From Georgenia sp. M64 (GTDB lineage: Bacteria; Actinomycetota; Actinomycetes; Actinomycetales; Actinomycetaceae), in the NCBI RefSeq assembly GCF_038049925.1, contig NZ_CP145809.1, forward strand, positions 620,001 to 684,000: a stretch of 64,000 nucleotides of DNA. Direction: 5' to 3'. Numbering within the stretch: position 1 is the first letter of the stretch; each line of letters begins with the position of its first letter. Under the pieces are notes generated by a model. The model searched no databases. It was not told the DNA's origin and saw only the letters and a list, made by a program, of their open reading frames with translations. Below, in pieces: positions 1 through 64,000 of this stretch. Both the position numbers and the translations under genes were made by a program.

Positions 1-1873
<1,873 letters not shown>

Positions 1874-1885
1874 GCACGATCCGGG

Positions 1886-1915
1886 AGGGCCCGGCGGCCA
1901 CGGCCGCCGGGCCCT
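1886..1915 (+). terminator. Rho-independent-type terminator after clpC
   Basis: A perfect 14-bp GC stem (1886-1899 with 1902-1915) closes on a tiny loop 13 nt after the clpC stop. No T run follows, as is usual in GC-rich actinobacteria. It can also serve the convergent amidotransferase gene. Confidence 0.85.
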
Positions 1916-2005
1916 TCGGCGTCGTCGGCCGTCGCGGCGTTGTCGGCCCTCGCGACGCTGCCGTCTTTCGCGGTTGCGGCTCCCCGGCGGACCCGGGACC
2001 GCCCG

Positions 2006-2767
2006 TCAGGCGGGCCGGGCGTAGCGCCGGACGAAGGCGCGCACGACCTCGTGGGAGTCGGTGACGTCGACGCCGCTGACGCGCACGACCACCGACTCGA
2101 ACTCCTCCGCGGGGAAGTACCCGGCGTGGCGGTAGACGCTCATGCGGGTGATGACGGCGTCGCGGTCGGTCTCCGGGTGGAACTGGGTGACGTACTGGTT
2201 GCGGCCCAGGCGGTACATCTGCACCGGGCAGGCCTCGGACCGGGCCAGGAGCACCGCCCCCGGCGGCAGGACCGTGCAGGCCTCCTTGTGGCCGACGTAG
2301 GCGGCGAACGTCGGCGGCATCCCGGCGAGCAGGGGGTCGCCACGGCCCTCGTCGGTGAGGCTGATCTCGACGGCGGCGGTGCTCTCGGCGTACGTGCCGT
2401 CCACGACGCCGCCGGCGACCCGGCCCAACGCCCCGATGCCGAAGCACGTGCCGAGAAAGGGCAGGTCCCGCTCGTGGATCTCGCCCAGGACGACGTCGAG
2501 CTCGGCCTCGATCCGCAGCTGGTCGTCGCTCTTGTGCTCCGCCGGCACCGATGTCGTGAAGGGGCTGCCGCCGAGGAAGGTCCCCGCGAACCGGTCGAGG
2601 TCGAGCGGCGTGAACCGCCCCGACTCCATCCGGATCCGGACGAGCTCGTCGGCGCGCAGGCCGGTGAGCCGGAGGAACGAGGCGTACTCGCCGTCGGCGG
2701 CGGCGTCCTCGCTCCGCGAGGCGAGCAGCGCGAAGGGCTTGGTGGGCACGGGGAGAGTGAACACCAC
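2006..2767 (-). CDS. Class I glutamine amidotransferase (GMP synthase-like GATase1 protein)
   Basis: A 253-residue stand-alone class I glutamine amidotransferase. The nucleophile elbow is LGTCFGIG (Cys about residue 108) and the His-Glu of the triad is in FHPETD near residue 198. Such free-standing domains usually hydrolyse gamma-glutamyl bonds or donate ammonia to an unseen partner; the substrate cannot be named from sequence. The chosen GTG is followed by a second GTG codon, so the start could be one codon later. It faces clpC and is divergent from the CsbD-like gene, with no obvious pathway partner nearby. Confidence 0.85.
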   Translation of the reverse strand: MVFTLPVPTKPFALLASRSEDAAADGEYASFLRLTGLRADELVRIRMESGRFTPLDLDRFAGTFLGGSPFTTSVPAEHKSDDQLRIEAELDVVLGEIHERDLPFLGTCFGIGALGRVAGGVVDGTYAESTAAVEISLTDEGRGDPLLAGMPPTFAAYVGHKEACTVLPPGAVLLARSEACPVQMYRLGRNQYVTQFHPETDRDAVITRMSVYRHAGYFPAEEFESVVVRVSGVDVTDSHEVVRAFVRRYARPA

Positions 2768-2886
2768 CGAGCCGGGCGTGTGCCTCCGTGTCCCGGGAAC
2801 GGGTGTCCTCCGGATGCGGGGTCACCGGGGCGGACGTAGCGTGACGAGCATCCCCCCAGGGGGCCGACCGAGGACAGGAGCACGAG

Positions 2887-3057
2887 ATGGGCTTGGACGA
2901 CAAGATCCGCAACGCTGCCGAGGAGACGGGCGGCAAGGTCAAGGAGGGCGCCGGGAAGGCGACCGACAACGAGCGGCTCGAGGCCGAGGGCAAGGGCGAC
3001 CAGGCCAGCGCGAACATCAAGCAGGCCGGCGAGAACGTCAAGGACGCCTTCAAGTAG
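2887..3057 (+). CDS. CsbD-like small stress protein
   Basis: A 56-residue, highly charged, Gly/Ala/Lys-rich protein starting MGLDDKIRNAAEETGGKVKE and ending VKDAFK, the typical CsbD-family pattern: about 55-65 residues, repeated amphipathic K/E/G segments, no Cys. CsbD proteins are general-stress proteins of unknown mechanism. An AGGAG ribosome site at 2876-2880 sits 6 nt before the ATG and decides the start. A possible -10 box (TAGCGT, 2837-2842) lies about 45 nt upstream. It is monocistronic and ends before a shared terminator. Confidence 0.9.
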   Translation: MGLDDKIRNAAEETGGKVKEGAGKATDNERLEAEGKGDQASANIKQAGENVKDAFK

Positions 3058-3099
3058 CGAGAACGCTCGACGCGCCACCGCCCCGCGCAAGGGTGGCGA

Positions 3100-3127
3100 G
3101 GCCCCGCGGGAGACATCCCGTGGGGCC
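3100..3127. terminator. Bidirectional terminator between the CsbD-like gene and hppA
   Basis: Arms 3100-3111 and 3116-3127 pair over 12 bp with one G.U wobble and a GACA loop, between two convergent genes (stops at 3057 and 3145). Confidence 0.8.
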
Positions 3128-3144
3128 GTCCGCGTCCGGGGCCG

Positions 3145-5562
3145 CTACCGGTGCCGGGCGCTCTCGCCCAGCTCGTCCGCCGCGGTGGGCCTGGCCGCGG
3201 CTGCCTCGGTCACCGGGGCGGCCGCGGTCACCGCCGCCGCCGGGTCGTCGGCGCCCGCCCCGGCCGCCGTCGGCGTGCCCGGGGCGCCCGACGGGGAGCC
3301 CGGGACGACCGGGCGCCGCCCGGGACCGGCCGGGCGCAGGAGGTCCACCGACGGCTGCCGGGTGGACCGGCTGATGGCCGCCCCGAGAGCGAGGAGGACC
3401 GCGACGGTGACCACGGCCCGGACGACGCCGTCGCCCTGGACCGAGACGATGAGCGGCGCCAGGAGGACGGCGACGAGGTTCATCACCTTGATGAGCGGGT
3501 TGAGGGACGGGCCGGCGGTGTCCTTGAAGGGGTCGCCGACGGTGTCGCCGATGACGGCGGCCACGTGCTGGGGGGAGCCCTTGCCGCCGAGGTGGCCGTC
3601 CTCGATGTACTTCTTGGAGTTGTCCCAGGCGCCGCCGGCGTTGGACAGCATGACGGCGAGCAGCTGGCCGGTGAGGATCGAGCCGGCCAGGAACGCCCCG
3701 AGCGCCTCGGCGCCGAGTGCGAACCCGACCGCCACCGGTGTGAGCACGGCCAGCAGGCCCGGTGTGAGCAGCTCGTGCAGCGACCGCTTCGTGCACAGGT
3801 CCACCACGCGGGCGTAGTCGGGACGGACCTCGTAGGTCATGATCCCCGGCTCGTCGTGGAACTGCCGGCGCACCTCGACGACGACCTCGCCGGCCGCCCG
3901 GGAGACCGCGCGGATGAGCAGCGAGGAGAAGAGGAAGCCGACCGCACCGCCGATGAGCAGGCCGACCAGCACGTCGGGCTGGTCGACCCGGATGCCCTCG
4001 AACTGCATCCCCGCCGCGCGGAGCGCCTCCTCGAACGAGCCGAACAGGGAGGTGGCGGCGATGACAGCGGTGGCGATGGCGATGCCCTTGGTGATCGCCT
4101 TGGTCGAGTTCCCGGTGGCGTCGAGCCGGCCGAGGGACCGGGCGGCCTCGCCCTCGAACTCCCCGGACATCTCGGCGATGCCCTGGGCGTTGTCGGCCAC
4201 GGGGCCGAAGGTGTCCATCGAGACGATGACACCGACGGTGGTGAGCATGCCCATGCCGGTGAGGGAGATGAAGTACAGGGCTTCGGCGGCGCCGTCGCCC
4301 ATCGCGAACGCGGAGAGGATCACCAGCGCGATGGTGAGGATGGCCCAGACGGTCGACTCCAGCCCGAGGGAGAAGCCGGACAGGATCGTCGTCGCGGGCC
4401 CGGTGCGCGTGGACTCGGCGACCTCCTTGACCGGGCGGTACCGGGCGTCGGTGAAGTACTGGGTGAGGACCTGGATGACGCTGGCCAGGACGAGGCCGAG
4501 GATCACGGCGACGGCAGGTCGCAGGTCCTGCATGTACCAGCCGGACAGGGCCAGCACCGCGGCGGCCGAGAGGCCGGCGGAGAGGAAGAAGCCGCGGTTG
4601 ATGGCCCGCATGCCGTGCTCGTCGTCGCCGCGCGGGTTCACCGCGACGATGCCCACCATCGAGGTGAGGACGCCGACCGCGCGCACGAGCAGCGGGAACA
4701 TCACCCCGGCGATGGCGCCGGCCGCGGAGCCGGACCACGCGGCCGCGCCGAGGATGAGGGCCGCGACGAGCGTGACCTCGTAGGACTCGAAGAGGTCGGC
4801 GGCCATGCCGGCGCAGTCGCCGACGTTGTCGCCGACGTTGTCGGCGATGGTGGCGGCGTTGCGGGGGTCGTCCTCGGGGATGCCCTGCTCGACCTTGCCG
4901 ACGAGGTCGGCGCCGACGTCGGCGGCCTTGGTGAAGATGCCGCCGCCGACGCGCATGAACATCGCCAGCAGCGCGCCGCCGAAGCCGAAGCCCACGAGGA
5001 CGGCGGTGGCGTCCTGCTGGTAGATGAGGAGGATGACGGTGGCGCCGAGCAGACCCAGGCCCACGGTGAACATCCCGGCCACACCGCCGGCGCGGAAGGC
5101 CACGCGCATGGCCCGCCGCGCGCCGCTCTCGCGGGCCGCGGCGGCGGTGCGCACGTTCGCGCGCACGGCCAGCCACATCCCGGCGTAGCCGGTCAGCGCG
5201 GAGAACGCCGCCCCGAGGACGAACGCCAGGGACCGGCCCGCGCGCAGGACCAGCTCGGAGTGCGCGGCGTCGGCGGCGACGGGCAGGGCGAAGAACAGCA
5301 CCACGCCCAGGACGAGGATGAACCACGACACCGTGCGCATCTGGCGGGCCATGTAGGCGCGGGCGCCCTCCTGGATGGCGCCGGCGATCTCGATCATCTT
5401 GACCGTGCCCTGCGGCGCCCCGAGCACCTCGCGCACGAGCTTGTACGCGAAGGCCAGTGCCAGCAGGGAGATGGCGAGGATGACCCAGAGGGCCGTCATC
5501 TCGAACGGTCCGAACACGGCCTGGAGCGGTGCGCCCTCGGCCGCCCGGAGGTCTGCGTACAT
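3145..5562 (-). CDS. hppA: K+-independent membrane-bound proton-translocating pyrophosphatase
   Basis: An 805-residue integral membrane pyrophosphatase that couples PPi hydrolysis to ion pumping across the cytoplasmic membrane. Many hydrophobic segments are visible. The substrate-site motifs DVGADLVGKVE, DNVGDNVGDCAGMAADLFE and DTVGDPFKDTAGPSLNPL carry the Mg-PPi-binding aspartates. The motif GNSTKA has Lys where K+-dependent enzymes carry Ala, which by family knowledge marks the K+-independent H+-pumping class. A low-complexity Ala/Pro tail of roughly 90 residues follows the last core segment. The start is the ATG at 5562 (MYADLRAA); the open frame runs upstream without a better start. A -10-like box (TACGGT) lies on the minus strand at 5622-5617. 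A soluble PPase is also encoded at 26369-26875. Confidence 0.96.
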   Translation of the reverse strand: MYADLRAAEGAPLQAVFGPFEMTALWVILAISLLALAFAYKLVREVLGAPQGTVKMIEIAGAIQEGARAYMARQMRTVSWFILVLGVVLFFALPVAADAAHSELVLRAGRSLAFVLGAAFSALTGYAGMWLAVRANVRTAAAARESGARRAMRVAFRAGGVAGMFTVGLGLLGATVILLIYQQDATAVLVGFGFGGALLAMFMRVGGGIFTKAADVGADLVGKVEQGIPEDDPRNAATIADNVGDNVGDCAGMAADLFESYEVTLVAALILGAAAWSGSAAGAIAGVMFPLLVRAVGVLTSMVGIVAVNPRGDDEHGMRAINRGFFLSAGLSAAAVLALSGWYMQDLRPAVAVILGLVLASVIQVLTQYFTDARYRPVKEVAESTRTGPATTILSGFSLGLESTVWAILTIALVILSAFAMGDGAAEALYFISLTGMGMLTTVGVIVSMDTFGPVADNAQGIAEMSGEFEGEAARSLGRLDATGNSTKAITKGIAIATAVIAATSLFGSFEEALRAAGMQFEGIRVDQPDVLVGLLIGGAVGFLFSSLLIRAVSRAAGEVVVEVRRQFHDEPGIMTYEVRPDYARVVDLCTKRSLHELLTPGLLAVLTPVAVGFALGAEALGAFLAGSILTGQLLAVMLSNAGGAWDNSKKYIEDGHLGGKGSPQHVAAVIGDTVGDPFKDTAGPSLNPLIKVMNLVAVLLAPLIVSVQGDGVVRAVVTVAVLLALGAAISRSTRQPSVDLLRPAGPGRRPVVPGSPSGAPGTPTAAGAGADDPAAAVTAAAPVTEAAAARPTAADELGESARHR

Positions 5563-5616
5563 GGCAACCCCGTCGTCGACAGTGGTGGCGGGCGGCTGCC
5601 CGTCTCGACCACCTCC

Positions 5617-5622
5617 ACCGTA
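5617..5622 (-). promoter_or_regulatory. Candidate -10 box of hppA
   Basis: TACGGT (TANNNT type) on the minus strand, giving an estimated 5' leader of about 48 nt. No convincing -35 was seen. Confidence 0.4.
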
Positions 5623-5677
5623 GGGCGGCGGCCGCGCCCCGCCGGAGGACCTTCGACCCCGCCGGGCCGGGGTCGGG

Positions 5678-6748
5678 TCAGGCCGTCCGGGGCGGCTCCG
5701 GCGCCGGGAACAGCGGCGGCACGTCGGTGTCGAGCACGGCCGCCACGACCGCCGGGTCGACCTTCTCCAGGGTGGGCGGGTCCCACCGCGGGCGCCGGTC
5801 CTTGTCGACCAGCTGGGCGCGGATGCCCTCGGTGAAGTCCGCGCGCGCCGCGAGACCGGCCCCCGAGCGGAGCTCCTGCTGCAGCGCCTCGCGCAGGGTC
5901 CCGCCCCGGGCGCGGGTGAGCGTCGCCAGGGCCACCTCGACGGCGGTGGGGGAGAGGGACCTGATGACCTCGGCGGTCCCACGCGCGGCGGGGTGGGGGT
6001 GGGCCGCCAGGCGCCGGACGACCGCCAGCGCCGTCGGGGCGTCGTAGCACTCGTCGATCCAGGCGCGGTGGCCGACCAGCTCGCCGGCGGGGGGCGCGAC
6101 GGCGAGGGCACGGACCGCACCGGCGGGATCGCCGTCCTCCAGGACCGCGGCCGTCAGGGCCGGCAGGGACTCGGCGGGGACGAAGTGGTCGGCCAGCCCG
6201 GTGTAGATCGCGTCCCCCGGTCCCGCCACGGCGGCCGTGACGCCGAGGTGGACCCCGGTCAGGCCCGGTGCGCGGGCGAGGAGGTGGCTGCCGCCGACGT
6301 CGGGGACGAAGCCGATGCGCGTCTCGGGCATCGCGACGCGCGACCGCTCGGTCACCACCCGCAGCGAGGCGTGGGCGCTCAGGCCCACCCCGCCGCCCAT
6401 GGTGATCCCGTCCATGACCGCGAGCACCGGCTTGGGGTACTCCGCGATCCGGGCGTTCAGCCGGTACTCCTGGCGGAGGAAGTCCAGGGCGCGGGCGGCC
6501 TCGCCGTCGAGCACGGCGCTGCGCAGCGCCCGCACGTCGGCGCCGGCGCACAGTCCCCGGTCGCCGGCGCCGTCGAGCAGCACGGCGGCGACGGCGGGGT
6601 CGTGCTCCCAGCCGGCGAGCGCGGCACCGACGGCGGTGAGCATGGGAGCGTCGAGCGCGTTGATCGCGCTCGGCCGGTTGAGGGTGAGGTGGCCGACCCG
6701 GCCCTCCACCCGGGCCAGCACCGACGTGCCCATCTGCGCCGCCGTCAT
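5678..6748 (-). CDS. 3-hydroxyisobutyryl-CoA hydrolase (enoyl-CoA hydratase/isomerase family)
   Basis: A 356-residue crotonase-fold protein. The length and the C-terminal extension ([20 protein letters not shown]) match 3-hydroxyisobutyryl-CoA hydrolases rather than the roughly 260-residue hydratases. Oxyanion-hole segments are [12 protein letters not shown] and [13 protein letters not shown]; the catalytic-acid region is [15 protein letters not shown]. It acts in valine catabolism, a route to propionyl-CoA. An ATG at 6763 is in frame, but a GGGAGGT ribosome site just before 6748 supports the shorter start. It is divergent from the gntR-prp genes, whose methylcitrate enzymes dispose of propionyl-CoA, so joint control is plausible. 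A -10-like TACGGT lies on the minus strand at 6784-6779. Confidence 0.85.
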
Positions 6749-6827
6749 CGCCGACCTCCCCATCGCTCCGGAAGGCCCACCGTACCGGTGGGACCGCGCG
6801 GCGCACGAGCGCTCGCGCAACCACCTC

Positions 6828-6837
6828 CTGTATGCAG
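6828..6837. promoter_or_regulatory. Secondary GntR-like site
   Basis: An imperfect palindrome with core TGTATGCA, matching the TGTATRCA core of the perfect palindrome at 6878-6891. The centres are about 52 bp apart, near five helical turns. It lies between the hydrolase and gntR promoters. Confidence 0.4.
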
Positions 6838-6877
6838 ACGCGCACTTCCGGCGTCGGAACCCGGCCGTGCGAGCCGT

Positions 6878-6891
6878 GTTTGTATACAAAC
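6878..6891. promoter_or_regulatory. Perfect palindromic operator upstream of gntR-prpDBC
   Basis: GTTTGTATACAAAC is a perfect 14-bp palindrome in otherwise GC-rich DNA, 15 bp upstream of the gntR -10 box and in the divergent space shared with the hydrolase gene. FCD-type GntR proteins commonly bind TTGTATACAA-like sites, so autoregulation plus prp control is the natural reading. Confidence 0.75.
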
Positions 6892-6905
6892 CGCGCGTCG
6901 ACGGG

Positions 6906-6911
6906 TACCGT
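6906..6911 (+). promoter_or_regulatory. -10 box of a leaderless gntR transcript
   Basis: TACCGT followed by 7 nt and then the GTG start at 6919. No ribosome-binding site is visible, so a leaderless mRNA is likely. Confidence 0.55.
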
Positions 6912-6918
6912 CGGACCC

Positions 6919-7596
6919 GTGCGCGCCAGCGAACGGGTCTACGCCTCCCTCCGGGAGGAGATCGTCACCGGGCGCCTCGCCCCGGGGACGGTCCTGGGGG
7001 AGGTGGAGCAGTCCGCGCGCCTGGGGGTCTCGCGGACACCCCTGCGCGAGGCGCTCGGGCGGCTCGCCGCCGAGGGGCTGGCCGTGACCGGTCGGGGCCG
7101 CACCCTCGTCGTCTCCAGCCTGTCGGCGGTGGACGTGACCCACCTGTTCGAGCTGCGCGAGGCCCTGGAGACCCAGGCGGCCAGGCTCGCGGCGCGTCGC
7201 GGGGACCGCGCCGTCTTCACCGCGCTGCGCGAGAAGCTCTCCGCGCAGGTGGCGGACCGCCCGGACGGCGACGCCTACTTCGCGCTGGTCGCCGAGCTCG
7301 ACGCCGCCCTCGACGAGGCCATGGGCAGCCCGTACCTGCGCCGGTCGCTCGTCGGTCTGCGCAGCCACGTCGCCCGGGCCCGCCGGCTCTCGCAGGACAA
7401 CCCCGGCCGGCTCGCCCGCGCCGCCGAGGAGCACGCCCTCATCGCCGGTGCCGTCGCCGAGGGCAACGAGACCCTCGCGGCCCAGGCCACGGCGGTGCAC
7501 CTGCGCTCGAGCCTGGAGACCATCCTGGCCGCGCTCGACCGGGCCGCCCCCAGCCCTTCCGCCCCGCCCGCACCCGCCCCAGGAGGCAGCCAGTGA
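6919..7596 (+). CDS. GntR-family (FCD subfamily) transcriptional regulator of the methylcitrate genes
   Basis: A 225-residue regulator. The N-terminal winged helix ([19 protein letters not shown] and [20 protein letters not shown], residues about 5-70) is followed by an all-helical FCD-type effector domain ([19 protein letters not shown]; late His residues in EEHALIAGA and TAVHLRSSL are usual metal-site positions). The frame is open back to 6832, but the GTG at 6919 sits 7 nt after a TACCGT box and begins right at the winged helix. Its stop overlaps the prpD start (GTGA), so it heads the prpDBC operon. It probably senses a propionate-derived metabolite such as 2-methylcitrate; the ligand is inferred. 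Confidence 0.88.
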
Positions 7597-9119
7597 TCAC
7601 CCACCACGTCCGTGTCCACCCCTCGAGCGCGAACCTGCCCCGCACCGACCAGCTCGCGTGGAAGATCGCCGAGGTCGCCGCCGACCCCGTGGCGGTGGCC
7701 CCGGAGGTGACCGAGATGGTGGTCAACCGGGTCATCGACAACGCCGCCGTGGCCACCGCGTCCCTCCTGCGCGCGCCCGTCGTGGCGGCGCGCGCGCAGG
7801 CGACGGCCCACCCCCGCACGCCCGGCGCGACCGTCGTCGGACTGCCCACGGCCGAGCGGGTGAGCCCGGAGTGGGCCGCGTGGGCCAACGGCGTCGCGGT
7901 GCGCGAGCTGGACTACCACGACACCTTCCTCGCGGCGGAGTACTCCCACCCCGGCGACAACATCCCCCCGATCCTCGCAGTCGCCCAGCACCTGGCGGCG
8001 CGGCGCGACCTCGGGGGAGCCGAGCTCGTGCGCGCCCTCGCCACCGGGTACGAGATCCAGGTCGACCTCGTCCGCTCGATCAGCCTCCACGCCCACAAGA
8101 TCGACCACGTCGCCCACCTGGGCCCCTCCGCGGCCGCGGGCATCGGCACCCTGCTCGGGCTCGCCCCCGAGGTGATCTTCCAGGCGGTGGGCCAGGCCCT
8201 GCACACGACCACCGCCACCCGCCAGTCCCGCAAGGGCGAGATCTCCACCTGGAAGGCCTACGCCCCGGCCTTCGCCGGCAAGGTCGCGGTCGAGGCGGTC
8301 GACCGCGCCATGCGCGGCCAGACCTCCCCCACCCCGATCTACGAGGGGGAGGACGGCGTCATCGCCTGGATGCTCGACGGTCCGGGCGCCCACTACGAGG
8401 TCCCGCTGCCCGGCCCGGGCGAGGAGAAGCGGGCGATCCTGGACACGTACACCAAGGAGCACTCCGCGGAGTACCAGTCCCAGGCGCTCATCGACCTCGC
8501 CCGCCGGCTCCACCGCGAGCGTCCGGAGCTGACGGACCCCGCGAACGTGGCGTCGGTCGTCATCCACACGAGCCACCACACCCACCACGTCATCGGCTCC
8601 GGGGCCAACGACCCCCAGAAGTACGACCCCGCCGCGTCCCGCGAGACCCTCGACCACTCGATCCCGTACATCTTCACCGTCGCGCTGCAGGACGGGCGGT
8701 GGCACCACGTGGACTCCTACGCCCCCGAGCGGGCCGCCCGCCCCGACACCGTCGCGCTGTGGCGCACGGTCACCACCGCCGAGGACCCCGGCTGGACCCG
8801 GCGCTACCACTCGGCCGACCCGGCCGAGAAGGCCTTCGGCGGCCGGGTCGAGATCACCCTCACCGACGGCACGCAGGTGGTGGAGGAGATCGCCGTCGCC
8901 GACGCCCACCCCCTCGGCGCCCGGCCCTTCGCCCGCGAGCAGTACGTGGAGAAGTTCCGCACGCTCGCCGACGGCGTCCTCGAGCCCGCCGAGATCCGGC
9001 GGTTCCTCGACGTCGCCCAGCGCCTGCCCGAGCTGCGGCCCGACGAGCTCGGCGGGCTCACCGTCGTCGCCCCGGCCGCCCTCATGTCCTCCGTCACCGC
9101 ACCCGAGGGGATCTTCTGA
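7593..9119 (+). CDS. prpD: 2-methylcitrate dehydratase
   Basis: A 508-residue MmgE/PrpD-family dehydratase that converts 2-methylcitrate to 2-methyl-cis-aconitate in propionyl-CoA disposal. Family landmarks include [15 protein letters not shown], the [14 protein letters not shown] segment and [15 protein letters not shown]. An AGGAGG ribosome site (7581-7586) stands 6 nt before the GTG, which overlaps the gntR stop; translation of the two is therefore probably coupled. The stop overlaps the prpB start by one base (TGATG). Confidence 0.95.
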
Positions 9120-10021
9120 TGCTCTACGCCCCCACCACCGCGGCCGCGAAGCGTGCCGCCCTGCGCGCGGCCCTGGCCGGGCCCGGCCTCCTGCGCTTCC
9201 CCGGTGCCTTCAACCCCCTCTCGGCCAGGCTCATCCAGGACAAGGGCTTCGAGGGCGTCTACATCTCCGGGGCGGTCCTGTCCGCCGACCTCGGCCTGCC
9301 CGACATCGGTCTGACGACGGCGACCGAGGTCGCCGGCCGCAGCCACCAGATCGCCCGGATGACCGACCTGCCGGCCCTCGTCGACGCCGACACCGGGTTC
9401 GGCGAGCCGATGAACGTCGCCCGCACCGTCCAGGAGCTCGAGGACGCCGGGGTGGCGGGCCTGCACATCGAGGACCAGGTCAACCCCAAGCGCTGCGGGC
9501 ACCTCGACGGCAAGCAGGTGGTCGGGACGGACACCGCCGTCAAGCGCATCCGCGCCGCGGCCGACGGCCGCCGGGACCCCAACCTCCTCATCATGGCCAG
9601 GACGGACATCCGCGCGGTCGAGGGTCTCGACGCCACGCTGGAGCGGGCGCGCGCGCTCGTCGACGCCGGGGCCGACGCCATCTTCCCCGAGGCGATGACG
9701 GGCCTGGCCGAGCTCGAGGCGGTCGCCACGGCGGTCGACGTCCCGGTGCTGGCGAACATGACCGAGTTCGGCAAGTCCGAGCTCTTCACCGAGGACCAGC
9801 TCGCCTCCGCGGGGGCGCGGATCGTCATCTACCCCGTCTCCCTCCTTCGCGTCGCCATGGGCGCCGCCGAGCGGGCGCTGGACACCCTCGTGGCCGAGGG
9901 CTCGCTGCGCTCGGAGGTCGCGGGCATGCAGCACCGCGCGCGGCTCTACGAGCTCCTCGACTACCCGGCCTACAACACCTTCGACGCCGGCGTCTTCACC
10001 TTCACGGTCCCCGGCCGCTGA
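9119..10021 (+). CDS. prpB: Methylisocitrate lyase
   Basis: A 300-residue isocitrate lyase/PEP mutase superfamily enzyme splitting 2-methylisocitrate into pyruvate and succinate. The catalytic loop NPKRCGHLDGK carries the diagnostic KRCGH; the Mg-binding region is DADTGFGEP and HIEDQVNPK. The ATG overlaps the prpD stop. Length is normal (290-305 residues). It is the second enzyme of the prpDBC operon. Confidence 0.96.
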   Translation: MLYAPTTAAAKRAALRAALAGPGLLRFPGAFNPLSARLIQDKGFEGVYISGAVLSADLGLPDIGLTTATEVAGRSHQIARMTDLPALVDADTGFGEPMNVARTVQELEDAGVAGLHIEDQVNPKRCGHLDGKQVVGTDTAVKRIRAAADGRRDPNLLIMARTDIRAVEGLDATLERARALVDAGADAIFPEAMTGLAELEAVATAVDVPVLANMTEFGKSELFTEDQLASAGARIVIYPVSLLRVAMGAAERALDTLVAEGSLRSEVAGMQHRARLYELLDYPAYNTFDAGVFTFTVPGR

Positions 10022-10052
10022 TCACGCGGTCCCTCACGCAAAGGAGCGAGAT

Positions 10053-11213
10053 ATGACCGAGACCACCCAGGTCCGCAAGGGCCTGGCCGGGGTCGTCGCC
10101 GACACCACGGCCATCTCCAAGGTCAACCCCGAGACGAACTCGCTGCTCTACCGCGGCTACCCCGTGCAGGAGCTCGCCGCCCGGTGCAGCCTCGAGGAGG
10201 TGGCGCACCTGCTGTGGCACGGCGAGCTCCCGACGGCGGCCGAGCTCGCCGCGCTGCAGGAGCTGGAGCGGGCGAACCGGGGGCTCGAGGAGGACGTGCG
10301 CGCCGTCGTCGACCTCGTGCCCGTCACCGCCCACCCGATGGACGTCCTGCGCACGGCGGTCAGCCTCATCGGCGCCCAGGACCCGGCCGCCGGCGACCCC
10401 TCGTCCGAGGCCGCCCGCACCCGGTCGGTTCGGCTCCTGGGCCGCATCCCCGCCGTCGTCGCGTACGACCAGCGTCGCCGGCGCGGCCAGGAGCCCGTCC
10501 CCGCCCGGGACGACCTCGGCTACGCCGAGAACTTCCTCCACATGACCTTCGGGGAGGTCCCCGACCCCGTCGTCGTCGACGCTTTCCGGGTCTCCCTGGT
10601 GCTGTACGCCGAGCACTCCTTCAACGCCTCGACGTTCACGGCCCGGGTCATCACCTCGACGATGTCGGACATGTACTCCGCCGTCGTCGGCGCGGTCGGG
10701 GCCCTCAAGGGTCCCCTCCACGGCGGGGCGAACGAGGCCGTCATGCACGTCTTCGACGAGATCGGCGACGCCTCGCGGGCCGAGGCGTGGCTGGACCGGG
10801 CCCTGGCCGAGCGACGCAAGATCATGGGCTTCGGCCACCGGGTCTACAAGCACGGCGACTCCCGGGTCCCGACGATGAAGGCCGCCCTGGACACCCTCGT
10901 CGCCCACTACGCCCGCCCCGACCTCGCCGAGGTCTACGACCGGCTCGAGGCGGCGATGGTTGCGCGCAAGGGCATCGAGCCCAACCTCGACTACCCCTCG
11001 GGCCCGGCGTACCACCTCATGGGGTTCGACACCGCGACCTTCACCCCGATCTTCGTCGCCGCGCGGGTCACCGGCTGGACGGCGCACATCATGGAGCAGG
11101 CGGGCGACAACGCGCTCATCCGCCCGCTGAGCGCCTACGACGGCCCGGCCGAGCGGCACCTCCCGGACGGGCCGGACGAGGCTCCGGCGGGCGAATCGGG
11201 ACGTAGGCCGTAA
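10053..11213 (+). CDS. prpC: 2-methylcitrate synthase (citrate synthase family)
   Basis: A 386-residue type II-like citrate synthase fold of the short Gram-positive class. Active-site segments are AEHSFNASTF, GFGHRVYK and FDTATFTPIF (catalytic His and Asp). Placement directly after prpB with an AAGGAG site just before the ATG makes methylcitrate synthase (propionyl-CoA plus oxaloacetate) the best call; such enzymes often also make citrate, which sequence alone cannot exclude. The C-terminal tail (GPDEAPAGESGRRP) is low in complexity. No propionyl-CoA synthetase is nearby, so propionyl-CoA must come from elsewhere, for example valine breakdown. Confidence 0.92.
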   Translation: MTETTQVRKGLAGVVADTTAISKVNPETNSLLYRGYPVQELAARCSLEEVAHLLWHGELPTAAELAALQELERANRGLEEDVRAVVDLVPVTAHPMDVLRTAVSLIGAQDPAAGDPSSEAARTRSVRLLGRIPAVVAYDQRRRRGQEPVPARDDLGYAENFLHMTFGEVPDPVVVDAFRVSLVLYAEHSFNASTFTARVITSTMSDMYSAVVGAVGALKGPLHGGANEAVMHVFDEIGDASRAEAWLDRALAERRKIMGFGHRVYKHGDSRVPTMKAALDTLVAHYARPDLAEVYDRLEAAMVARKGIEPNLDYPSGPAYHLMGFDTATFTPIFVAARVTGWTAHIMEQAGDNALIRPLSAYDGPAERHLPDGPDEAPAGESGRRP

Positions 11214-11227
11214 GTCACCCCTGTGAC
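11214..11227. promoter_or_regulatory. Inverted repeat right after prpC
   Basis: GTCAC-CCCT-GTGAC directly abuts the prpC stop. It is short for a terminator. Its arms are those of the CRP-like site at 11253-11266 in reversed order, so it may be a decayed or accessory protein site. Confidence 0.35.
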
Positions 11228-11252
11228 GTGCTCCACTCCATAACCTGGGGGC

Positions 11253-11266
11253 GTGACCCAGGTCAC
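11253..11266. promoter_or_regulatory. CRP/GlxR-type site in the ppdK promoter
   Basis: GTGACCCAGGTCAC fits GTGA-N6-TCAC exactly and is nearly symmetric. It ends 4 bp before the TAGTCT box, so it covers the -35/-10 spacer and would repress if occupied. Confidence 0.55.
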
Positions 11267-11269
11267 CCA

Positions 11270-11275
11270 TAGTCT
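11270..11275 (+). promoter_or_regulatory. Candidate -10 box of ppdK
   Basis: TAGTCT (TANNNT type), 46 nt upstream of the ppdK ATG, immediately after the GTGA-N6-TCAC site. Confidence 0.45.
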
Positions 11276-11321
11276 GATGATCGAGGCGCACGGACGGGCG
11301 CCGGGAGCCAGGAGGCGCGTG

Positions 11322-14030
11322 ATGCCGCAGTACGTGTACCGCTTCAGCGAGGGCAGCAAGGACCAGAAGGACCTCCTCGGCGGCAAGGGGGCCAACCTCG
11401 CCGAGATGACCAAGCTCGGACTGCCGGTGCCCCCGGGCTTCACGATCACCACCGAGGCCTGCCGCGCCTACATGCGCGACGGCCACGTGCCGCCCGAGCT
11501 CCGGGTCGAGGTGACGATGGCGGTGCGCGAGATCGAGGACACGATCGGGCGGCGGCTGGGCGACTTCCACGAGCCGCTGCTCGTCTCCGTGCGTTCCGGC
11601 GCCAAGTTCTCCATGCCCGGCATGATGGAGACCGTCCTCAACATCGGGCTCAACGACGCCTCCGTCAAGGGGCTGGCCGAGTTCTCCGGCGACGAGCGCT
11701 TCGCCTGGGACTCCTACCGCCGGCTCATCCAGATGTTCGGCAAGACGGTCCTGGGCATCGACGGGGAGCACTTCGCGCACGCGCTGGACGAGAAGAAGCG
11801 GACCGCCGGCGCGGCGACCGACATCGACCTCACGGCCGAGGACCTCAAGGAGCTCGTCGCGGAGTTCAAGGCGATCGTCCAGGAGGACGCCGGGCGCGAG
11901 TTCCCCCAGCACCCGCGCGAGCAGCTCGACATGGCCATCGAGGCGGTCTTCGACTCGTGGAACACCGAGCGCGCGCGTCTGTACCGGCGTCGCGAACGCA
12001 TCCCCAACGACCTCGGCACCGCCGTCAACGTCGTCACGATGGTCTTCGGCAACCTGGGGGACACCTCGGGCACGGGCGTGTGCTTCACCCGTGACCCGTC
12101 CACCGGGCACTCCGGCATCTACGGGGACTACCTCGCCAACGCCCAGGGCGAGGACGTCGTCGCCGGCATCCGCAACACCCTGCCGCTGGCCGAGCTGGAG
12201 ACGCTGGACAAGAAGTCCTACGACGACCTGCGCCAGGCGATGCGCCGTCTGGAGACCCACTACCGCGACCTGTGCGACATCGAGTTCACGATCGAGCGCG
12301 GCAAGCTGTGGATGCTGCAGACGCGGGTGGGCAAGCGCACCGCGGCCGCGGCCTTCCGCATCGCCACCCAGCTCGTCGACGAGCACCTCATCACCATGGA
12401 CGAGGCCATCTCGCGCTGCACCGGCGCCCAGCTCAGCCAGCTCCTCTTCCCCCAGTTCGACGGCGAGGCCGAGCGCCACCTCCTCACCAAGGCCATGCCG
12501 GCCTCGCCAGGCGCGGCGGTGGGCGAGATCGTCCTGGACAACGCCCAGGCGATCGAGCGCACCTCCGCCGGCGCCAAGGTCATCCTCGTGCGCCGCGAGA
12601 CCAACCCGGACGACCTCGCGGGCATGATCGTCGCCGACGGCATCCTCACCGCGCGCGGCGGCAAGACCTCCCACGCCGCCGTCGTCGCCCGCGGCATGGG
12701 CAAGTGCGCCGTGGTCGGTGCCGAGGAGCTCGACGTCGACCGGGCCGGCGGCGAGGTGCGCATCAACGGCACGGTCCTGCACGCCGGCGACACCATCGCC
12801 ATCGACGGCTCGAGCGGTGAGGTGTTCCTCGGCGAGGTGCCCGTCGTCGACTCCCCGGTGATGATCTACATCTCCTCCGGCCTCGAGGCCGGCCTCGCCG
12901 CCGCGGAGGACGAGGCGACGAAGGAGCTCGTCCACGCCATCGACCGGGTGCTCGGCCACGCCGACGACGTGCGCCGCATGCGGGTGCGCGCCAACGCCGA
13001 CACCGCCGAGGACGCCCGCCGCGCCCGCGACCGCGGCGCGGAGGGCATCGGGCTGTGCCGCACCGAGCACCAGTTCCTCGGTGACCGGCGCGTCTACATC
13101 GAGCACGTCGTGCTGGCCGAGGACGACGAGGCGCGCCTCGCGGCGCTCGAGGAGCTGCTGCCCCTGCAGCGCACCGACTTCGTCGAGCTCCTCGACGCCA
13201 TGGACTCCCTGCCCACGACCATCCGGCTCATCGACCCCCCGCTGCACGAGTTCCTCCCCGACCTCACCGAGCTCGCCGTCAAGGTGGCCCTGGCCAAGGA
13301 GCACGGGAAGGTCGACGAGCGCGAGGTCAAGCTGCTCGCCGCCGTCCAGCGCATGCACGAGCAGAACCCCATGCTCGGCCTGCGTGGCGTGCGCCTCGGG
13401 CTGAAGATCCCGGGCCTGTTCGCCCTGCAGATCAGGGCCATCGCCGAGGCGACCGTGGAGCTGCGCAAGGCCGGGAGGAACCCGCTGCCGGAGATCATGG
13501 TCCCGCTGGTGGGCTCCATGCGTGAGCTCCAGATCGTCCGGGAGGAGGCCGTGCGCATCCTCGCCGAGGTCGGCGCCGCGGCGGGCGTCACGCTCGACCT
13601 GCCCATCGGCTGCATGATCGAGCTGCCCCGGGCGGCCCTGACCGCGCACCGCATCGCCGAGGAGGCGGACTTCTTCTCCTTCGGCACCAACGACCTCACC
13701 CAGACCACCTGGGGGTTCTCCCGCGACGACGTCGAGGGAGCGTTCTTCGCCGACTACCTGGAGAACGGCGTCCTGACGATCTCCCCGTTCGAGACCCTCG
13801 ACGCCGACGGCGTGGGGGCGCTGGTGGTCTCCGGCGTCACCGGGGGGCGCTCGACCAAGCCGCACCTGCACATGGGGGTGTGCGGTGAGCACGGCGGCGA
13901 CCCCGAGTCGATCCACTTCTTCCACGACGCCGGGCTGGACTACGTCTCCTGCTCGCCGTTCCGGGTCCCCATCGCCCGGCTCGAGGCCGGTCGCGCCGCC
14001 GCCCTGGCCGGGGAGGATGCGACCGCCTGA
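11322..14030 (+). CDS. ppdK: Pyruvate, phosphate dikinase
   Basis: A 902-residue enzyme interconverting pyruvate, ATP and Pi with PEP, AMP and PPi. In order: N-terminal ATP-grasp (LLGGKGANLAEM, SVRSGAKFSMPGMMETVLN), the phospho-His swivelling domain (LTARGGKTSHAAVVARGMG) and the C-terminal TIM barrel with PEP/pyruvate-site elements (GLCRTEHQF, GTNDLTQTTWG, CGEHGGDP). The frame opens at a GTG at 11253, but an AGGAGG site at 11310-11315 places the start at ATG 11322 (MPQYVYRF), the usual family N terminus. Following the prp operon, it can send propionate-derived pyruvate to gluconeogenesis; the PPi it makes could be used by either pyrophosphatase of this window. Confidence 0.97.
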   Translation: MPQYVYRFSEGSKDQKDLLGGKGANLAEMTKLGLPVPPGFTITTEACRAYMRDGHVPPELRVEVTMAVREIEDTIGRRLGDFHEPLLVSVRSGAKFSMPGMMETVLNIGLNDASVKGLAEFSGDERFAWDSYRRLIQMFGKTVLGIDGEHFAHALDEKKRTAGAATDIDLTAEDLKELVAEFKAIVQEDAGREFPQHPREQLDMAIEAVFDSWNTERARLYRRRERIPNDLGTAVNVVTMVFGNLGDTSGTGVCFTRDPSTGHSGIYGDYLANAQGEDVVAGIRNTLPLAELETLDKKSYDDLRQAMRRLETHYRDLCDIEFTIERGKLWMLQTRVGKRTAAAAFRIATQLVDEHLITMDEAISRCTGAQLSQLLFPQFDGEAERHLLTKAMPASPGAAVGEIVLDNAQAIERTSAGAKVILVRRETNPDDLAGMIVADGILTARGGKTSHAAVVARGMGKCAVVGAEELDVDRAGGEVRINGTVLHAGDTIAIDGSSGEVFLGEVPVVDSPVMIYISSGLEAGLAAAEDEATKELVHAIDRVLGHADDVRRMRVRANADTAEDARRARDRGAEGIGLCRTEHQFLGDRRVYIEHVVLAEDDEARLAALEELLPLQRTDFVELLDAMDSLPTTIRLIDPPLHEFLPDLTELAVKVALAKEHGKVDEREVKLLAAVQRMHEQNPMLGLRGVRLGLKIPGLFALQIRAIAEATVELRKAGRNPLPEIMVPLVGSMRELQIVREEAVRILAEVGAAAGVTLDLPIGCMIELPRAALTAHRIAEEADFFSFGTNDLTQTTWGFSRDDVEGAFFADYLENGVLTISPFETLDADGVGALVVSGVTGGRSTKPHLHMGVCGEHGGDPESIHFFHDAGLDYVSCSPFRVPIARLEAGRAAALAGEDATA

Positions 14031-14043
14031 CGCCGCCGTCGCG

Positions 14044-14077
14044 CTGAGGGCTGCCGGGCTCGGCCGGCAGCCCTCAG
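14044..14077 (+). terminator. Terminator after ppdK
   Basis: A perfect 14-bp stem (14044-14057 with 14064-14077) and a 6-nt loop, 13 nt after the ppdK stop. Confidence 0.85.
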
Positions 14078-14162
14078 GTGCGTCCGGCGCCGCGGCGCCA
14101 CCGGCCAGGCGTCGGGACCAACGTCCCGAGCACACGTCGGCGCCACCCGACACGCTCTGACC

Positions 14163-14393
14163 ATGTGGCTATCGGACTGCCCGGTGCCGGCGAGTGTGCG
14201 GGTCCTGGGTGTGCACGTCGACGACGACGTGCGCTCGCGGATCGCCGAGCTCGGCCTCCGGCCGGGCGCGCTCCTGCGCGTCACCCAGCACGCCGCCTTC
14301 GGCGGCATCGTCGTGGCCGCGGCCGGCTGCCGGCTGGCGGTCGACGCCGCGACCGCCCACCGGGTGGCGGTGCGGCCGGTGCCCGCGCGCTGA
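14163..14393 (+). CDS. FeoA-domain protein (orphan)
   Basis: A 76-residue protein with the SH3-like FeoA pattern: a first beta strand, then IAELGLRPGALLRVTQ, FGGIVVAAAGCRLAVD and a last strand with THRVAVRP-like residues (ATAHRVAVRP). FeoA domains assist the FeoB ferrous-iron transporter or form the C terminus of DtxR-type regulators. No feoB, feoC or DtxR-type DNA-binding domain is present in the window, so its partner is unknown. The start is the ATG at 14163, 3 nt after an in-frame stop. It lies between the ppdK terminator and a repeat region. Confidence 0.8.
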   Translation: MWLSDCPVPASVRVLGVHVDDDVRSRIAELGLRPGALLRVTQHAAFGGIVVAAAGCRLAVDAATAHRVAVRPVPAR

Positions 14394-14899
14394 GCGCCGG
14401 GCGAGCGCAGGCTGATCGGTCCGTGCGCGAGAATTGAGCGGTCGTCGCGGCGATCTGTGTCGATCGATCCCGGCGTTGCCGAGCGCTCCCCGTGTTGCCG
14501 AGCGATCCCCGTGTTGTCGAGCGCTCCCCGTGTTGTCGAGCGCTCCCCGTGTTGCCGAGTGAGAGTGGTGTGCAGGGATCGCTCGGTCACAGAGTGATCG
14601 TTGGCGGCGACGAGGCGCGAGCGATCCCCGTGTTGCCGAGCGCTCCCCGTGTTGCCGAGCGCTCCCCGTGTTGCCGAGCGCTCCCCGTGTTGCCGAGTGA
14701 GAGTGGTGCGGAGGGATCGCTCGGTCACAGAGTGATCATTGGCGGCGACGAGGCGCGGGAGATCCCCTTCCCCCGCCCCCCTGCACGCGCGCGCCCGCGG
14801 GAGCGCCGTCGCTGCGACCGCACACGCCACCTGAGGCAGGCCGGCCACAGGGTGGCGACGCCGACCGGGTCCCGGACGGCGCGTGCCACACTGGCCGCC
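14394..14899. other. 506-bp intergenic region dominated by repeats
   Basis: No gene is supported here. It holds two short arrays of a 19-nt unit, two copies of a 60-nt segment and, near the end, the promoter of the dehydrogenase. The open frame that runs through it from 14492 is only a translation of the repeats (recurring Pro-Cys-Cys-Arg-Ala pattern). Confidence 0.8.
14475..14757. repeat. Compound tandem repeat: 19-nt arrays plus a 60-nt segment, duplicated
   Basis: The unit GTTGCCGAGCGCTCCCCGT occurs four times at 14475-14550 (single-base variants A/C and C/T) and three times at 14632-14688. Each array ends in a partial GTTGCCGAG followed by a 60-nt segment (14560-14619 and 14698-14757) containing GGGATCGCTCGGTCACAGAG. 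The two blocks are offset by 138 nt, so the second arose by tandem duplication. A diverged inverted copy of the 60-nt segment lies at 24474-24528. Confidence 0.9.
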
Positions 14900-14913
14900 G
14901 TGAGCACCGTCAC
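14900..14913. promoter_or_regulatory. CRP/GlxR-type site over the dehydrogenase start codon
   Basis: GTGAGCACCGTCAC fits GTGA-N6-TCAC and begins at the GTG start. If the mRNA is leaderless (CACACT box 7 nt upstream), bound protein would sit at about +7 and block transcription. Because it overlaps coding sequence, chance is possible. Confidence 0.35.
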
Positions 14914-17827
14914 CAGCGCCGACCTGGCCGCCGAGCTCGACGCCGCCGTGGACGGGGAGGTGGACACCTCCGAGCGTCGCCGCGCCGAGTACTCCACGGA
15001 CGCCTCGAACTACCGCGTCGTGCCGCAGGTGGTGGTGACCCCGCGCGACGAGGACGACACCCTCGCCGCACTCGACGTCGCCCGCCGCCTGGCGGTGCCG
15101 GTCACCGCCCGCGGCGCCGGGACCTCCGTGGCCGGCAACGCCGTCGGGCCGGGCATGGTGCTGGACTTCTCCCGGCACATGCACCGGATCGAGCGAGTCG
15201 ACGCCGACGCTCGCACCGCGGTGATCCAGCCCGGGGTGGTGATGTCCTCGCTCCAGGCGGCCGCCCGGCCGCACGGGCTGTGGTTCGGCCCCGACCCCTC
15301 CACGCAGAACCGCGCGACCCTGGGCGGGATGATCGGCAACAACGCCTGCGGCCCGCACGCGGTGGCCTACGGCCGCACCGCCGACAACGTCAGCGCGCTC
15401 GACGTCGTCGACGGCACCGGCCGGCGCTTCGTCGCCGGCGCCGGTCCGGACGCGCTCGCGGCCGTGCCCGGGCTGGACAGGCTCGTCGCCGCGGAGCTCG
15501 CGACCATCCGCACGGCGCTGGGCCGGTTCAAGCGTCAGGTCTCCGGCTACTCCCTCGAGCACCTGCTGCCCGAGAACGGCCAGGACCTCGCCAAGATGCT
15601 CGTCGGCACCGAGGGCACCCTCGTCACCGTCCTCGGCGCCACCGTCGACCTGGTCCCGCTGCCCACCGCGCCCGTCGTCGTCGCGATGGGCTACCCCGAC
15701 ATGGCGACGGCCGCCGACGCCGTCCCGGCCCTCCTCGCCCACGCGCCGCTCGCCGTCGAGGGCCTGGACTCACGCCTCGTCGACGTCGTGCGCCGCCACC
15801 ACGGCCCCGCCGCCGTGCCCGAGCTCCCGGAGGGGGCGGGCTGGCTCATCGTCGAGGTGGGCGGGAGCGACCCCGCCGACGCCCTGGCCCGGGCGCGCGC
15901 GCTCGCGGCCGACGGCGGCACCTCCGCGGTCCGGGTGGTCCCGGCCGGCGCCGAGGCCGCCGCCCTGTGGCGGATCCGGGCCGACGGCGCCGGCCTCGGC
16001 GGTCGGACGCCCGACGGTGCGCCGGCCTGGCCGGGGTGGGAGGACGCGGCGGTCCCGCCGGAGCGGCTGGGGGACTACCTCCGCGACTTCACCGCCCTCA
16101 TGGCCGACCGTGGCGTGGACGGGCTCCTGTACGGCCACTTCGGGGACGGGTGCGTGCACGTGCGCCTGGACCTGCCGCTCGAGACGCCGGCCGGCATCGG
16201 GCCGTCCCGGGCGTTCCTCGAGGCCAGCGCCGACCTGGTCGCCGCCTACGGCGGCTCGCTCTCGGGCGAGCACGGCGACGGGCGGGCACGCTCGGAGCTC
16301 CTCGGCCGGATCTACAGCCCCGACGTCGTCGACCTCTTCGCCCGCGTCAAGACGCTGTTCGACCCGGCGGGGCTGCTCAACCCCGGCGTCGTCGTCGACC
16401 CTCGGCCCCTGGACGCCGACCTGCGCCGCCCCTACGCCAGGCTCACGCCTGCCGCCGACGGGTTCGCGTTCGCCGAGGACGGCGGGGACTTCGCGACGGC
16501 GGTGCACCGCTGCACCGGCGTGGGCAAGTGCCGTGCCGACACCTCCGCCGCGGGCGGGTTCATGTGCCCCAGCTACCAGGCCACCAAGGACGAGAAGGAC
16601 GTCACCCGCGGCCGTGCGCGGGTGCTGCAGGAGCTGACCAACGGCTCGCTGGTGAGGGACTGGAACTCACCGGCGGTGCTGGCCTCGCTCGACCTGTGCC
16701 TGTCCTGCAAGGCCTGCTCCTCGGACTGCCCCACGGGCACCGACATGGCGCGCTACAAGTCCGAGGTGCTCCACCGCGCCTACAAGGGGAAGGTCCGCCC
16801 CCGCAACCACTACCTCCTGGGCCAGCTGCCGCGGTGGTCGGCGATGGTCACGGCCGTCCCTGCCCTGGCGCGGCTGGCCAACGTCGTGCTCGGGGCACGC
16901 CCGGTCGCGCGGGCGGTGCTGGCCGCCGGCGGGATGGACCCGCGGCGCTCCATGGTGAGCTTCGCCGACGAGCGCTTCTCCCGCTGGTGGCGCCGGCGTG
17001 AGGGGGGCAGCGCGACCTCCCGCGGCGCCGTGCTCCCGTCCCGCACCGGCACCGGCACCGAGACCGGGAACCGCACCGAGACCGGCACCGCCACCGACAC
17101 CGACGCGCGGTTCGTCGTGCTGTGGGCCGACTCCTTCTCCGAGACCCTCGACGGCGCCGGGGCACGCGCCACGGTCGCGCTCCTCGAGGGCGCCGGCTAC
17201 ACCGTGATCGTCCCCCGGGAGCAGGTGTGCTGCGGCCTCACCTGGATCTCCACCGGCCAGCTCGACGGGGCGAAGAAGCGGCTGAGGGACCTCCTGGGGG
17301 TGCTGGCCCCCTACGCGGCGAACGGCATCCCCGTCGTCGGGGTCGAGCCCAGCTGCACCGCGGTGCTCCGCTCGGACATGGTCGACCTCCTCCCGGACGA
17401 CCCGCGGGCACCGATGCTGGCCGCGCACACCTACACCCTCGCCGAGCTGCTCACCGCACCGGCCCCGGTGGGGCCCGGCCCGCACTGGGTCCCGCCGTCG
17501 CTCGAGGGCGTCGAGGTCGTGGCGCAGCCGCACTGCCACCACCACTCCGTCATGGGGTGGGAGTCCGACGCCGCGCTCCTGGCGCGCACCGGGGCACGCG
17601 TCACCACCCTGGCCGGGTGCTGCGGTCTCGCCGGCAACTTCGGGATGGAGGCCGGGCACTACGAGACGTCGGTCGCCGTCGCCGAGAACGCCCTGCTGCC
17701 GGCCCTGCGCGCGGCAGGCCCGGAGACGGTTTATCTCGCCGACGGCTTCTCCTGCCGCACCCAGGCCGAGCAGCTCGCCGGGCGCCACGGGGTCCACCTC
17801 GCCCAGCTCCTCACCGGGGACCGCTGA
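14900..17827 (+). CDS. FAD-linked oxidase/Fe-S protein, D-lactate (or D-2-hydroxyacid) dehydrogenase type
   Basis: A 975-residue three-part flavo-iron-sulfur protein. Residues about 40-500 form the vanillyl-alcohol-oxidase-type FAD domain (RGAGTSVAGNAVG, NNACGPHAVAYGRTADNV, LYGHFGDGCVHVR, SGEHGDGRARSELLG). Residues about 537-615 hold two 4Fe-4S motifs (CTGVGKC...CP and CLSCKACSSDCP). The C terminus has two CCG cysteine-rich domains (QVCCGLTW near 775, GCCGLAGNFG near 906). This architecture is that of membrane-associated D-lactate or D-2-hydroxyglutarate dehydrogenases of the YdiJ type. The substrate is not fixed by sequence, and D-lactate is inferred from the lutABC genes elsewhere in the window. 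The start is GTG 14900; the frame extends upstream only through repeats. A Thr/Glu-rich linker near residue 710-735 (GTGTETGNRTETGT) is unusual. Confidence 0.9.
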   Translation: MSTVTSADLAAELDAAVDGEVDTSERRRAEYSTDASNYRVVPQVVVTPRDEDDTLAALDVARRLAVPVTARGAGTSVAGNAVGPGMVLDFSRHMHRIERVDADARTAVIQPGVVMSSLQAAARPHGLWFGPDPSTQNRATLGGMIGNNACGPHAVAYGRTADNVSALDVVDGTGRRFVAGAGPDALAAVPGLDRLVAAELATIRTALGRFKRQVSGYSLEHLLPENGQDLAKMLVGTEGTLVTVLGATVDLVPLPTAPVVVAMGYPDMATAADAVPALLAHAPLAVEGLDSRLVDVVRRHHGPAAVPELPEGAGWLIVEVGGSDPADALARARALAADGGTSAVRVVPAGAEAAALWRIRADGAGLGGRTPDGAPAWPGWEDAAVPPERLGDYLRDFTALMADRGVDGLLYGHFGDGCVHVRLDLPLETPAGIGPSRAFLEASADLVAAYGGSLSGEHGDGRARSELLGRIYSPDVVDLFARVKTLFDPAGLLNPGVVVDPRPLDADLRRPYARLTPAADGFAFAEDGGDFATAVHRCTGVGKCRADTSAAGGFMCPSYQATKDEKDVTRGRARVLQELTNGSLVRDWNSPAVLASLDLCLSCKACSSDCPTGTDMARYKSEVLHRAYKGKVRPRNHYLLGQLPRWSAMVTAVPALARLANVVLGARPVARAVLAAGGMDPRRSMVSFADERFSRWWRRREGGSATSRGAVLPSRTGTGTETGNRTETGTATDTDARFVVLWADSFSETLDGAGARATVALLEGAGYTVIVPREQVCCGLTWISTGQLDGAKKRLRDLLGVLAPYAANGIPVVGVEPSCTAVLRSDMVDLLPDDPRAPMLAAHTYTLAELLTAPAPVGPGPHWVPPSLEGVEVVAQPHCHHHSVMGWESDAALLARTGARVTTLAGCCGLAGNFGMEAGHYETSVAVAENALLPALRAAGPETVYLADGFSCRTQAEQLAGRHGVHLAQLLTGDR

Positions 17828-17834
17828 AGGCATC

Positions 17835-17862
17835 GCGCCACCCGTCCGGGACCGGGTGGTGC
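17835..17862 (+). terminator. Terminator after the dehydrogenase gene
   Basis: Arms 17835-17844 and 17853-17862 pair over 10 positions with one mismatch and an 8-nt loop, 8 nt after the stop. Confidence 0.65.
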
Positions 17863-17961
17863 GGGTCCGGGCGGGGTCCCCGCGACCCTTCGCGGCGGTC
17901 GGCGTCGTGAGAAGATGAAGGCCGATCCCACCCACCCGCGAGACAGTCAGGTCGACGTCGT

Positions 17962-19179
17962 ATGCCGTTCTTCGAGTTCGACGAGGGCCGCCTCGTCCCT
18001 GCCCAGTTCGGGCACGCCGTGACCGAGGACATCGACCCCGAGGTGCTCCAGGCGGTGCGCGACCAGGTCCTCGAGGTGGTCCAGCGGCCGCTGTTCCCCG
18101 TGAGCTGGTACGGCGACGTCCGGCGCGCGGGCACCTACGGCGCCACGGCGGCCTCACCACGGCTGACGGCGATGGACGCCTCCGGGCAGGTCGTGACCGT
18201 CGAGGTCGTCGACCGGCTCGACTCGGCCGCACTGGTCGCGGCGCTGTCGCGCTCGGGCCGCAACGCGGACCTCGGCTGGGCCGAGCTGAGCGGGCTCTAC
18301 CCGCGCGGCGCCGACGCCTTCCGCCGGGAGTGGAACCTCTTCCGTGAGTCGATGCCGCCGCGCACCACGCCGGGTCCTCGCCTCGTCGTCGTCGCGGGCA
18401 CCGTCGAGGAGGAGGTGCGCCCGGCGCTGGAGGTGCTCGGTGACTCCGGGGTCGTCGTCCACGAGATCGCCGTGCGGCGCATGAGCAACGGTCGCCAGTT
18501 CCTCGAGATCAACGAGCTCCGCCCCGACCTGCTCGAGGCCGGCGGTGCGCTGCTCACCTCTCGCGAGCGCTCCGTGGAGATCACCGCCACCGCCCGGCCG
18601 CGCGAGTACTCGCCGGACGAGCCTGGCAGCGTGCCGGACGAACCCGGCGGCACCGCGGACGGGTCCGCCGGTGTGCCGGACGAACCCGGCGGCACCGCGG
18701 ACGAGCCCGCCGGTGTGCCGGACGGGCCTGCCGCCGCGGGGCAGCCCGACGAGACGAGCGGCGCACTCCCGCGCAACCGTGGCTCGGAGGAGAGCACGCC
18801 CCCCATGGGGGTGCCGGTCCACGGCGCGCACAGCGACGACGGTGTGACGGCCGCCGGCAGCGACGAGCCCGGGGACGAGGACCGGGAGGGCCTCGTCGTC
18901 GTTGCCGCGTCCCTCGGCTCGGACACCGTCCTGGTGTGGCACCAGCTGCGCCGAGGGGTGCGCCACGAGGCGATCCTCACGGCCGACGGGATGATCCGTC
19001 TCCCCGACGGCGCGACCTTCCTCGACCCCGACGCCGCGGCGACCGCCGCGTCGGGTCGTGACGACGTCGACGGCTGGCGGGTGTGGCGGTTCGGGGAGGC
19101 GGGTCCCACCCTGGCCGACGCCCGGTCCGAGCTGGCTGCCGCTGCGGGACGCGAGAACGGTGGCCGCCGACGCGGCTGA
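17962..19179 (+). CDS. Uncharacterised protein with a C-terminal RAMA-like domain
   Basis: 405 residues, function unknown. Residues 1-215 form a conserved-looking alpha/beta region (MPFFEFDEGRLVPAQFGH, VEVVDRLDSAALVAALSRSG, IAVRRMSNGRQFLEINELRP). Residues about 216-293 are a Pro/Asp/Gly-rich linker built from a 14-residue repeat (VPDEPGGTAD core). Residues about 308-382 (VWHQLRRGVRHEAIL, ADGMIRLPDGATFLDPDAAA, DGWRVWRF) resemble the RAMA domain, found beside restriction and methylase domains and proposed to recognise modified DNA. I see no methylase, helicase or obvious nuclease motif, and no restriction genes nearby. No clear ribosome site precedes the ATG. Confidence 0.75.
   Translation: MPFFEFDEGRLVPAQFGHAVTEDIDPEVLQAVRDQVLEVVQRPLFPVSWYGDVRRAGTYGATAASPRLTAMDASGQVVTVEVVDRLDSAALVAALSRSGRNADLGWAELSGLYPRGADAFRREWNLFRESMPPRTTPGPRLVVVAGTVEEEVRPALEVLGDSGVVVHEIAVRRMSNGRQFLEINELRPDLLEAGGALLTSRERSVEITATARPREYSPDEPGSVPDEPGGTADGSAGVPDEPGGTADEPAGVPDGPAAAGQPDETSGALPRNRGSEESTPPMGVPVHGAHSDDGVTAAGSDEPGDEDREGLVVVAASLGSDTVLVWHQLRRGVRHEAILTADGMIRLPDGATFLDPDAAATAASGRDDVDGWRVWRFGEAGPTLADARSELAAAAGRENGGRRRG
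18631..18740 (+). repeat. 42-bp in-frame tandem repeat in the RAMA-like gene
   Basis: Two nearly identical 42-nt units (18631-18672 and 18673-18714) and a decaying third encode a Pro/Asp/Gly-rich 14-residue repeat. The length is a multiple of three, so copy-number change would preserve the frame. Confidence 0.9.
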
Positions 19180-19190
19180 GCGACGGGACC

Positions 19191-19211
19191 GCCGCCGCTG
19201 AGTGCGGTGGC
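19191..19211 (+). terminator. Probable terminator after the RAMA-like gene
   Basis: GCCGCCGC (19191-19198) pairs with GCGGTGGC (19204-19211) using one G.U pair, flanked by GGACC/GGTCC. It stands between convergent genes. The rest of 19212-19308 repeats a CCGGCTGAG motif and holds no gene. Confidence 0.5.
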
Positions 19212-19308
19212 CGCCGGTCCGGCTGAGTGTCCAGGGTCCGGCTGAGCGCCGAGGATCCGGCTGAGTGTCCAGGCGGCCGCGCCCGGAGCAGGTGTTCGCT
19301 CCGGGGGG

Positions 19309-19995
19309 TCAGCCGGCGCAGTCGCGCTCGGCCGGCTCCTCGTACTCGGGCACCGGCCGGGCCTGCGCCTCCTCGGCGGTCGCGGCCACCCCGTTGCGCT
19401 CGATGTCCTCGATCAGCCAGTCCATCTCGAAGATCTCCCGGCGCTGCGCCTCGCTGATCTCCACGGCCAGCTCGCACACCCGGACGTCCTCGATCCCGGC
19501 CCGCTCCGAGCGGGTGATCGCCAGGGAGTGGTGAGGGATCATCCCGCGCATGAAGGAGGTGTCGTCCACCGTGGCCTGGCTGCGGTCGAGCGCGGCCCCC
19601 CCGCCGAGGAGCAGGAGGCTCACGGCGACGACGGCGATGTTGGCCTTGGCGCTCTTGTACATGTTGAGCATCCAGGCGAGCATCACCAGCCCCATCGCGC
19701 CGCCCATGGTGATCGCCATGAACACCCGGCTCTGGCTGAAGCGGATGTGGCTCCACTCCCACGAGCCGACGAACATCACGAAGTACATGACGACCATCCC
19801 GGTGAGGATCATCGCCGCGAACCGCAGGTACATCCCCTTGCCGTGGGACTGGCCGTGCCCCTCGTGGGACTGGCCGTGCCCCTCGTGGGACTGCTCCTGA
19901 CCCCCGTGCGGGCGGCCGCCGTCTCCGCCGCCGCCGTCTCTGCCGCCGGCGGCGGAGCCCGACGGGCGATCGGCCTGGTGCGACATTTCGGACAT
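19309..19995 (-). CDS. DUF305 family membrane protein with a His-rich N terminus
   Basis: 228 residues. The N terminus is Gly/His-rich with the direct repeat QSHEGHG (twice, then QSHGKG). Three hydrophobic segments follow (FAAMILTGMVVMYFVMFVG, VFMAITMGGAMGLVMLAWML, IAVVAVSLLLLGGGAAL), then a DUF305 domain with the hallmark FMRGMIPHHSLAI and a second conserved helix pair (AQRREIFEMDWLIED). DUF305 is a four-helix ferritin-like fold often near copper or heavy-metal genes; the MIPHH and QSHEGHG histidines suggest metal binding, but this is inferred. A purine-rich GGAGG-type site precedes the ATG. No copper ATPase is in the window. Confidence 0.88.
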   Translation of the reverse strand: MSEMSHQADRPSGSAAGGRDGGGGDGGRPHGGQEQSHEGHGQSHEGHGQSHGKGMYLRFAAMILTGMVVMYFVMFVGSWEWSHIRFSQSRVFMAITMGGAMGLVMLAWMLNMYKSAKANIAVVAVSLLLLGGGAALDRSQATVDDTSFMRGMIPHHSLAITRSERAGIEDVRVCELAVEISEAQRREIFEMDWLIEDIERNGVAATAEEAQARPVPEYEEPAERDCAG

Positions 19996-20127
19996 GAGAC
20001 GGCCCTCCTCCGTTTGCTACCTGACCTGCTCCATCCTTCCCTCCGGAGATTCCGGCGCAACCCGGCCCGGCGCCCCCACCCGGGACGCAGTCCTGCGTCG
20101 CACGACGGCCGCGAGCCCTGCCGGAGC

Positions 20128-21351
20128 TCAGCGCAGGACGTAGGCGCGGGCCCAGCGCCGCAGCTCGGCGTAGACCCGCCGGCGCACCGCCGCGGCCGAG
20201 AGCGTGACGTCGTGGATGGCGCCGTCGAACCGTGCGACCGTGACCAGCGGGCCGAGCTGGAGCGCGCGGCGGCGGATCTGCTCGACGTCGAGCACGGTGT
20301 CGGTCTCGCGCATCTGCTGGGACCACCGCGGGCTGACGAACGAGCGTCCCGACGTCATCACCAGCACCGGGCAGCTGATCTCGAGCTCGGCGGCGACCTG
20401 GGCGTGACCGGCGAGGATCGCGGCGAGCCAGCCCGCCCTGATCGGCGCCGCGGGTGAGGTCCGCCAGGCCGGCTCGGGGTTCCAGCCGGTGACGAACGGG
20501 TCGTCCTCGGAGCCGGCGGGGACGGGGCCGTCCGCCTCGGTCCACCCCATGAGGGCGCGCTGGTAGAAGCCGGGGTCGGCGGTGGGGAGGACGGAGCGGG
20601 GCTGGAGCCGGGCGAGGCTGCCCACGAGGGGGGTCGAGAGCGTGCGCAGCAGCGACGTGCCCTGCAGCTCCAGCCACGGGGAGTTGAGCACCAGCGCCCG
20701 CAGCGCCCCGGGGTGCCGGTGCGCCCACAGGGCCGTGGTGAGACCGCCGGTGGAGTGCCCGACGAGCACCAGGTCGGTGCCGACGCCGTGCTCGGCCCGC
20801 AGGACCTCCAGGGCGGCGTGGATGTCCTCGTCGTACGTGGAGAGGTTCTCGACGTAGCCGCGGGTCTGGTGCGACCGGAGCGAGCGGCCGTACTTGCGCA
20901 GGTCCAGGGCGTAGAAGGCGCCGCCGAGGGCGGACCACTCCCGCGCCTGCTCCCGGTGGTAGAAGTAGTCGTTCCAGCCGTGGACGTACAGCACGGTGAA
21001 GGTCGGCGTCGACGGCGTACCCGTGAGGGCCTCGGGGTCGGACACCGGGACGTGGCGCACGAGGGTGGCCACGACCTCACCCTCGTCGTCGTCGTGGAGG
21101 GGCAGCGTCCGGGCCTCGAAGCCCGCCCCGAGCACGTCCTCGACCCACCGGTCCGCCGGCGGCGGCGGGGGGAAGACGACGGCCTGCTCCGGCACGGCCT
21201 CGGCCTGGCTCGCAGCACCCTCCGTGGCGCCGGTGCCGTCCGGCGTCGACGTGGTCCCCGTCCCGCCGGCGCGCAGCCGCGCCGCCACCGCCTGCCGAAC
21301 CCGTTCGGAGCGCGGGGGGACGACGTCGTCGTCCGGCGGGTCCTTGACCAT
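20128..21351 (-). CDS. Alpha/beta hydrolase (S33 or lysophospholipase-like)
   Basis: A 407-residue hydrolase. The oxyanion segment VLYVHGWNDYF and nucleophile elbow VGHSTGG (Ser near residue 199) are clear; the distal His is in DGAIHDVTLS and the acid is likely in the preceding strand (CPVLVMTSGRSFVSP). Residues 1-70 form a variable Pro/Ala/Thr-rich leader without a signal-peptide pattern. The family includes monoacylglycerol lipases and serine aminopeptidases; the substrate is unknown. It lies 77 nt downstream of metX on the same strand, but there is no evidence of a role in methionine synthesis. Confidence 0.85.
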   Translation of the reverse strand: MVKDPPDDDVVPPRSERVRQAVAARLRAGGTGTTSTPDGTGATEGAASQAEAVPEQAVVFPPPPPADRWVEDVLGAGFEARTLPLHDDDEGEVVATLVRHVPVSDPEALTGTPSTPTFTVLYVHGWNDYFYHREQAREWSALGGAFYALDLRKYGRSLRSHQTRGYVENLSTYDEDIHAALEVLRAEHGVGTDLVLVGHSTGGLTTALWAHRHPGALRALVLNSPWLELQGTSLLRTLSTPLVGSLARLQPRSVLPTADPGFYQRALMGWTEADGPVPAGSEDDPFVTGWNPEPAWRTSPAAPIRAGWLAAILAGHAQVAAELEISCPVLVMTSGRSFVSPRWSQQMRETDTVLDVEQIRRRALQLGPLVTVARFDGAIHDVTLSAAAVRRRVYAELRRWARAYVLR

Positions 21352-21428
21352 GCACCCATGATGCCTCGCCGGCCCGGCGCGCGGGCGCGTCGTCGCGAGG
21401 GCTCGTCGGGGGGCCGGGAGCGGCCGGG

Positions 21429-22700
21429 TCAGCGCGCCGGTCGTCCCACCGGCGCCACGGCCCGGAGGAACCGGCCCAGCAGGGCGGCCACCTGGTCGTG
21501 CTCGATGAGGAAACCGTCGTGGCCGTAGGGCGAGCGGACGTACGCGACGGGCCCGGCGCCGGCGATCCCGGCGGCGATGCGCTCGGACTCGGCCGGGAAG
21601 AACAACCGGTCGCTGTCGACGGCGACGACGAGCGCCTCGGCGGTGACCTGGTCCAGGGCCGCCTCGACGCCGCCGCGGTCACGGCCGATGTCGTGGGTGA
21701 CCATGGACCGGGTGAGGGTGAGGTAGGTGTTCGCGTCGAAGCGGGCGGCGAGCTTGCCCGCGTGGTGGTCGAGGTAGGACTGCACCGCGTACCGGCCGCC
21801 CTCCAGCGGCTCCTCGGCGTGCTGGGGCAGCCGGCCGAACCGGCCGTCGAGCTCCGTGGGGGTCCGGTACGTCGTGTGGGCGATCTGCCGGGCGAGGCCC
21901 AGGCCCGCGTGGGGACCGTGCCCCGGGGCGGCGTCGTAGTAGTCCCCGCCGCGCCAGCCCGGGTCGAGCTCGATCGCCTGGAGCTGGGCGTGCGCCCAGG
22001 CGATCTGCTCCGCCGAGCTCTGCGCGGTCGAGGCGACGACGGCGACGGCCCCGACCCGCTCGGGCTCCGTGACGGCCCACTCCAGGACCCGGTGCCCACC
22101 CATGGACGCGCCGACGACGAGCGCCCACCGCTCGATGCCGAGCAGGTCGGTCAGCTCGACCTCGGCGGCGACCTGGTCACGCACGGTCAGGAGCGGGAAC
22201 CGCGACCCCCACGGTGCGCCGCCGGGGGCCGGGGAGGACGGACCGGTCGTGCCCTGGCAGCCGCCGAGGACGTTGGGGGCGACGACGAAGTAGCGGTCGG
22301 TGTCGATCGCCCGGCCCGGTCCCACCACCTGGGACCACCAGCCGTCGCCCTCGGGGTCGCCGGCGTGCCCGGTGACGTGGGAGTCGCCGGTGAGGGCGTG
22401 CAGGACCAGGACGGCGTTGTCGCCGGCCTCGTTGAGCTCACCCCACGTCTCGTAGGCGATCCGGACGTGGGGCAGGCGGCCGCCGCCCTCGAGGGGGAGC
22501 GCGCCGATGTCGGCGAACAGGCGCGGACCGGGGTCGTCGCCCGGGCGCCACGCCCCCGTCGCGGGGAGGGTGGCGGGGTCACGCTCGCGGCGGACGGGCC
22601 GGGCGCGCAGGGTCCGGGGCGCGGGGGCGCCGCCCGGCCGGGGGTGGCCGGGCGCTCCGTCGGGTGCCCCGTACCCCGGCGTGCCCTGCGTGCCCGGCAT
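21429..22700 (-). CDS. metX: Homoserine O-acetyltransferase
   Basis: A 423-residue alpha/beta-hydrolase-fold acyltransferase that acetylates homoserine, the first committed step of methionine synthesis. Landmarks: LVLHALTGDSHVTGH, LGGCQGTTGPSSP, nucleophile VVGASMGG and the acid/His pair AVDSDRLFF and YGHDGFLIE. The N-terminal 40 residues are a variable Gly/Pro-rich extension. The ATG at 22700 is 2 nt past the metY stop, so the two are one transcript. The open frame upstream is only the metY shadow. Acetyl rather than succinyl transfer is assumed from the actinobacterial family. Confidence 0.95.
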   Translation of the reverse strand: MPGTQGTPGYGAPDGAPGHPRPGGAPAPRTLRARPVRRERDPATLPATGAWRPGDDPGPRLFADIGALPLEGGGRLPHVRIAYETWGELNEAGDNAVLVLHALTGDSHVTGHAGDPEGDGWWSQVVGPGRAIDTDRYFVVAPNVLGGCQGTTGPSSPAPGGAPWGSRFPLLTVRDQVAAEVELTDLLGIERWALVVGASMGGHRVLEWAVTEPERVGAVAVVASTAQSSAEQIAWAHAQLQAIELDPGWRGGDYYDAAPGHGPHAGLGLARQIAHTTYRTPTELDGRFGRLPQHAEEPLEGGRYAVQSYLDHHAGKLAARFDANTYLTLTRSMVTHDIGRDRGGVEAALDQVTAEALVVAVDSDRLFFPAESERIAAGIAGAGPVAYVRSPYGHDGFLIEHDQVAALLGRFLRAVAPVGRPAR

Positions 22701-22702
22701 GC

Positions 22703-24034
22703 TCAGGCCTCCGCGCCGGCCGGCTCGGACGTGAAGGACGCGGCTGCGGCCAGTCCCAGCTCGAGGTCGGCGAGGATGTCGTCGATGTTCTCGATGCCCA
22801 CCGCGAGACGCACCAGGCCCGGGTTCACGCCGGAGGCCGCGAGGTCCTCGGGCGAGAGCTGGGAGTGGGTGGTCGAGGCGGGGTGGATGACGAGGGAGCG
22901 CACGTCGCCGATGTTGGCGACGTTGGAGTGCAGCTTGAGCGCGTCGACGAACGCCAGGCCCGCCGCGTAGCCGCCGGCCAGCTCGAACGCCAGCACCGCG
23001 CCGGCGCCGCGCGGGGCGTACCGCTGCGCGAGGTCGTACCACGGGGAGGACGGCAGCGAGGCGTACGCGACGCGCGTGACCTGCTCCTGGCCCTCGAGGA
23101 ACTCCGCGACGCGCCGGGCGTTGGCGACGTGCCGCTCGATGCGCAGCGACAGCGTCTCCAGCCCCTGCCCGATGAGGAAGGCGTTGAACGGCGAGACGGC
23201 CGGGCCGAGGTCGCGCAGGAGCTGGACCCGGGCCTTGAGGATGAAGGCGGGGGCGCCGAGGTCCTTGTAGACCAGGCCGTTGTAACTGGGGTCCGGCGTG
23301 TTGTAGTTGGGGAAGCGCTCGGGGTCGGCCGACCAGTCGAACGTGCCGCCGTCGACGATGACGCCGGCGATCGAGGTGCCGTGCCCGCCGAGGTACTTCG
23401 TGGCGGAGTGCAGCACGATGTCCGCGCCGTGCTCGAGCGGCTTGATGAGGAACGGCGTGGCGATGGTGTTGTCGACGACGAGGGGAACGCCGACCTCGTG
23501 GGCCACCGCGGCCACGGCCTCGATGTCGAGGACGGCGCTCTTGGGGTTGGCGATGGTCTCGCCGAAGAACAGCTTGGTGTTCGGCCGCACGGCCGCGCGC
23601 CAGGACTCCGGGTCGTCGGCGTCCTCGACGAACGTCGTGGTGATCCCGAACTTCGTCAGCGTGTTCTGGAGGAGGTTGTAGGTGCCGCCGTAGAGGTTGG
23701 GGCTGGAGACGACGTGGTCGCCGGCCTCGGCGATGTTGAGGATCGCCAGGGTCTCCGCGGCCTGACCCGAGGCCAGCAGCAGTCCGCCGATCCCGCCCTC
23801 GAGCGCGGCGATGCGGGACTCGACCGCCTCCTGCGTGGGGTTGGTGATGCGGGTGTAGATCGGGCCCGCCTCGGCCAGGGCGAACCGGCCGGCCGCCTGG
23901 GCGGCGTCCTCGAAGACGAAGGAGGTGGTCTGGTAGATCGGCAGGGCCCGCGCGCCGGTGGCGCTGTCGGGGGTCTGTCCGGCGTGGATCTGAAGGGTCT
24001 CGAAGGCCCAGCTCTGGGGGGTCTCGCTGCTCAT
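22703..24034 (-). CDS. metY: O-acetylhomoserine sulfhydrylase (aminocarboxypropyltransferase)
   Basis: A 443-residue Cys/Met-metabolism PLP enzyme forming homocysteine from O-acetylhomoserine and sulfide. The PLP lysine is in SATKYLGGHG; other marks are YTRITNPTQEAVE, LASGQAAETLAIL, VDNTIATPFLIKPL and the C-terminal RLAVGIENIDDILADLE. An AGGAG site precedes the ATG at 24034 and fixes the start, rejecting the longer frame to 24127. It heads the metY-metX operon. Its roughly 205-nt leader carries a candidate leaderless peptide and hairpins, suggesting attenuation. Confidence 0.96.
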   Translation of the reverse strand: MSSETPQSWAFETLQIHAGQTPDSATGARALPIYQTTSFVFEDAAQAAGRFALAEAGPIYTRITNPTQEAVESRIAALEGGIGGLLLASGQAAETLAILNIAEAGDHVVSSPNLYGGTYNLLQNTLTKFGITTTFVEDADDPESWRAAVRPNTKLFFGETIANPKSAVLDIEAVAAVAHEVGVPLVVDNTIATPFLIKPLEHGADIVLHSATKYLGGHGTSIAGVIVDGGTFDWSADPERFPNYNTPDPSYNGLVYKDLGAPAFILKARVQLLRDLGPAVSPFNAFLIGQGLETLSLRIERHVANARRVAEFLEGQEQVTRVAYASLPSSPWYDLAQRYAPRGAGAVLAFELAGGYAAGLAFVDALKLHSNVANIGDVRSLVIHPASTTHSQLSPEDLAASGVNPGLVRLAVGIENIDDILADLELGLAAAASFTSEPAGAEA

Positions 24035-24218
24035 GGTGGCTCCTGGTTCGGGGGAGTGGAGCGGGCAGACGAGGCTCGGCGTCGCCGCTGTCCCGTCAGC
24101 CCGCAGGGGGCCGGCAGTGACGTGCACGTCCGAGGGGGCGCCCGGTCCCGGCGGGCCGTCGTGAGGTCCCGGGGTGACGCGGCGGAGAGCCGACGTCAGG
24201 GCATGCCGAACGTGCGCG

Positions 24219-24242
24219 TCAGCGGCACATTCGACGGAACAT
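24219..24242 (-). CDS. Candidate leaderless upstream peptide before metY
   Basis: ATG TTC CGT CGA ATG TGC CGC TGA encodes MFRRMCR. Its ATG starts 8 nt after the last base of a TAGAGT -10 box, the geometry of leaderless starts elsewhere in this window. It contains two Met and one Cys codon in seven, rare in this genome. The stop is 184 nt before metY. Cys-rich leaderless peptides acting as attenuators are known in mycobacteria; a sulfur-amino-acid sensor here is inference. Confidence 0.5.
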   Translation of the reverse strand: MFRRMCR

Positions 24243-24249
24243 GTGGCCG

Positions 24250-24255
24250 ACTCTA
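24250..24255 (-). promoter_or_regulatory. -10 box of the metYX transcript
   Basis: TAGAGT on the minus strand (24255 to 24250); the predicted start point is at or next to the ATG of the upstream peptide. The -35 region is weak. Confidence 0.5.
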
Positions 24256-24283
24256 GGAGCGGCGCGAACGCCTGAACAGACGC

Positions 24284-24300
24284 GTCTCATGTGGTGAGAC
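24284..24300. promoter_or_regulatory. Palindromic operator candidate upstream of metYX
   Basis: GTCTCA-TGTGG-TGAGAC, a perfect 6-bp inverted repeat just upstream of the metY -35 region. It is unlike the McbR site of corynebacteria as I recall it; the cognate regulator is unknown. Confidence 0.45.
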
Positions 24301-24473
24301 CTGCGCCACCCGCGACTCGTGCGGGGCGCAGGTGGAGCGCCCCGCGCGTGCCGGGTTCGTCCCGGAGCGGGACAGGCCGGGGGCAAGGCGCTTGGTCGGC
24401 TCCAGTCGTCGTTGTCCGCGATCAGGTGCTTCGTGGGCTCAGGGTGTTGCTGGGCGAGCGATCCCTCCGTCGG

Positions 24474-24528
24474 CGAACGATCACCTCGTGACCGAGCGAT
24501 CCCTCCACACCGCTCTCGTTCGGCAACG
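24474..24528 (-). repeat. Dispersed repeat copy, inverted relative to 14560-14757
   Basis: Aligns with the reverse complement of 14698-14757, sharing GTGACCGAGCGATCCCTCC exactly and about 46 of 55 positions overall. A second GAGCGATCCCTCC stands just upstream at 24455-24467. Confidence 0.85.
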
Positions 24529-24540
24529 GAGTGATCACTC
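24529..24540. repeat. Perfect 12-bp palindrome
   Basis: GAGTGATCACTC abuts the dispersed repeat; an eroded version (GAGTGATCRTT) is in both 14.6-kb copies, so it seems to be part of the repeat family. Confidence 0.6.
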
Positions 24541-24634
24541 GCTGCACGACGTCGTGCGGGCGGTGGGACCTTGGTCGGTGGCGCCGGGCGTGACGGTCGC
24601 TCTTCCGCCCGGATCGGCGCTGCCGCGCCTACCT

Positions 24635-24657
24635 GTTACCAGTGTTACTAGAGATAC
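24635..24657 (+). promoter_or_regulatory. Three 9-bp-spaced direct repeats upstream of the NlpC/P60 gene
   Basis: GTTAC, GTTAC and GATAC start at 24635, 24644 and 24653. Direct GTTAC-like repeats are typical of response-regulator boxes; MtrA controls NlpC/P60 genes in corynebacteria, so it is a candidate. Confidence 0.4.
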
Positions 24658-24736
24658 GGATGTTCCCAAAGAGGTTCAAGTCCGCTACGGTGCGAGAGCG
24701 CGCGCCCCGCACGGTCCGCGCGGACCTGGAGGAACG

Positions 24737-26272
24737 GTGGACGCACGACCCGGTACGCGGCGGATGACGGCCGCCCTCGCCGTCCTTGCCCTGTCGACGG
24801 CAGGCTTCACGGCCGGTGCGACCGCAGCCCCGAGCGAGGACGAGATCGCGGAGTCCCGGGCCGCCGAGACGGTCACGGTCCGGTCGATCGCATCCCTCGA
24901 GGTCGAGCTCGCCACGGTGGCCGCCGAGGTCGAGGAGGCCGCGGTCCGCGCCTCGCTGACCAACGAGGACTTCCTCGCGGCGCAGGCGGCTCTCGCCGCC
25001 GCCGTCAGCACGGCGCAGGAGCGCCAGGCCGAGGCAGACGCCGCGGCCGAGGAGGTGGAGGCGGCACGTGCACAGCTCGGTCAGGTGGCCGCCGCGCTCT
25101 ACCAGGACAGCTCGGTCGGACTCGCCCACATCACCCCCTACCTCTCCTCCGACAGCTTCGCGGAGGCGATGGGTCGCACGTCCACGCTCGAGCGCCTCGG
25201 CAGTCGCGCGGACAAGCACATCCAGCGCTTCCAGGCACTCGAACAGGTCCACCGCACGCTGCAGGGCCGTGCCGACGAGGCGGTCGCCGCGCAGGAACGG
25301 GCCACGGACGAGCTCGGCGCCGCGTCCGAGGCGGCCGAGGCCGGCTACGCCCAGGCGCAGGACCAGGCCATCGTTGCCGCGCAGCGGCGCGGGGAGCTCA
25401 TCGTCGAGCTCGCAGCGCAGCGATCCACCACGGTCGAGCTCGAGCGTGCCCGTCAGGACGCGCTCGACGCCGATCGGCTCTCCCGTCAGGACGCCGCCGC
25501 CCGGTCCCAGGCCCTCGCCGCCATCCCGGCCGCCGCAGCGACGGGCCCTGCGCCCGCCGTCCAGAGCCCGGCTGCCCAGAGCCCCGCTGCCCAGAGCCCG
25601 GCTGCCCAGGCGCCGACCGCGCAGGCGCCGGCCGCGCCGAGCCCGGCCCAGGATCCGGAGCCCGCCCCGGCTCCCGCGCCCGCCCCGGCGCCCGCGCCCG
25701 CTCCGGCGCCCGCACCTGCTCCGGCCCCGGCGCCCGCTCCGGCCCCGGCGCCCGCTCCGGCCCCGGCGCCCGCTCCGGCCCCGGCGCCCGCGCCGGCGCC
25801 TGCTCCGGCGCCTGCTCCGGCGCCCGCACCTGCTCCTGCTCCGGCACCCGCGCCCGCACCTGCTCCGGCCCCTGCGCCCGCGCCCGCACCCGCCCCGCCG
25901 GTCAACACCTCGGCCGTCGACCGCGCGATCGCCTTCGCCCGGTCCCAGCTCGGTGTCCCGTACGTGTGGGGTGGAACCGGGAACCCCGGCTACGACTGCT
26001 CGGGCCTGACCATGCGGGCCTTCGGGGCCGCCGGGATCTCGTTGCCCCGCACCACCCGCGCCCAGTGGGACGTCGCGACCAAGGTGCCGCTGAGCCAGGT
26101 CAAGAAGGGCGACCTGGTGTTCTGGAGCAGCAACGGCCAGCGTTCAGGGATCTACCACGTCGCGATCTACACCGGTGGCAACATGCGCATCCACGCGCCC
26201 AGCCCCGGAAAGACCGTCGAGGAGGTGCCCATGTGGCACGTCAACATCATGCCGGTGGTGGGCCGCCTCTGA
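24737..26272 (+). CDS. Secreted NlpC/P60 (C40) peptidoglycan hydrolase with coiled coil and Pro-Ala spacer
   Basis: 511 residues from GTG 24737. A signal peptide (DARPGTRR, then hydrophobic MTAALAVLALSTAGFTAGA) is followed by an Ala/Glu-rich coiled coil (residues about 35-270, as in RipA/CwlO-type hydrolases), a Pro-Ala repeat (about 307-388) and the NlpC/P60 domain (about 389-511). Catalytic Cys is in YDCSGLTM (near 420), His in YHVAIYTG, third residue likely in MRIHAPSPG. It should cleave D-Glu-to-diaminoacid bonds in the cell wall during division. The frame is open to 24332, but a GGAGG site just before 24737 supports this start; its spacing is short, so ATG 24764 remains possible. Confidence 0.88.
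   Translation: MDARPGTRRMTAALAVLALSTAGFTAGATAAPSEDEIAESRAAETVTVRSIASLEVELATVAAEVEEAAVRASLTNEDFLAAQAALAAAVSTAQERQAEADAAAEEVEAARAQLGQVAAALYQDSSVGLAHITPYLSSDSFAEAMGRTSTLERLGSRADKHIQRFQALEQVHRTLQGRADEAVAAQERATDELGAASEAAEAGYAQAQDQAIVAAQRRGELIVELAAQRSTTVELERARQDALDADRLSRQDAAARSQALAAIPAAAATGPAPAVQSPAAQSPAAQSPAAQAPTAQAPAAPSPAQDPEPAPAPAPAPAPAPAPAPAPAPAPAPAPAPAPAPAPAPAPAPAPAPAPAPAPAPAPAPAPAPAPAPAPAPAPAPAPAPAPPVNTSAVDRAIAFARSQLGVPYVWGGTGNPGYDCSGLTMRAFGAAGISLPRTTRAQWDVATKVPLSQVKKGDLVFWSSNGQRSGIYHVAIYTGGNMRIHAPSPGKTVEEVPMWHVNIMPVVGRL
25659..25901 (+). repeat. Pro-Ala-encoding low-complexity tract
   Basis: About 240 nt of GCNCCN codon pairs in the NlpC/P60 gene, encoding roughly 40 Pro-Ala dipeptides. It is slippage-prone and creates a mirror Gly-Ala frame on the minus strand. 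It probably spans the cell wall. Confidence 0.95.
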
Positions 26273-26290
26273 GCCGGCACCGCACGACTA

Positions 26291-26316
26291 AGGGCCCCGC
26301 CGGTCGGCGGGGCCCT
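26291..26316. terminator. Terminator between the NlpC/P60 gene and ppa
   Basis: An 11-bp GC stem (26291-26301 with 26306-26316) and a 4-nt loop between convergent genes. Confidence 0.85.
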
Positions 26317-26368
26317 CGGTCGTCGTGCGGGGACGGCAGCCGGTGGTGCGGCCAGCCCGTCGGTGACG

Positions 26369-26875
26369 TCAGTGGACGCCGTTGTTGTGGTAGCCCTGCT
26401 CCTTGGCCCGCTCGTACGACCGGCGGATCTCGTGCTCGGCCGCCTCACGGCCCACCCAGTGGGCGCCCTCGACCGACTTGCCCGGCTCGAGGTCCTTGTA
26501 CACCTCGAAGAAGTGCTGGATCTCCAGGCGGTGGAACTCGCTGACGTCCTCGATGTCCGTGCGCCACGACGCGCGCTGGTCGGCCGCCGGGACGCACAGG
26601 ACCTTGTCGTCCCCGCCGGCCTCGTCCTTCATCCGGAACATCCCCAGGGCGCGGCAGCGGATGAGGCAGCCGGGGAAGGTCGGCTCCTCGAGCAGCACCA
26701 GCGCGTCGAGCGGGTCGCCGTCCTCGCCGAGCGTGTCCTCGATGAACCCGTAGTCGTCGGGGTAGCGGGTGGACGTGAAGAGCATCCGGTCCAGGCGGAT
26801 CCGCCCGGTCTCGTGATCGACCTCGTACTTGTTGCGGTTCCCCTTGGGGATCTCGATCGTGACGTCGAACTCCAC
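26369..26875 (-). CDS. ppa: Soluble inorganic pyrophosphatase (family I)
   Basis: 168 residues, the usual bacterial family I length; cytoplasmic hydrolysis of PPi to 2 Pi. Active-site residues are visible in [24 protein letters not shown] and [12 protein letters not shown]. The GTG at 26875 ([12 protein letters not shown]) lies just after a GGAGGAAGG ribosome site, rejecting the longer frame to 26965. It is divergent from dacB and coexists with the membrane PPase hppA in this window. Confidence 0.96.
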
Positions 26876-26965
26876 GGCTACCCTTCCTCCGGCCCGGCCG
26901 CCCCACCGCGGGACGAGGGGGCGCGTCGTGTCCGCCCGGCGCGGTCCTGGCCGGACTCTCGGCAC

Positions 26966-26971
26966 TAGTGT
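26966..26971 (+). promoter_or_regulatory. Candidate -10 box of dacB
   Basis: TAGTGT (TANNNT type) 57 nt upstream of the dacB GTG, between divergent ppa and dacB. Confidence 0.4.
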
Positions 26972-27028
26972 GTCGCACGTCAGGGGCTTTCGTGCACGCG
27001 CGGCGCCCGCCGGACCCGGGGAGGTGCC

Positions 27029-28405
27029 GTGGCACGGAGGAGGATCGCGGGTGTCCTCGCGGGCGTCCTCGTCCTGGGTGGGTACACCGCCGCCGACGCC
27101 GCGGACGTCGTGCCCGGGGTGCTCACCACCGATCCGGTCCCCGCCGACCCCCGGCCCTTCCCCGACATCCCGGGCGACGGCCTGCGCGCCCCCGCCGTCG
27201 CGGGCCCGGACACGGAGTCACCGGTGCCGGCGGCAGCGGCGCTGGAAGGGATGGCCGACAGCCTCCGGGCGGACCACCGCATGATCGGCGAGGCCTCCGT
27301 CGTCGTCGCCGACGGAGTGACGGGGGAGGTGCTCCTCGACTCCGAGGGCGCCACGCCGCGCCGGCCCGCCTCCTCGCTCAAGGTCCTCACCGCCGCCGCG
27401 GCGCTCGCCGCGCTCGGCCCGGACCGGGTCCTCACGACGTCGGTGGTCCAGACCGGCGACGACCGGGTCGTGCTCGTCGCGGGCGGCGACGTCATGCTCG
27501 CCGCGGGGCAGGGCGACCCCGCCGCGGTCCGGGGCCACGCCGGGCTCGCCGACCTCGCGGCCGCCACGGCGGCCGAGCTCACCGCGCAGGGGGTGGGCGA
27601 GGTGAGCGTCTCGCTGGCCGACGGCCTGTTCACCGGCCCTGTCCACGCGTCCGGCTGGAGCGGGCTGGACCTGGACTTCGTCATGCCGGTCCAGCCCCTC
27701 GCCGTCGACTCCGGCCGCGACGGTGCCGGCGGCTATCTCGACGACCCGGCCCTGGAGGCGGCCCGCACCTTCGCGGCCGCCCTGGCCGACGCCGGTGTCG
27801 CCGTCTCGGGGTCGGTCCGCCGCACCCCCCTGCCCGACGACGACCTCGAGCCGATCGCGACCGTCGAGTCCGCCCCGCTCGCGGCGGTGGTGCGCGAGGC
27901 CCTGCGCGCCTCCGACAACTCCGTCACCGAGGTCCTCGGCCGGCTGGTCGCGATCGAGCGGGGCGGAGCGGCGGACTTCGCGGGCGCGACCGCGGCGGTG
28001 CGCGACCAGCTGGCCGACCTCGGCCTCGACGTCGAGGGCGTCACCCTCGCCGACACCTCCGGCCTGAGCATGGACACCACCGTGCCGGCGCGCCTCCTCA
28101 CCGACGTCCTCGTCGCCTCCCTCGACCCCGCCCGGCCCGAGCTCGCCGCGCTCGTGCCCGGCCTGCCCGTGGGCAACCTCGACGGCACGCTCGCCGAGCG
28201 CTTCACCGGCGACCTCGCCGGGCGTGTGCGCGCCAAGACCGGCACCCTCACCGTGGCCTCGTCCCTCAGCGGGACGGTGCTGACCGCCGACGGCCGCCTG
28301 CTGGTCTTCTCCGTCCTCACCGACGACCTCCCGGTCGGCACGACCTTCCAGGCCCGGCTGGCGATCGACGACCTCGTGCGCACGCTCGGCGCGTGTGGGT
28401 GCTAG
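27029..28405 (+). CDS. dacB: D-alanyl-D-alanine carboxypeptidase/endopeptidase (PBP4, S13 family)
   Basis: A 458-residue exported penicillin-binding protein trimming peptidoglycan side chains. N-terminal signal segment [19 protein letters not shown]; nucleophile motif PASSLKVL (SxxK), second motif SDN ([13 protein letters not shown]), third KTG (VRAKTGTLT). Between SxxK and SxN lies the inserted domain usual for S13 enzymes. The GTG at 27029 follows a GGGGAGG site. The next gene starts 37 nt after the stop with its own promoter. Confidence 0.94.
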
Positions 28406-28429
28406 GCCGCGCCGCGCGCCCGCCGACAG

Positions 28430-28435
28430 TAGGTT
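28430..28435 (+). promoter_or_regulatory. -10 box of the DUF2342 operon
   Basis: TAGGTT, 7 nt, then ATG 28443. The 7 nt contain GGAGG, so the start could be read leaderless or with a minimal leader. Confidence 0.5.
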
Positions 28436-28442
28436 GGAGGCC

Positions 28443-29489
28443 ATGAGCGAAGCCGTGGACTGGCAGGTCGCCGTGCGACGCGCGGGCGGCCTCGCCCGCC
28501 CGGGCCCGAGGGGCTCGCGCGCGGAGCTGCGGGCGCTCATCACGGTGCTGCGCACCGCCGCCCGGGAGGCCCCCCGCCACGTCGGCGCGATCACGGGGCT
28601 GCACGCCGCCGCCGAGGCCGCCGCCCGCGTGCCCGTGTACGTCGTGGACCGGCCGCGCTGGGCCGAGGCCAACGTCGAGATGTTCGCCCACCTCACCGAC
28701 GGGCTGCTGCCCGCGGCCACCCGGCCCGGGGCCGCCCGGATCGCCGGCGAGGAGATGGGCGTGGTCCTCTCCCTGCTCTCGACCAAGGTGCTCGGCCAGT
28801 TCGACCCGTTCACCGCGGGCGCACCCGGTCGACTGCTCCTCGTCGCCCCCAACGTGCTGCACATCGAGCGCGAGCTGGACCTCGACGCCATGGACTTCCG
28901 CATGTGGGTGTGCCTGCACGAGCAGACGCACGCCGTGCAGTTCGCCGCCGCCCCGTGGCTCGCCGACCACCTGCGGACGAAGATGCGCTCGGTCGTCGAC
29001 GAGGTCGCCGACAGCGACGACGCCCTCGCCCGCATCGCCCGGGCGGCCCGCGCCGTCGTGGAGACCCTCGGCTCGCTGCGCGGCGAGCCGCGCCCGCACG
29101 AGATGGGCGGCGCGCTCGTGGAGGCCTTCCTCGACGAGGAGGAGCGGGCCGCGATGGGTGAGGTCGTGGCGGTCATGAGCCTGCTCGAAGGGCACGCCGA
29201 CGTCGTCATGGATGAGGTCGGCCCCGCCCGGCTGCCCTCGGTGCGCCGCATCCGCGCCTCCTTCGAGAAGCGTCGCGACGGCACCTCCGCCCCCGACGTG
29301 CTCCTGCGGCGCCTGCTCGGGATGGACGCCAAGGTCGCCCAGTACCGCAACGGCGCCCGCTTCGTCCGTGACGTCGTCGCCCGCGTCGGGCACGACGGGC
29401 TCAACGCCGTGTGGACCGGTGCCGAGCACCTGCCCAGCGCCGCCGAGATCGCCGATCCGGACGCCTGGGTGCGCCGCGTCCACGGCTGA
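28443..29489 (+). CDS. DUF2342 zincin-like metalloprotease-family protein
   Basis: 348 residues. HEQTH in [13 protein letters not shown] matches the HExxH zinc motif and [14 protein letters not shown] is the conserved downstream Glu/His segment. DUF2342 proteins are actinobacterial and have been labelled F420-biosynthesis-associated by context, without a proven activity. There is no signal peptide, so it is cytoplasmic. It is first in the plus-strand run with tilS (ATG 2 nt after its stop), as in many actinobacteria. Confidence 0.88.
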
Positions 29490-29490
29490 G

Positions 29491-30543
29491 ATGGCCGGAC
29501 CGCCGCCCGACGTTGCCGCCGCCCGCTCCGCCGTCCGGACCGCGCTCGGCGACCTGCCGCCCGGCGCGAGGGTCCTCGTGGCCTGCTCCGGCGGGGCCGA
29601 CTCGCTCGCGCTGGCGGCGGCGGCGGCGTTCGTCGCGGCGCGCGAGGGGTGGCAGGCCGGGGCCGTCGTCGTCGACCACAAGCTGGCCCCCGGCTCGGGG
29701 GAGGTCGCCGCCCGCGCGGCCGCGCAGTGCCGCGACCTCGGTCTCGACCCGGTCCTCGTGCGCGCCGTCGACGTCCGCGGCGGTCCCGGGGGCACCGGTG
29801 CCGGCGGCCCCGAGGCCGCCGCCCGCTCCGCGCGGTACGACGCGCTCGCCGAGGCGGCGACGGCGGTCGGCGCGGCGGCCGTCCTGCTCGGGCACACCCT
29901 GGACGACCAGGCCGAGACGGTCCTGCTCCGCCTAGCCCGCGGCTCGGGCGTCCGGTCCCTCGCCGCGATGGCACCCGTGCGGGGCCTGCTGCGGCGGCCG
30001 TTCCTCGGGCTGCGGCGCGAGCAGACCGAGGCGGTGTGCCGGGCGGCGGGGCTCGAGCCCGCCCGCGACCCGGGCAACGCCGCGGACGGCCCCTGGCGCG
30101 CCGCGGACGGCTCGGCGCTGCGCCGGGCGGCGGTGCGCGAACGGGCCCTGCCCGCCCTCGTCGCCGCCCTCGGCCCGGGGGTCGTGCCCGCGCTCGCCCG
30201 CACGGCCGAGCAGCTGCGCCGCGACGGCGCCCTCCTCGACGCCCAGGCCGGCGCCCTCCTCGACGACGCCGTCGTCGCGACCGCGCCCCTCATCCTCGAC
30301 GCGGCCACCCTGGCCGCCGCCCACCCCGCGCTGCGCAGCCGGGCCCTGCGCACCGCCGCCCTGCGCGCGGGCGCCGCACCCGGTGCCCTCGCCGCGGTCC
30401 ACCTCGACGCCCTCGAGGCCCTGGTCACCGCCTTCCACGGCCAGGGCGCCGTCCAGCTCCCCGGCGGTGTGGAGGCCCGGCGGCGGTGTGGCAGGCTTGC
30501 CCTGCACCCGGCCGGGACACCGCCCGGCGGCGGTACCGAGTGA
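29491..30543 (+). CDS. tilS: tRNA(Ile)-lysidine synthetase
   Basis: A 350-residue N-type ATP pyrophosphatase that puts lysidine on C34 of the AUA-reading tRNA-Ile. The PP-loop is [29 protein letters not shown] and [12 protein letters not shown] are family signatures. The ATG comes 1 nt after the DUF2342 stop, so translation is coupled. Length suits the short actinobacterial form without the full C-terminal domain. Confidence 0.93.
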
Positions 30544-30560
30544 GCGGGAGGGGCGCCTGC

Positions 30561-31115
30561 ATGGACGCGCGTGACATGGGTGAGGACCTGGAGAAGATCC
30601 TCCTCACCGAGGAGCAGATCGGCACCCGGCTCGAGGAGATGGCCGCCCTCATCGACGCCGACTACGCCGGGCGCGAGCTGCTGCTCGTCGGCGTCCTGCG
30701 CGGCGCGGTGATGGTCATGGCCGACCTCTCCCGGCGGATGCACCTGCCGATCCAGATGGACTGGATGGCGGTCTCGTCCTACGGCTCGGGGACGAAGTCG
30801 TCCGGCGTCGTGCGCATCCTCAAGGACCTCGACAACGACCTCACCGGCCGGGACGTCCTCATCGTCGAGGACATCATCGACTCCGGGCTCACCCTGTCCT
30901 GGCTCGTGGCCAACCTGCGCTCGCGCGGGCCGGCCTCGGTGGAGATCGCGACCCTGCTGCGCAAGCCCGAGGCGGCCAAGGTCGACGTCGACGTGCGCTA
31001 CGTCGGGTTCGACATCCCGCCCGAGTTCGTCGTCGGCTACGGCCTGGACTACGCCGAGCGCTACCGCCACCTGCCCTTCGTCGGGACCCTCGCACCGCAC
31101 GTCTACGGCGGCTGA
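30561..31115 (+). CDS. hpt: Hypoxanthine phosphoribosyltransferase
   Basis: 184 residues; salvages hypoxanthine and guanine with PRPP. The PRPP motif is [33 protein letters not shown] and [17 protein letters not shown] are typical. The ATG at 30561 follows a GGGAGG site; a second in-frame ATG at 30576 is less likely. It stands between tilS and ftsH, a conserved actinobacterial order. Confidence 0.95.
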
Positions 31116-31165
31116 GCGCCCCGACCGGCGGCTCCGGCGCGGGCGCGGAACACCGGCACGCACCC

Positions 31166-31221
31166 GCCCGTTGTCCTTGAGGAAGACCCGTGCTCGGGCA
31201 AGCCCTGCGCGAACAACGGGC
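31166..31221. other. Structured intergenic hairpin between hpt and ftsH
   Basis: GCCCGTTGT (31166-31174) pairs with ACAACGGGC (31213-31221). Inside, CTTG/CAAG and CCCG/CGGG can form a second stem. It could be the hpt terminator or a small structured RNA; it precedes the ftsH -10 box. Confidence 0.4.
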
Positions 31222-31253
31222 CGACCGGCCGGTGCCCGCCCGCCCCGGTCGGC

Positions 31254-31259
31254 TACCGT
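31254..31259 (+). promoter_or_regulatory. Candidate -10 box of ftsH
   Basis: TACCGT, placing the start about 42 nt before the ATG. The leader holds GGGCCCAGGGCCC, able to form a small hairpin near the start codon. Confidence 0.4.
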
Positions 31260-31307
31260 CGGGGAAAACGTGCGACCAGGAGGGACCGGGCCCAGGGCCC
31301 ATCGTTC

Positions 31308-33359
31308 ATGAATGCCAAGAACCTGCTGCGAGGACCACTGGTGTGGATCCTCCTCGTCCTCCTCCTCGTCTCCATGGCGTGGTCCCTCCTCGGGCAGGGG
31401 GCGACCCAGCGGATCGACACCTCCCAGGGCCTGGAGCTCCTCGCCGGCGACACCGTCGAGCAGGTGGAGATCACCGAGGGCTCCCAGCGGGTGCGGATGA
31501 CCCTGTCCGAACCGTTCGTGGCCGACGACGGCGAGGGCGGGGAGGTCGACAAGGGCACCTCGGTCGAGTTCTACTACGTCGCCCCGCAGGGGGAGACGGT
31601 CGTCGGCGCCGTCGAGGCGGCCGACCCGGAGCAGGGCTACAACTCCGTGGTCCCGCAGCAGTCGTGGCTGTCCTCCCTGCTGCTGTTCGTCCTGCCGATG
31701 ATCCTCATCTTCGTCGTCTTCTGGTGGATCCTCTCCCGCGCCCAGGGCGGGGCCGGCGGCATGATGAAGTTCGGCAAGTCCAAGGCCCGGATGGTCAACA
31801 AGGAGAACCCCGACGTCACCTTCGCCGACGTCGCCGGCGAGGAGGAGGCCGTCGAGGAGCTCGAGGAGATCAAGGAGTTCCTCGCCGAGCCGGAGAAGTT
31901 CCAGGCGGTGGGCGCGAAGATCCCCAAGGGCGTGCTCCTCTACGGCCCGCCCGGGACCGGCAAGACCCTCATCGCCCGCGCCGTCGCCGGCGAGGCCGGG
32001 GTGCCGTTCTTCTCGATCTCCGGCTCGGAGTTCGTCGAGATGTTCGTCGGTGTCGGCGCCTCGCGCGTGCGTGACCTGTTCGAGCAGGCCAAGGCCAACG
32101 CGCCCGCCATCATCTTCGTCGACGAGATCGACGCCGTCGGGCGCCACCGCGGCGCCGGCATGGGCGGCGGCCACGACGAGCGCGAGCAGACCCTCAACCA
32201 GCTCCTCGTGGAGATGGACGGCTTCGACGTCAAGACCAACGTCATCCTCATCGCCGCCACCAACCGTCCTGACGTGCTCGACCCCGCCCTGCTGCGGCCG
32301 GGCCGGTTCGACCGCCAGGTCGCCGTCGAGGCCCCCGACCTGCACGGGCGTCACGCCATCCTCAACGTCCACGCCAAGGGCAAGCCCATGGCCCCCGGCG
32401 TGGACCTGCGCATGGTCGCCAAGCGCACCCCAGGCTTCACCGGCGCCGACCTCGCCAACGTCCTCAACGAGGCCGCCCTGCTCACCGCCCGCTCGGGCGC
32501 CCAGCTCATCGACGACCGCGCCCTGGACGAGGCGATCGACCGCGTCGTCGCGGGGCCGCAGAAGCGCACCCGGGTCATGAACGAGAAGGAGCAGAAGGTC
32601 ACCGCCTACCACGAGGGTGGGCACGCCCTGGCCGCGGCGGCCCTGCGCTACACCGACCCCGTGACCAAGGTGACGATCCTGCCGCGCGGCCGGGCCCTGG
32701 GCTACACCATGGTCATGCCCAGCGAGGACAAGTACTCCACCTCCCGCAACGAGCTCCTCGACCAGCTGGCGTACGCCATGGGCGGTCGCGTGGCGGAGGA
32801 GATCGTCTTCCACGACCCCACCACCGGAGCCTCCAACGACATCGAGAAGGCCACCGCCATCGCGCGGAAGATGGTCGTCGAGTACGGCATGAGCGACCGG
32901 GTGGGCGCGATCAAGCTGGGCAAGTCCGACGCCGAGCCCTTCCTCGGCCGCGACTACGGCCACCAGCGCGACTACTCCGAGGACGTCGCGCGCATCGTGG
33001 ACGAGGAGACCCGCCGGCTCATCGAGGAGGCCCACGACGAGGCGTGGGAGATCCTCACCGAGTACCGCCACGTCCTGGACGACCTCGTGCTGCACCTCCT
33101 GGAGAAGGAGACGCTCAACGAGGCCGAGCTCGCGCGGGTCTTCGCCCCCGTCGTCAAGCGGGCGCCGCGCCCGGTGTGGCTCTCCTCCGACGGCCGGCCC
33201 GTCAGCGACCTCCCGCCGGTCCTCACCGCCGCCGAGCGGGACCGCGGGGAGCGCATGGCGCCCGAGGACCAGGCGGCCGCGGCGGGGGAGACCCCGCTCG
33301 ACGGCGTCGGCCAGGTGCCGGGCGGCGGCCGCATCGGCGGGCCCGCCGAGGGGCTCTAG
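31308..33359 (+). CDS. ftsH: ATP-dependent zinc metalloprotease FtsH
   Basis: A 683-residue membrane-anchored AAA protease. Two TM segments (residues about 8-27 and 113-133) flank an extracytoplasmic domain. Walker A GPPGTGKT is near residue 212, Walker B IIFVDEID, and the second region of homology is [20 protein letters not shown]. The zinc site is HEGGH near 435, with the distal Asp in ASNDIEKAT. The ATG at 31308 starts right before the first TM helix. The tail (residues about 610-683) is Pro/Gly/Asp-rich. Its TAG overlaps the folE GTG. Confidence 0.98.
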
Positions 33360-34027
33360 TGACCGGGGTCGTCCCACAGTCCCCGGAGGAGCCGGGTGGC
33401 GTCGCGGACCGCGCCAGCGACGCCGCCCCGCTGCTCGACGGCGGCACCGCCGTGCGGCCCTACGACCCCGAGGGCGTGCGGCGCGCGGTGCGCGACCTCC
33501 TCGTGGCGGTGGGGGAGAACCCTGACCGCGAGGGGCTCGCCGGGACGCCCGAGCGGATGGCCCGGGCCTACGCGGAGATGTTCGCGGGGCTGACGGAGGA
33601 CCCCGCCGAGCACCTCGACGCCGTCTTCGACATCGGGCACGAGGAGATGGTCCTCGTGCGCGACATCCCCCTGTACTCGATGTGCGAGCACCACCTCCTG
33701 CCCTTCCACGGCGTCGCCCACGTCGGGTACATCCCCGCCGTCGACGGCCGGGTGACGGGGCTGAGCAAGCTCGCCCGCCTGGTCGAGGGCTACGCCCGCC
33801 GGCCCCAGGTCCAGGAGCGGCTCACCTCGCAGGTGGCCGACGCGCTCGTGGCCCGGCTCGAGCCGCGCGGGGCGATCGTCGTCGTCGAGGCCGAGCACCT
33901 GTGCATGTCCATGCGGGGCGTGCGCAAGCCCGGCGCCCGCACGATGACGTCGGCGGTGCGAGGTCGGATGCGCAACGCCGCCACGCGGTCGGAGGCCATG
34001 AGCCTCATCCTCGCCGGCACCCGCTGA
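33359..34027 (+). CDS. folE: GTP cyclohydrolase I
   Basis: 222 residues; first step of folate synthesis, GTP to dihydroneopterin triphosphate. Zinc and catalytic residues lie in [13 protein letters not shown] and [10 protein letters not shown]. The GTG overlaps the ftsH stop (TAGTG), so it is co-translated with ftsH. About 35 N-terminal residues precede the conserved fold ([20 protein letters not shown]). Confidence 0.97.
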
Positions 34028-34036
34028 CGAGGCCGA

Positions 34037-34042
34037 TAGCCT
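34037..34042 (+). promoter_or_regulatory. -10 box of a leaderless folP transcript
   Basis: TAGCCT, 6 nt, then GTG 34049. There is no ribosome site, so an internal leaderless promoter for folP-folBK is likely. Confidence 0.55.
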
Positions 34043-34048
34043 GGGACG

Positions 34049-34921
34049 GTGTACTCGAGCGATGGACCACGACGCCGGGCGCCGGCCGGGCTGCCGCGGG
34101 CGCTGCGGGACCGCTCGCGCACGCTCGTGATGGGCGTCGTCAACGTCACGCCCGACTCCTTCTCCGACGGCGGCCAGTGGTACGACACCGAGGTGGCCAT
34201 CGCCCACGCCCGGCACCTGGTGGCCCAGGGCGCGGACCTCGTCGACGTCGGCGGTGAGTCCACCCGTCCCGGCGCCGAGCCGGTCACCCCGGCGGAGGAG
34301 CTCGCCCGGGTTCTGCCCGTGGTCGAGACCCTCGCGCGCGAGGGGGTCGCCGTCAGCGTCGACACCATCAACGCCATGACCGCGCGGGCGTGCGTCGAGG
34401 CCGGCGCCGTCGTCGTCAACGACGTCTCCGGCGGTCTGGCGGACCGGTCGATGGCGGCCACCGTGGCCGACACCGGCACCACGTACGTCATCCAGCACTG
34501 GCGCGGCACCCCCGAGACGATGGCCTCCCTGGCCGTCTACGACGACGTCGTGGGCGAGGTCTTCGCCGAGCTCGCCGACCGCATCTCCGCCGCCCACGCC
34601 GCCGGGGTGCGCGACGAGCAGATCGTCCTGGACCCGGGCCTGGGCTTCGCCAAGGAGGCGGAGCACAACTGGCGCCTGCTGGCGCACCTCGACGACCTCG
34701 CCGCCCTGGGCTACCCCCTGCTCGTGGGTGCCTCCCGCAAGCGGTTCCTCGCCGGGGTGGTCCCCGCACAGGTGGCGGCCGAGCCGCTGGCCCGCGACGC
34801 CGCCACCGCGGCCGTGAGCGCCCTGGCGGCCGCCGCCGGCGTCTGGGCGGTCCGCGTCCACGAGGTCGCCGGGACGGCCGACGCCGTGCGGGTCGCCGCG
34901 GCCTGGCGGTCGGGGCGCTGA
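34049..34921 (+). CDS. folP: Dihydropteroate synthase
   Basis: 290 residues; condenses hydroxymethyldihydropterin-PP with p-aminobenzoate. Signatures MGVVNVTPDSFSDGG, DVGGESTRPGAEPV, VVNDVSGG, LDPGLGFAK and LLVGASRKRFLAG. The start is GTG 34049, 6 nt after a TAGCCT box. It lies 21 nt from folE and 7 nt from the folB-folK fusion. Confidence 0.97.
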   Translation: MYSSDGPRRRAPAGLPRALRDRSRTLVMGVVNVTPDSFSDGGQWYDTEVAIAHARHLVAQGADLVDVGGESTRPGAEPVTPAEELARVLPVVETLAREGVAVSVDTINAMTARACVEAGAVVVNDVSGGLADRSMAATVADTGTTYVIQHWRGTPETMASLAVYDDVVGEVFAELADRISAAHAAGVRDEQIVLDPGLGFAKEAEHNWRLLAHLDDLAALGYPLLVGASRKRFLAGVVPAQVAAEPLARDAATAAVSALAAAAGVWAVRVHEVAGTADAVRVAAAWRSGR

Positions 34922-34928
34922 TCCGCAG

Positions 34929-35954
34929 GTGAGCATCCCGGGCCCCGACGGGCGCGACCTCGACCGCATCCGACTGCTCGGGCTGCGTGCCTTCGGCCAC
35001 CACGGCGTGCTCGCGCACGAGCGCGCGCAGGGCCAGACCTTCACCGCGGACGTCGTGCTCCACCTCGACACGCGTGCCGCCGCCGCCACCGACGACCTCG
35101 CCGACACGGTCAGCTACGCCACGGTCGCCGAGGACGTCGTCGCCGTCCTCGGCGGGGAGCCGGTGGACCTGCTGGAGACCCTGGCCGAGCGCATCGCCGC
35201 GGTCGTGCTCGCCCACGGGGTCAGCGCGGTCGACGTCACCGTGCACAAGCCCGGCGCCCCGCTGTCGGTGCCCTTCGACGACGTCGAGCTCGTCATCCGC
35301 CGTCACGCGGGCCGCGACGACGAGGACCGCGGCACCCCCGGGATGCCGGCCGCCGGCAGCGCCGAGGACGTGAACGGCGAGGCGACCGGCGACGCGGGCC
35401 CGCTGACCACCCGCCCCGCCGCGGAGGTGCCTTTCGTCCTCGCGCTCGGGGCGAACCTCGGCGACGCCGCCGCCACCCTGCGAGAGGCCGTCGCGGCGCT
35501 GACGGCGGCCGAGGACGTCGAGGTCGGCGCCGTCTCGCCGCTCGCGCGGACCGCCGCGGTGCTCGCGCCCGGGCAGCCGGACCAGCCCGACTACCTCAAC
35601 GCCGTCGTCGTGGGGACCACCGCCCTCGCGCCGCTGGAGCTCCTGGGCCTGGCGCGCCGCCTCGAGGACGCGCACGGCCGGGCCCGGGAGGAGCGCTGGG
35701 GGGCGCGCACCGTCGACGTCGACGTCATCACCTACGGCGACCTGCAGTCCGACGACCCGGAGCTGACGCTGCCGCACCCGCGCGCGCACGAGCGGGCGTT
35801 CGTCCTGCTGCCCTGGTCGCAGGTGGCGCCGGACGCGGTGCTGCCCGGCCACGGCGGCGTGGCCGAGCTCGCGGACCGGGCCGCCGACCGCTCCACCGTG
35901 CGCTGGCTGGCGCTCGACTGGCTCGAGGGTCCCGGCGAGCAGGGGGCCCGATGA
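34929..35954 (+). CDS. Bifunctional dihydroneopterin aldolase / HPPK (FolB-FolK fusion)
   Basis: 341 residues. Residues 1-125 are FolB (IRLLGLRAFGHHGVLAHER, DLLETLAERIA, VTVHKPGAPL). A roughly 40-residue acidic linker follows. Residues about 166-341 are FolK (FVLALGANLGDAAATLREAV, RTVDVDVITYGDL, LPHPRAHERAFVLLPW). The two consecutive steps between folE and folP are thus on one chain with no stop or internal ribosome site. The GTG is 7 nt after folP; the stop overlaps the DUF3180 ATG. Confidence 0.95.
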   Translation: MSIPGPDGRDLDRIRLLGLRAFGHHGVLAHERAQGQTFTADVVLHLDTRAAAATDDLADTVSYATVAEDVVAVLGGEPVDLLETLAERIAAVVLAHGVSAVDVTVHKPGAPLSVPFDDVELVIRRHAGRDDEDRGTPGMPAAGSAEDVNGEATGDAGPLTTRPAAEVPFVLALGANLGDAAATLREAVAALTAAEDVEVGAVSPLARTAAVLAPGQPDQPDYLNAVVVGTTALAPLELLGLARRLEDAHGRAREERWGARTVDVDVITYGDLQSDDPELTLPHPRAHERAFVLLPWSQVAPDAVLPGHGGVAELADRAADRSTVRWLALDWLEGPGEQGAR

Positions 35955-36436
35955 CCCGCACGTCGGCGCGCTCCCTCGTGCTCATCGCCGGTGGCGTCCT
36001 CGTCCTGGCGCTGCTGGTCCTGTCCGGCCTGGACGGGCGCGGCTACCTCCCCGTCCCGGTGCCGCTCGCCAGCGCCCTGGGGCCGGCCCTGCTCTCCGTG
36101 CTCCTGCTGTGGCTGGGGCGCGGGGTGCGGCGCCTCATCCGGCGTGAGCACACGTTCATGACCCCGCTCGGCGCGGCCCGGGTCGTCGCGCTCGCGAAGG
36201 CCTGCGCGCTCGTCGGCTCGGCCCTGGTGGGCTACTTCGGCGCCCAGCTGCTCCTCACCCTGGACAACCTGGGCGCCCCCCTGCCCCGCGCCCAGGCGTG
36301 GGCCGCCGGTCTCGCCCTCGTGGTGAGCCTCGTCCTCGTCGGCGTGGCGCTCCTCGTGGAGTGGTGGTGCCAGGTGCCCCCGGAGGACGACGACCCCGAC
36401 CACCCGCGCGGCCCCCGGGCCGTGAACCCCGCCTGA
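35951..36436 (+). CDS. DUF3180 membrane protein
   Basis: A 161-residue protein with four hydrophobic segments (LVLIAGGVLVLALLVLSGL; ALGPALLSVLLLWLG; ALVGSALVGYFGAQLLLTL; GLALVVSLVLVGVALLVE) and an acidic, Pro-rich tail. DUF3180 proteins follow folK across actinobacteria; their role is unknown. The ATG overlaps the folBK stop (ATGA). Confidence 0.9.
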   Translation: MTRTSARSLVLIAGGVLVLALLVLSGLDGRGYLPVPVPLASALGPALLSVLLLWLGRGVRRLIRREHTFMTPLGAARVVALAKACALVGSALVGYFGAQLLLTLDNLGAPLPRAQAWAAGLALVVSLVLVGVALLVEWWCQVPPEDDDPDHPRGPRAVNPA

Positions 36437-36449
36437 GACGAAGGACACC

Positions 36450-36956
36450 ATGGACGCCACCCCGGCCGTGCCGGTGCACGACCCCTTCCAGCCCGAGGGC
36501 ATCACCTTCACCCCCGTCTCGCGCGGCCTCGTCACCGCCCGCCTCGTCGTCGCCGCGGCCGTGCTGGTCCCGGTCGGTGTCGTCGCCGTGGCGGCGGCGG
36601 TGATGGTGGGCGGATGGGCGTGGACGGCTCCCGCCGTCGTGGTCGCGGTCGCGGCCTGGCTCGTGTGGCTCGTGCCGCGCCAGGTCGGTGCCATCGGCTA
36701 CGCCGAGGCCGAGGACGACCTGCTCGTGCGCAAGGGGATCCTCTTCCGCTCCCTCACGGTGGTCCCCTACGGTCGGATGCAGTTCGTCGACGTCGGTGCC
36801 GGCCCGCTGGACCGCCGCTTCGGGGTCGCCGGGGTGCAGCTGCACACCGCGTCTGCGCAGACCGACGCCAAGATCCCCGGCCTCCCGCCCCAGGAGGCGG
36901 CGCGGCTACGGGACCGGCTGACCGCGCGCGGCGAGGCCCGGCTGGCGGGGCTGTGA
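36450..36956 (+). CDS. PH-domain (bPH2/YdbS-like) membrane protein
   Basis: 168 residues: two TM helices (about 33-53 and 55-73) then a bacterial PH-like domain (DDLLVRKGILFRSLTVVPY, MQFVDVGAGPLDRRFGVAGV, LHTASAQTDAKIPGL). It pairs with the larger three-PH protein downstream, overlapping it by 4 nt (GTGA), the same arrangement as YdbS-YdbT of Bacillus. The function is unknown, possibly envelope-related. Confidence 0.88.
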   Translation: MDATPAVPVHDPFQPEGITFTPVSRGLVTARLVVAAAVLVPVGVVAVAAAVMVGGWAWTAPAVVVAVAAWLVWLVPRQVGAIGYAEAEDDLLVRKGILFRSLTVVPYGRMQFVDVGAGPLDRRFGVAGVQLHTASAQTDAKIPGLPPQEAARLRDRLTARGEARLAGL

Positions 36957-38542
36957 CGCTCCTGCCCGGGGACGCGGCCGACGAGGGCGGGACCGTCTCC
37001 CCGACCGGGGCGGACGCCGCGCTCCGCGACGCGAGGGATCCCGGCGACGGGACGGCCCCGGGTCCGCAGTGGCGGCGGGTGCACCGCATCACCCCGGTGC
37101 TCAACGCCTGGAAGGCGGTCGTCGCGCTGCTGTTCTTCCTCGTGTGGCAGGTGACCGATCAGCTCGACACCGTGCCCACCGACCTGTGGCAGACGATGGG
37201 CCGGTTCCGGGGCGTCGCCCTGCTCGTGGTGCTGGGACTCGTCGTGGTGGTCGCGGCGGTGGCCACCCTCTACTCGGTGCTCGCCTGGCGCCGGACCCTC
37301 TTCGCGGTGGGCACCGAGTCGGTCGACCTCCACACCGGGATCCTGTTCCGCCAGCAGCGGCACGCCCGGCTCAACCGGGTGCAGGCGGTGGACGTCGTCC
37401 AGCCGCTGCTCGGCCGGCTCTTCGGGCTGGCCCAGGTGCGGGTGGAGACCGCGGGCGGCGGCGGGTCCAACGTCGTCATCGGGTACGTGCCCGAGGCCGA
37501 CGCCCAGTCGCTGCGCAACGAGATCATGGCCCGCGCCGCCGGCGTGGTGGTCCCCGCGCCGGGGGAGGTGGGCGCCGGACCCGTCGCGGCGGCGCCCGAG
37601 CGTCAGGTCCTCGAGGTCCCGGCGACGCGCATCATCGGCGGGCTGCTGCTCTCCGGCGGCATGATCGGGTTCGTCCTGACGGTTGTCGGGCTCGTCGTCG
37701 TCGCCCTCGTCGTGGGCTCCGTCGGCCCGGTCTTCGGCGTGCTGCCCGCGCTGCTCGGCTCCGGCGGATACCTGTGGAGCCGCTTCGCGGGGGAGTTCGG
37801 CTTCCGCTCCGCGCTCTCGCCCGACGGCATCCGGCTGCGGCACGGGCTGCTGGAGACCCGCACGCAGACCCTCCCGCCCGGGCGGGTGCAGGCCGTGGAG
37901 CTGAGCCAGGCCCTGCTGTGGCGGCGGCGAGGATGGTGGCGCGTCCAGGTCAACGTGGCCGGGTACGGCGCCGAGACGGCGGGGAACAACGTGGTCGAGA
38001 CGGTCCTGCTGCCCGTCGGGGACCGGGGCGAGGCGCTGACCTCCCTGTGGCTGGTGCTGCCCGACCTCGGGGTCGAGGACCACCGGGAGCTCCTCGACGC
38101 CGCCCTCGGCGGCGCCGGGGGCGGTGCCGGCTTCCTCACGAGCCCACGCCGCGCCCGGTGGGTCGACCCGTTGGCGTGGCGGCGCACCGGCCTGCGCATC
38201 ACCGGCACGGCGATGGTGGTGCGCCGCGGCCGCCTCGTGCGGCGCGTCGTCGTCGTCCCGCACGAGCGGACCCAGTCCCTCGCCCTGTCCCAGGGGCCGC
38301 TGGAGCGTCGGCTCGGCCTGGCGGACCTGCACGCCCACTCGGTGCCCGGCCCCGTCACCCCGGTGGTGCCGCACCTCGACGCCGAGCTGGCCCGTGACCT
38401 GCTCCTGGAGCAGGCCCGCCGGGCCCGCACCGCTCGCGCGGCGGAGGGGCCCGAGGAGTGGATGCGCCGCGTGGCGGTCCCGGGGTCCGACGACGTCCCC
38501 GGCCCGGACGGCGACCGGCCCACCGGCACGGGCCTGGGATGA
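36953..38542 (+). CDS. Three-PH-domain (YdbT-like) membrane protein
   Basis: 529 residues. After an N-terminal variable stretch, TM pairs (VVALLFFLVWQV; GVALLVVLGLVVVVAAVATL; GGMIGFVLTVVGLVVVALVV) alternate with three PH-like domains marked by LHTGILFRQQRHARLNRVQAV, RLRHGLLETRTQTLPPGRVQ and RRGRLVRRVVVVPHERTQSL. The GTG overlaps the preceding PH gene, so the two are co-translated and probably form one complex. Confidence 0.88.
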   Translation: MTLLPGDAADEGGTVSPTGADAALRDARDPGDGTAPGPQWRRVHRITPVLNAWKAVVALLFFLVWQVTDQLDTVPTDLWQTMGRFRGVALLVVLGLVVVVAAVATLYSVLAWRRTLFAVGTESVDLHTGILFRQQRHARLNRVQAVDVVQPLLGRLFGLAQVRVETAGGGGSNVVIGYVPEADAQSLRNEIMARAAGVVVPAPGEVGAGPVAAAPERQVLEVPATRIIGGLLLSGGMIGFVLTVVGLVVVALVVGSVGPVFGVLPALLGSGGYLWSRFAGEFGFRSALSPDGIRLRHGLLETRTQTLPPGRVQAVELSQALLWRRRGWWRVQVNVAGYGAETAGNNVVETVLLPVGDRGEALTSLWLVLPDLGVEDHRELLDAALGGAGGGAGFLTSPRRARWVDPLAWRRTGLRITGTAMVVRRGRLVRRVVVVPHERTQSLALSQGPLERRLGLADLHAHSVPGPVTPVVPHLDAELARDLLLEQARRARTARAAEGPEEWMRRVAVPGSDDVPGPDGDRPTGTGLG

Positions 38543-38549
38543 TGGACCG

Positions 38550-40463
38550 GTGAGCAGCTCCACCACTCCTCGTCCGGGCCGGCTCGGCGTCGGCGTCGTC
38601 GGGGCCGGGCGGGTGGGCGCCGTGCTGGCCAACGCGCTGCGCGCGGCCGGGCACGCCGTCGTCGGCGCCACGGCCGTCACCGAGGCCAGCCGCGACCGGG
38701 TCGACGCCCTCCTGCCCGGCGTGCCGGTGCTCACGGTCGAGGACGTCGTCGAGCGCGCCGAGCTGGTCCTGCTCACCGTCCCCGACGACGTCCTGCCCGA
38801 CCTCGTCCGGGGTCTGGCCGACCTGGGCCGGTGGCAGCCCGGCCAGCTCGTCGTCCACACCTCGGGCCGGCACGGCACGGAGGTCCTCGCGCCCGCCCGG
38901 GCGGCGGGGGCGATCCCGCTGGCGATCCACCCCGCGATGACCTTCACCGGCACCTCGCTCGACCTCAACCGGCTCAGCGGCTGTCCGTTCGCGGTGACCG
39001 CCGCCGCCCCGGTCCTGCCGATCGCGCAGGCGCTCGTCGTCGAGATCGGCGGGGAGCCGGTGGTCCTGGGCGAGGACCAGCGCCCGGCGTACCACGCGGC
39101 CCTCGCGCACGGCGCCAACCACCTCGTCACCCTCGTCGCGCAGGCCGGGCGTGCCCTGACCGCCACCGGGGTGGAGGAGCCGGGCCGCTACCTCGAGCCG
39201 CTGCTCACCGCGGCCCTCGACGGCGCCCTGCGCGGCGGCGAGCAGGACCTCACCGGCCCGGTCGTGCGCGGCGACGTCGGTACCGTCGGTGCCCACCTCG
39301 CCGCTCTCGCCTCCCTGGGCCCGGACCTCGAGGACGTCCTCGCAGGCTATCGGTACCTCGCCCGCGCCACCACCCGCCGGGCGCTCGCCGCCGGACGCAT
39401 CGGGGAGGCGGCGGCCGCGCGGCTCCTCGACGTGCTCGTCGAGCCCGCCGGCGCTGCGCCGGTCGGCGGTGCGACCGCCGGGGCGCCCGGTGCGGTGACG
39501 GCCGCCGGGGGTGCGGCGCCCGCCGGGACGACCGGGCCCGCCGGGACGGCCGCGCCCGCCGACTCCGCCGCGTCCGCCGGGGCGGCCGCGCCTGGCGCCG
39601 GCGCGACGGCTGCCGTGGTCGAGCCGGTGCTGGCCCGCACCCGCCGCGAGCTCGCCGCCGCCCTGGCCGCGCTGCCCGGCCGGACCGCGCTGGTGATGAC
39701 CATGGGGGCGCTGCACGACGGACACCTCTCCCTCGTGCGCGCCGCGCGGGAGCGGGCCGACCACGTCGTCGTCTCCGTCTACGTCAACCCGCTCCAGTTC
39801 GGCCCGGGCGAGGACCTCGACGCCTACCCCCGCGACCTCGAGGGCGACCTCGCGCTCCTCACCGGCGCAGGGGTCGACGTCGTCTTCGCACCCGACGACG
39901 CCGAGGCCTACCCCGCCGAGCCGCTCGTCCGCATCGACCCCGGTCCGGTGGCCGGCGTCCTCGAGGGCCGCACCCGACCGGGCCACTTCGCGGGTGTGCT
40001 GCAGATCGTGGCGAAGGTGCTCGCCCTCGTGCGCCCCGACGTGGCGGTCTTTGGCGAGAAGGACGCCCAGCAGCTCGCGCTCGTGCGCACCCTCGTGCGC
40101 GACCTCGACCTCGGCGTCGAGATCGTGGGCGTCCCGATCCGCCGCGAGCCCGACGGCCTGGCGATGTCCAGCCGCAACGCCTACCTCTCCGCCCCCGAGC
40201 GGACCAGGGCGCTGGCCCTCTCCCGGGCGCTGGCCGCCGGGCGGGACGCGGCGGGGCGCGGTGTCGCCGCTGCGCTCGCCGCAGCCACGGACGTCCTCGA
40301 GGCGGCCGAGGGGGTCGAGGCGGACTACCTGGCGCTGGTCGACCCCGACACGTTCCTGCCGCTGCCCGAGGGTGCGACCGGCCCCGGGCTGCTCGCGGTG
40401 GCCGCCCGGGTGGGCACCACCCGGCTCATCGACAACACCCGCGTCGATCTCGGGGGACAATGA
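38550..40463 (+). CDS. panC: DUF2520 Rossmann-like dehydrogenase fused to pantothenate synthetase (PanC)
   Basis: 637 residues. Residues 1-300: NAD(P)-binding Rossmann domain ([33 protein letters not shown]) and the C-terminal helical DUF2520 domain ([20 protein letters not shown]). Residues about 300-354: Ala/Gly/Pro-rich linker without a stop. Residues about 356-637: PanC with [14 protein letters not shown] (HIGH-type), [30 protein letters not shown] and MSSRN, which joins pantoate and beta-alanine. In most actinobacteria the two are separate neighbours. GTG 38550 begins 8 nt after the PH gene. An internal start in the linker (several GTGs) cannot be excluded. Confidence 0.92.
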
Positions 40464-40975
40464 TCCTGATGACCGAGTTCACCACACCCCGATCCCTGCT
40501 CCGCCCGATGATGATCGCCAAGATCCACCGGGCGACGATCACGGCTGCCGACCTGCACTACGTCGGGTCGATCACCGTCGACGCGGACCTCCTCGACGCC
40601 GCCGACGTCCTGCCCGGCCAGCAGGTCGACGTCGTCGACGTCACCAACGGCGCCCGGCTGACGACCTACGTCATCCCCGGTGAGCGCGGCAGCGGCATCC
40701 TGTGCATCAACGGCGCGGCCGCCCACCTCGTCCACGCCGGGGACCTCGTCATCCTCATCGCCTACGGGCAGATGTCCGACGCCGACGCCCGCACCTACAC
40801 CCCCCACGTGGTCTTCGTCGACGAGCACAACCACATCCTCGACGTCGGCGACGAGCCGGGCGAGGTCCCCGACGTCGACGCGGGGGAGGCGCGGCACGTC
40901 GAGCCCAGCGGGGTCTCCATCCACGCCTACCGCGACTCCCTGCCCGGTGCCCGCCGGTCCGAGTTCGACATCTGA
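40460..40975 (+). CDS. panD: Aspartate 1-decarboxylase
   Basis: 171 residues; makes beta-alanine for PanC. The self-processing Gly-Ser is in [13 protein letters not shown] (Ser becomes the pyruvoyl group); INGAAAHLV and [11 protein letters not shown]-type segments are conserved. The ATG at 40460 overlaps the panC stop (ATGA); an ATG at 40469 is the alternative. The C-terminal 25 residues after the core are variable. Confidence 0.95.
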
Positions 40976-41065
40976 GCGACCGCGCCGCGCGCGGCCGGGA
41001 CGGGCCGTGACCGGGGTCATCCTGCGCCGGGGGATCCCGCGCGGGAGCGCGCCGCGGCCGGCGGC

Positions 41066-41071
41066 TACCCT
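41066..41071 (+). promoter_or_regulatory. -10 box of a leaderless lysS transcript
   Basis: TACCCT, 6 nt, then GTG 41078, with no ribosome site. Confidence 0.55.
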
Positions 41072-41077
41072 TGTCCG

Positions 41078-42616
41078 GTGACCGAGCAGACCACCACCGT
41101 GGACACCGGCGACCTGGCGCACGACGACGCCCCCGAGCAGGTCCGTGTCCGGGCCGAGAAGCGCCAGCGCCTCATCGACGGCGGTGTCGACCCCTACCCG
41201 GTCACCGTCCCGGTCACGACGACGATCGCCGCGGTGCGCCGCGAGCACGCGGGGCTGGCCGCCGGTGAGGAGACCGACGTCGTCGTCGGCCTCGCCGGGC
41301 GCGTGATGTACCTGCGCAACACGGGCAAGCTCGCCTTCGTCACCCTCCAGGACGGCGAGGGCAACCGCCTGCAGGCGATGCTCTCGCGGGCCGAGGTGGG
41401 CGAGGAGTCGCTCGCCGCGTTCAAGACCGACGTCGACCTGGGCGACCACCTGTTCGTGCGCGGCCGGGTCATCGCCTCCCGGCGCGGCGAGCTGAGCGTC
41501 CTGGCCGACTCCTGGGCGCTGGCCGCGAAGGCCCTGCGGCCCCTGCCCAAGACGTACGAGACCGAGGACGGGCACCAGGTGGCCCTGTCCGAGGAGGGGC
41601 GGGTGCGGCGCCGTCACCTCGACCTCATCATGCGCCAGGGTGCCCGCGACATGGTCCGCACCCGGTCCGCGGTCGTGCGGTCCCTGCGCCGCACCCTCGA
41701 CGAGCGCGAGTTCGTCGAGATCGAGACCCCCATGCTGCAGATCCAGCCCGGCGGCGCGGCGGCCCGGCCGTTCGTGACCCACATGAACGCCTACGACGTC
41801 GACCTGTACATGCGCATCGCCCCCGAGCTGTTCCTCAAGCGGGCGGTGGTCGGCGGCATCGAGAGGGTCTTCGAGATCAACCGCAACTTCCGCAACGAGG
41901 GGGCGGACTCCACCCACTCGCCCGAGTTCTCCATGCTCGAGGCCTACGAGGCGTACGGCTCCTACGACACGATGGCGGAGCTGACCCGCTCCCTCGTCCA
42001 GCGCGCCGCGACCGACGCCTTCGGGTCCACGACCGTGACCCTGGACACCGGCGAGCAGTACGACCTCGGCGGGGAGTGGACCACGCTGAGCCTGTACGAC
42101 TCCCTCTCGGGTGCGCTGGGGGAGGAGATCACCCCCGGGACCCCGCGCGAGCACCTCGAGCGGCTCGCCGACCGCCTCGACCTCGACGTCGCCCCGCACT
42201 ACACCCCGGGCAAGATCGTCGAGGTGCTGTGGGAGGAGCGGGTCGGCGACCACCTCATGGAGCCCACGTTCGTGCGCGACTTCCCGGTGGACACCTCCCC
42301 GCTGACCCGCGCCCACCGGTCGGTGCCCGGCGTGGTGGAGAAGTGGGACCTCTACGTGCGCGGCTTCGAGCTGGCCACGGCGTACTCCGAGCTCGTCGAC
42401 CCGGTCGTCCAGCGCGAGCGGTTCGCCGCGCAGGCCCTCGTGGCCGCGGCCGGCGACCCCGAGGCGATGGTCCTCGACGAGGACTTCCTCGAGGCGATGG
42501 AGCAGGGCATGCCCCCGGCCGGCGGGATGGGCATGGGCATCGACCGCCTGCTCATGGCGCTGACCGGCCACGGCATCCGCGAGACGATCACCTTCCCGCT
42601 GGTCAAGCGCCGCTGA
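41078..42616 (+). CDS. lysS: Lysyl-tRNA synthetase, class II
   Basis: 512 residues. N-terminal OB-fold ([20 protein letters not shown]) then the class II core: motif 2 [20 protein letters not shown], motif 3 [16 protein letters not shown]. It charges tRNA-Lys in the cytoplasm. GTG 41078 follows a TACCCT box by 6 nt, suggesting a leaderless mRNA. Its last 14 nt overlap the convergent DUF4349 gene. Neither lsr2 nor clpC follows it, unlike the order common in relatives. Confidence 0.97.
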
Positions 42617-43592
42617 CGGGCGGTCCGGTCGGCCCGGCCGGCGGGTGGGTCGGCCCGGTCGGCGGCTGCCGGGGCGGCGGGGCCTGCTGCGGGGCTGCGG
42701 CCGGCGCGAGCGGCTGGTGGGCGGGTGCCGGCCCGGGCCCACCGGGGTGCGGCGCGGCAGCCCGGCGACGGCGCCGCCACAGGGGCAGGGCGATCGCGGC
42801 GATGACGGCGGCGAGCGCGATCCACGGCAGGAGCACCCCGAGGGTCACGAGCACCGCGCCGACGAAGGAGACCAGCGCGTCCCAGCCGGTGCGCAGGCCG
42901 CCGAGGAAGCCCGAGGGCTCCAGGGTCGGCGAGCTGCGCGCCACGAGCTGGACCGAGACGGTGGCCATCGCGACCTGCTCGCCGATGTAGCGCCGCTCGG
43001 CCTTGAGCGCCTCGAGCTCGGACTGCCGCTCGTTGAGCGCGGACTCCGCGGCGATGAGTGCCTCGGAGCTCTGGGCGTCGGCGAGGAGGCCGAGCAGCCG
43101 GTCGACCGAGGCCTCGAGCGCGCCGATCCGCGCGTCCAGGTCGCGGGCGGTGCCCGTGACGTCGACCGAGCCGATGTCGAGGTCGCGCTGCTCACCCAGC
43201 TCGGCGAGCGCGTCGAGGGTGTCGTCGAGCTCGTCGGACGGGACCCGCACGACCAGCCACGCGGACGGCTCGAAGCCGTCGCCGCCGGCCTGTTCGGACC
43301 GCTCGTCCACGCGGCCGCCGGCCGCGCGGACGATGGCGGTCACCTCGTCGGCGGCCACCGCCGGGTCCTCGACGACCAGGGTCATCGAGCCGGTGCTGAT
43401 GACCTGCCGGTCGCCGTCGACGACCTCCCCGTCGCTGTCCGTGACCGGGCCGTCGCCGCCCTCGTCGCCCCCGGGCGCGCCGACGCCCCCGCCGCCGGCG
43501 GACTCCTCCGCGGTGTCGCCGCCGCCCATGCTGCAGGAGGCGAGGAGGAGCAGCAGGACGAGCAGGGCCGAGAGCCGGCGCAGGAGCCTCAT
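42603..43592 (-). CDS. DUF4349 lipoprotein
   Basis: 329 residues. Lipobox [10 protein letters not shown] after a hydrophobic signal ([14 protein letters not shown]), so an envelope lipoprotein. DUF4349 ([35 protein letters not shown], coiled coil [19 protein letters not shown]) is followed by one TM helix ([20 protein letters not shown]), an Arg stretch and a Pro/Gly-rich cytoplasmic tail. The function is unknown. A TAGTTT box lies 6 nt before the ATG. Its 3' end overlaps lysS by 14 nt. Confidence 0.9.
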
Positions 43593-43598
43593 GCTCAG

Positions 43599-43604
43599 AA
43601 ACTA
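43599..43604 (-). promoter_or_regulatory. -10 box of a leaderless DUF4349 transcript
   Basis: TAGTTT on the minus strand, 6 nt, then ATG 43592. Confidence 0.55.
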
Positions 43605-43720
43605 GGGCCGCGCCGGGTCCGCCGTGGCCGCGTTGCTGGTTCGTGACAGGATCGAGGCCACCTCGTGACCTGCGGCGTCACCTCCGTGCGTCGTCACCGT
43701 GCCCCCGCCGGCCCCGTGCT

Positions 43721-44842
43721 CTACAGCGTCAGGGCCATCCCCACGGCCGGGTCGGTCTCGGCGAACCCGTGGCGCCGGTAGAGCGCGGCGGCGTCGGGCT
43801 CGGCGACGAGGGAGACGTACGCGCCTGCCGGGGCGTGGTCGCGCAGGTGCGCCAGGAGCTCGGCCACGACCTGCCCGCCCAGGCCTCGCCCCTGGTGCGC
43901 CGGGAGCACGCAGACGTCGACGAGCTGGAAGAAGCTGCCGCCGTCGCCCACGACGCGGCCCATCCCGACCACCTCGGAGCCGTGCCGCACGACGACGCCG
44001 TGCCAGGTCCCGGCCAGACCCGCCACGGCGGCCTCGTCGGTGCGCGGGGTCAGTCCGCACGCCGCCCGCAGCGCCCGGTACGTCTCGGGAGAAGGCCGGC
44101 CGGTCTCGACCCGGTAGCCGCCGGGCGCGGCGGGGAGGGGACGCTCCTCGGTGGCGGCTGCCCTCAGCAGGTCCTCGATCCGCGCCTCGGCCTCGTCCAC
44201 CCGCACCTTCCGGGCCCCCTTGGCGGTGAGGTCGGCGATCATCGCGGGCTCGTTGCGGTACAGGCTCAGCCCGCGCCGCACCAGTGTGATCGGGGGCTTG
44301 CGGGACTCGCCGAGGTCGCGCAGGAGCCGGAACCAGAAGGTCTGGGCGCGGGGCCGCCAGATGCACAGGGCGTCGGCGAGGATGTCCTCCTCGCGGCACG
44401 CCTCGACGATCTCCGCGGCGAAGATACCCTCGGCGATGAACACCGGGAAGCCGTCCAGGGAGAGCTGGGTGGTGCCGGTGCGCCGGTTGGTGGGGATGTC
44501 GTAGACGGGCAGCTCCGCCTGCCCGGTGCTGGACAGGCGCAGCAGCGCGTCCATGGCGCCGGCCCGGTCCCAGGTGGCCGGGGAGTCCCAGTCGACGACG
44601 CCGTAGCGCCGGGGCAGGGCGGGGTGGTCGCCGTCGAGGTAGAAGTCGTCGAGGGAGACCACCGGCAGGCCCATGCGGCGGGTCAGCGACGTCTTGCCCG
44701 CGCCGGACGGGCCGGTGAGGAGCACGACCCGGGCGGTGGGCCGCCGGCTGCCCGGGGGCAGGTCGAACAGGCCCTCCTGGGGCCCGCCGGCGGGCCGGGA
44801 GGTGACGGCGTCGTCGGTGGTGGACGGCGCGCCGTCGGGCAT
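43721..44842 (-). CDS. Uridine kinase-like P-loop protein fused to a GNAT acetyltransferase
   Basis: 373 residues. Residues about 40-235 are a uridine kinase-like P-loop domain (LLTGPSGAGKTSLTRRMG; VVSLDDFYLDGDHPALPRR; DWDSPATWD; EGIFAAEIVEACRE), with a conserved tail found in actinobacterial uridine kinase-like proteins. Residues about 241-373 are a GNAT domain (GYRVETGRPSPETYRALRAA, LVDVCVLPAHQGRGLGGQVV, LYRRHGFAET). One frame runs through both; no stop or ribosome site separates them. AGGAG precedes ATG 44842. The substrate of either domain is unknown. It sits between DUF4349 and lutC without clear pathway links. Confidence 0.85.
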   Translation of the reverse strand: MPDGAPSTTDDAVTSRPAGGPQEGLFDLPPGSRRPTARVVLLTGPSGAGKTSLTRRMGLPVVSLDDFYLDGDHPALPRRYGVVDWDSPATWDRAGAMDALLRLSSTGQAELPVYDIPTNRRTGTTQLSLDGFPVFIAEGIFAAEIVEACREEDILADALCIWRPRAQTFWFRLLRDLGESRKPPITLVRRGLSLYRNEPAMIADLTAKGARKVRVDEAEARIEDLLRAAATEERPLPAAPGGYRVETGRPSPETYRALRAACGLTPRTDEAAVAGLAGTWHGVVVRHGSEVVGMGRVVGDGGSFFQLVDVCVLPAHQGRGLGGQVVAELLAHLRDHAPAGAYVSLVAEPDAAALYRRHGFAETDPAVGMALTL

Positions 44843-44874
44843 GGTGGCTCCTGAGGTCGGGGGCTGCGCCGTCA

Positions 44875-44880
44875 AGGATA
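44875..44880 (-). promoter_or_regulatory. Candidate -10 box of the kinase-GNAT gene
   Basis: TATCCT on the minus strand, giving a leader of roughly 27 nt that includes the AGGAG site. Confidence 0.4.
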
Positions 44881-44888
44881 GGCGGTGC

Positions 44889-45524
44889 TCAGCCGAGGAT
44901 GACGACGTCGAGGGTGCGGGGGCCGTGGACGCCCTCGACCCGGACGAGCTCGATGTCCGACGTCGCGGACGGTCCCGCGATCCAGGTCTGGGGGCGTTCG
45001 GGGTGCCGGCCGAGGACGGCGACGGCCTCGGGCACGGTGGCGACCACCTGGTCGCGGCGCAGGACGCACACGTGGTGGTCGGGCACGAGGCTGAGCGCGC
45101 GCCGGCCCTGGTCGGGCTGACCGTCGAGGACGATCGTGCCCGTCTCGGCGATCGCGACGCGGGCCGCCGTGACGACGGCGCCGGCCCGGTCGAGCTCGGC
45201 GTTGCCCAGCGGCGGGGTGTCGCCGAGGACCTCGAGGTCCAGGTGCTCCAGCAGCCCGGTCCACGGCAGGCCCGGGGGGACGACGACGGAGCCCGCCGCC
45301 GCGAGGAGCTCGGCCAGCACCTGCGGGAGGCCGGCCTCGTCGGCCGTGTGCACCCGGGCGCGGTAGTCGACGAGGCGGTCAATGAGCAGCTCCAGCGCCT
45401 CGGGTGAGCCGGGGGCGACGTCGGAGGAGGCCCGGTACGCACGGACCACCTCGGGCGCCGGGCCCTGCTGGGACCGTGCCAGCGCCTCGTGGACCCGGGC
45501 CAGGATCGCCTCGCGTGCCTCCAT
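44889..45524 (-). CDS. lutC: Lactate utilization protein C (LUD domain)
   Basis: 211 residues with a LUD domain (AGAVVTAARVAIAETGTIVL, RRALSLVPDHHVCVL, TWIAGPSATSDIELVRVEGVHGPR). It is the third subunit of the LutABC L-lactate oxidising complex. GAGGAG precedes the ATG at 45524, which overlaps the lutB stop by one base (TGATG), so the longer frame to 45557 is rejected. Confidence 0.93.
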   Translation of the reverse strand: MEAREAILARVHEALARSQQGPAPEVVRAYRASSDVAPGSPEALELLIDRLVDYRARVHTADEAGLPQVLAELLAAAGSVVVPPGLPWTGLLEHLDLEVLGDTPPLGNAELDRAGAVVTAARVAIAETGTIVLDGQPDQGRRALSLVPDHHVCVLRRDQVVATVPEAVAVLGRHPERPQTWIAGPSATSDIELVRVEGVHGPRTLDVVILG

Positions 45525-47032
45525 CACCGCTCCTCGCTCTCGTGCCGGGACCACCACTGCCGGAAGCTCTCGCGCGGGGGCGCCGGGACGTCGCGCACGG
45601 AGGTCCAGCCGGCCAGCGGCCCGGGGAGCCGGGCGATGCGCTCACCCCGGGCGACGACCCGGCCCAGGCCCGCCGCGCGGGCGGCCACGGCGAACCGCGA
45701 GCCGGACGTCATCACGGCGGCCGCGCCGCGCATCGCCGTGGCCCAGCCGGTGGGCAGCGGGCGGCGCTGCTCCGCCTCGACCATGCGGCCGCGCAGGTGC
45801 ACCAGCGCCGTCGGGATGTCGATCTTGACCGGGCAGGCCTCGTAGCAGGCGCCGCACAGGGAGGAGGCGAACGGCAGGGAGGCGGTGGCGTCGTGGTGGG
45901 GCAGCGCCCCCTTGGTGCCGGTGCCCATGAGCTGGGGGGTGAGGATCGCCCCGATGGGGCCGGGGTAGACCGACCCGTACGCGTGGCCACCGGTGTGCTC
46001 GTACACCGGGCAGACGTTCATGCACGCCGAGCAGCGGATGCAGTGCAGCGCCTGGCGGCCCACCTCGTCGGCGAGGGCCTTCGTACGGCCGTTGTCGAGC
46101 AGGACGAGGTGGAACTCCTGTGGGCCGTCGCCCGGCGTGACCCCCGTCCACAGGGTCGTGTAGGGGTTCATCCGCTCGCCGGTGGACGAGCGCGGCAGGA
46201 GCTGGGCGAAGACCTCCACGTCGCGGAACGTGGGCACGAGCTTCTCGATGCCCATGACCGTCACGAGGGTCTCGGGCAGGGTCAGGCACATCCGCCCGTT
46301 GCCCTCGGACTCGAAGACGGCCACCGTCCCGGTCTCGGCGACGGCGAGGTTGGCGCCGGAGATGGCGACCTTGGCGGTGAGGAACTTCGCGCGCAGGTGC
46401 GCGCGGGCGGCCATCGCCAGCTCGCGCGGCTCGCTCGTCAGGCCCGCCGGTGCGTCGGCCATGCGGCCGGCGAAGATCTCGCGGATCTCCTCGCGGTTGC
46501 GGTGGATCGCCGGGACGAGGACGTGGGAGGGCATGTCGCCGGCGAGCTGGACGATGAGCTCGGCGAGGTCGGTCTCGGTGGCGGTGATGCCCTCGGCCTC
46601 GAGGTGCTCGTTGAGCCCGATCTCCTGGGTGGCCATCGACTTGACCTTGACGACCTCGTCGGCGCCCTTGGCCCGCACGAGGTCGGTGACGATCCGGTTG
46701 GCCTCCTCGGCGTCGCGCGCCCAGTGCACGTGACCGCCGCGGGCGGTGACGTTGCGCTCGAGCTCGACGAGCAGCGCCGGCAGCTCCGACATCACCTGGT
46801 GCTTGATCGCCGCGCCCGCGTCGCGCAGCGCCTCCCAGTCCGGCAGCTCGGCGGTCACGCGCAGGCGCTTGTCGCGGATGGTGCGGGTGGCGTGGGCGAG
46901 GTTGCGCCGCATCTGCCCGTTGGCCAGCGTCTCGTGCGCCGCCTCGGGGAACGGCTCACCCCAGCGCAGCGGGTGGGCGGGGGCGTGCGCCGGCTGCGGT
47001 CGGACGTTCGGCATGCCGAGGTAGGTGCTCAC
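45524..47032 (-). CDS. lutB: Lactate utilization protein B, iron-sulfur subunit
   Basis: 502 residues. An N-terminal LUD region (KVKSMATQEIGLNEHLEAEG, AVAETGTVAVFESEGNGR) is followed by two ferredoxin-type 4Fe-4S clusters (CIRCSACMNVCPVY and CGACYEACPVKIDIP). A C-terminal DUF3390-type tail follows. GTG 47032 overlaps the lutA stop (GTGA). Confidence 0.95.
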   Translation of the reverse strand: MSTYLGMPNVRPQPAHAPAHPLRWGEPFPEAAHETLANGQMRRNLAHATRTIRDKRLRVTAELPDWEALRDAGAAIKHQVMSELPALLVELERNVTARGGHVHWARDAEEANRIVTDLVRAKGADEVVKVKSMATQEIGLNEHLEAEGITATETDLAELIVQLAGDMPSHVLVPAIHRNREEIREIFAGRMADAPAGLTSEPRELAMAARAHLRAKFLTAKVAISGANLAVAETGTVAVFESEGNGRMCLTLPETLVTVMGIEKLVPTFRDVEVFAQLLPRSSTGERMNPYTTLWTGVTPGDGPQEFHLVLLDNGRTKALADEVGRQALHCIRCSACMNVCPVYEHTGGHAYGSVYPGPIGAILTPQLMGTGTKGALPHHDATASLPFASSLCGACYEACPVKIDIPTALVHLRGRMVEAEQRRPLPTGWATAMRGAAAVMTSGSRFAVAARAAGLGRVVARGERIARLPGPLAGWTSVRDVPAPPRESFRQWWSRHESEER

Positions 47033-47826
47033 GGCTTCACCGCCTGGGCCGAGCGGGGCAGGAAGGTCGGTTCCCACGGTTGCTCCCGGGTGCTGGCGAG
47101 GATCTCGGCCAGGTGCGCCACGGTGACGCCGGTCCCGTCGCGGGAGAGGCGCCCACCCATGTTCATGAGGCAGGAGTAGTCGCCGGCGGTGAGGACCTCG
47201 GCACCCGTGGAGACGACGTTGCGCACCTTCTCCCCGACCATCGCGGCGGAGGTCTCGGCGTTCTTCAGCGCGAACGTGCCGCCGAACCCGCAGCAGGACT
47301 CCGCCTCGGGCAGGTCGACGAGGTCGATGCCCTCGACCGCGCGCAGCAGGCGCAGCGGCCGGTCGCCCACGTGCACCATCCGCAGGGAGTGGCAGGTCGG
47401 GTGGTAGGTCACCCGGTGCGGGAAGTGGGCGCCGACGTCGGTGAGGCCGAGGACGTCCACGAGGAGCTCGGAGAGCTCGTAGGTGTGCTCCGCGACGGCG
47501 GCGGCGTCGCGGGCCAGTCCCCGGTCGCCCACCCGGTCGGCGACCATGGCCTGCTGGTGGCGCACCGAGCCCACGCAGGAGCCCGAGGGCGCGACGATCG
47601 CGTCCCACTCGCCGTCGAGGACCGGCGCGAATGCCGCGACGTGGTTGCGCACGACCGGCACCGCCTGGTCGAGGTAGCCGGTGTTGGTGTGCATCTGCCC
47701 GCAGCAGGCCTGACCGGGCGGGAAGAGGACCTCGTGCCCGAGCCGCTCGAGCAGGCGCACCGTGGCGACGGGCGCCTGGGGGAACATCGTCTCGGCGATG
47801 CACGTCGCGAACAGGGCGATGCGCAT
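47029..47826 (-). CDS. lutA: Lactate utilization protein A, CCG-domain subunit
   Basis: 265 residues with two CCG (cysteine-rich) domains: FPPGQACCGQMHTNTGY and PEAESCCGFGGTFALK, plus CVGSV and HPTCHSLR cysteines, as in heterodisulfide-reductase-like LutA. A GGAGG site precedes ATG 47826. It heads the lutABC operon; a TAGGCT -10 box and a GTGA-N6-TCAC site lie in the 104-nt gap upstream. No lactate permease is in the window. Confidence 0.95.
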   Translation of the reverse strand: MRIALFATCIAETMFPQAPVATVRLLERLGHEVLFPPGQACCGQMHTNTGYLDQAVPVVRNHVAAFAPVLDGEWDAIVAPSGSCVGSVRHQQAMVADRVGDRGLARDAAAVAEHTYELSELLVDVLGLTDVGAHFPHRVTYHPTCHSLRMVHVGDRPLRLLRAVEGIDLVDLPEAESCCGFGGTFALKNAETSAAMVGEKVRNVVSTGAEVLTAGDYSCLMNMGGRLSRDGTGVTVAHLAEILASTREQPWEPTFLPRSAQAVKP

Positions 47827-47848
47827 GGGGCCTCCTCGTCATCGAGCG

Positions 47849-47862
47849 GTGACGCGGCTCAC
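47849..47862. promoter_or_regulatory. CRP/GlxR-type site in the lutABC leader
   Basis: GTGACGCGGCTCAC fits GTGA-N6-TCAC exactly. It lies just downstream of the predicted start point, a repressing position. Confidence 0.55.
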
Positions 47863-47873
47863 GCCGCCGGGCC

Positions 47874-47879
47874 AGCCTA
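47874..47879 (-). promoter_or_regulatory. Candidate -10 box of lutABC
   Basis: TAGGCT on the minus strand, about 48 nt upstream of the lutA ATG. Confidence 0.45.
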
Positions 47880-47930
47880 CGGCCTGAACCGGACGGTCAC
47901 GGCGGGCTGGCGCCGTGGCGCCCGGCGTGA

Positions 47931-48773
47931 TCACCCGGCGTAGGGCAGCACCGGCCGGCCGGGGACGTCCACGCGCAGGCGGAACAGCGCCCCGGCCTGC
48001 GGCTCGGGGTCCTCGAGCTTCTCCCGCGAGGTGGTGATGAACAGGTCCTTGCCGTCCTCCCCGCCGAGGGTGCAGGCCGTGACGAGCCGGACGGGGAGCT
48101 CGACCTCCTCGAGGATCTCGGCCTCGGGGGAGTACAGGCGCACCCGTCCCACGCGGTTGAGGGCGACCCAGACGTTGCCGGCCGAGTCCACGCACAGACC
48201 GTCGGCGCGCCCGTCGTCGGCGGAGTGGAACAGCCGCCGGTTCACCAGCTCTCCGTCGGTGACGTCGAAGACGTCGGTCCCGCCGGTGGCGGTGTCGTTG
48301 TAGTAGGCGCGTGTGCCGTCGGGCGAGAAGTCGATGCCGTTGGAGGTGGTGACGGCGGGCAGGACGACCGAGACGTCGCCCGCGGGGGTGATGCGGTAGA
48401 GGCGGGCGCCGCCGGGGGTGCGGTCGTAGGGCATGGAGCCGGCGTAGAGGTTCCCGGCCGGGTCGCAGCCGCCCTCGTTCATGCGGACGCCGGGGTCGGA
48501 CCACATCTCCGGCAGCGGGGTCGCGGGCTCGTCGGCCGCGTCGGCGAGGCCGAGGCCGCGCTCGAGCCCGACGACGTACCCGCCGCGGCTGCGCGGGCGG
48601 ACGAACGCGGCGACGTCCCCGACGTGGAGGCGGTCGACACCGCCGTCGGCGCGCAGGGTGAGCAGGTCCCCGGCGAGCATGTCGACCCAGCGCAGCCCTC
48701 CCCACGTCTCGGACCAGCAGGGCCCCTCCCCGTGGTAGGCGACGGCGTCGGTGATCTGCTCAGGAGTGCTCAT
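47931..48773 (-). CDS. SMP-30/gluconolactonase family protein
   Basis: 280 residues of a six-bladed beta-propeller lactonase: EGPCWSETWGGLRWVDM, MNEGGCDPAGNLYAGSM, TSNGIDFSPDGTRAYYNDT and DGLCVDSAGNVWVAL, with the metal-binding Glu, Asn and Asp positions. It probably opens a sugar lactone; the sugar is unknown. A ribosome-site-like AGCAGATC precedes ATG 48773 only weakly, so the start rests on family alignment. It is upstream of lutA on the same strand. Confidence 0.88.
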   Translation of the reverse strand: MSTPEQITDAVAYHGEGPCWSETWGGLRWVDMLAGDLLTLRADGGVDRLHVGDVAAFVRPRSRGGYVVGLERGLGLADAADEPATPLPEMWSDPGVRMNEGGCDPAGNLYAGSMPYDRTPGGARLYRITPAGDVSVVLPAVTTSNGIDFSPDGTRAYYNDTATGGTDVFDVTDGELVNRRLFHSADDGRADGLCVDSAGNVWVALNRVGRVRLYSPEAEILEEVELPVRLVTACTLGGEDGKDLFITTSREKLEDPEPQAGALFRLRVDVPGRPVLPYAG

Positions 48774-48847
48774 GGCCCCAGTCTGTCGGCTCCGGGCGGG
48801 CCGCGCGCGGGAGCCGCGGCGCGCGGGACGAGCGCGAGCCCACGCAT

Positions 48848-48947
48848 GCACGAGCCCGGCACGTACGAGGGCACGTACGACCCCGGGCACGTACGACCCC
48901 GGGCACGCACGACCCCGGGCACGCACGAGCCCCGGCACGCCAGGCGT
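48848..48947. repeat. 16-nt tandem repeat beside the glpK terminator
   Basis: Variants of GGGCACGTACGACCCC recur about five times, the last units running into the terminator stem (GCACGAGCCCCG). ACGTACG and ACGCACG cores alternate. Confidence 0.85.
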
Positions 48948-48960
48948 GCCGGGGCTCGTG
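48924..48960 (-). terminator. Strong terminator of glpK
   Basis: 18-nt perfect arms (48924-48941 and 48943-48960) only 10 nt past the glpK stop. The stem shares sequence with the adjoining tandem repeat. Confidence 0.85.
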
Positions 48961-48969
48961 GTGCGGCGA

Positions 48970-50493
48970 CTACTTCACGTCGTCGTCGACCCAGTCGAAG
49001 GTCCGCGTGACGGCCTTCTTCCACAGGCGGTAGGTGCGCTCGCGGTCACCCTCGTCCATCGAGGGCGTCCAGCGCTTGTCCTCGGCCCAGTTGTCGATGA
49101 CGTCCTGCTCGCCCTGCCAGAAGCCGACGGCGATGCCGGCCGCGTAGGCCGCGCCCAGCGCGGTGGTCTCGGCGACCTTGGGACGCACGACGTCCACACC
49201 GAGGATGTCGGCCTGGAACTGCATGAGCGTCTCGTTGGCGATCATGCCGCCGTCGACCTTGAGCTCGGTCAGGGCGACGCCGGAGTCGGCGGTCATCGCG
49301 TCGTTGACCTCGCGGGTCTGGAACGCGGTGGCCTCCAGGACGGCCCGGGCGATGTGGCCCTTGTTGACGTACCGGGTCAGGCCCACGAGCGCACCGCGGG
49401 CGTCGGACTTCCAGTACGGCGCGAAGAGGCCGGAGAACGCCGGGACGAAGTAGGCCCCGCCGTTGTCGTCGACCGTCTTGGCGAGGTCCTCGATCTCGGC
49501 GGCGTTGGAGATGATGCCGATGTTGTCGCGCAGCCACTGCACGAGCGAGCCCGTGACGGCGATCGAGCCCTCGAGGGCGTACACGGCCGGCGCGTCGCCG
49601 ATCTTGTACGCGACCGTGGTGAGCAGGCCGTTCTTCGACGGGACCGGCTCGGTGCCGGTGTTGAGCAGCATGAAGTTGCCCGTGCCGTAGGTGTTCTTGG
49701 CCATGCCGACCTCGAAGCAGGCCTGGCCGAAGGTGGCGGCCTGCTGGTCGCCGAGGATGCCCGCGATCGGGATCCCGGGCACCATGCCGCCCTGGCGACC
49801 CTCGCCGTAGACCTCGGAGGAGGAGCGGATCTCGGGGAGCATCGACATGGGGATCCCCATGTCCTTCGCGATCTCCTCGTCCCAGCTGAGGGTGGCGAGG
49901 TCCATGAGCATGGTGCGCGAGGCGTTGGTGACGTCGGTGACGTGGACGCCGCCGTCCTTGCCGCCGGTCATGTTCCACACGACCCAGCTGTCGGTGTTGC
50001 CGAAGAGGAGGTCCCCGGCCTCGGCGCGCTCGCGGGCGCCCTCGACGTTGTCGAGGATCCACTTGACCTTCGGGCCGGAGAAGTACGTGGCGAGCGGCAG
50101 ACCGACCTTGGCCTTGTACTTGTCCTGGCCCTCCGAGCCGCCGAGCTCGTCGACGATCTTGTCGGTGCGGGTGTCCTGCCACACGATGGCGTTGTAGACC
50201 GGCTCGCCGGTGGTCTTGTCCCACACCACCGTGGTCTCGCGCTGGTTCGTGATGCCCACGGCGGCGATGTCGTGGTAGGTCAGGTTGGCGCGGGTCAGGG
50301 CGAGGCCGACGACCTCGCGGACGTTCTTCCAGATCTCCAGCGGGTCGTGCTCGACCCAGCCCGCCTTGGGGAAGATCTGCTCGTGCTCGAGCTGGCCCGT
50401 CTCGACGATCTGACCGCTGTGGTCGAAGACGATCGCGCGGGAGGACGTGGTGCCCTGGTCGATGGCGAGGACGTACTTCTTCTCGTCAGCCAT
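48970..50493 (-). CDS. glpK: Glycerol kinase
   Basis: 507 residues, FGGY family; phosphorylates glycerol with ATP. ATP-site [13 protein letters not shown], substrate site [13 protein letters not shown] and WQDTRT, C-terminal FGGY-type segments [11 protein letters not shown] and [24 protein letters not shown] precedes ATG 50493. It is third in glpD-glpF-glpK; a 105-nt gap separates it from glpF. Confidence 0.98.
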
Positions 50494-50598
50494 GGTGTTC
50501 CTTTCACCTCGTTGTGATGTGCGTGTGGATCGCGGGCCGGGCGGCAGGTGGTCACCCACCGCCCGGCCGGGTGGCACCGGTCAGGGCGCGGGGTGCTG

Positions 50599-51357
50599 TC
50601 AGACGACCGCTGCGCCGAGCAGGCCGCCGAGGATGCCGCCGACGGCGGGGCCGGCGACCGGCACCCAGGAGTAGCCCCAGTCGGAGGAGCCCTTGCCCCG
50701 GATGGGCAGGACGGCGTGGGCGATGCGCGGGCCGAGGTCACGGGCCGGGTTGATCGCGTAGCCGGTGGGGCCACCGAGGCTCAGGCCGATGCCGACGACC
50801 AGGAGGGCGACGGCGAGCGGGCCGAGACCCGAGGGCGACGGGCCGAACAGCAGGATGACGAAGACGAGGACGAAGGTGCCGATGACCTCGGTGATGAAGT
50901 TCCAGCTGTAGCTGCGGATGGCCGGTCCGGTGGAGAACACGGCGAGCTTCGTGCCGGGGTCGGCGTCCTCGTCGAAGTGCTGCTTGTAGGCGAGGTACAT
51001 GATGACGGCGCCGAGGAAGGCGCCGACCATCTCGGCGCCGATGTAGATCATGACGTTGCCGATGGTGGCCGGGATCGCGGCGATGCCGAGGTCCTCGTTG
51101 CCGCCGAAGAGGTCGCCGCCGCTGGCCCACAGGCCCAGGGTGACGGCGGGGTTGAGGTGGGCCCCGGACTTGTAGGCCACGTAGACGCCGGCGAAGACGG
51201 CGAGACCCCATCCCCAGGTGATGACGATCCAGCCGCCGTTGAACCCCTTGTTCTTGGGCAGGATGGCGTTCGCGACGACACCACAGCCGAGCAGGGTGAG
51301 CATGCCGGTGCCCATCACCTCTGACCAGAAGATGTCCAGCGCTGACAGTTCTTCCAC
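50599..51357 (-). CDS. glpF: Glycerol uptake facilitator (aquaglyceroporin)
   Basis: 252 residues, MIP family, six TM helices. NPA boxes are GAHLNPAVTLG and GYAINPARDLGPR; the Asp after the second NPAR is a glycerol-channel mark. The GTG at 51357 is preceded by a GGAAAGAGAG site and aligns with the family start; the frame continues to 51429 but lacks ribosome sites there. It lies between glpD and glpK. Confidence 0.95.
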   Translation of the reverse strand: MEELSALDIFWSEVMGTGMLTLLGCGVVANAILPKNKGFNGGWIVITWGWGLAVFAGVYVAYKSGAHLNPAVTLGLWASGGDLFGGNEDLGIAAIPATIGNVMIYIGAEMVGAFLGAVIMYLAYKQHFDEDADPGTKLAVFSTGPAIRSYSWNFITEVIGTFVLVFVILLFGPSPSGLGPLAVALLVVGIGLSLGGPTGYAINPARDLGPRIAHAVLPIRGKGSSDWGYSWVPVAGPAVGGILGGLLGAAVV

Positions 51358-51465
51358 TGTGCACTCTCTTTCCGGCGACATCGGCGTCGCCATCGATGCG
51401 TCTTGCGACGCGGAGGACGGAACACACACAACCGGGCAGGACGATCAAACACCCGGTGCGTGCTC

Positions 51466-51495
51466 CTGACCAGGAACGGCACCGGTCCTGGTCAG
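51466..51495. other. 10-bp inverted repeat between glpD and glpF
   Basis: CTGACCAGGA (51466-51475) and TCCTGGTCAG (51486-51495) with a 10-nt loop, 38 nt after the glpD stop. It may attenuate read-through into glpF-glpK or be an operator. Confidence 0.5.
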
Positions 51496-51532
51496 GCGTG
51501 TCGTGGGTGGCGGGCCTTTCCCCCCGCCGGTT

Positions 51533-53275
51533 TCACTCGGTGGCGAGGGGGCGGAGGGGGACGAGGTCGGGGGCCGCCAGGCGGGCCCGCTCGGCCTCCA
51601 CGTCGGTGTGGGTGCGCAGGGCGGCGGCCTCGGCCTCCGCCAGGGCGGTGTAGGACGCCTTCTCCTCGAGCGCCCGGGCCTCGTCCCAGCCGAGCAGGGG
51701 CCGGACGATCTCCGCCATCTCGTCCAGGGCGGACAGGCCCCGGTCGGCGCTCTCGTAGAACAGGCGGATGCGGCGCGCGAGGATGTCCTCGAGGTGCAGG
51801 GCGCCCTCGTGGGTGACGGCCATGGCGACCTCGGCCCGGAGGTACTCGGGCGCGGCGGCGAGCGGACGGCCGAGGTCGGGGTCGTCGTCGATCATGGCCA
51901 GCAGCGTCGGCAGGTCGGTGCCGTAGCGGCCGAGGAGGTGCTCGAGCCGGTCCGCGGTCCAGCCGTACTGCTGGGCGATCCGGGGCGCCTGGCTCTCGTA
52001 GGCGGCCAGCCCGGCGGCCCCGACCAGCGGGGTCGTCGGCGTCACCGAGGGCTTCGCCTTCGCCTCGTGCTTGCCGAGGGCATGGTCCACGGCGTGCTCG
52101 GCCATGAGCCGGTAGGACGTGAGCTTGCCGCCGGAGATGACCGTCAGGCCCGGCGCCGCCTCGACGACGGTGTGGTCGCGCGAGACCTTGGTCGACGCCG
52201 CGCCGTCCTTGGTGCCGGGCTGGAGCAGGGGGCGCAGGCCGGCGTAGACGCCGATGAGGTCCGCGCGGGTCAGGTTCGAGCGGAGCACCGAGTTCGCGTG
52301 CTCGAGCAGGTAGTCCACGTCCTCCGCGGTGGCCACCGGGTGCTGGCGTCCCTCGACCTCCCACGGGGTGTCCGTGGTGCCGATGATCCAGTACCGCTGC
52401 CACGGGATGATGAAGAGGACGGACTTCTCGGTGCGCAGGAAGATGCCGGTGCTGCCCTTGATGCGCTCCTTCGGCACGACGATGTGGATGCCCTTGGAGG
52501 CCAGCACCTGCAGGCCCCCGCCCGTCCCGCCGAGCGCCTCGGTCTTCTCGGTCCAGACGCCGGTGGCGTTGATGACGTTCTTCGCGCGGATCTCGTGCTC
52601 GGTGCCCGTCTCCAGGTCGACCACCTTCGCGCCGGTGACCCGTCCGCCGGGTCCCTTGAGCATGTCCACGACCTGCGTGCGGGAGGCAGCCATCGCCCCG
52701 TAGGACTGGGCGGTGCGCACGAGGGTCATGACGAGGCGGGCGTCGTCGACGCGGGCGTCGTAGAACCGGATCGCGCCGATGAGCGCGTCCTCGCGGATGT
52801 CGGGGAAGACCTCCAGCGCACGCCTGCGGGTGTAGTGCTTCTGCACCGGGACCGCCATGCCCCGGTGGCCGGCGACCGCCATCGCGTCGTACATGCCCAC
52901 CCCGACGGCGGAGTAGGCCCGCTCGATGAAGCGCTGCTTGAGGGGCCACAGGAAGGGCTGGGCCTTGACCAGGTGCGGGGCGGTGGTGGTGAGGAGGAGA
53001 CCACGTTCGCGCAGCCCCTCGGCGACCAGCTTGAAGTCGAGGTTGTAGAGGTAGCGCAGGCCGCCGTGGATGAGCTTGGAGGACCACTGGGAGGTGCCCC
53101 CGGCCCAGTCCTGCATCTCCACGATGCCGGTGCGCAGCCCGCGGGTGACCGCGTCCAGCGCGATGCCGGCCCCGGTCACGCCCCCGCCGACGACGAGGAC
53201 GTCGAGCTCCTCGCCCCCGGTCATCCGCTCGAGGGCCTCGGCCCGGCTCTCCTGCGTCAGCGCTGAAGACGTCAC
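51533..53275 (-). CDS. glpD: Aerobic glycerol-3-phosphate dehydrogenase
   Basis: 580 residues, FAD-dependent, oxidising glycerol-3-phosphate to DHAP at the membrane. FAD motif VLVVGGGVTGAGIALDAV, GTSQWSSKLIHGGLRYL, and the C-terminal DUF/alpha domain (SYTALAEAEAAALRTHTDVE). The frame opens at a TTG (53290), but GGGGAG 5 nt before GTG 53275 supports the shorter start. It is divergent from the SorC-type regulator. Confidence 0.96.
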   Translation of the reverse strand: MTSSALTQESRAEALERMTGGEELDVLVVGGGVTGAGIALDAVTRGLRTGIVEMQDWAGGTSQWSSKLIHGGLRYLYNLDFKLVAEGLRERGLLLTTTAPHLVKAQPFLWPLKQRFIERAYSAVGVGMYDAMAVAGHRGMAVPVQKHYTRRRALEVFPDIREDALIGAIRFYDARVDDARLVMTLVRTAQSYGAMAASRTQVVDMLKGPGGRVTGAKVVDLETGTEHEIRAKNVINATGVWTEKTEALGGTGGGLQVLASKGIHIVVPKERIKGSTGIFLRTEKSVLFIIPWQRYWIIGTTDTPWEVEGRQHPVATAEDVDYLLEHANSVLRSNLTRADLIGVYAGLRPLLQPGTKDGAASTKVSRDHTVVEAAPGLTVISGGKLTSYRLMAEHAVDHALGKHEAKAKPSVTPTTPLVGAAGLAAYESQAPRIAQQYGWTADRLEHLLGRYGTDLPTLLAMIDDDPDLGRPLAAAPEYLRAEVAMAVTHEGALHLEDILARRIRLFYESADRGLSALDEMAEIVRPLLGWDEARALEEKASYTALAEAEAAALRTHTDVEAERARLAAPDLVPLRPLATE

Positions 53276-53368
53276 ATCTGCTCCCCGCAACTCGGTCCCG
53301 AACGGCGACGTCCCAGGTGAGCGCCGCTGCGATTCCTCATCCTTGGGCGATTCGCACCATCGCGCAAT

Positions 53369-53374
53369 TAGGAT
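53369..53374 (+). promoter_or_regulatory. -10 box of the SorC-type regulator
   Basis: TAGGAT, overlapping the palindrome by one base. It would allow either a leaderless start at GTG 53383 or a short leader to 53404. Confidence 0.45.
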
Positions 53375-53387
53375 GCACGTATGTGCA
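53374..53387. promoter_or_regulatory. Palindromic operator at the regulator start point
   Basis: TGCAC-GTAT-GTGCA, perfect 5-bp arms, directly after the -10 box and about 100 bp from the divergent glpD start. Autorepression and glp control are plausible. Confidence 0.6.
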
Positions 53388-53403
53388 CCCCGGTGAGCGG
53401 AGC

Positions 53404-54399
53404 GTGAGCGAGCGTGAGGACGCCGTCTACGAGGCGGCGTCGATGTACTACCTGCAGGACGTCACGATGGAGGTGATCGCCCGGCGGATGGGCGTCTCGC
53501 GCTCGACCGTGTCCCGGATGATCAAGGAGGCGCGCTCCTCCGGGCTGGTCCGGGTGAGCATCGAGCCGCGCGGCGACGGCGCGAGCTCCCTCTCGCGCCA
53601 CCTCCACCAGCGCTTCGGCGTCCGGGCCCGGGTGGTGCCGGTGCGGGCGGGCGCCACGGACGTCCAGCGGCTGGACCAGGTGGCCCGCGTGGCCGGGCGG
53701 CTCATCACCGAGTGGGTTCAGCCCGGCACCGTGCTCGGCCTGGCGTGGGGGACGACCCTGTCCGCCGTCGTCGAGCACCTCGTGCCGAAGCACGCGCCGG
53801 GCAGCGCGGTCGTCCAGCTCAACGGGGCCGCCAACCCGGTCACCTCGGGGATCCCGCACGCGGGGTCGATCATCACCGCCGCCGCGGAGGCGTTCGACGC
53901 CTCCGTCCACCACTTCCCGGTGCCGGCGTTCTTCGACTACGCCGGGACGAAGCAGGCGATGTGGCGCGAGCGCTCCATCCGCAGCGTCCTGACCGTCCAG
54001 GCCCGGGCGGACATGGCGGTCTTCGGGGTGGGCGCCTTCACCGGGGCGCTCGCATCCCACGTGTACGCCGGTGGCTACATGTCCGAGGAGGACCAGCAGC
54101 TCCTCCGGGCCGAGGGGGTGGTGGGTGACGTGTGCACCGTGCTGCTGCGCGAGGACGGCTCCTACGCCGACATCGAGCTCAACGCGCGCGCGACCGGACC
54201 GACCCCCGCCGAGCTCGCCCGCGTCGCGCGCCGGGTGTGCGTCGTCGCCGGCAACGCCAAGGTCCCGCCGCTGCTGGGGGCGCTGCGGGCGCGGGTCGCC
54301 ACGGACCTCATCATCGACGAGGGGACGGCCCGGACCCTGCTGGACCGTGCGCGCCTGCCGATCCCGGCCGTGCCAGGATCGGGCCGTGGGGAACGCTGA
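53404..54399 (+). CDS. SorC-family sugar-binding transcriptional regulator
   Basis: 331 residues. N-terminal helix-turn-helix (YLQDVTMEVIARRMGVSRST, VSRMIKEARSSGLVRV) and a SorC/DeoR-like effector domain (VLGLAWGTTLSAVVEHLVP; QLNGAANPVTSGIPHAGSI; GVGAFTGALASHVYAGGYM). These regulators respond to phosphorylated sugars or polyols. Its divergence from glpD makes glycerol-3-phosphate or DHAP a likely ligand (inferred). GTG 53404 follows GGTGAG; GTG 53383 is a leaderless alternative. The stop overlaps the next ATG. Confidence 0.88.
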   Translation: MSEREDAVYEAASMYYLQDVTMEVIARRMGVSRSTVSRMIKEARSSGLVRVSIEPRGDGASSLSRHLHQRFGVRARVVPVRAGATDVQRLDQVARVAGRLITEWVQPGTVLGLAWGTTLSAVVEHLVPKHAPGSAVVQLNGAANPVTSGIPHAGSIITAAAEAFDASVHHFPVPAFFDYAGTKQAMWRERSIRSVLTVQARADMAVFGVGAFTGALASHVYAGGYMSEEDQQLLRAEGVVGDVCTVLLREDGSYADIELNARATGPTPAELARVARRVCVVAGNAKVPPLLGALRARVATDLIIDEGTARTLLDRARLPIPAVPGSGRGER

Positions 54400-54908
54400 T
54401 GGCCGCTGAGCCGGTGGTGCGGCAGGCGCTGCCGGCCGACGTCCGCCAGATCTACGACCTCGTCCAGCCGTACGCCGACGAGCGCATCCTCATCGCCAAG
54501 GAGCTCATCGACTACTTCGAGGCGGTGCAGGAGTTCGTGGTCGCCGAGGAGCCGGGGTCGCCGGCCCTGCTCGGGTGCGGTGCGCTGCACGTCCTGTGGG
54601 ACGACATCGCCGAGGTCCGTACCCTCGCCGTCGACGCCGCCGCCCGCGGCCGCGGGATCGGGCACCTGCTGCTCGACGCCCTCGTCGAGCGGGCCCGGTC
54701 CCTCGGCCTGCGGCGAGTCTTCTGCCTGACGTTCGAGGTGGACTTCTTCACCCGGCACGGCTTCCACGCGATCGAGGGCACGCCCGTGGGGATGGACGTC
54801 TACGCCCAGATGCTGCGCTCGCACGACGACGGCGTGGCGGAGTTCCTCGACCTCGCCAGGGTCAAGCCCAACACCCTGGGGAACACGCGGATGCTGCTCG
54901 AGCTCTGA
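54399..54908 (+). CDS. Amino-acid N-acetyltransferase, ArgA/Rv2747-like
   Basis: 169 residues, GNAT fold: VRQALPADVRQIYDLVQPY, acetyl-CoA loop AAARGRGIGHLLLDALVERA, and LTFEVDFFTRHGFHAIEG. The short stand-alone form resembles mycobacterial N-acetylglutamate synthase (first step of arginine synthesis), with the same C terminus (KPNTLGNTRMLLEL). The ATG overlaps the regulator stop (TGATG), an unexpected coupling. No arg genes are nearby. Confidence 0.82.
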   Translation: MAAEPVVRQALPADVRQIYDLVQPYADERILIAKELIDYFEAVQEFVVAEEPGSPALLGCGALHVLWDDIAEVRTLAVDAAARGRGIGHLLLDALVERARSLGLRRVFCLTFEVDFFTRHGFHAIEGTPVGMDVYAQMLRSHDDGVAEFLDLARVKPNTLGNTRMLLEL

Positions 54909-54965
54909 CAGCCAAGACTCAGTGGCCCGTCCGCGCGTGGTGACGGTCGGGCAGCAGCGGTGGCG

Positions 54966-55013
54966 CAGCAGCCGGTTGGGGGAGCAGCCGGTTGGGGGAG
55001 CAGCCGGGCGGGG
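54966..55013. repeat. Three 16-nt tandem repeats
   Basis: GAGCAGCCGGTTGGGG and close variants in the gene-free stretch 54909-55104. No gene is supported there. Confidence 0.8.
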
Positions 55014-55104
55014 GAGCGGTCGGTCAGGCGCGCCGGGCGGCGTCGGGCGCGTCGGCCTCGCCCGTCAGCCGGGCCGACCCGTCATGGGCGATGGTGCGCT
55101 GGGC

Positions 55105-55593
55105 TCAGCGGCGCAGCACGTGGAGCAGCGCGGCCAGCTGCGCGCTCACGAGGACGCACGCGACGACGGCGACGACCGCCTCGGGGCGCAGCAGCAGCCA
55201 CGCCCCGGCGACGACCGCGAGGAGGACGAGCTCGGCGACGGCGAGGCGGCCGAGCCAGGACCGCACCGCCGTCGTCACCGTTCGGGGCGCCGCGCCGGCC
55301 ACCACCCGGCGCAGCCCCCGCCAGGTCAGCGCGGCGGCGGTCAGGGCCACCAGCTGTCCGACGGCGAAGAGGCTCACCCCGGGCCACATGGTCGATGAGC
55401 CGGAGGTCAGCACCGCGACGAGCAGCCCCAGGACGCCGAGGGCGACGCTCGCCCCGGCGGTGGCGAGCAGCGTCGTGCGCAGAGCGCGGGTCGCCCGCAC
55501 GGCCGGCTCCGCCGGATCCTGTTGGGCCGCCTGGTCCTGCTGGTCCGGCTGGTCCCGCTGGGCCGTCTGGTCCGGCTGGTCCGCTGTGCTCAC
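55105..55593 (-). CDS. Small membrane protein of unknown function
   Basis: 162 residues from GTG 55593. A Gln/Asp/Pro-rich cytoplasmic N terminus (repeats of DQPDQ type, residues 5-27) precedes four hydrophobic segments (LLATAGASVALGVLGLLVAVL; PGVSLFAVGQLVALTAAALT; LGRLAVAELVLLAVVAGAWLL; EAVVAVVACVLVSAQLAALL). No conserved motif is recognised. It stands alone between argA-like and mutY; no ribosome site is obvious. Confidence 0.65.
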   Translation of the reverse strand: MSTADQPDQTAQRDQPDQQDQAAQQDPAEPAVRATRALRTTLLATAGASVALGVLGLLVAVLTSGSSTMWPGVSLFAVGQLVALTAAALTWRGLRRVVAGAAPRTVTTAVRSWLGRLAVAELVLLAVVAGAWLLLRPEAVVAVVACVLVSAQLAALLHVLRR

Positions 55594-55702
55594 CGGGCGA
55601 GGCTACCGGCCGGTGCGGCCGAGGGACGGAACGGGCGAAAGAGCGGGGAACGAACGACCGATCGGGTCACATCCGACGGCCAGTCCCCGCTGGACCATCC
55701 CC

Positions 55703-55762
55703 GATGAGCGCCACACCGATGAGCGCATCCCCGATGAGCGCGACACCGATGAGCGCGACACC
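55703..55762. repeat. Four 15-nt tandem repeats upstream of mutY's 3' end
   Basis: GATGAGCGCGACACC and variants, four units in a row, in the gene-free gap 55594-55827. No gene is supported in the gap. Confidence 0.85.
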
Positions 55763-55827
55763 GGTGAGGAAACAGCCGCGCTGGTCGGTCGAATCCTCAC
55801 CGCAGGTGGCGACCACCGGCTGCCCGG

Positions 55828-56757
55828 TCACGGCAGGCGGTACCAGCCGGCACGGTCGTCCACCCCGGCGACGACCAGCCCGTCGGCGACGAGGGAGGCC
55901 AGCGCCCGTCCGGGCTGGGAGCGGTCGGGCAGGGCCGCCGGGTCGGCGCCGCCCGCCGCGGCCCGCAGGAGCTCGTCGTGACCGGTCCAGCCGTCGGCGC
56001 CCCGCAGCGCCGCCATGACCCGGCCGCGGGCCTGGCGGTCGGTGCCGTGCCAGGTCTGGGTCCGGCGGCGGTGCGCGTGCTCGTCCGCCGGCCGCCCGGC
56101 GCGCACCCACGCGCAGGTCGCGGCCAGCGGGCACGCCGGGCACCGGGGCGTGCGCGCCGTGCACACGAGCGCGCCGAGCTCCATGAGGCCGATGTTCCAG
56201 CGGACCGAGAGCGCCGCGTCGTCCGGCAGGTAGGTCCGCGCCCTCTCCTGCTCGGCCCGTGAGAGCGACGGCGCGGGCAGCGCCCGGCCCTCGAGGGCGC
56301 GGCCCAGGACCCGCCGGACGTTGGTGTCGAGCACGACGGCTCGCCGCCCGTGCGCGAACGCGGCGACCGCCGCCGCGGTGTAGGCGCCCACGCCGGGCAG
56401 CGCGAGGAGCGACTCCTCGTCCGTCGGCACGGTGCCGCCGTGGCGCTCGACGACCGCCCGTGCGCACTGCTGAAGCCGCAGCGCCCGGCGCGGGTAGCCC
56501 AGCCGGTCCCACGCACGCAGGACCTCGGCGGTCGGTGCGGCGGCGAGGTCGGCCGGGGTGGGCCAGCGACTCGACCAGGCCCGCCAGGCCGGCTCGACCC
56601 GCACCACCGGGGTCTGCTGCAGCATGACCTCGCTCACGAGGACGGCCCACGCCGTCGTGCCGGGGCGGCGCCACGGCAGGTCACGGGCGTTGGCGTCGTA
56701 CCAGGAGACGACCGCCTCCTGGGTCGCGGCGAGGACGTCGGGCTCGGCGGGGTCCAC
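55828..56757 (-). CDS. mutY: A/G-specific adenine glycosylase
   Basis: 309 residues; removes adenine opposite 8-oxoguanine. HhH-GPD core: VSEVMLQQTPVVRVEPAW (catalytic Glu side), LLALPGVGAYTAAAVAAFAH and VLDTNVRRVLGR (catalytic Asp). The 4Fe-4S cluster cysteines have spacing C-x6-C-x2-C-x5-C. The C-terminal region is shorter than the full NUDIX-like domain of E. coli MutY. GTG 56757 follows CACACT by 6 nt. It is divergent, with 65 nt between starts, from the 56823 gene. Confidence 0.93.
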   Translation of the reverse strand: MDPAEPDVLAATQEAVVSWYDANARDLPWRRPGTTAWAVLVSEVMLQQTPVVRVEPAWRAWSSRWPTPADLAAAPTAEVLRAWDRLGYPRRALRLQQCARAVVERHGGTVPTDEESLLALPGVGAYTAAAVAAFAHGRRAVVLDTNVRRVLGRALEGRALPAPSLSRAEQERARTYLPDDAALSVRWNIGLMELGALVCTARTPRCPACPLAATCAWVRAGRPADEHAHRRRTQTWHGTDRQARGRVMAALRGADGWTGHDELLRAAAGGADPAALPDRSQPGRALASLVADGLVVAGVDDRAGWYRLP

Positions 56758-56810
56758 GAAGGCAGTGTGCCGGTCCGGCGTGGGTGCCGCCGACCCGCGT
56801 GGAGCCGACG

Positions 56811-56816
56811 TACCGT
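56811..56816 (+). promoter_or_regulatory. -10 box of a leaderless transcript (56823 gene)
   Basis: TACCGT, 6 nt, then GTG 56823; this chooses the start over ATG-like codons further upstream. Confidence 0.55.
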
Positions 56817-56822
56817 CGCCCT

Positions 56823-57515
56823 GTGGCGACCACACGATCCCGACGGCCGGGGGAGCGGACCCCCACGGGCCGCACCGACGCTCCGGGCCGACCCGCCGCT
56901 CCGGCCGGCCGGGCCGCTCGCCCCGGGGCGGGCGCCGCGCCCGGCCGCACCCCGCCCCGGCGCCGTCCCAGCCGCGCGGTGATCCGGCGTCGACGGATCG
57001 TCGCGGTCCTCGTCCTGCTCGCCGTCCTGGCGCTCCTCGCCTGGGGGGTCGTCGCCGTCGTCGGCGCGGTGCGGGCGGGGGCGAAGGACGTCGCTGCGCC
57101 GGAGCCGACCACCTCCGCGGCCCCGCTCGACCCGACCGCGTGCGCGCCCGCCGACCTCGACGTCGACCTCGCCGCGCTGCCGGCGGGCGGGGGCGCACCG
57201 GTGGACCTGGACGTCACGGTGACCAACGACGGCGAGTCGCCGTGTCTCCTCGACGCCGGAGCCGGCTCGCTCGTCCTGACCGTCGTCTCGGGGGAGGACC
57301 GGGTGTGGTCCTCCGGGGACTGCGCGGGCGACGCCTCGCGGCGGCTGCTGCTGGACGCGGGGGACTCGGCCGACGCGTCCGTGTCGTGGTCCGGCGCCCG
57401 CTCTGCGCCGGGCTGCGCGGACGGGCAGGGCAGCTCGGGGGCAGGCACCTACCGCGTCGAGGCGACCCTGGGCGGGGTACCGCTGGACGTGCGCGAGGTC
57501 TTCACCCTCGGCTGA
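56823..57515 (+). CDS. Single-pass membrane protein with extracellular beta-rich domain
   Basis: 230 residues. An Arg/Pro-rich cytoplasmic N terminus (about 55 residues), one TM helix (IVAVLVLLAVLALLAWGVVAV), then an extracellular domain with paired cysteines (ACAPADLDVDL, SPCLLDAGAG, SGDCAGDAS, PGCADGQG) and Ig-like strand patterns (VDLDVTVTNDGESPC, YRVEATLGGVPLDVREVF). It resembles DUF4232-type actinobacterial surface proteins; the function is unknown. The frame opens earlier (56784), but the TACCGT box favours 56823. It is divergent from mutY and convergent with disA. Confidence 0.78.
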   Translation: MATTRSRRPGERTPTGRTDAPGRPAAPAGRAARPGAGAAPGRTPPRRRPSRAVIRRRRIVAVLVLLAVLALLAWGVVAVVGAVRAGAKDVAAPEPTTSAAPLDPTACAPADLDVDLAALPAGGGAPVDLDVTVTNDGESPCLLDAGAGSLVLTVVSGEDRVWSSGDCAGDASRRLLLDAGDSADASVSWSGARSAPGCADGQGSSGAGTYRVEATLGGVPLDVREVFTLG

Positions 57516-57560
57516 CCGGGTCGCAGGCCGGACGGGCGGAACGACCGCCCCACCCGGTCA
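57513..57560. terminator. Bidirectional terminator enclosing both stop codons
   Basis: Outer arms TGACCGGGT (57513-57521) and ACCCGGTCA (57552-57560) contain the stops of both convergent genes; inner stem GGGCGG (57534-57539) pairs with CCGCCC (57545-57550). Confidence 0.7.
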
Positions 57561-58625
57561 GGCGAAGCGCTCGAGGATCGAGGACTCGGCCAGGCGGGAG
57601 AGCCCCTCGCGCACGGCGCGGGCGCGGTGCGGCCCGACCCCCTCGACGGCCTGCAGGTCCTCGGTCGTGGCGGAGAGCATCGTCTGCAGGCTTCCGCAGT
57701 GCGCCGCGATGGACTCGGCCACCGAGCTCGGGAGGCGGGGGATCTTCGAGAGCACGCGGTACCCGCGGGGGCTGAGGGCCGAGTCGAGGGCCTCGCCGTC
57801 GGCGCCGCCGACGCCGAGGATGCGCGCGATGGTGGGCATGTCGATGAGCTCGGCGGAGGTCAGGCGGCCCAGCGCGGTCAGGACGTCCTCGGCGGGTCCG
57901 CCCGCGGAGGGGCCGAGGTAGTCGCGCACCACGAGGTTGCGGTCGGGGTCGAGACCGATGACGAGCTCCTCCAGCTGGAGGGAGAGGAGGCGGCCGTCCG
58001 TACCGAGCTCGATGACGTAGCCGGCGATCTCCTCGGAGATGCGCGAGACCATCTCCATGCGCTGGATGACCGTGATGACGTCGCGGACCGTGACGAGGTC
58101 CTCGATCTCCAGCGCGGACAGCGTGCCGGAGACCTCGTCGAGGCGGGACTTGTAGCGCTCGAGGGTCGCCAGCGCCTGGTTGGCCCGCGAGAGGATGACG
58201 TCGGAGTCCTCGACGACGTGGCGGTGCTCGTCGACGTAGAGCGCGACCGTCCGCATGGACTGGCTGACCGAGATGACCGGGTAGCCGGACTGCTTCGCCG
58301 CGCGCTCGGCGGTGCGGTGGCGCATGCCCGACTCGGAGGTCTCGATGCGAGCGTCGGGGAGCAGCTGGACGTTGGCCCGGCGGATCCGCCGGTGGGTGTA
58401 GTCCACGACGACGGCGCCGTCCATCTTGGCCAGCTCGCGCAGCCTGGTCGCGGAGAACTCCACGTCGAGGTGGAACCCGCCCGAGCACATCTCCTCGACC
58501 GCGTCGTCGTACCCGAGGACGACGATGGCGCCCGTCCGGCCGCGCAGGATGCGCTCGAGACCGTCCCGCAGCTCGGTGCCCGGCGCGATGGCCCGGAGCA
58601 TGGCGCGGAGCTTCATCTCGGGCAC
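57558..58625 (-). CDS. disA: DNA integrity scanning protein, diadenylate cyclase
   Basis: 355 residues; scans DNA and makes c-di-AMP from two ATP. N-terminal DAC domain with KMDGAVVVD (DGA, near 68) and SGMRHRTAERA (RHR, near 100), a helical spine, and a C-terminal HhH DNA-binding domain (LQAVEGVGPHRARAVREGL). The GTG at 58625 has a GAGGAA-type site; ATG 58616 is the alternative. It is downstream of radA on the same strand, the conserved radA-disA pair. Confidence 0.97.
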   Translation of the reverse strand: MPEMKLRAMLRAIAPGTELRDGLERILRGRTGAIVVLGYDDAVEEMCSGGFHLDVEFSATRLRELAKMDGAVVVDYTHRRIRRANVQLLPDARIETSESGMRHRTAERAAKQSGYPVISVSQSMRTVALYVDEHRHVVEDSDVILSRANQALATLERYKSRLDEVSGTLSALEIEDLVTVRDVITVIQRMEMVSRISEEIAGYVIELGTDGRLLSLQLEELVIGLDPDRNLVVRDYLGPSAGGPAEDVLTALGRLTSAELIDMPTIARILGVGGADGEALDSALSPRGYRVLSKIPRLPSSVAESIAAHCGSLQTMLSATTEDLQAVEGVGPHRARAVREGLSRLAESSILERFA

Positions 58626-58718
58626 TGTTCCTCACTGCGGGCGGACGGTATGGGCCACGTTCATCCTAGGGGCGACACCGACCGGGCCAGAGGTGTTCTC
58701 CGTCACTCGGTGCGCCGG

Positions 58719-60131
58719 TCAGTCGCGGACGGAGCCCACCGACCCGGGGTTCGTCAGGAGCATGGCCACCTCGACGGCCTGGCGCAGGTGGCGCACGGGG
58801 TGCACCTCCAGACCGGGCACGACCTTGAGGTCCTCGGCGCCGTGGTGGGGGACCACCGCGTGCCGGAAGCCCAGCCGCGCGGCCTCGGCGAGGCGGCGCT
58901 GCACACCGACGGTGGCCCGGACCTCGCCGGTGAGCCCGACCTCACCCACCGCGACGATGTGCGGCGCCAGCTCCCGTCGGTCCGCGGCCGAGGAGACGGC
59001 CATCGCCACCGCGAGGTCCACGGCCGGCTCCACCGCCCTGGCGCCGCCCACGGTGGAGACGTAGACGTCGCTGCCCCCCAGGACCGTGCCGAGCCTGGCC
59101 TGCAGGACGGCGAGGGTCATCGCGACCCGCGAGGAGTCCAGGCCCGAGGTGGTCCGGCGCGGGGAGGACAGGGGGGAGAGGGCGACCAGCGCCTGGATCT
59201 CGGTGGGCATGGGCCGGCGGCCCTCCAGCGAGATGGTCACGCAGGTACCGGGCACCGCGCTGCGGTCGCCGGAGAGGAACAGCCCGGAGGGGTCGGCCAG
59301 TCCGGTGATGCCGGTGTCGTGGAGGTCGAAGCAGCCGACCTCGTCGGTGGGCCCGTAGCGGTTCTTCACCGCCCGGACCATCCGCAGCCGCGAGTGCCGG
59401 TCGCCCTCGAACTGGCACACGACGTCGACGAGGTGCTCCAGCACCCGGGGACCGGCGATGCTGCCGTCCTTGGTCACGTGCCCCACGAGGAGGACGGGGA
59501 TGCCGCGGGTCTTGGCGACGTGGATGAGGGCCTGCGCGACGGCGCGCACCTGGCTCACGCCGCCGGCGCTGCCGTCGACCGAACCGTCGGCGATGGTCTG
59601 GACGGAGTCGACGACCAGCAGCGAGGGGTCGGCGGCGTCGACGTGCCCGAGCAGCGTGGCGAGGTCGGTCTCGGCGGCGAGGAGCAGCGCCGGGGTGAGG
59701 GCGCCGATGCGCTCGGCGCGCAGGCGCACCTGGCTCGCCGACTCCTCACCGGTCACGTACAGGACGGGGTGGCCCGGCGGTGCACCGGCGGCGGCCTTCG
59801 CCGCGACGTCGAGCAGGAGGGTCGACTTGCCCACGCCGGGCTCGCCCGCGAGCAGCACGACCGCGCCGGGCACGATCCCCCCGCCGAGGACGCGGTCGAG
59901 CTCGCCGACCCCGGTGCTGCGGGCCTGGGCCGCCCGGGCGTCGACCTGGTCGATGGGCCGGGCGGGCGACGAGGGGGTGGTCGCCGTCGTCGACGAACGG
60001 GTCGCCGGGGCCGCCCCGGCCTCCTCGACCGTGCCCCAGGCCTGGCACTCGGCGCAGCGCCCGACCCACTTCGACGCGGTCCAGCCGCACTCGCTGCAGC
60101 GGAAGGCGGGTCGGGCTGTCCTCGGGCTCAT
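58719..60131 (-). CDS. radA: DNA repair protein RadA
   Basis: 470 residues. An N-terminal zinc finger (CSEC and CAEC pairs), a RecA-like core (LLAGEPGVGKSTLLLD; LLVVDSVQTIADGS), the RadA motif as KNRYG (usually KNRFG), and a Lon-protease-like C-terminal domain (GLDSSRVAMTLAVLQARLG; AVGEVGLTGEVRA). It branch-migrates recombination intermediates and is known to modulate DisA in Bacillus. ATG 60131 lies 8 nt after a TAGCGT box. Confidence 0.97.
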   Translation of the reverse strand: MSPRTARPAFRCSECGWTASKWVGRCAECQAWGTVEEAGAAPATRSSTTATTPSSPARPIDQVDARAAQARSTGVGELDRVLGGGIVPGAVVLLAGEPGVGKSTLLLDVAAKAAAGAPPGHPVLYVTGEESASQVRLRAERIGALTPALLLAAETDLATLLGHVDAADPSLLVVDSVQTIADGSVDGSAGGVSQVRAVAQALIHVAKTRGIPVLLVGHVTKDGSIAGPRVLEHLVDVVCQFEGDRHSRLRMVRAVKNRYGPTDEVGCFDLHDTGITGLADPSGLFLSGDRSAVPGTCVTISLEGRRPMPTEIQALVALSPLSSPRRTTSGLDSSRVAMTLAVLQARLGTVLGGSDVYVSTVGGARAVEPAVDLAVAMAVSSAADRRELAPHIVAVGEVGLTGEVRATVGVQRRLAEAARLGFRHAVVPHHGAEDLKVVPGLEVHPVRHLRQAVEVAMLLTNPGSVGSVRD

Positions 60132-60139
60132 GGGCACGA

Positions 60140-60145
60140 ACGCTA
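60140..60145 (-). promoter_or_regulatory. -10 box of radA, near-leaderless
   Basis: TAGCGT on the minus strand, 8 nt before ATG 60131; no ribosome site is evident. Confidence 0.45.
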
Positions 60146-60300
60146 CCCACGCCCACCGACACCGTCCCCCGCGCCCCACGGGGTCGCCCGGCACCGTGCC
60201 CCGCGCCCCACGCGGCCGCCGGCAACTCGCCCGGCGCCCCCCGCGCCCACCCGACGGCCCGACACCGTGCGGCGGCAGGCCGCTGACGCCCTGCCGTGGC

Positions 60301-60306
60301 TAGCAT
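60301..60306 (+). promoter_or_regulatory. Candidate -10 box of the LacI-type regulator
   Basis: TAGCAT, 29 nt before ATG 60336; a GAGGGGTGA segment lies just before the start codon. Confidence 0.45.
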
Positions 60307-60335
60307 GGACCGCACGGCCGGATGAGGGGTGAGCC

Positions 60336-61364
60336 ATGCGCAGGTCCTTTCGGACGCGCGCCTCGGCGCCCTCCATGGCCGACGTCGCCGCCGTCGCGGG
60401 CGTCTCCCACCAGACGGTCTCGCGCGTGCTGAACTCCCCCTCTGCCGTCCGTCCCGAGACGCGCGAGCGGGTCGAGGCCGCGATCCGTGAGCTCGGGTAC
60501 CGGCGCAACCCCGCCGCCCGGGCGCTGGTGACGCGCCGGACCGGGCTCATCGGCGTCGTCAACCCCGGCGAGGCGCGGTTCGGGCCGGCGAACACCACGA
60601 TGGCGATCGAGGAGGCCGCGCGCGAGGCCGGCTACGCCACGACGCTGGCCGTCATGCGCGACGCCCAGGCCACGACGGTGGACGCCGCCCTGGAGTTCTT
60701 CCTGGGGCTGGGGGTGGACGGGATCGTCGTCATCGCCCCGGTGACCCAGGTCGCCGCCGCGGCCAACGAGCTCGCCAGCCAGCTCCCGGTGGTGCTCGTC
60801 GCGGCCGGGCTGCGGCCGACCTCCGAGCTGCGGGTGGTGGGCGTCGACCAGGAGGCCGGCGCCCGGCTCGCGACGCGACACCTCATCGACCTCGGCCACC
60901 GCGACATCGTCCACGTCTCCGGGCCTAACGACTGGTTCGACGCACGCTCACGCATCGTGGGCTGGCGGCGGGAGATGCACGAGGCGGGCCTGGAGGTGCC
61001 ACCCCTCGTGCCCGCCGGGTGGGACGCCGTCGACGGCTACGACGTGGCCCGCACGCTCGTGCGCGAGCACCGCCTGCCGACCGCGATCTTCGCCGCGAAC
61101 GACCTCCTCGCGCTGGGCATCCTCCGGGCGTTCCACGAGGCCGGCGTGCGCGTGCCCGAGGACGTCTCGGTCGTGGGCTTCGACGACACCGAGGGGGCCG
61201 GTTACTACGAGCCGCCCCTGACCACCGTGCGCCAGCCCTTCGCCGAGGTGGGCCGCCGCGCCATCGAGGTCCTCCTCGAGGCGCTCGCGGGGCACCGGTC
61301 GGAGTCGCGGATGATCCCGCCGGAGCTGGTCGTGCGGGCCTCGACGGGCGCCCCCCGCACCTGA
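60336..61364 (+). CDS. LacI-family regulator, probable arabinose repressor (AraR-like)
   Basis: 342 residues. The HTH ([20 protein letters not shown], residues about 13-33) and hinge ([18 protein letters not shown]) precede a periplasmic-binding-protein-like sensor domain ([40 protein letters not shown]). GAGGGGTGA precedes the ATG. Its position just before araB-araD, whose promoter carries two LacI-type operators, makes L-arabinose control the likely role; the ligand is inferred. A weak GGGACC/GGTCCC hairpin at 61399-61412 may end it. Confidence 0.9.
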
Positions 61365-61507
61365 CCGGGCGTCGGGACCGCTGGCCCGCTCGCCGTCTGG
61401 GACCTCGGTCCCGCGCGCGACGGCGGCCGCCGTGGTCCGCTTTCCTGCGGCCCTTCTCGCGCCCGAAAGCGAACAGTCCAGTCCCGATCACAGTTGGATC
61501 ACCTCGC

Positions 61508-61535
61508 TTGACAGGCCGGATGAGAGCGCTAACAT
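61508..61535 (+). promoter_or_regulatory. araB promoter
   Basis: -35 TTGACA (61508-61513), 16-nt spacer, -10 TAACAT (61530-61535). Best sigma70-type match in the window, fully overlapped by the two operators. Confidence 0.75.
61521..61534. promoter_or_regulatory. LacI-type operator 1 of araB
   Basis: TGAGAGCGCTAACA, 12 of 14 positions of the palindrome TGTTAGCGCTAACA; it overlaps the -10 box. Confidence 0.75.
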
Positions 61536-61539
61536 CTCG

Positions 61540-61553
61540 TGTTAGCGCTCACA
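61540..61553. promoter_or_regulatory. LacI-type operator 2 of araB
   Basis: TGTTAGCGCTCACA, 13 of 14 positions of the same palindrome; centre 19 bp from operator 1, so both dimers face one side of the helix. Together they form a perfect 11-bp inverted repeat with a 5-bp centre. Confidence 0.78.
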
Positions 61554-61615
61554 TCGAGATGTGGCCGAACCGAACCGGACAACACCGCACAAGCAGGCAA
61601 GGGAGCCGTAGGCCC

Positions 61616-63373
61616 GTGGTCGATGTGGATCGCCAGGACGCCGTCGTCGTCGGCGTCGACTTCGGCACCCGCTCGGGCCGCGCCGTCGTGGTTCGCGTGG
61701 CCGACGGCGCCGAGCTCGGCAGCGCGGTGCACGAGTACCGCCACGGCGTGATGGACCGGACCCTGACCGCCCACGAGAACGAGCTCCTCCCACCGGACTG
61801 GGCGCTGCAGGCGCCCGGGGACTACCTCGAGGTGCTCAGGGTCGCGGTGCCGGCGGCGGTCCGGGCGGCCGGGGTCCGACCCGGCGACGTGGTCGGCGTC
61901 GGCACCGACTTCACCGCGTGCACGATGGTGCCGGTGCGGGCCGACGGCACGCCGCTCTCGGAGCTGCCCGGGCTGGCGGGCCGGCCGCACGCCTACGTCA
62001 AGCTGTGGAAGCACCACGCCGCGCAGGGTCAGGCGGACCGCATCAACGACCTGGCCGCGGACCGGGGCGAGGCGTGGATCGACCGCTACGGCGGGTCCAT
62101 CTCCTCGGAGTGGGAGTTCGCCAAGGGCCTGCAGCTCCTGGAGGAGGACCCCGAGGTCTACGCGGCGATGGACCGCTGGGTCGAGGCCGCGGACTGGATC
62201 GTCTGGCAGTTCACCGGACGGTACGTGCGCAACGCCTGCACGGCCGGCTACAAGGGCATCTACCAGGACGGCGCGTACCCCGACCGCTCCTTCCTCGCCG
62301 CGCTGAACCCCGACTTCGCCGACTTCGTCACCGACAAGCTCGCGCAGGAGATCGGCCAGCTCGGGCACGCCGCGGGCGGGCTGACCGCCGAGGCGGCGGG
62401 CTGGACCGGGCTGCCGGAGGGCATCGCGGTGGCGGTGGGCAACGTCGACGCGCACGTGACGGCGCCGGCGGCCAACGCCGTCGAGCCTGGCCAGATGGTC
62501 GCGATCATGGGCACCTCCACGTGCCACGTGGTCAACGGGGCCAGGGTCGCCGAGGTCCCGGGGATGTGCGGGGTGGTCCGGGGCGGCATCGTCGAGGGCT
62601 ACTGGGGCTACGAGGCCGGCCAGTCCGGCGTGGGCGACATCTTCGGCTGGTACGTGGACAACCAGGTTCCCGAGGCCTACGCGGTGGAGGCCCGGGCCCG
62701 CGGGATCGGCGTGCACGAGCTGCTCACCGAGAAGGCCGCGGCGCAGCCGGTGGGTGGCCACGGCCTCGTGGCGCTCGACTGGCACTCCGGCAACCGCTCG
62801 GTCCTCGTCGACCACGAGCTGTCCGGCCTGGTCGTCGGGCTGACGCTGACCACGCGCCCGGAGGACGTCTACCGGGCATTGCTGGAGGCGACGGCGTTCG
62901 GCACCCGCACGATCGTCGAGACCTTCGCCGCCGCCGGCGTGCCGGTCTCGGAACTGGTCGTGGCGGGAGGGCTGCTGAAGAACACCTTCCTCATGCAGAT
63001 GTACGCCGACGTCACCCGCCTGCCGCTGTCGACGATCGTCTCCGAGCAGGGCCCGGCACTGGGCTCGGCCATCCACGCCGCCGTCGCGGCGGGGTACTAC
63101 CCCGACGTGCGCACGGCGGCGAGGTCGATGGGCAGGCGTGTCGTGGCCGCCTACACCCCCGACGAGGACGCCGCCCTGGCCTACGACGCGCTCTATGCCG
63201 AGTACACCGCCCTGCACGACCACTTCGGCCGAGGAGGCAACGACGTCATGCACCGTCTGAAGAAGATCCGCCGCGAGGCCCTCGCCGCCCGCCCGCCCGA
63301 GCTGCGCACCGCCCGCGAGGAGAGCGCGCCGGGCGCGGGGCGCGGCGCCCGCACCGCGGGAGCCCACGCATGA
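61616..63373 (+). CDS. araB: Ribulokinase
   Basis: 585 residues, FGGY family; phosphorylates L-ribulose. ATP site VVGVDFGTRSGRAVVVR; GVGTDFTACTMVPV, LWKHHAAQGQADRIN, the GTSTCHVV phosphate-binding loop and VVAGGLLKNTFLMQMYADV are ribulokinase marks. A roughly 40-residue basic/Pro-Ala tail exceeds the usual core. The GTG at 61616 follows a GGGAG site at 10 nt and lies right before the ATP motif; the longer frame is a LacI-gene shadow. Its stop overlaps the araD ATG. Confidence 0.95.
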   Translation: MVDVDRQDAVVVGVDFGTRSGRAVVVRVADGAELGSAVHEYRHGVMDRTLTAHENELLPPDWALQAPGDYLEVLRVAVPAAVRAAGVRPGDVVGVGTDFTACTMVPVRADGTPLSELPGLAGRPHAYVKLWKHHAAQGQADRINDLAADRGEAWIDRYGGSISSEWEFAKGLQLLEEDPEVYAAMDRWVEAADWIVWQFTGRYVRNACTAGYKGIYQDGAYPDRSFLAALNPDFADFVTDKLAQEIGQLGHAAGGLTAEAAGWTGLPEGIAVAVGNVDAHVTAPAANAVEPGQMVAIMGTSTCHVVNGARVAEVPGMCGVVRGGIVEGYWGYEAGQSGVGDIFGWYVDNQVPEAYAVEARARGIGVHELLTEKAAAQPVGGHGLVALDWHSGNRSVLVDHELSGLVVGLTLTTRPEDVYRALLEATAFGTRTIVETFAAAGVPVSELVVAGGLLKNTFLMQMYADVTRLPLSTIVSEQGPALGSAIHAAVAAGYYPDVRTAARSMGRRVVAAYTPDEDAALAYDALYAEYTALHDHFGRGGNDVMHRLKKIRREALAARPPELRTAREESAPGAGRGARTAGAHA

Positions 63374-64000
63374 TCCGCCTCGACGACCTCGCCGAGGACG
63401 TGCGCACGGCGGTGGCGGCGGCCCGTGAGCGGGTGGCCGCGCTGCACGCGGAGCTCCCGCGCAACGAGCTCGTGGTGTGGACCGCGGGGAACGTCTCGGA
63501 GCGGGTCGCGGGCGCCGACCTGTTCGTCATCAAGCCGTCGGGGGTCTCCTACGACGAGCTCGCGCCCGAGGTCATGGTCGTCTGCGACCTCGACGGGACC
63601 AAGATCGACGACGGCACCGACGAGCGGCTCCAGCCCTCCTCGGACACCGCCGCCCACGCCTACGTCTACCGCAACATGCCCGACGTCGGCGGGGTCGTGC
63701 ACACCCACTCCACCTACGCCACGGCGTGGGCGGCCCGGCGCGAGCCGGTCCCGTGCGTCCTGACGATGATGGCCGACGAGTTCGGCGGGGAGATCCCCGT
63801 GGGGCCGTTCGCGCTCATCGGTGACGACTCGATCGGCCGCGGCATCGTCGAGACCCTGTCGGGTTCGCGGTCCCCGGCGGTCCTCATGGCCAACCACGGC
63901 CCGTTCACCATCGGCAAGGACGCCCGCGCGGCGGTCAAGGCGGCGGTGATGTGTGAGGAGGTGGCCCGCACGGTCCACATCTCCCGCCAGCTGGGCGAGC
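63370..64000 (+). CDS. araD: L-ribulose-5-phosphate 4-epimerase, 3'-truncated by the window edge
   Basis: 210 residues visible of about 230. Class II aldolase/epimerase fold; zinc site VVHTHSTYATAWA, substrate loop WTAGNVSERV, and ANHGPFTIGKDA. It makes D-xylulose-5-phosphate for the pentose pathway. The ATG overlaps the araB stop (ATGA), so translation is coupled; araA is expected beyond the window. Confidence 0.95.
   Translation, partial: MIRLDDLAEDVRTAVAAARERVAALHAELPRNELVVWTAGNVSERVAGADLFVIKPSGVSYDELAPEVMVVCDLDGTKIDDGTDERLQPSSDTAAHAYVYRNMPDVGGVVHTHSTYATAWAARREPVPCVLTMMADEFGGEIPVGPFALIGDDSIGRGIVETLSGSRSPAVLMANHGPFTIGKDARAAVKAAVMCEEVARTVHISRQLGE

Follow-up and report, generated by a model that had tools for sequence, protein, structure and literature searches.

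The window, the whole stretch of 64,000 nucleotides of Georgenia sp. M64 that was analyzed, carries metY (22703–24034, minus strand), encoding an O-acetylhomoserine/O-acetylserine sulfhydrylase, followed downstream in the same direction by metX (21429–22748, minus strand), encoding a homoserine O-acetyltransferase. The products match NCBIfam models NF005872 and TIGR01326 (metY) and NF047917 (metX) above cut-off, which bears out the identities that the original prediction had given to both genes. The ATG of metY, the presumed controlled gene, lies at 24034 with AGGAGC ahead of it on the minus strand, and is separated by 184 nt from a short upstream open reading frame (uORF; 24219–24242, minus strand), ATG TTC CGT CGA ATG TGC CGC TGA, that reads MFRRMCR. 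A -10 box, TAGAGT (24250–24255, minus strand), stands 7 nt (CGGCCAC) ahead of the uORF ATG, with a weak -35-like hexamer, TGTTCA (24273–24278, minus strand), at a spacer of 17. The box, the ATG at leaderless distance, the peptide and the 184-nt gap had all been claimed beforehand, and each proved exact when we re-read the sequence. Because the -10 box stands 7 nt upstream, the transcript is predicted to begin at the A of the uORF ATG (24242). The host is a soil actinobacterium and, judging from the comparisons below, the seven-codon frame at the very start of its metY messenger is real and conserved across the order.

Conservation of the frame in metY leaders

A lone seven-codon frame is weak evidence; the comparative support, as far as sequence can tell, is far above chance. 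For the 30 metY genes of relatives that were closest by protein match, chosen blind to the leader, we read the sequence upstream and found CGAATG in 24 of the 29 intact regions, nearly always within a short frame whose stop comes two codons on. A pattern search was then built on the CGAATG core. Of 396 genomes of the order, 54 gave a match, in each case a single one, while a reversed control gave no matches, and a scan of named genomes yielded at least 119 stretches, including some from Cellulomonas, Demequina, Actinotalea, Isoptericola, Oerskovia, Myceligenerans and Actinomyces. The gene behind the element is metY or metX only, with metX in Isoptericola and Myceligenerans. Two matches (L106 and L116) were rejected as chance, as they lack a start codon and have no metY context, and a third (L123) is doubtful.

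Since the pattern held nothing upstream of the core, counts of start codons and of promoter boxes are independent of it. Among these pattern-selected elements, 115 of the 118 ATGs within 24 nt upstream of the core are in frame with it (distances of 9, 12, 15 and 21 nt) and 3 are out of frame. Moreover, 136 of 142 unique elements have a TANNNT that ends 6–7 nt ahead of the start codon, compared to 0.4% at control positions, and a TTnC signal starts 24 nt before the -10 box in relatives. The in-frame starts and the TANNNT spacing thus give the uORF a translated and leaderless appearance across the order.

The codons themselves tell a similar story. In Georgenia, Cellulomonas, Demequina, Isoptericola and others, the short frame of the metY leader ends in Arg(CGA)-Met-(Cys)-x-stop. 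Codon counts were made on 32 uORFs that entered through the metY protein rather than through the pattern; all 32 have the internal Met and 29 of them have Cys (3 have none), so that the earlier label “Met/Cys-rich” is a fair one, and the stop is TGA in 29, TAA in two and TAG in one. The Cys codon alternates between TGC and TGT, codon 3 alternates between Arg and Cys, and the third positions of both vary freely. In Actinomyces oris and its kin the frame holds 36 extra nt and is nonetheless kept (MFRRPEALRPDTPTTGRMRS, then stop). There are exceptions: one uORF has lost its stop (L004; MSRRMCRPTRTFGIP, then stop), another lacks the in-frame start (L020), and several metY families have a SAM-IV riboswitch alone, or neither SAM-IV nor uORF. 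Lack of the short frame in relatives had been named beforehand as an outcome that would refute the proposal; the frame came through this test, being kept across the order with an in-frame start at leaderless distance from a promoter box.

Alternative pairings in the leader and a proposed switch

We examined the leader for pairings that a ribosome on the uORF might influence. The end of the uORF (segment 1, CGAAUGUGC; 24225–24233, minus strand) is complementary to a segment directly behind the stop codon (segment 2, GCGCACGUUCGG; 24206–24217, minus strand), which is in turn complementary to an alternative partner further downstream (segment 3, CCUCGGACGUGC; 24124–24135, minus strand). The 1:2 pairing, CGAAUGUG(C) with (G)CACGUUCG, appears in the consensus folds made for the groups of Georgenia, Demequina, Cellulomonas and Isoptericola, and the 1:2 duplex has a mean z of -2.8 relative to shuffles in 112 representatives, a value that is partly fixed by the search pattern. 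GCGCAC is missing from 10 of the 32 metY-selected uORFs; relatives linked to SAM-IV, and some of the leaderless ones, lack the 1:2 pairing.

The strength of the 1:2 hairpin in most of the order and the invariance of the CGAATG hexamer are what one would expect if a structured, riboswitch-like RNA or a DNA element were conserved and the open frame were incidental. We consider this very improbable, given the frame-preserving length changes, the synonymous changes, the use of three stop codons, and the occurrence of the same peptide with a Shine-Dalgarno start and no hairpin; moreover, there is no Rfam match. In the window leader, an Rfam search to an E-value of 5 returned no riboswitch, only a chance match to a miRNA model, in agreement with the earlier statement that no SAM-riboswitch core was found.

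GTGCGC, the exact complement of segment 2, occurs downstream in 77 of 102 leaders compared to 13.3 expected, and a 7-mer complement occurs in 71 leaders (7.8 expected); permuted hexamers reached a median of 10 and a maximum of 37 of the 102 leaders, leaving out the overlapping CGTGCG. Where bases at the end of the 2:3 helix differ, the partner has changed to match in L010, L015 (at a second site) and L049, and has not in another four leaders. Segment 3 of the window was taken from the Georgenia consensus fold rather than from the GTGCGC count; in the folds of this clade the 2:3 pair joins GCACGUUCGG to CCGGACGUGC, about 80 nt downstream. A duplex test of the whole region for 2:3 was not above shuffles (mean z of -0.5), and thus 2:3 rests on the count of the specific complement together with the Georgenia consensus fold. 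A further conserved hairpin, GUCACUGCC...GGGCUGACGGGAC (24090–24121, minus strand), stands upstream of the metY ribosome-binding site in the Georgenia consensus fold.

We then folded the leaders with a ribosome, under the standard assumption that its footprint protects RNA up to 15 nt from the P-site. The mean 2:3 probability was 0.08 in free RNA and 0.00 with the ribosome at the stop codon, but 0.44 when it stalled at Met and 0.36 when it stalled at Cys, and the mean 1:2 probability in the same model was 0.80 without a ribosome. Thus, as modeled, 1:2 and 2:3 are mutually exclusive, with the logic and geometry of a classical attenuator.

Taken with the comparative support for a translated frame, a leaderless promoter and competing 1:2 and 2:3 pairings, these results lead us to propose, with a probability of about 0.68, that metYX is controlled by a ribosome-mediated attenuator that senses shortage of Cys or Met and switches the RNA fold. 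From the box spacing, the A of the uORF ATG would be the first base transcribed, and a ribosome would load directly on the 5′ end and translate M-F-R-R-M-C-R. In RNA without a ribosome, segment 1 would pair with segment 2 (GCGCACGUUCG) behind the stop codon. When Met-tRNA and Cys-tRNA are plentiful, the ribosome would reach the stop codon and cover segments 1 and 2; when either is short, it would stall at AUG-UGC and cover mainly segment 1. Segment 2, left uncovered by such a stall, would therefore be free to pair with the distant segment 3, and we infer that 2:3 is the ON state for metYX. That the codons sense Met and Cys is suggested by the codon content, by the gene context and by analogy with the known Cys uORFs of mycobacteria. 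One feature counts against an attenuator: the Georgenia uORF has a single Met and a single Cys control codon, two codons ahead of the stop, and hence a stalled and a terminating ribosome would differ in position by only 6 nt.

We also looked in the leaders for an output step. Among 77 leaders in which an intrinsic terminator was sought, a T-rich tail was found in one; a 3:4 hairpin was not above shuffles (mean z of -0.4 for the local fold), and we found no U-tracts. Sequestration of the Shine-Dalgarno sequence was rejected as the switch: GCUCC (24058–24062, minus strand) is complementary to the metY Shine-Dalgarno GGAGC (24039–24044), but this pairing is predicted in all modeled ribosome states, and exposure of the Shine-Dalgarno is nearly equal between states (0.37 vs 0.34). 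The output step may be Rho-dependent termination, which is dominant in mycobacteria (PMC11260477), or translation. The mutually exclusive pairings thus speak for the attenuation proposed earlier, whereas termination itself found no counterpart in a U-tract terminator or in a change of Shine-Dalgarno exposure.

The missing terminator would also fit with a simpler role, in which translation of the uORF senses nothing and merely shields the leader against Rho or supplies metY with ribosomes, and there is a precedent in Mycobacterium tuberculosis, where expression behind the B12 riboswitch needs uORF translation (PMC11260477). Such a role seems to us quite improbable, because the uORF stop is about 185 nt from metY, too distant for direct coupling, and because a mere shield would have no use for the Met/Cys content or the alternative pairings.

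SAM-IV-linked relatives, the CGA-AUG core and known leader peptides

The same peptide also occurs behind a SAM-IV riboswitch, in L018, L022, L026, L028 and L242 (VIERMCR, VTCRMRR, VNHHRMRR, MTCRMPF and VNCRMCC, respectively). SAM-IV is identified there by Rfam RF00634 at 107–117 bits, and was found in 13 of 13 riboswitch-linked relatives tested. The uORFs behind it have a Shine-Dalgarno, whereas the others are leaderless, so that two modes of translation start serve one peptide. Across the class, metY leaders combine SAM-IV with MCCCRMTSS, MCCCRMN, MCCCRMQQVTGA and MCCCCRMTRR, and others hold RMCC forms (MCIRRMCCR, MAIQRMCCSGN) or other Cys runs (MHCCCTSIYT, MKICCCTRTVS). From these forms, the recurring feature is Cys and the recurring core is Arg-Met with CGA-AUG.

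The Arg codon before the internal Met (24231–24233 in the window) is CGA in 32 of 32 metY-selected uORFs, even where the RNA pairing is lost, although CGA is a rare codon that accounts for 4 of 130 Arg codons in neighboring genes. We can only guess that this invariance is tied to slow decoding of CGA; an invariant CGA-AUG that is kept despite lost pairing clearly raises the question of how short leaderless frames are decoded.

We considered that the nascent Arg-Met peptide might instead arrest the ribosome, with a small molecule (Met, SAM, Cys or another) as the signal and no part for empty tRNA. Arg-Met is the sole invariant part of the peptide, its Arg codon is the rare CGA throughout, and Cys is lost in some uORFs, all of which speak for such an arrest. 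However, the peptide has only 7 residues and the positions flanking Arg-Met vary; the Cys runs of distant relatives point to tRNA charging, and invariance of a codon bespeaks a constraint on nucleotides or decoding rather than on the peptide. An arrest peptide is thus unlikely in our judgment, and we retain the attenuator that reads tRNA charging.

In the SAM-IV relatives, any reading of the uORF would depend on the riboswitch, so that control would have two inputs, SAM and Cys/Met charging. A broader scenario, tentative and in our estimate somewhat short of an even chance, is that of a dual Met and Cys attenuator centered on CGA-AUG: in sister lineages it would lie behind SAM-IV, with SAM gating the uORF and aminoacyl-tRNA gating metY, while Georgenia and its relatives would have kept the sensor, lost the riboswitch and become leaderless. 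The element would then tie together, across lineages, the control of one gene by riboswitch and by attenuator, and the trade between them becomes testable. If the proposal is true, the element is a natural sensor of both sulfur amino acids, among the smallest leader peptides proposed, and explains metY control in an order where cases free of a SAM riboswitch had no explanation.

Several known systems resemble the element in part. The leaderless polycysteine uORFs of mycobacteria (first seen in PMC4633059; Canestrari et al. 2020, as cited in PMC9094748 and PMC13236596) are likewise short ORFs before sulfur genes, with Cys near the stop and no clear intrinsic terminator, but they contain Cys runs and precede cysA2, nirA or Rv0485. 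The metY element, which precedes metY or metX, has 7–9 codons; its CGA-AUG is invariant, and the number of Cys is usually one or two. The window uORF shares the leaderless start (7 nt) and the location at a sulfur gene, but has a single Cys, with runs of consecutive Cys found only in distant relatives such as those with MCCCRMTSS; with no Cys run, it is not a polycysteine uORF. Similarly, it shares with trp-type attenuators a leader peptide with pathway codons and exclusive 1:2 and 2:3 pairings; because the intrinsic terminator is absent, the element is attenuator-like, yet not a classical attenuator.

Another near parallel is metL of Streptomyces lividans TK24, a leaderless leader peptide of metNIQ that ends in CMCRRMCAF (PMC8079986). 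It too serves methionine genes, shares R-R-M-C and has hairpins without a typical terminator, but it has 29 codons and belongs to a transport operon (PMC8079986). Homology to metL found no support, as pattern searches of seven Streptomyces genomes found nothing. A variant that reads Met as well as Cys, suggested earlier as new, is not wholly without precedent: a leaderless Met/Cys leader before methionine genes was already known in metL (PMC8079986). In Actinobacteria, leader peptides of cys operons and cbs (Seliverstov et al. 2005, PMC1262725) are also short ORFs with Cys codons and a missing terminator, but that survey reported that methionine operons lack a conserved RNA structure upstream, and left metY unmentioned. 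The cysS attenuator uORFC-8-2 of Rhodobacterales has a Cys-codon uORF and alternative stems, but is alphaproteobacterial, has about 15 codons and carries an intrinsic terminator with a U-run (PMC8632094). The B12 riboswitch (PMC11260477) and Mbox (PMC12810186) leaders of M. tuberculosis resemble the SAM-IV-linked relatives in placing a riboswitch before a uORF; these involve another ligand and other genes, and Cys/Met control codons are not discussed in the parts of these two papers available. In the open-access literature on metY with uORFs and on SAM-IV with leader peptides, we found no description of this element.

A second, longer type of leader peptide was seen at other metY genes (L079, L082, L248, L256, L267 and L280), which carries either (H/C/A)VDL or HIDY as a motif and has Cys toward its end. 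The R-x-H-V-D-L...C-R peptide of the HVDL-type Cys leaders of Actinobacteria, present in other metY leaders (e.g., L079, L082 and L267), is not found in the window leader.

The upstream palindrome

The GTCTCA/TGAGAC palindrome described earlier is indeed present upstream of the promoter, as a 17-bp GTCTCA-N5-TGAGAC (GTCTCAtgtggTGAGAC; 24284–24300, no strand assigned). Of 104 promoters, 13 have a GTCTC-N7-GAGAC that starts 45–46 nt upstream of the -10 box, and 42 have the GAGAC arm at this position. The inverted repeat, found at a fixed place in many metY promoters, is likely to be the operator of a transcription factor, on this positional conservation. One could then suppose that the palindrome and its factor alone control metY, and that the uORF is a chance frame in a GC-rich leader. 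The conserved position of the palindrome speaks for the first half of this supposition, but chance is refuted by the in-frame starts, the TANNNT spacing and the codon patterns, and we give this explanation almost no weight beside that of an attenuator.

The sole other GTCTCR-N5-YGAGAC site in the genome (L289:1990–2006; contig 1, 2709289–2709305) precedes a frame that by eye resembles a flavin reductase, beside a gene resembling, also by eye, an ABC-transporter binding protein; this second site may mark a sulfur regulon. Further upstream in the window, CGAGCGATCCCTCC occurs twice, 38 nt apart, between two divergent genes (24455–24506), and the divergent gene at 24735–26272 encodes a protein that looks secreted, in which a long Pro-Ala repeat precedes a C-terminal domain that by eye is NlpC/P60-like.
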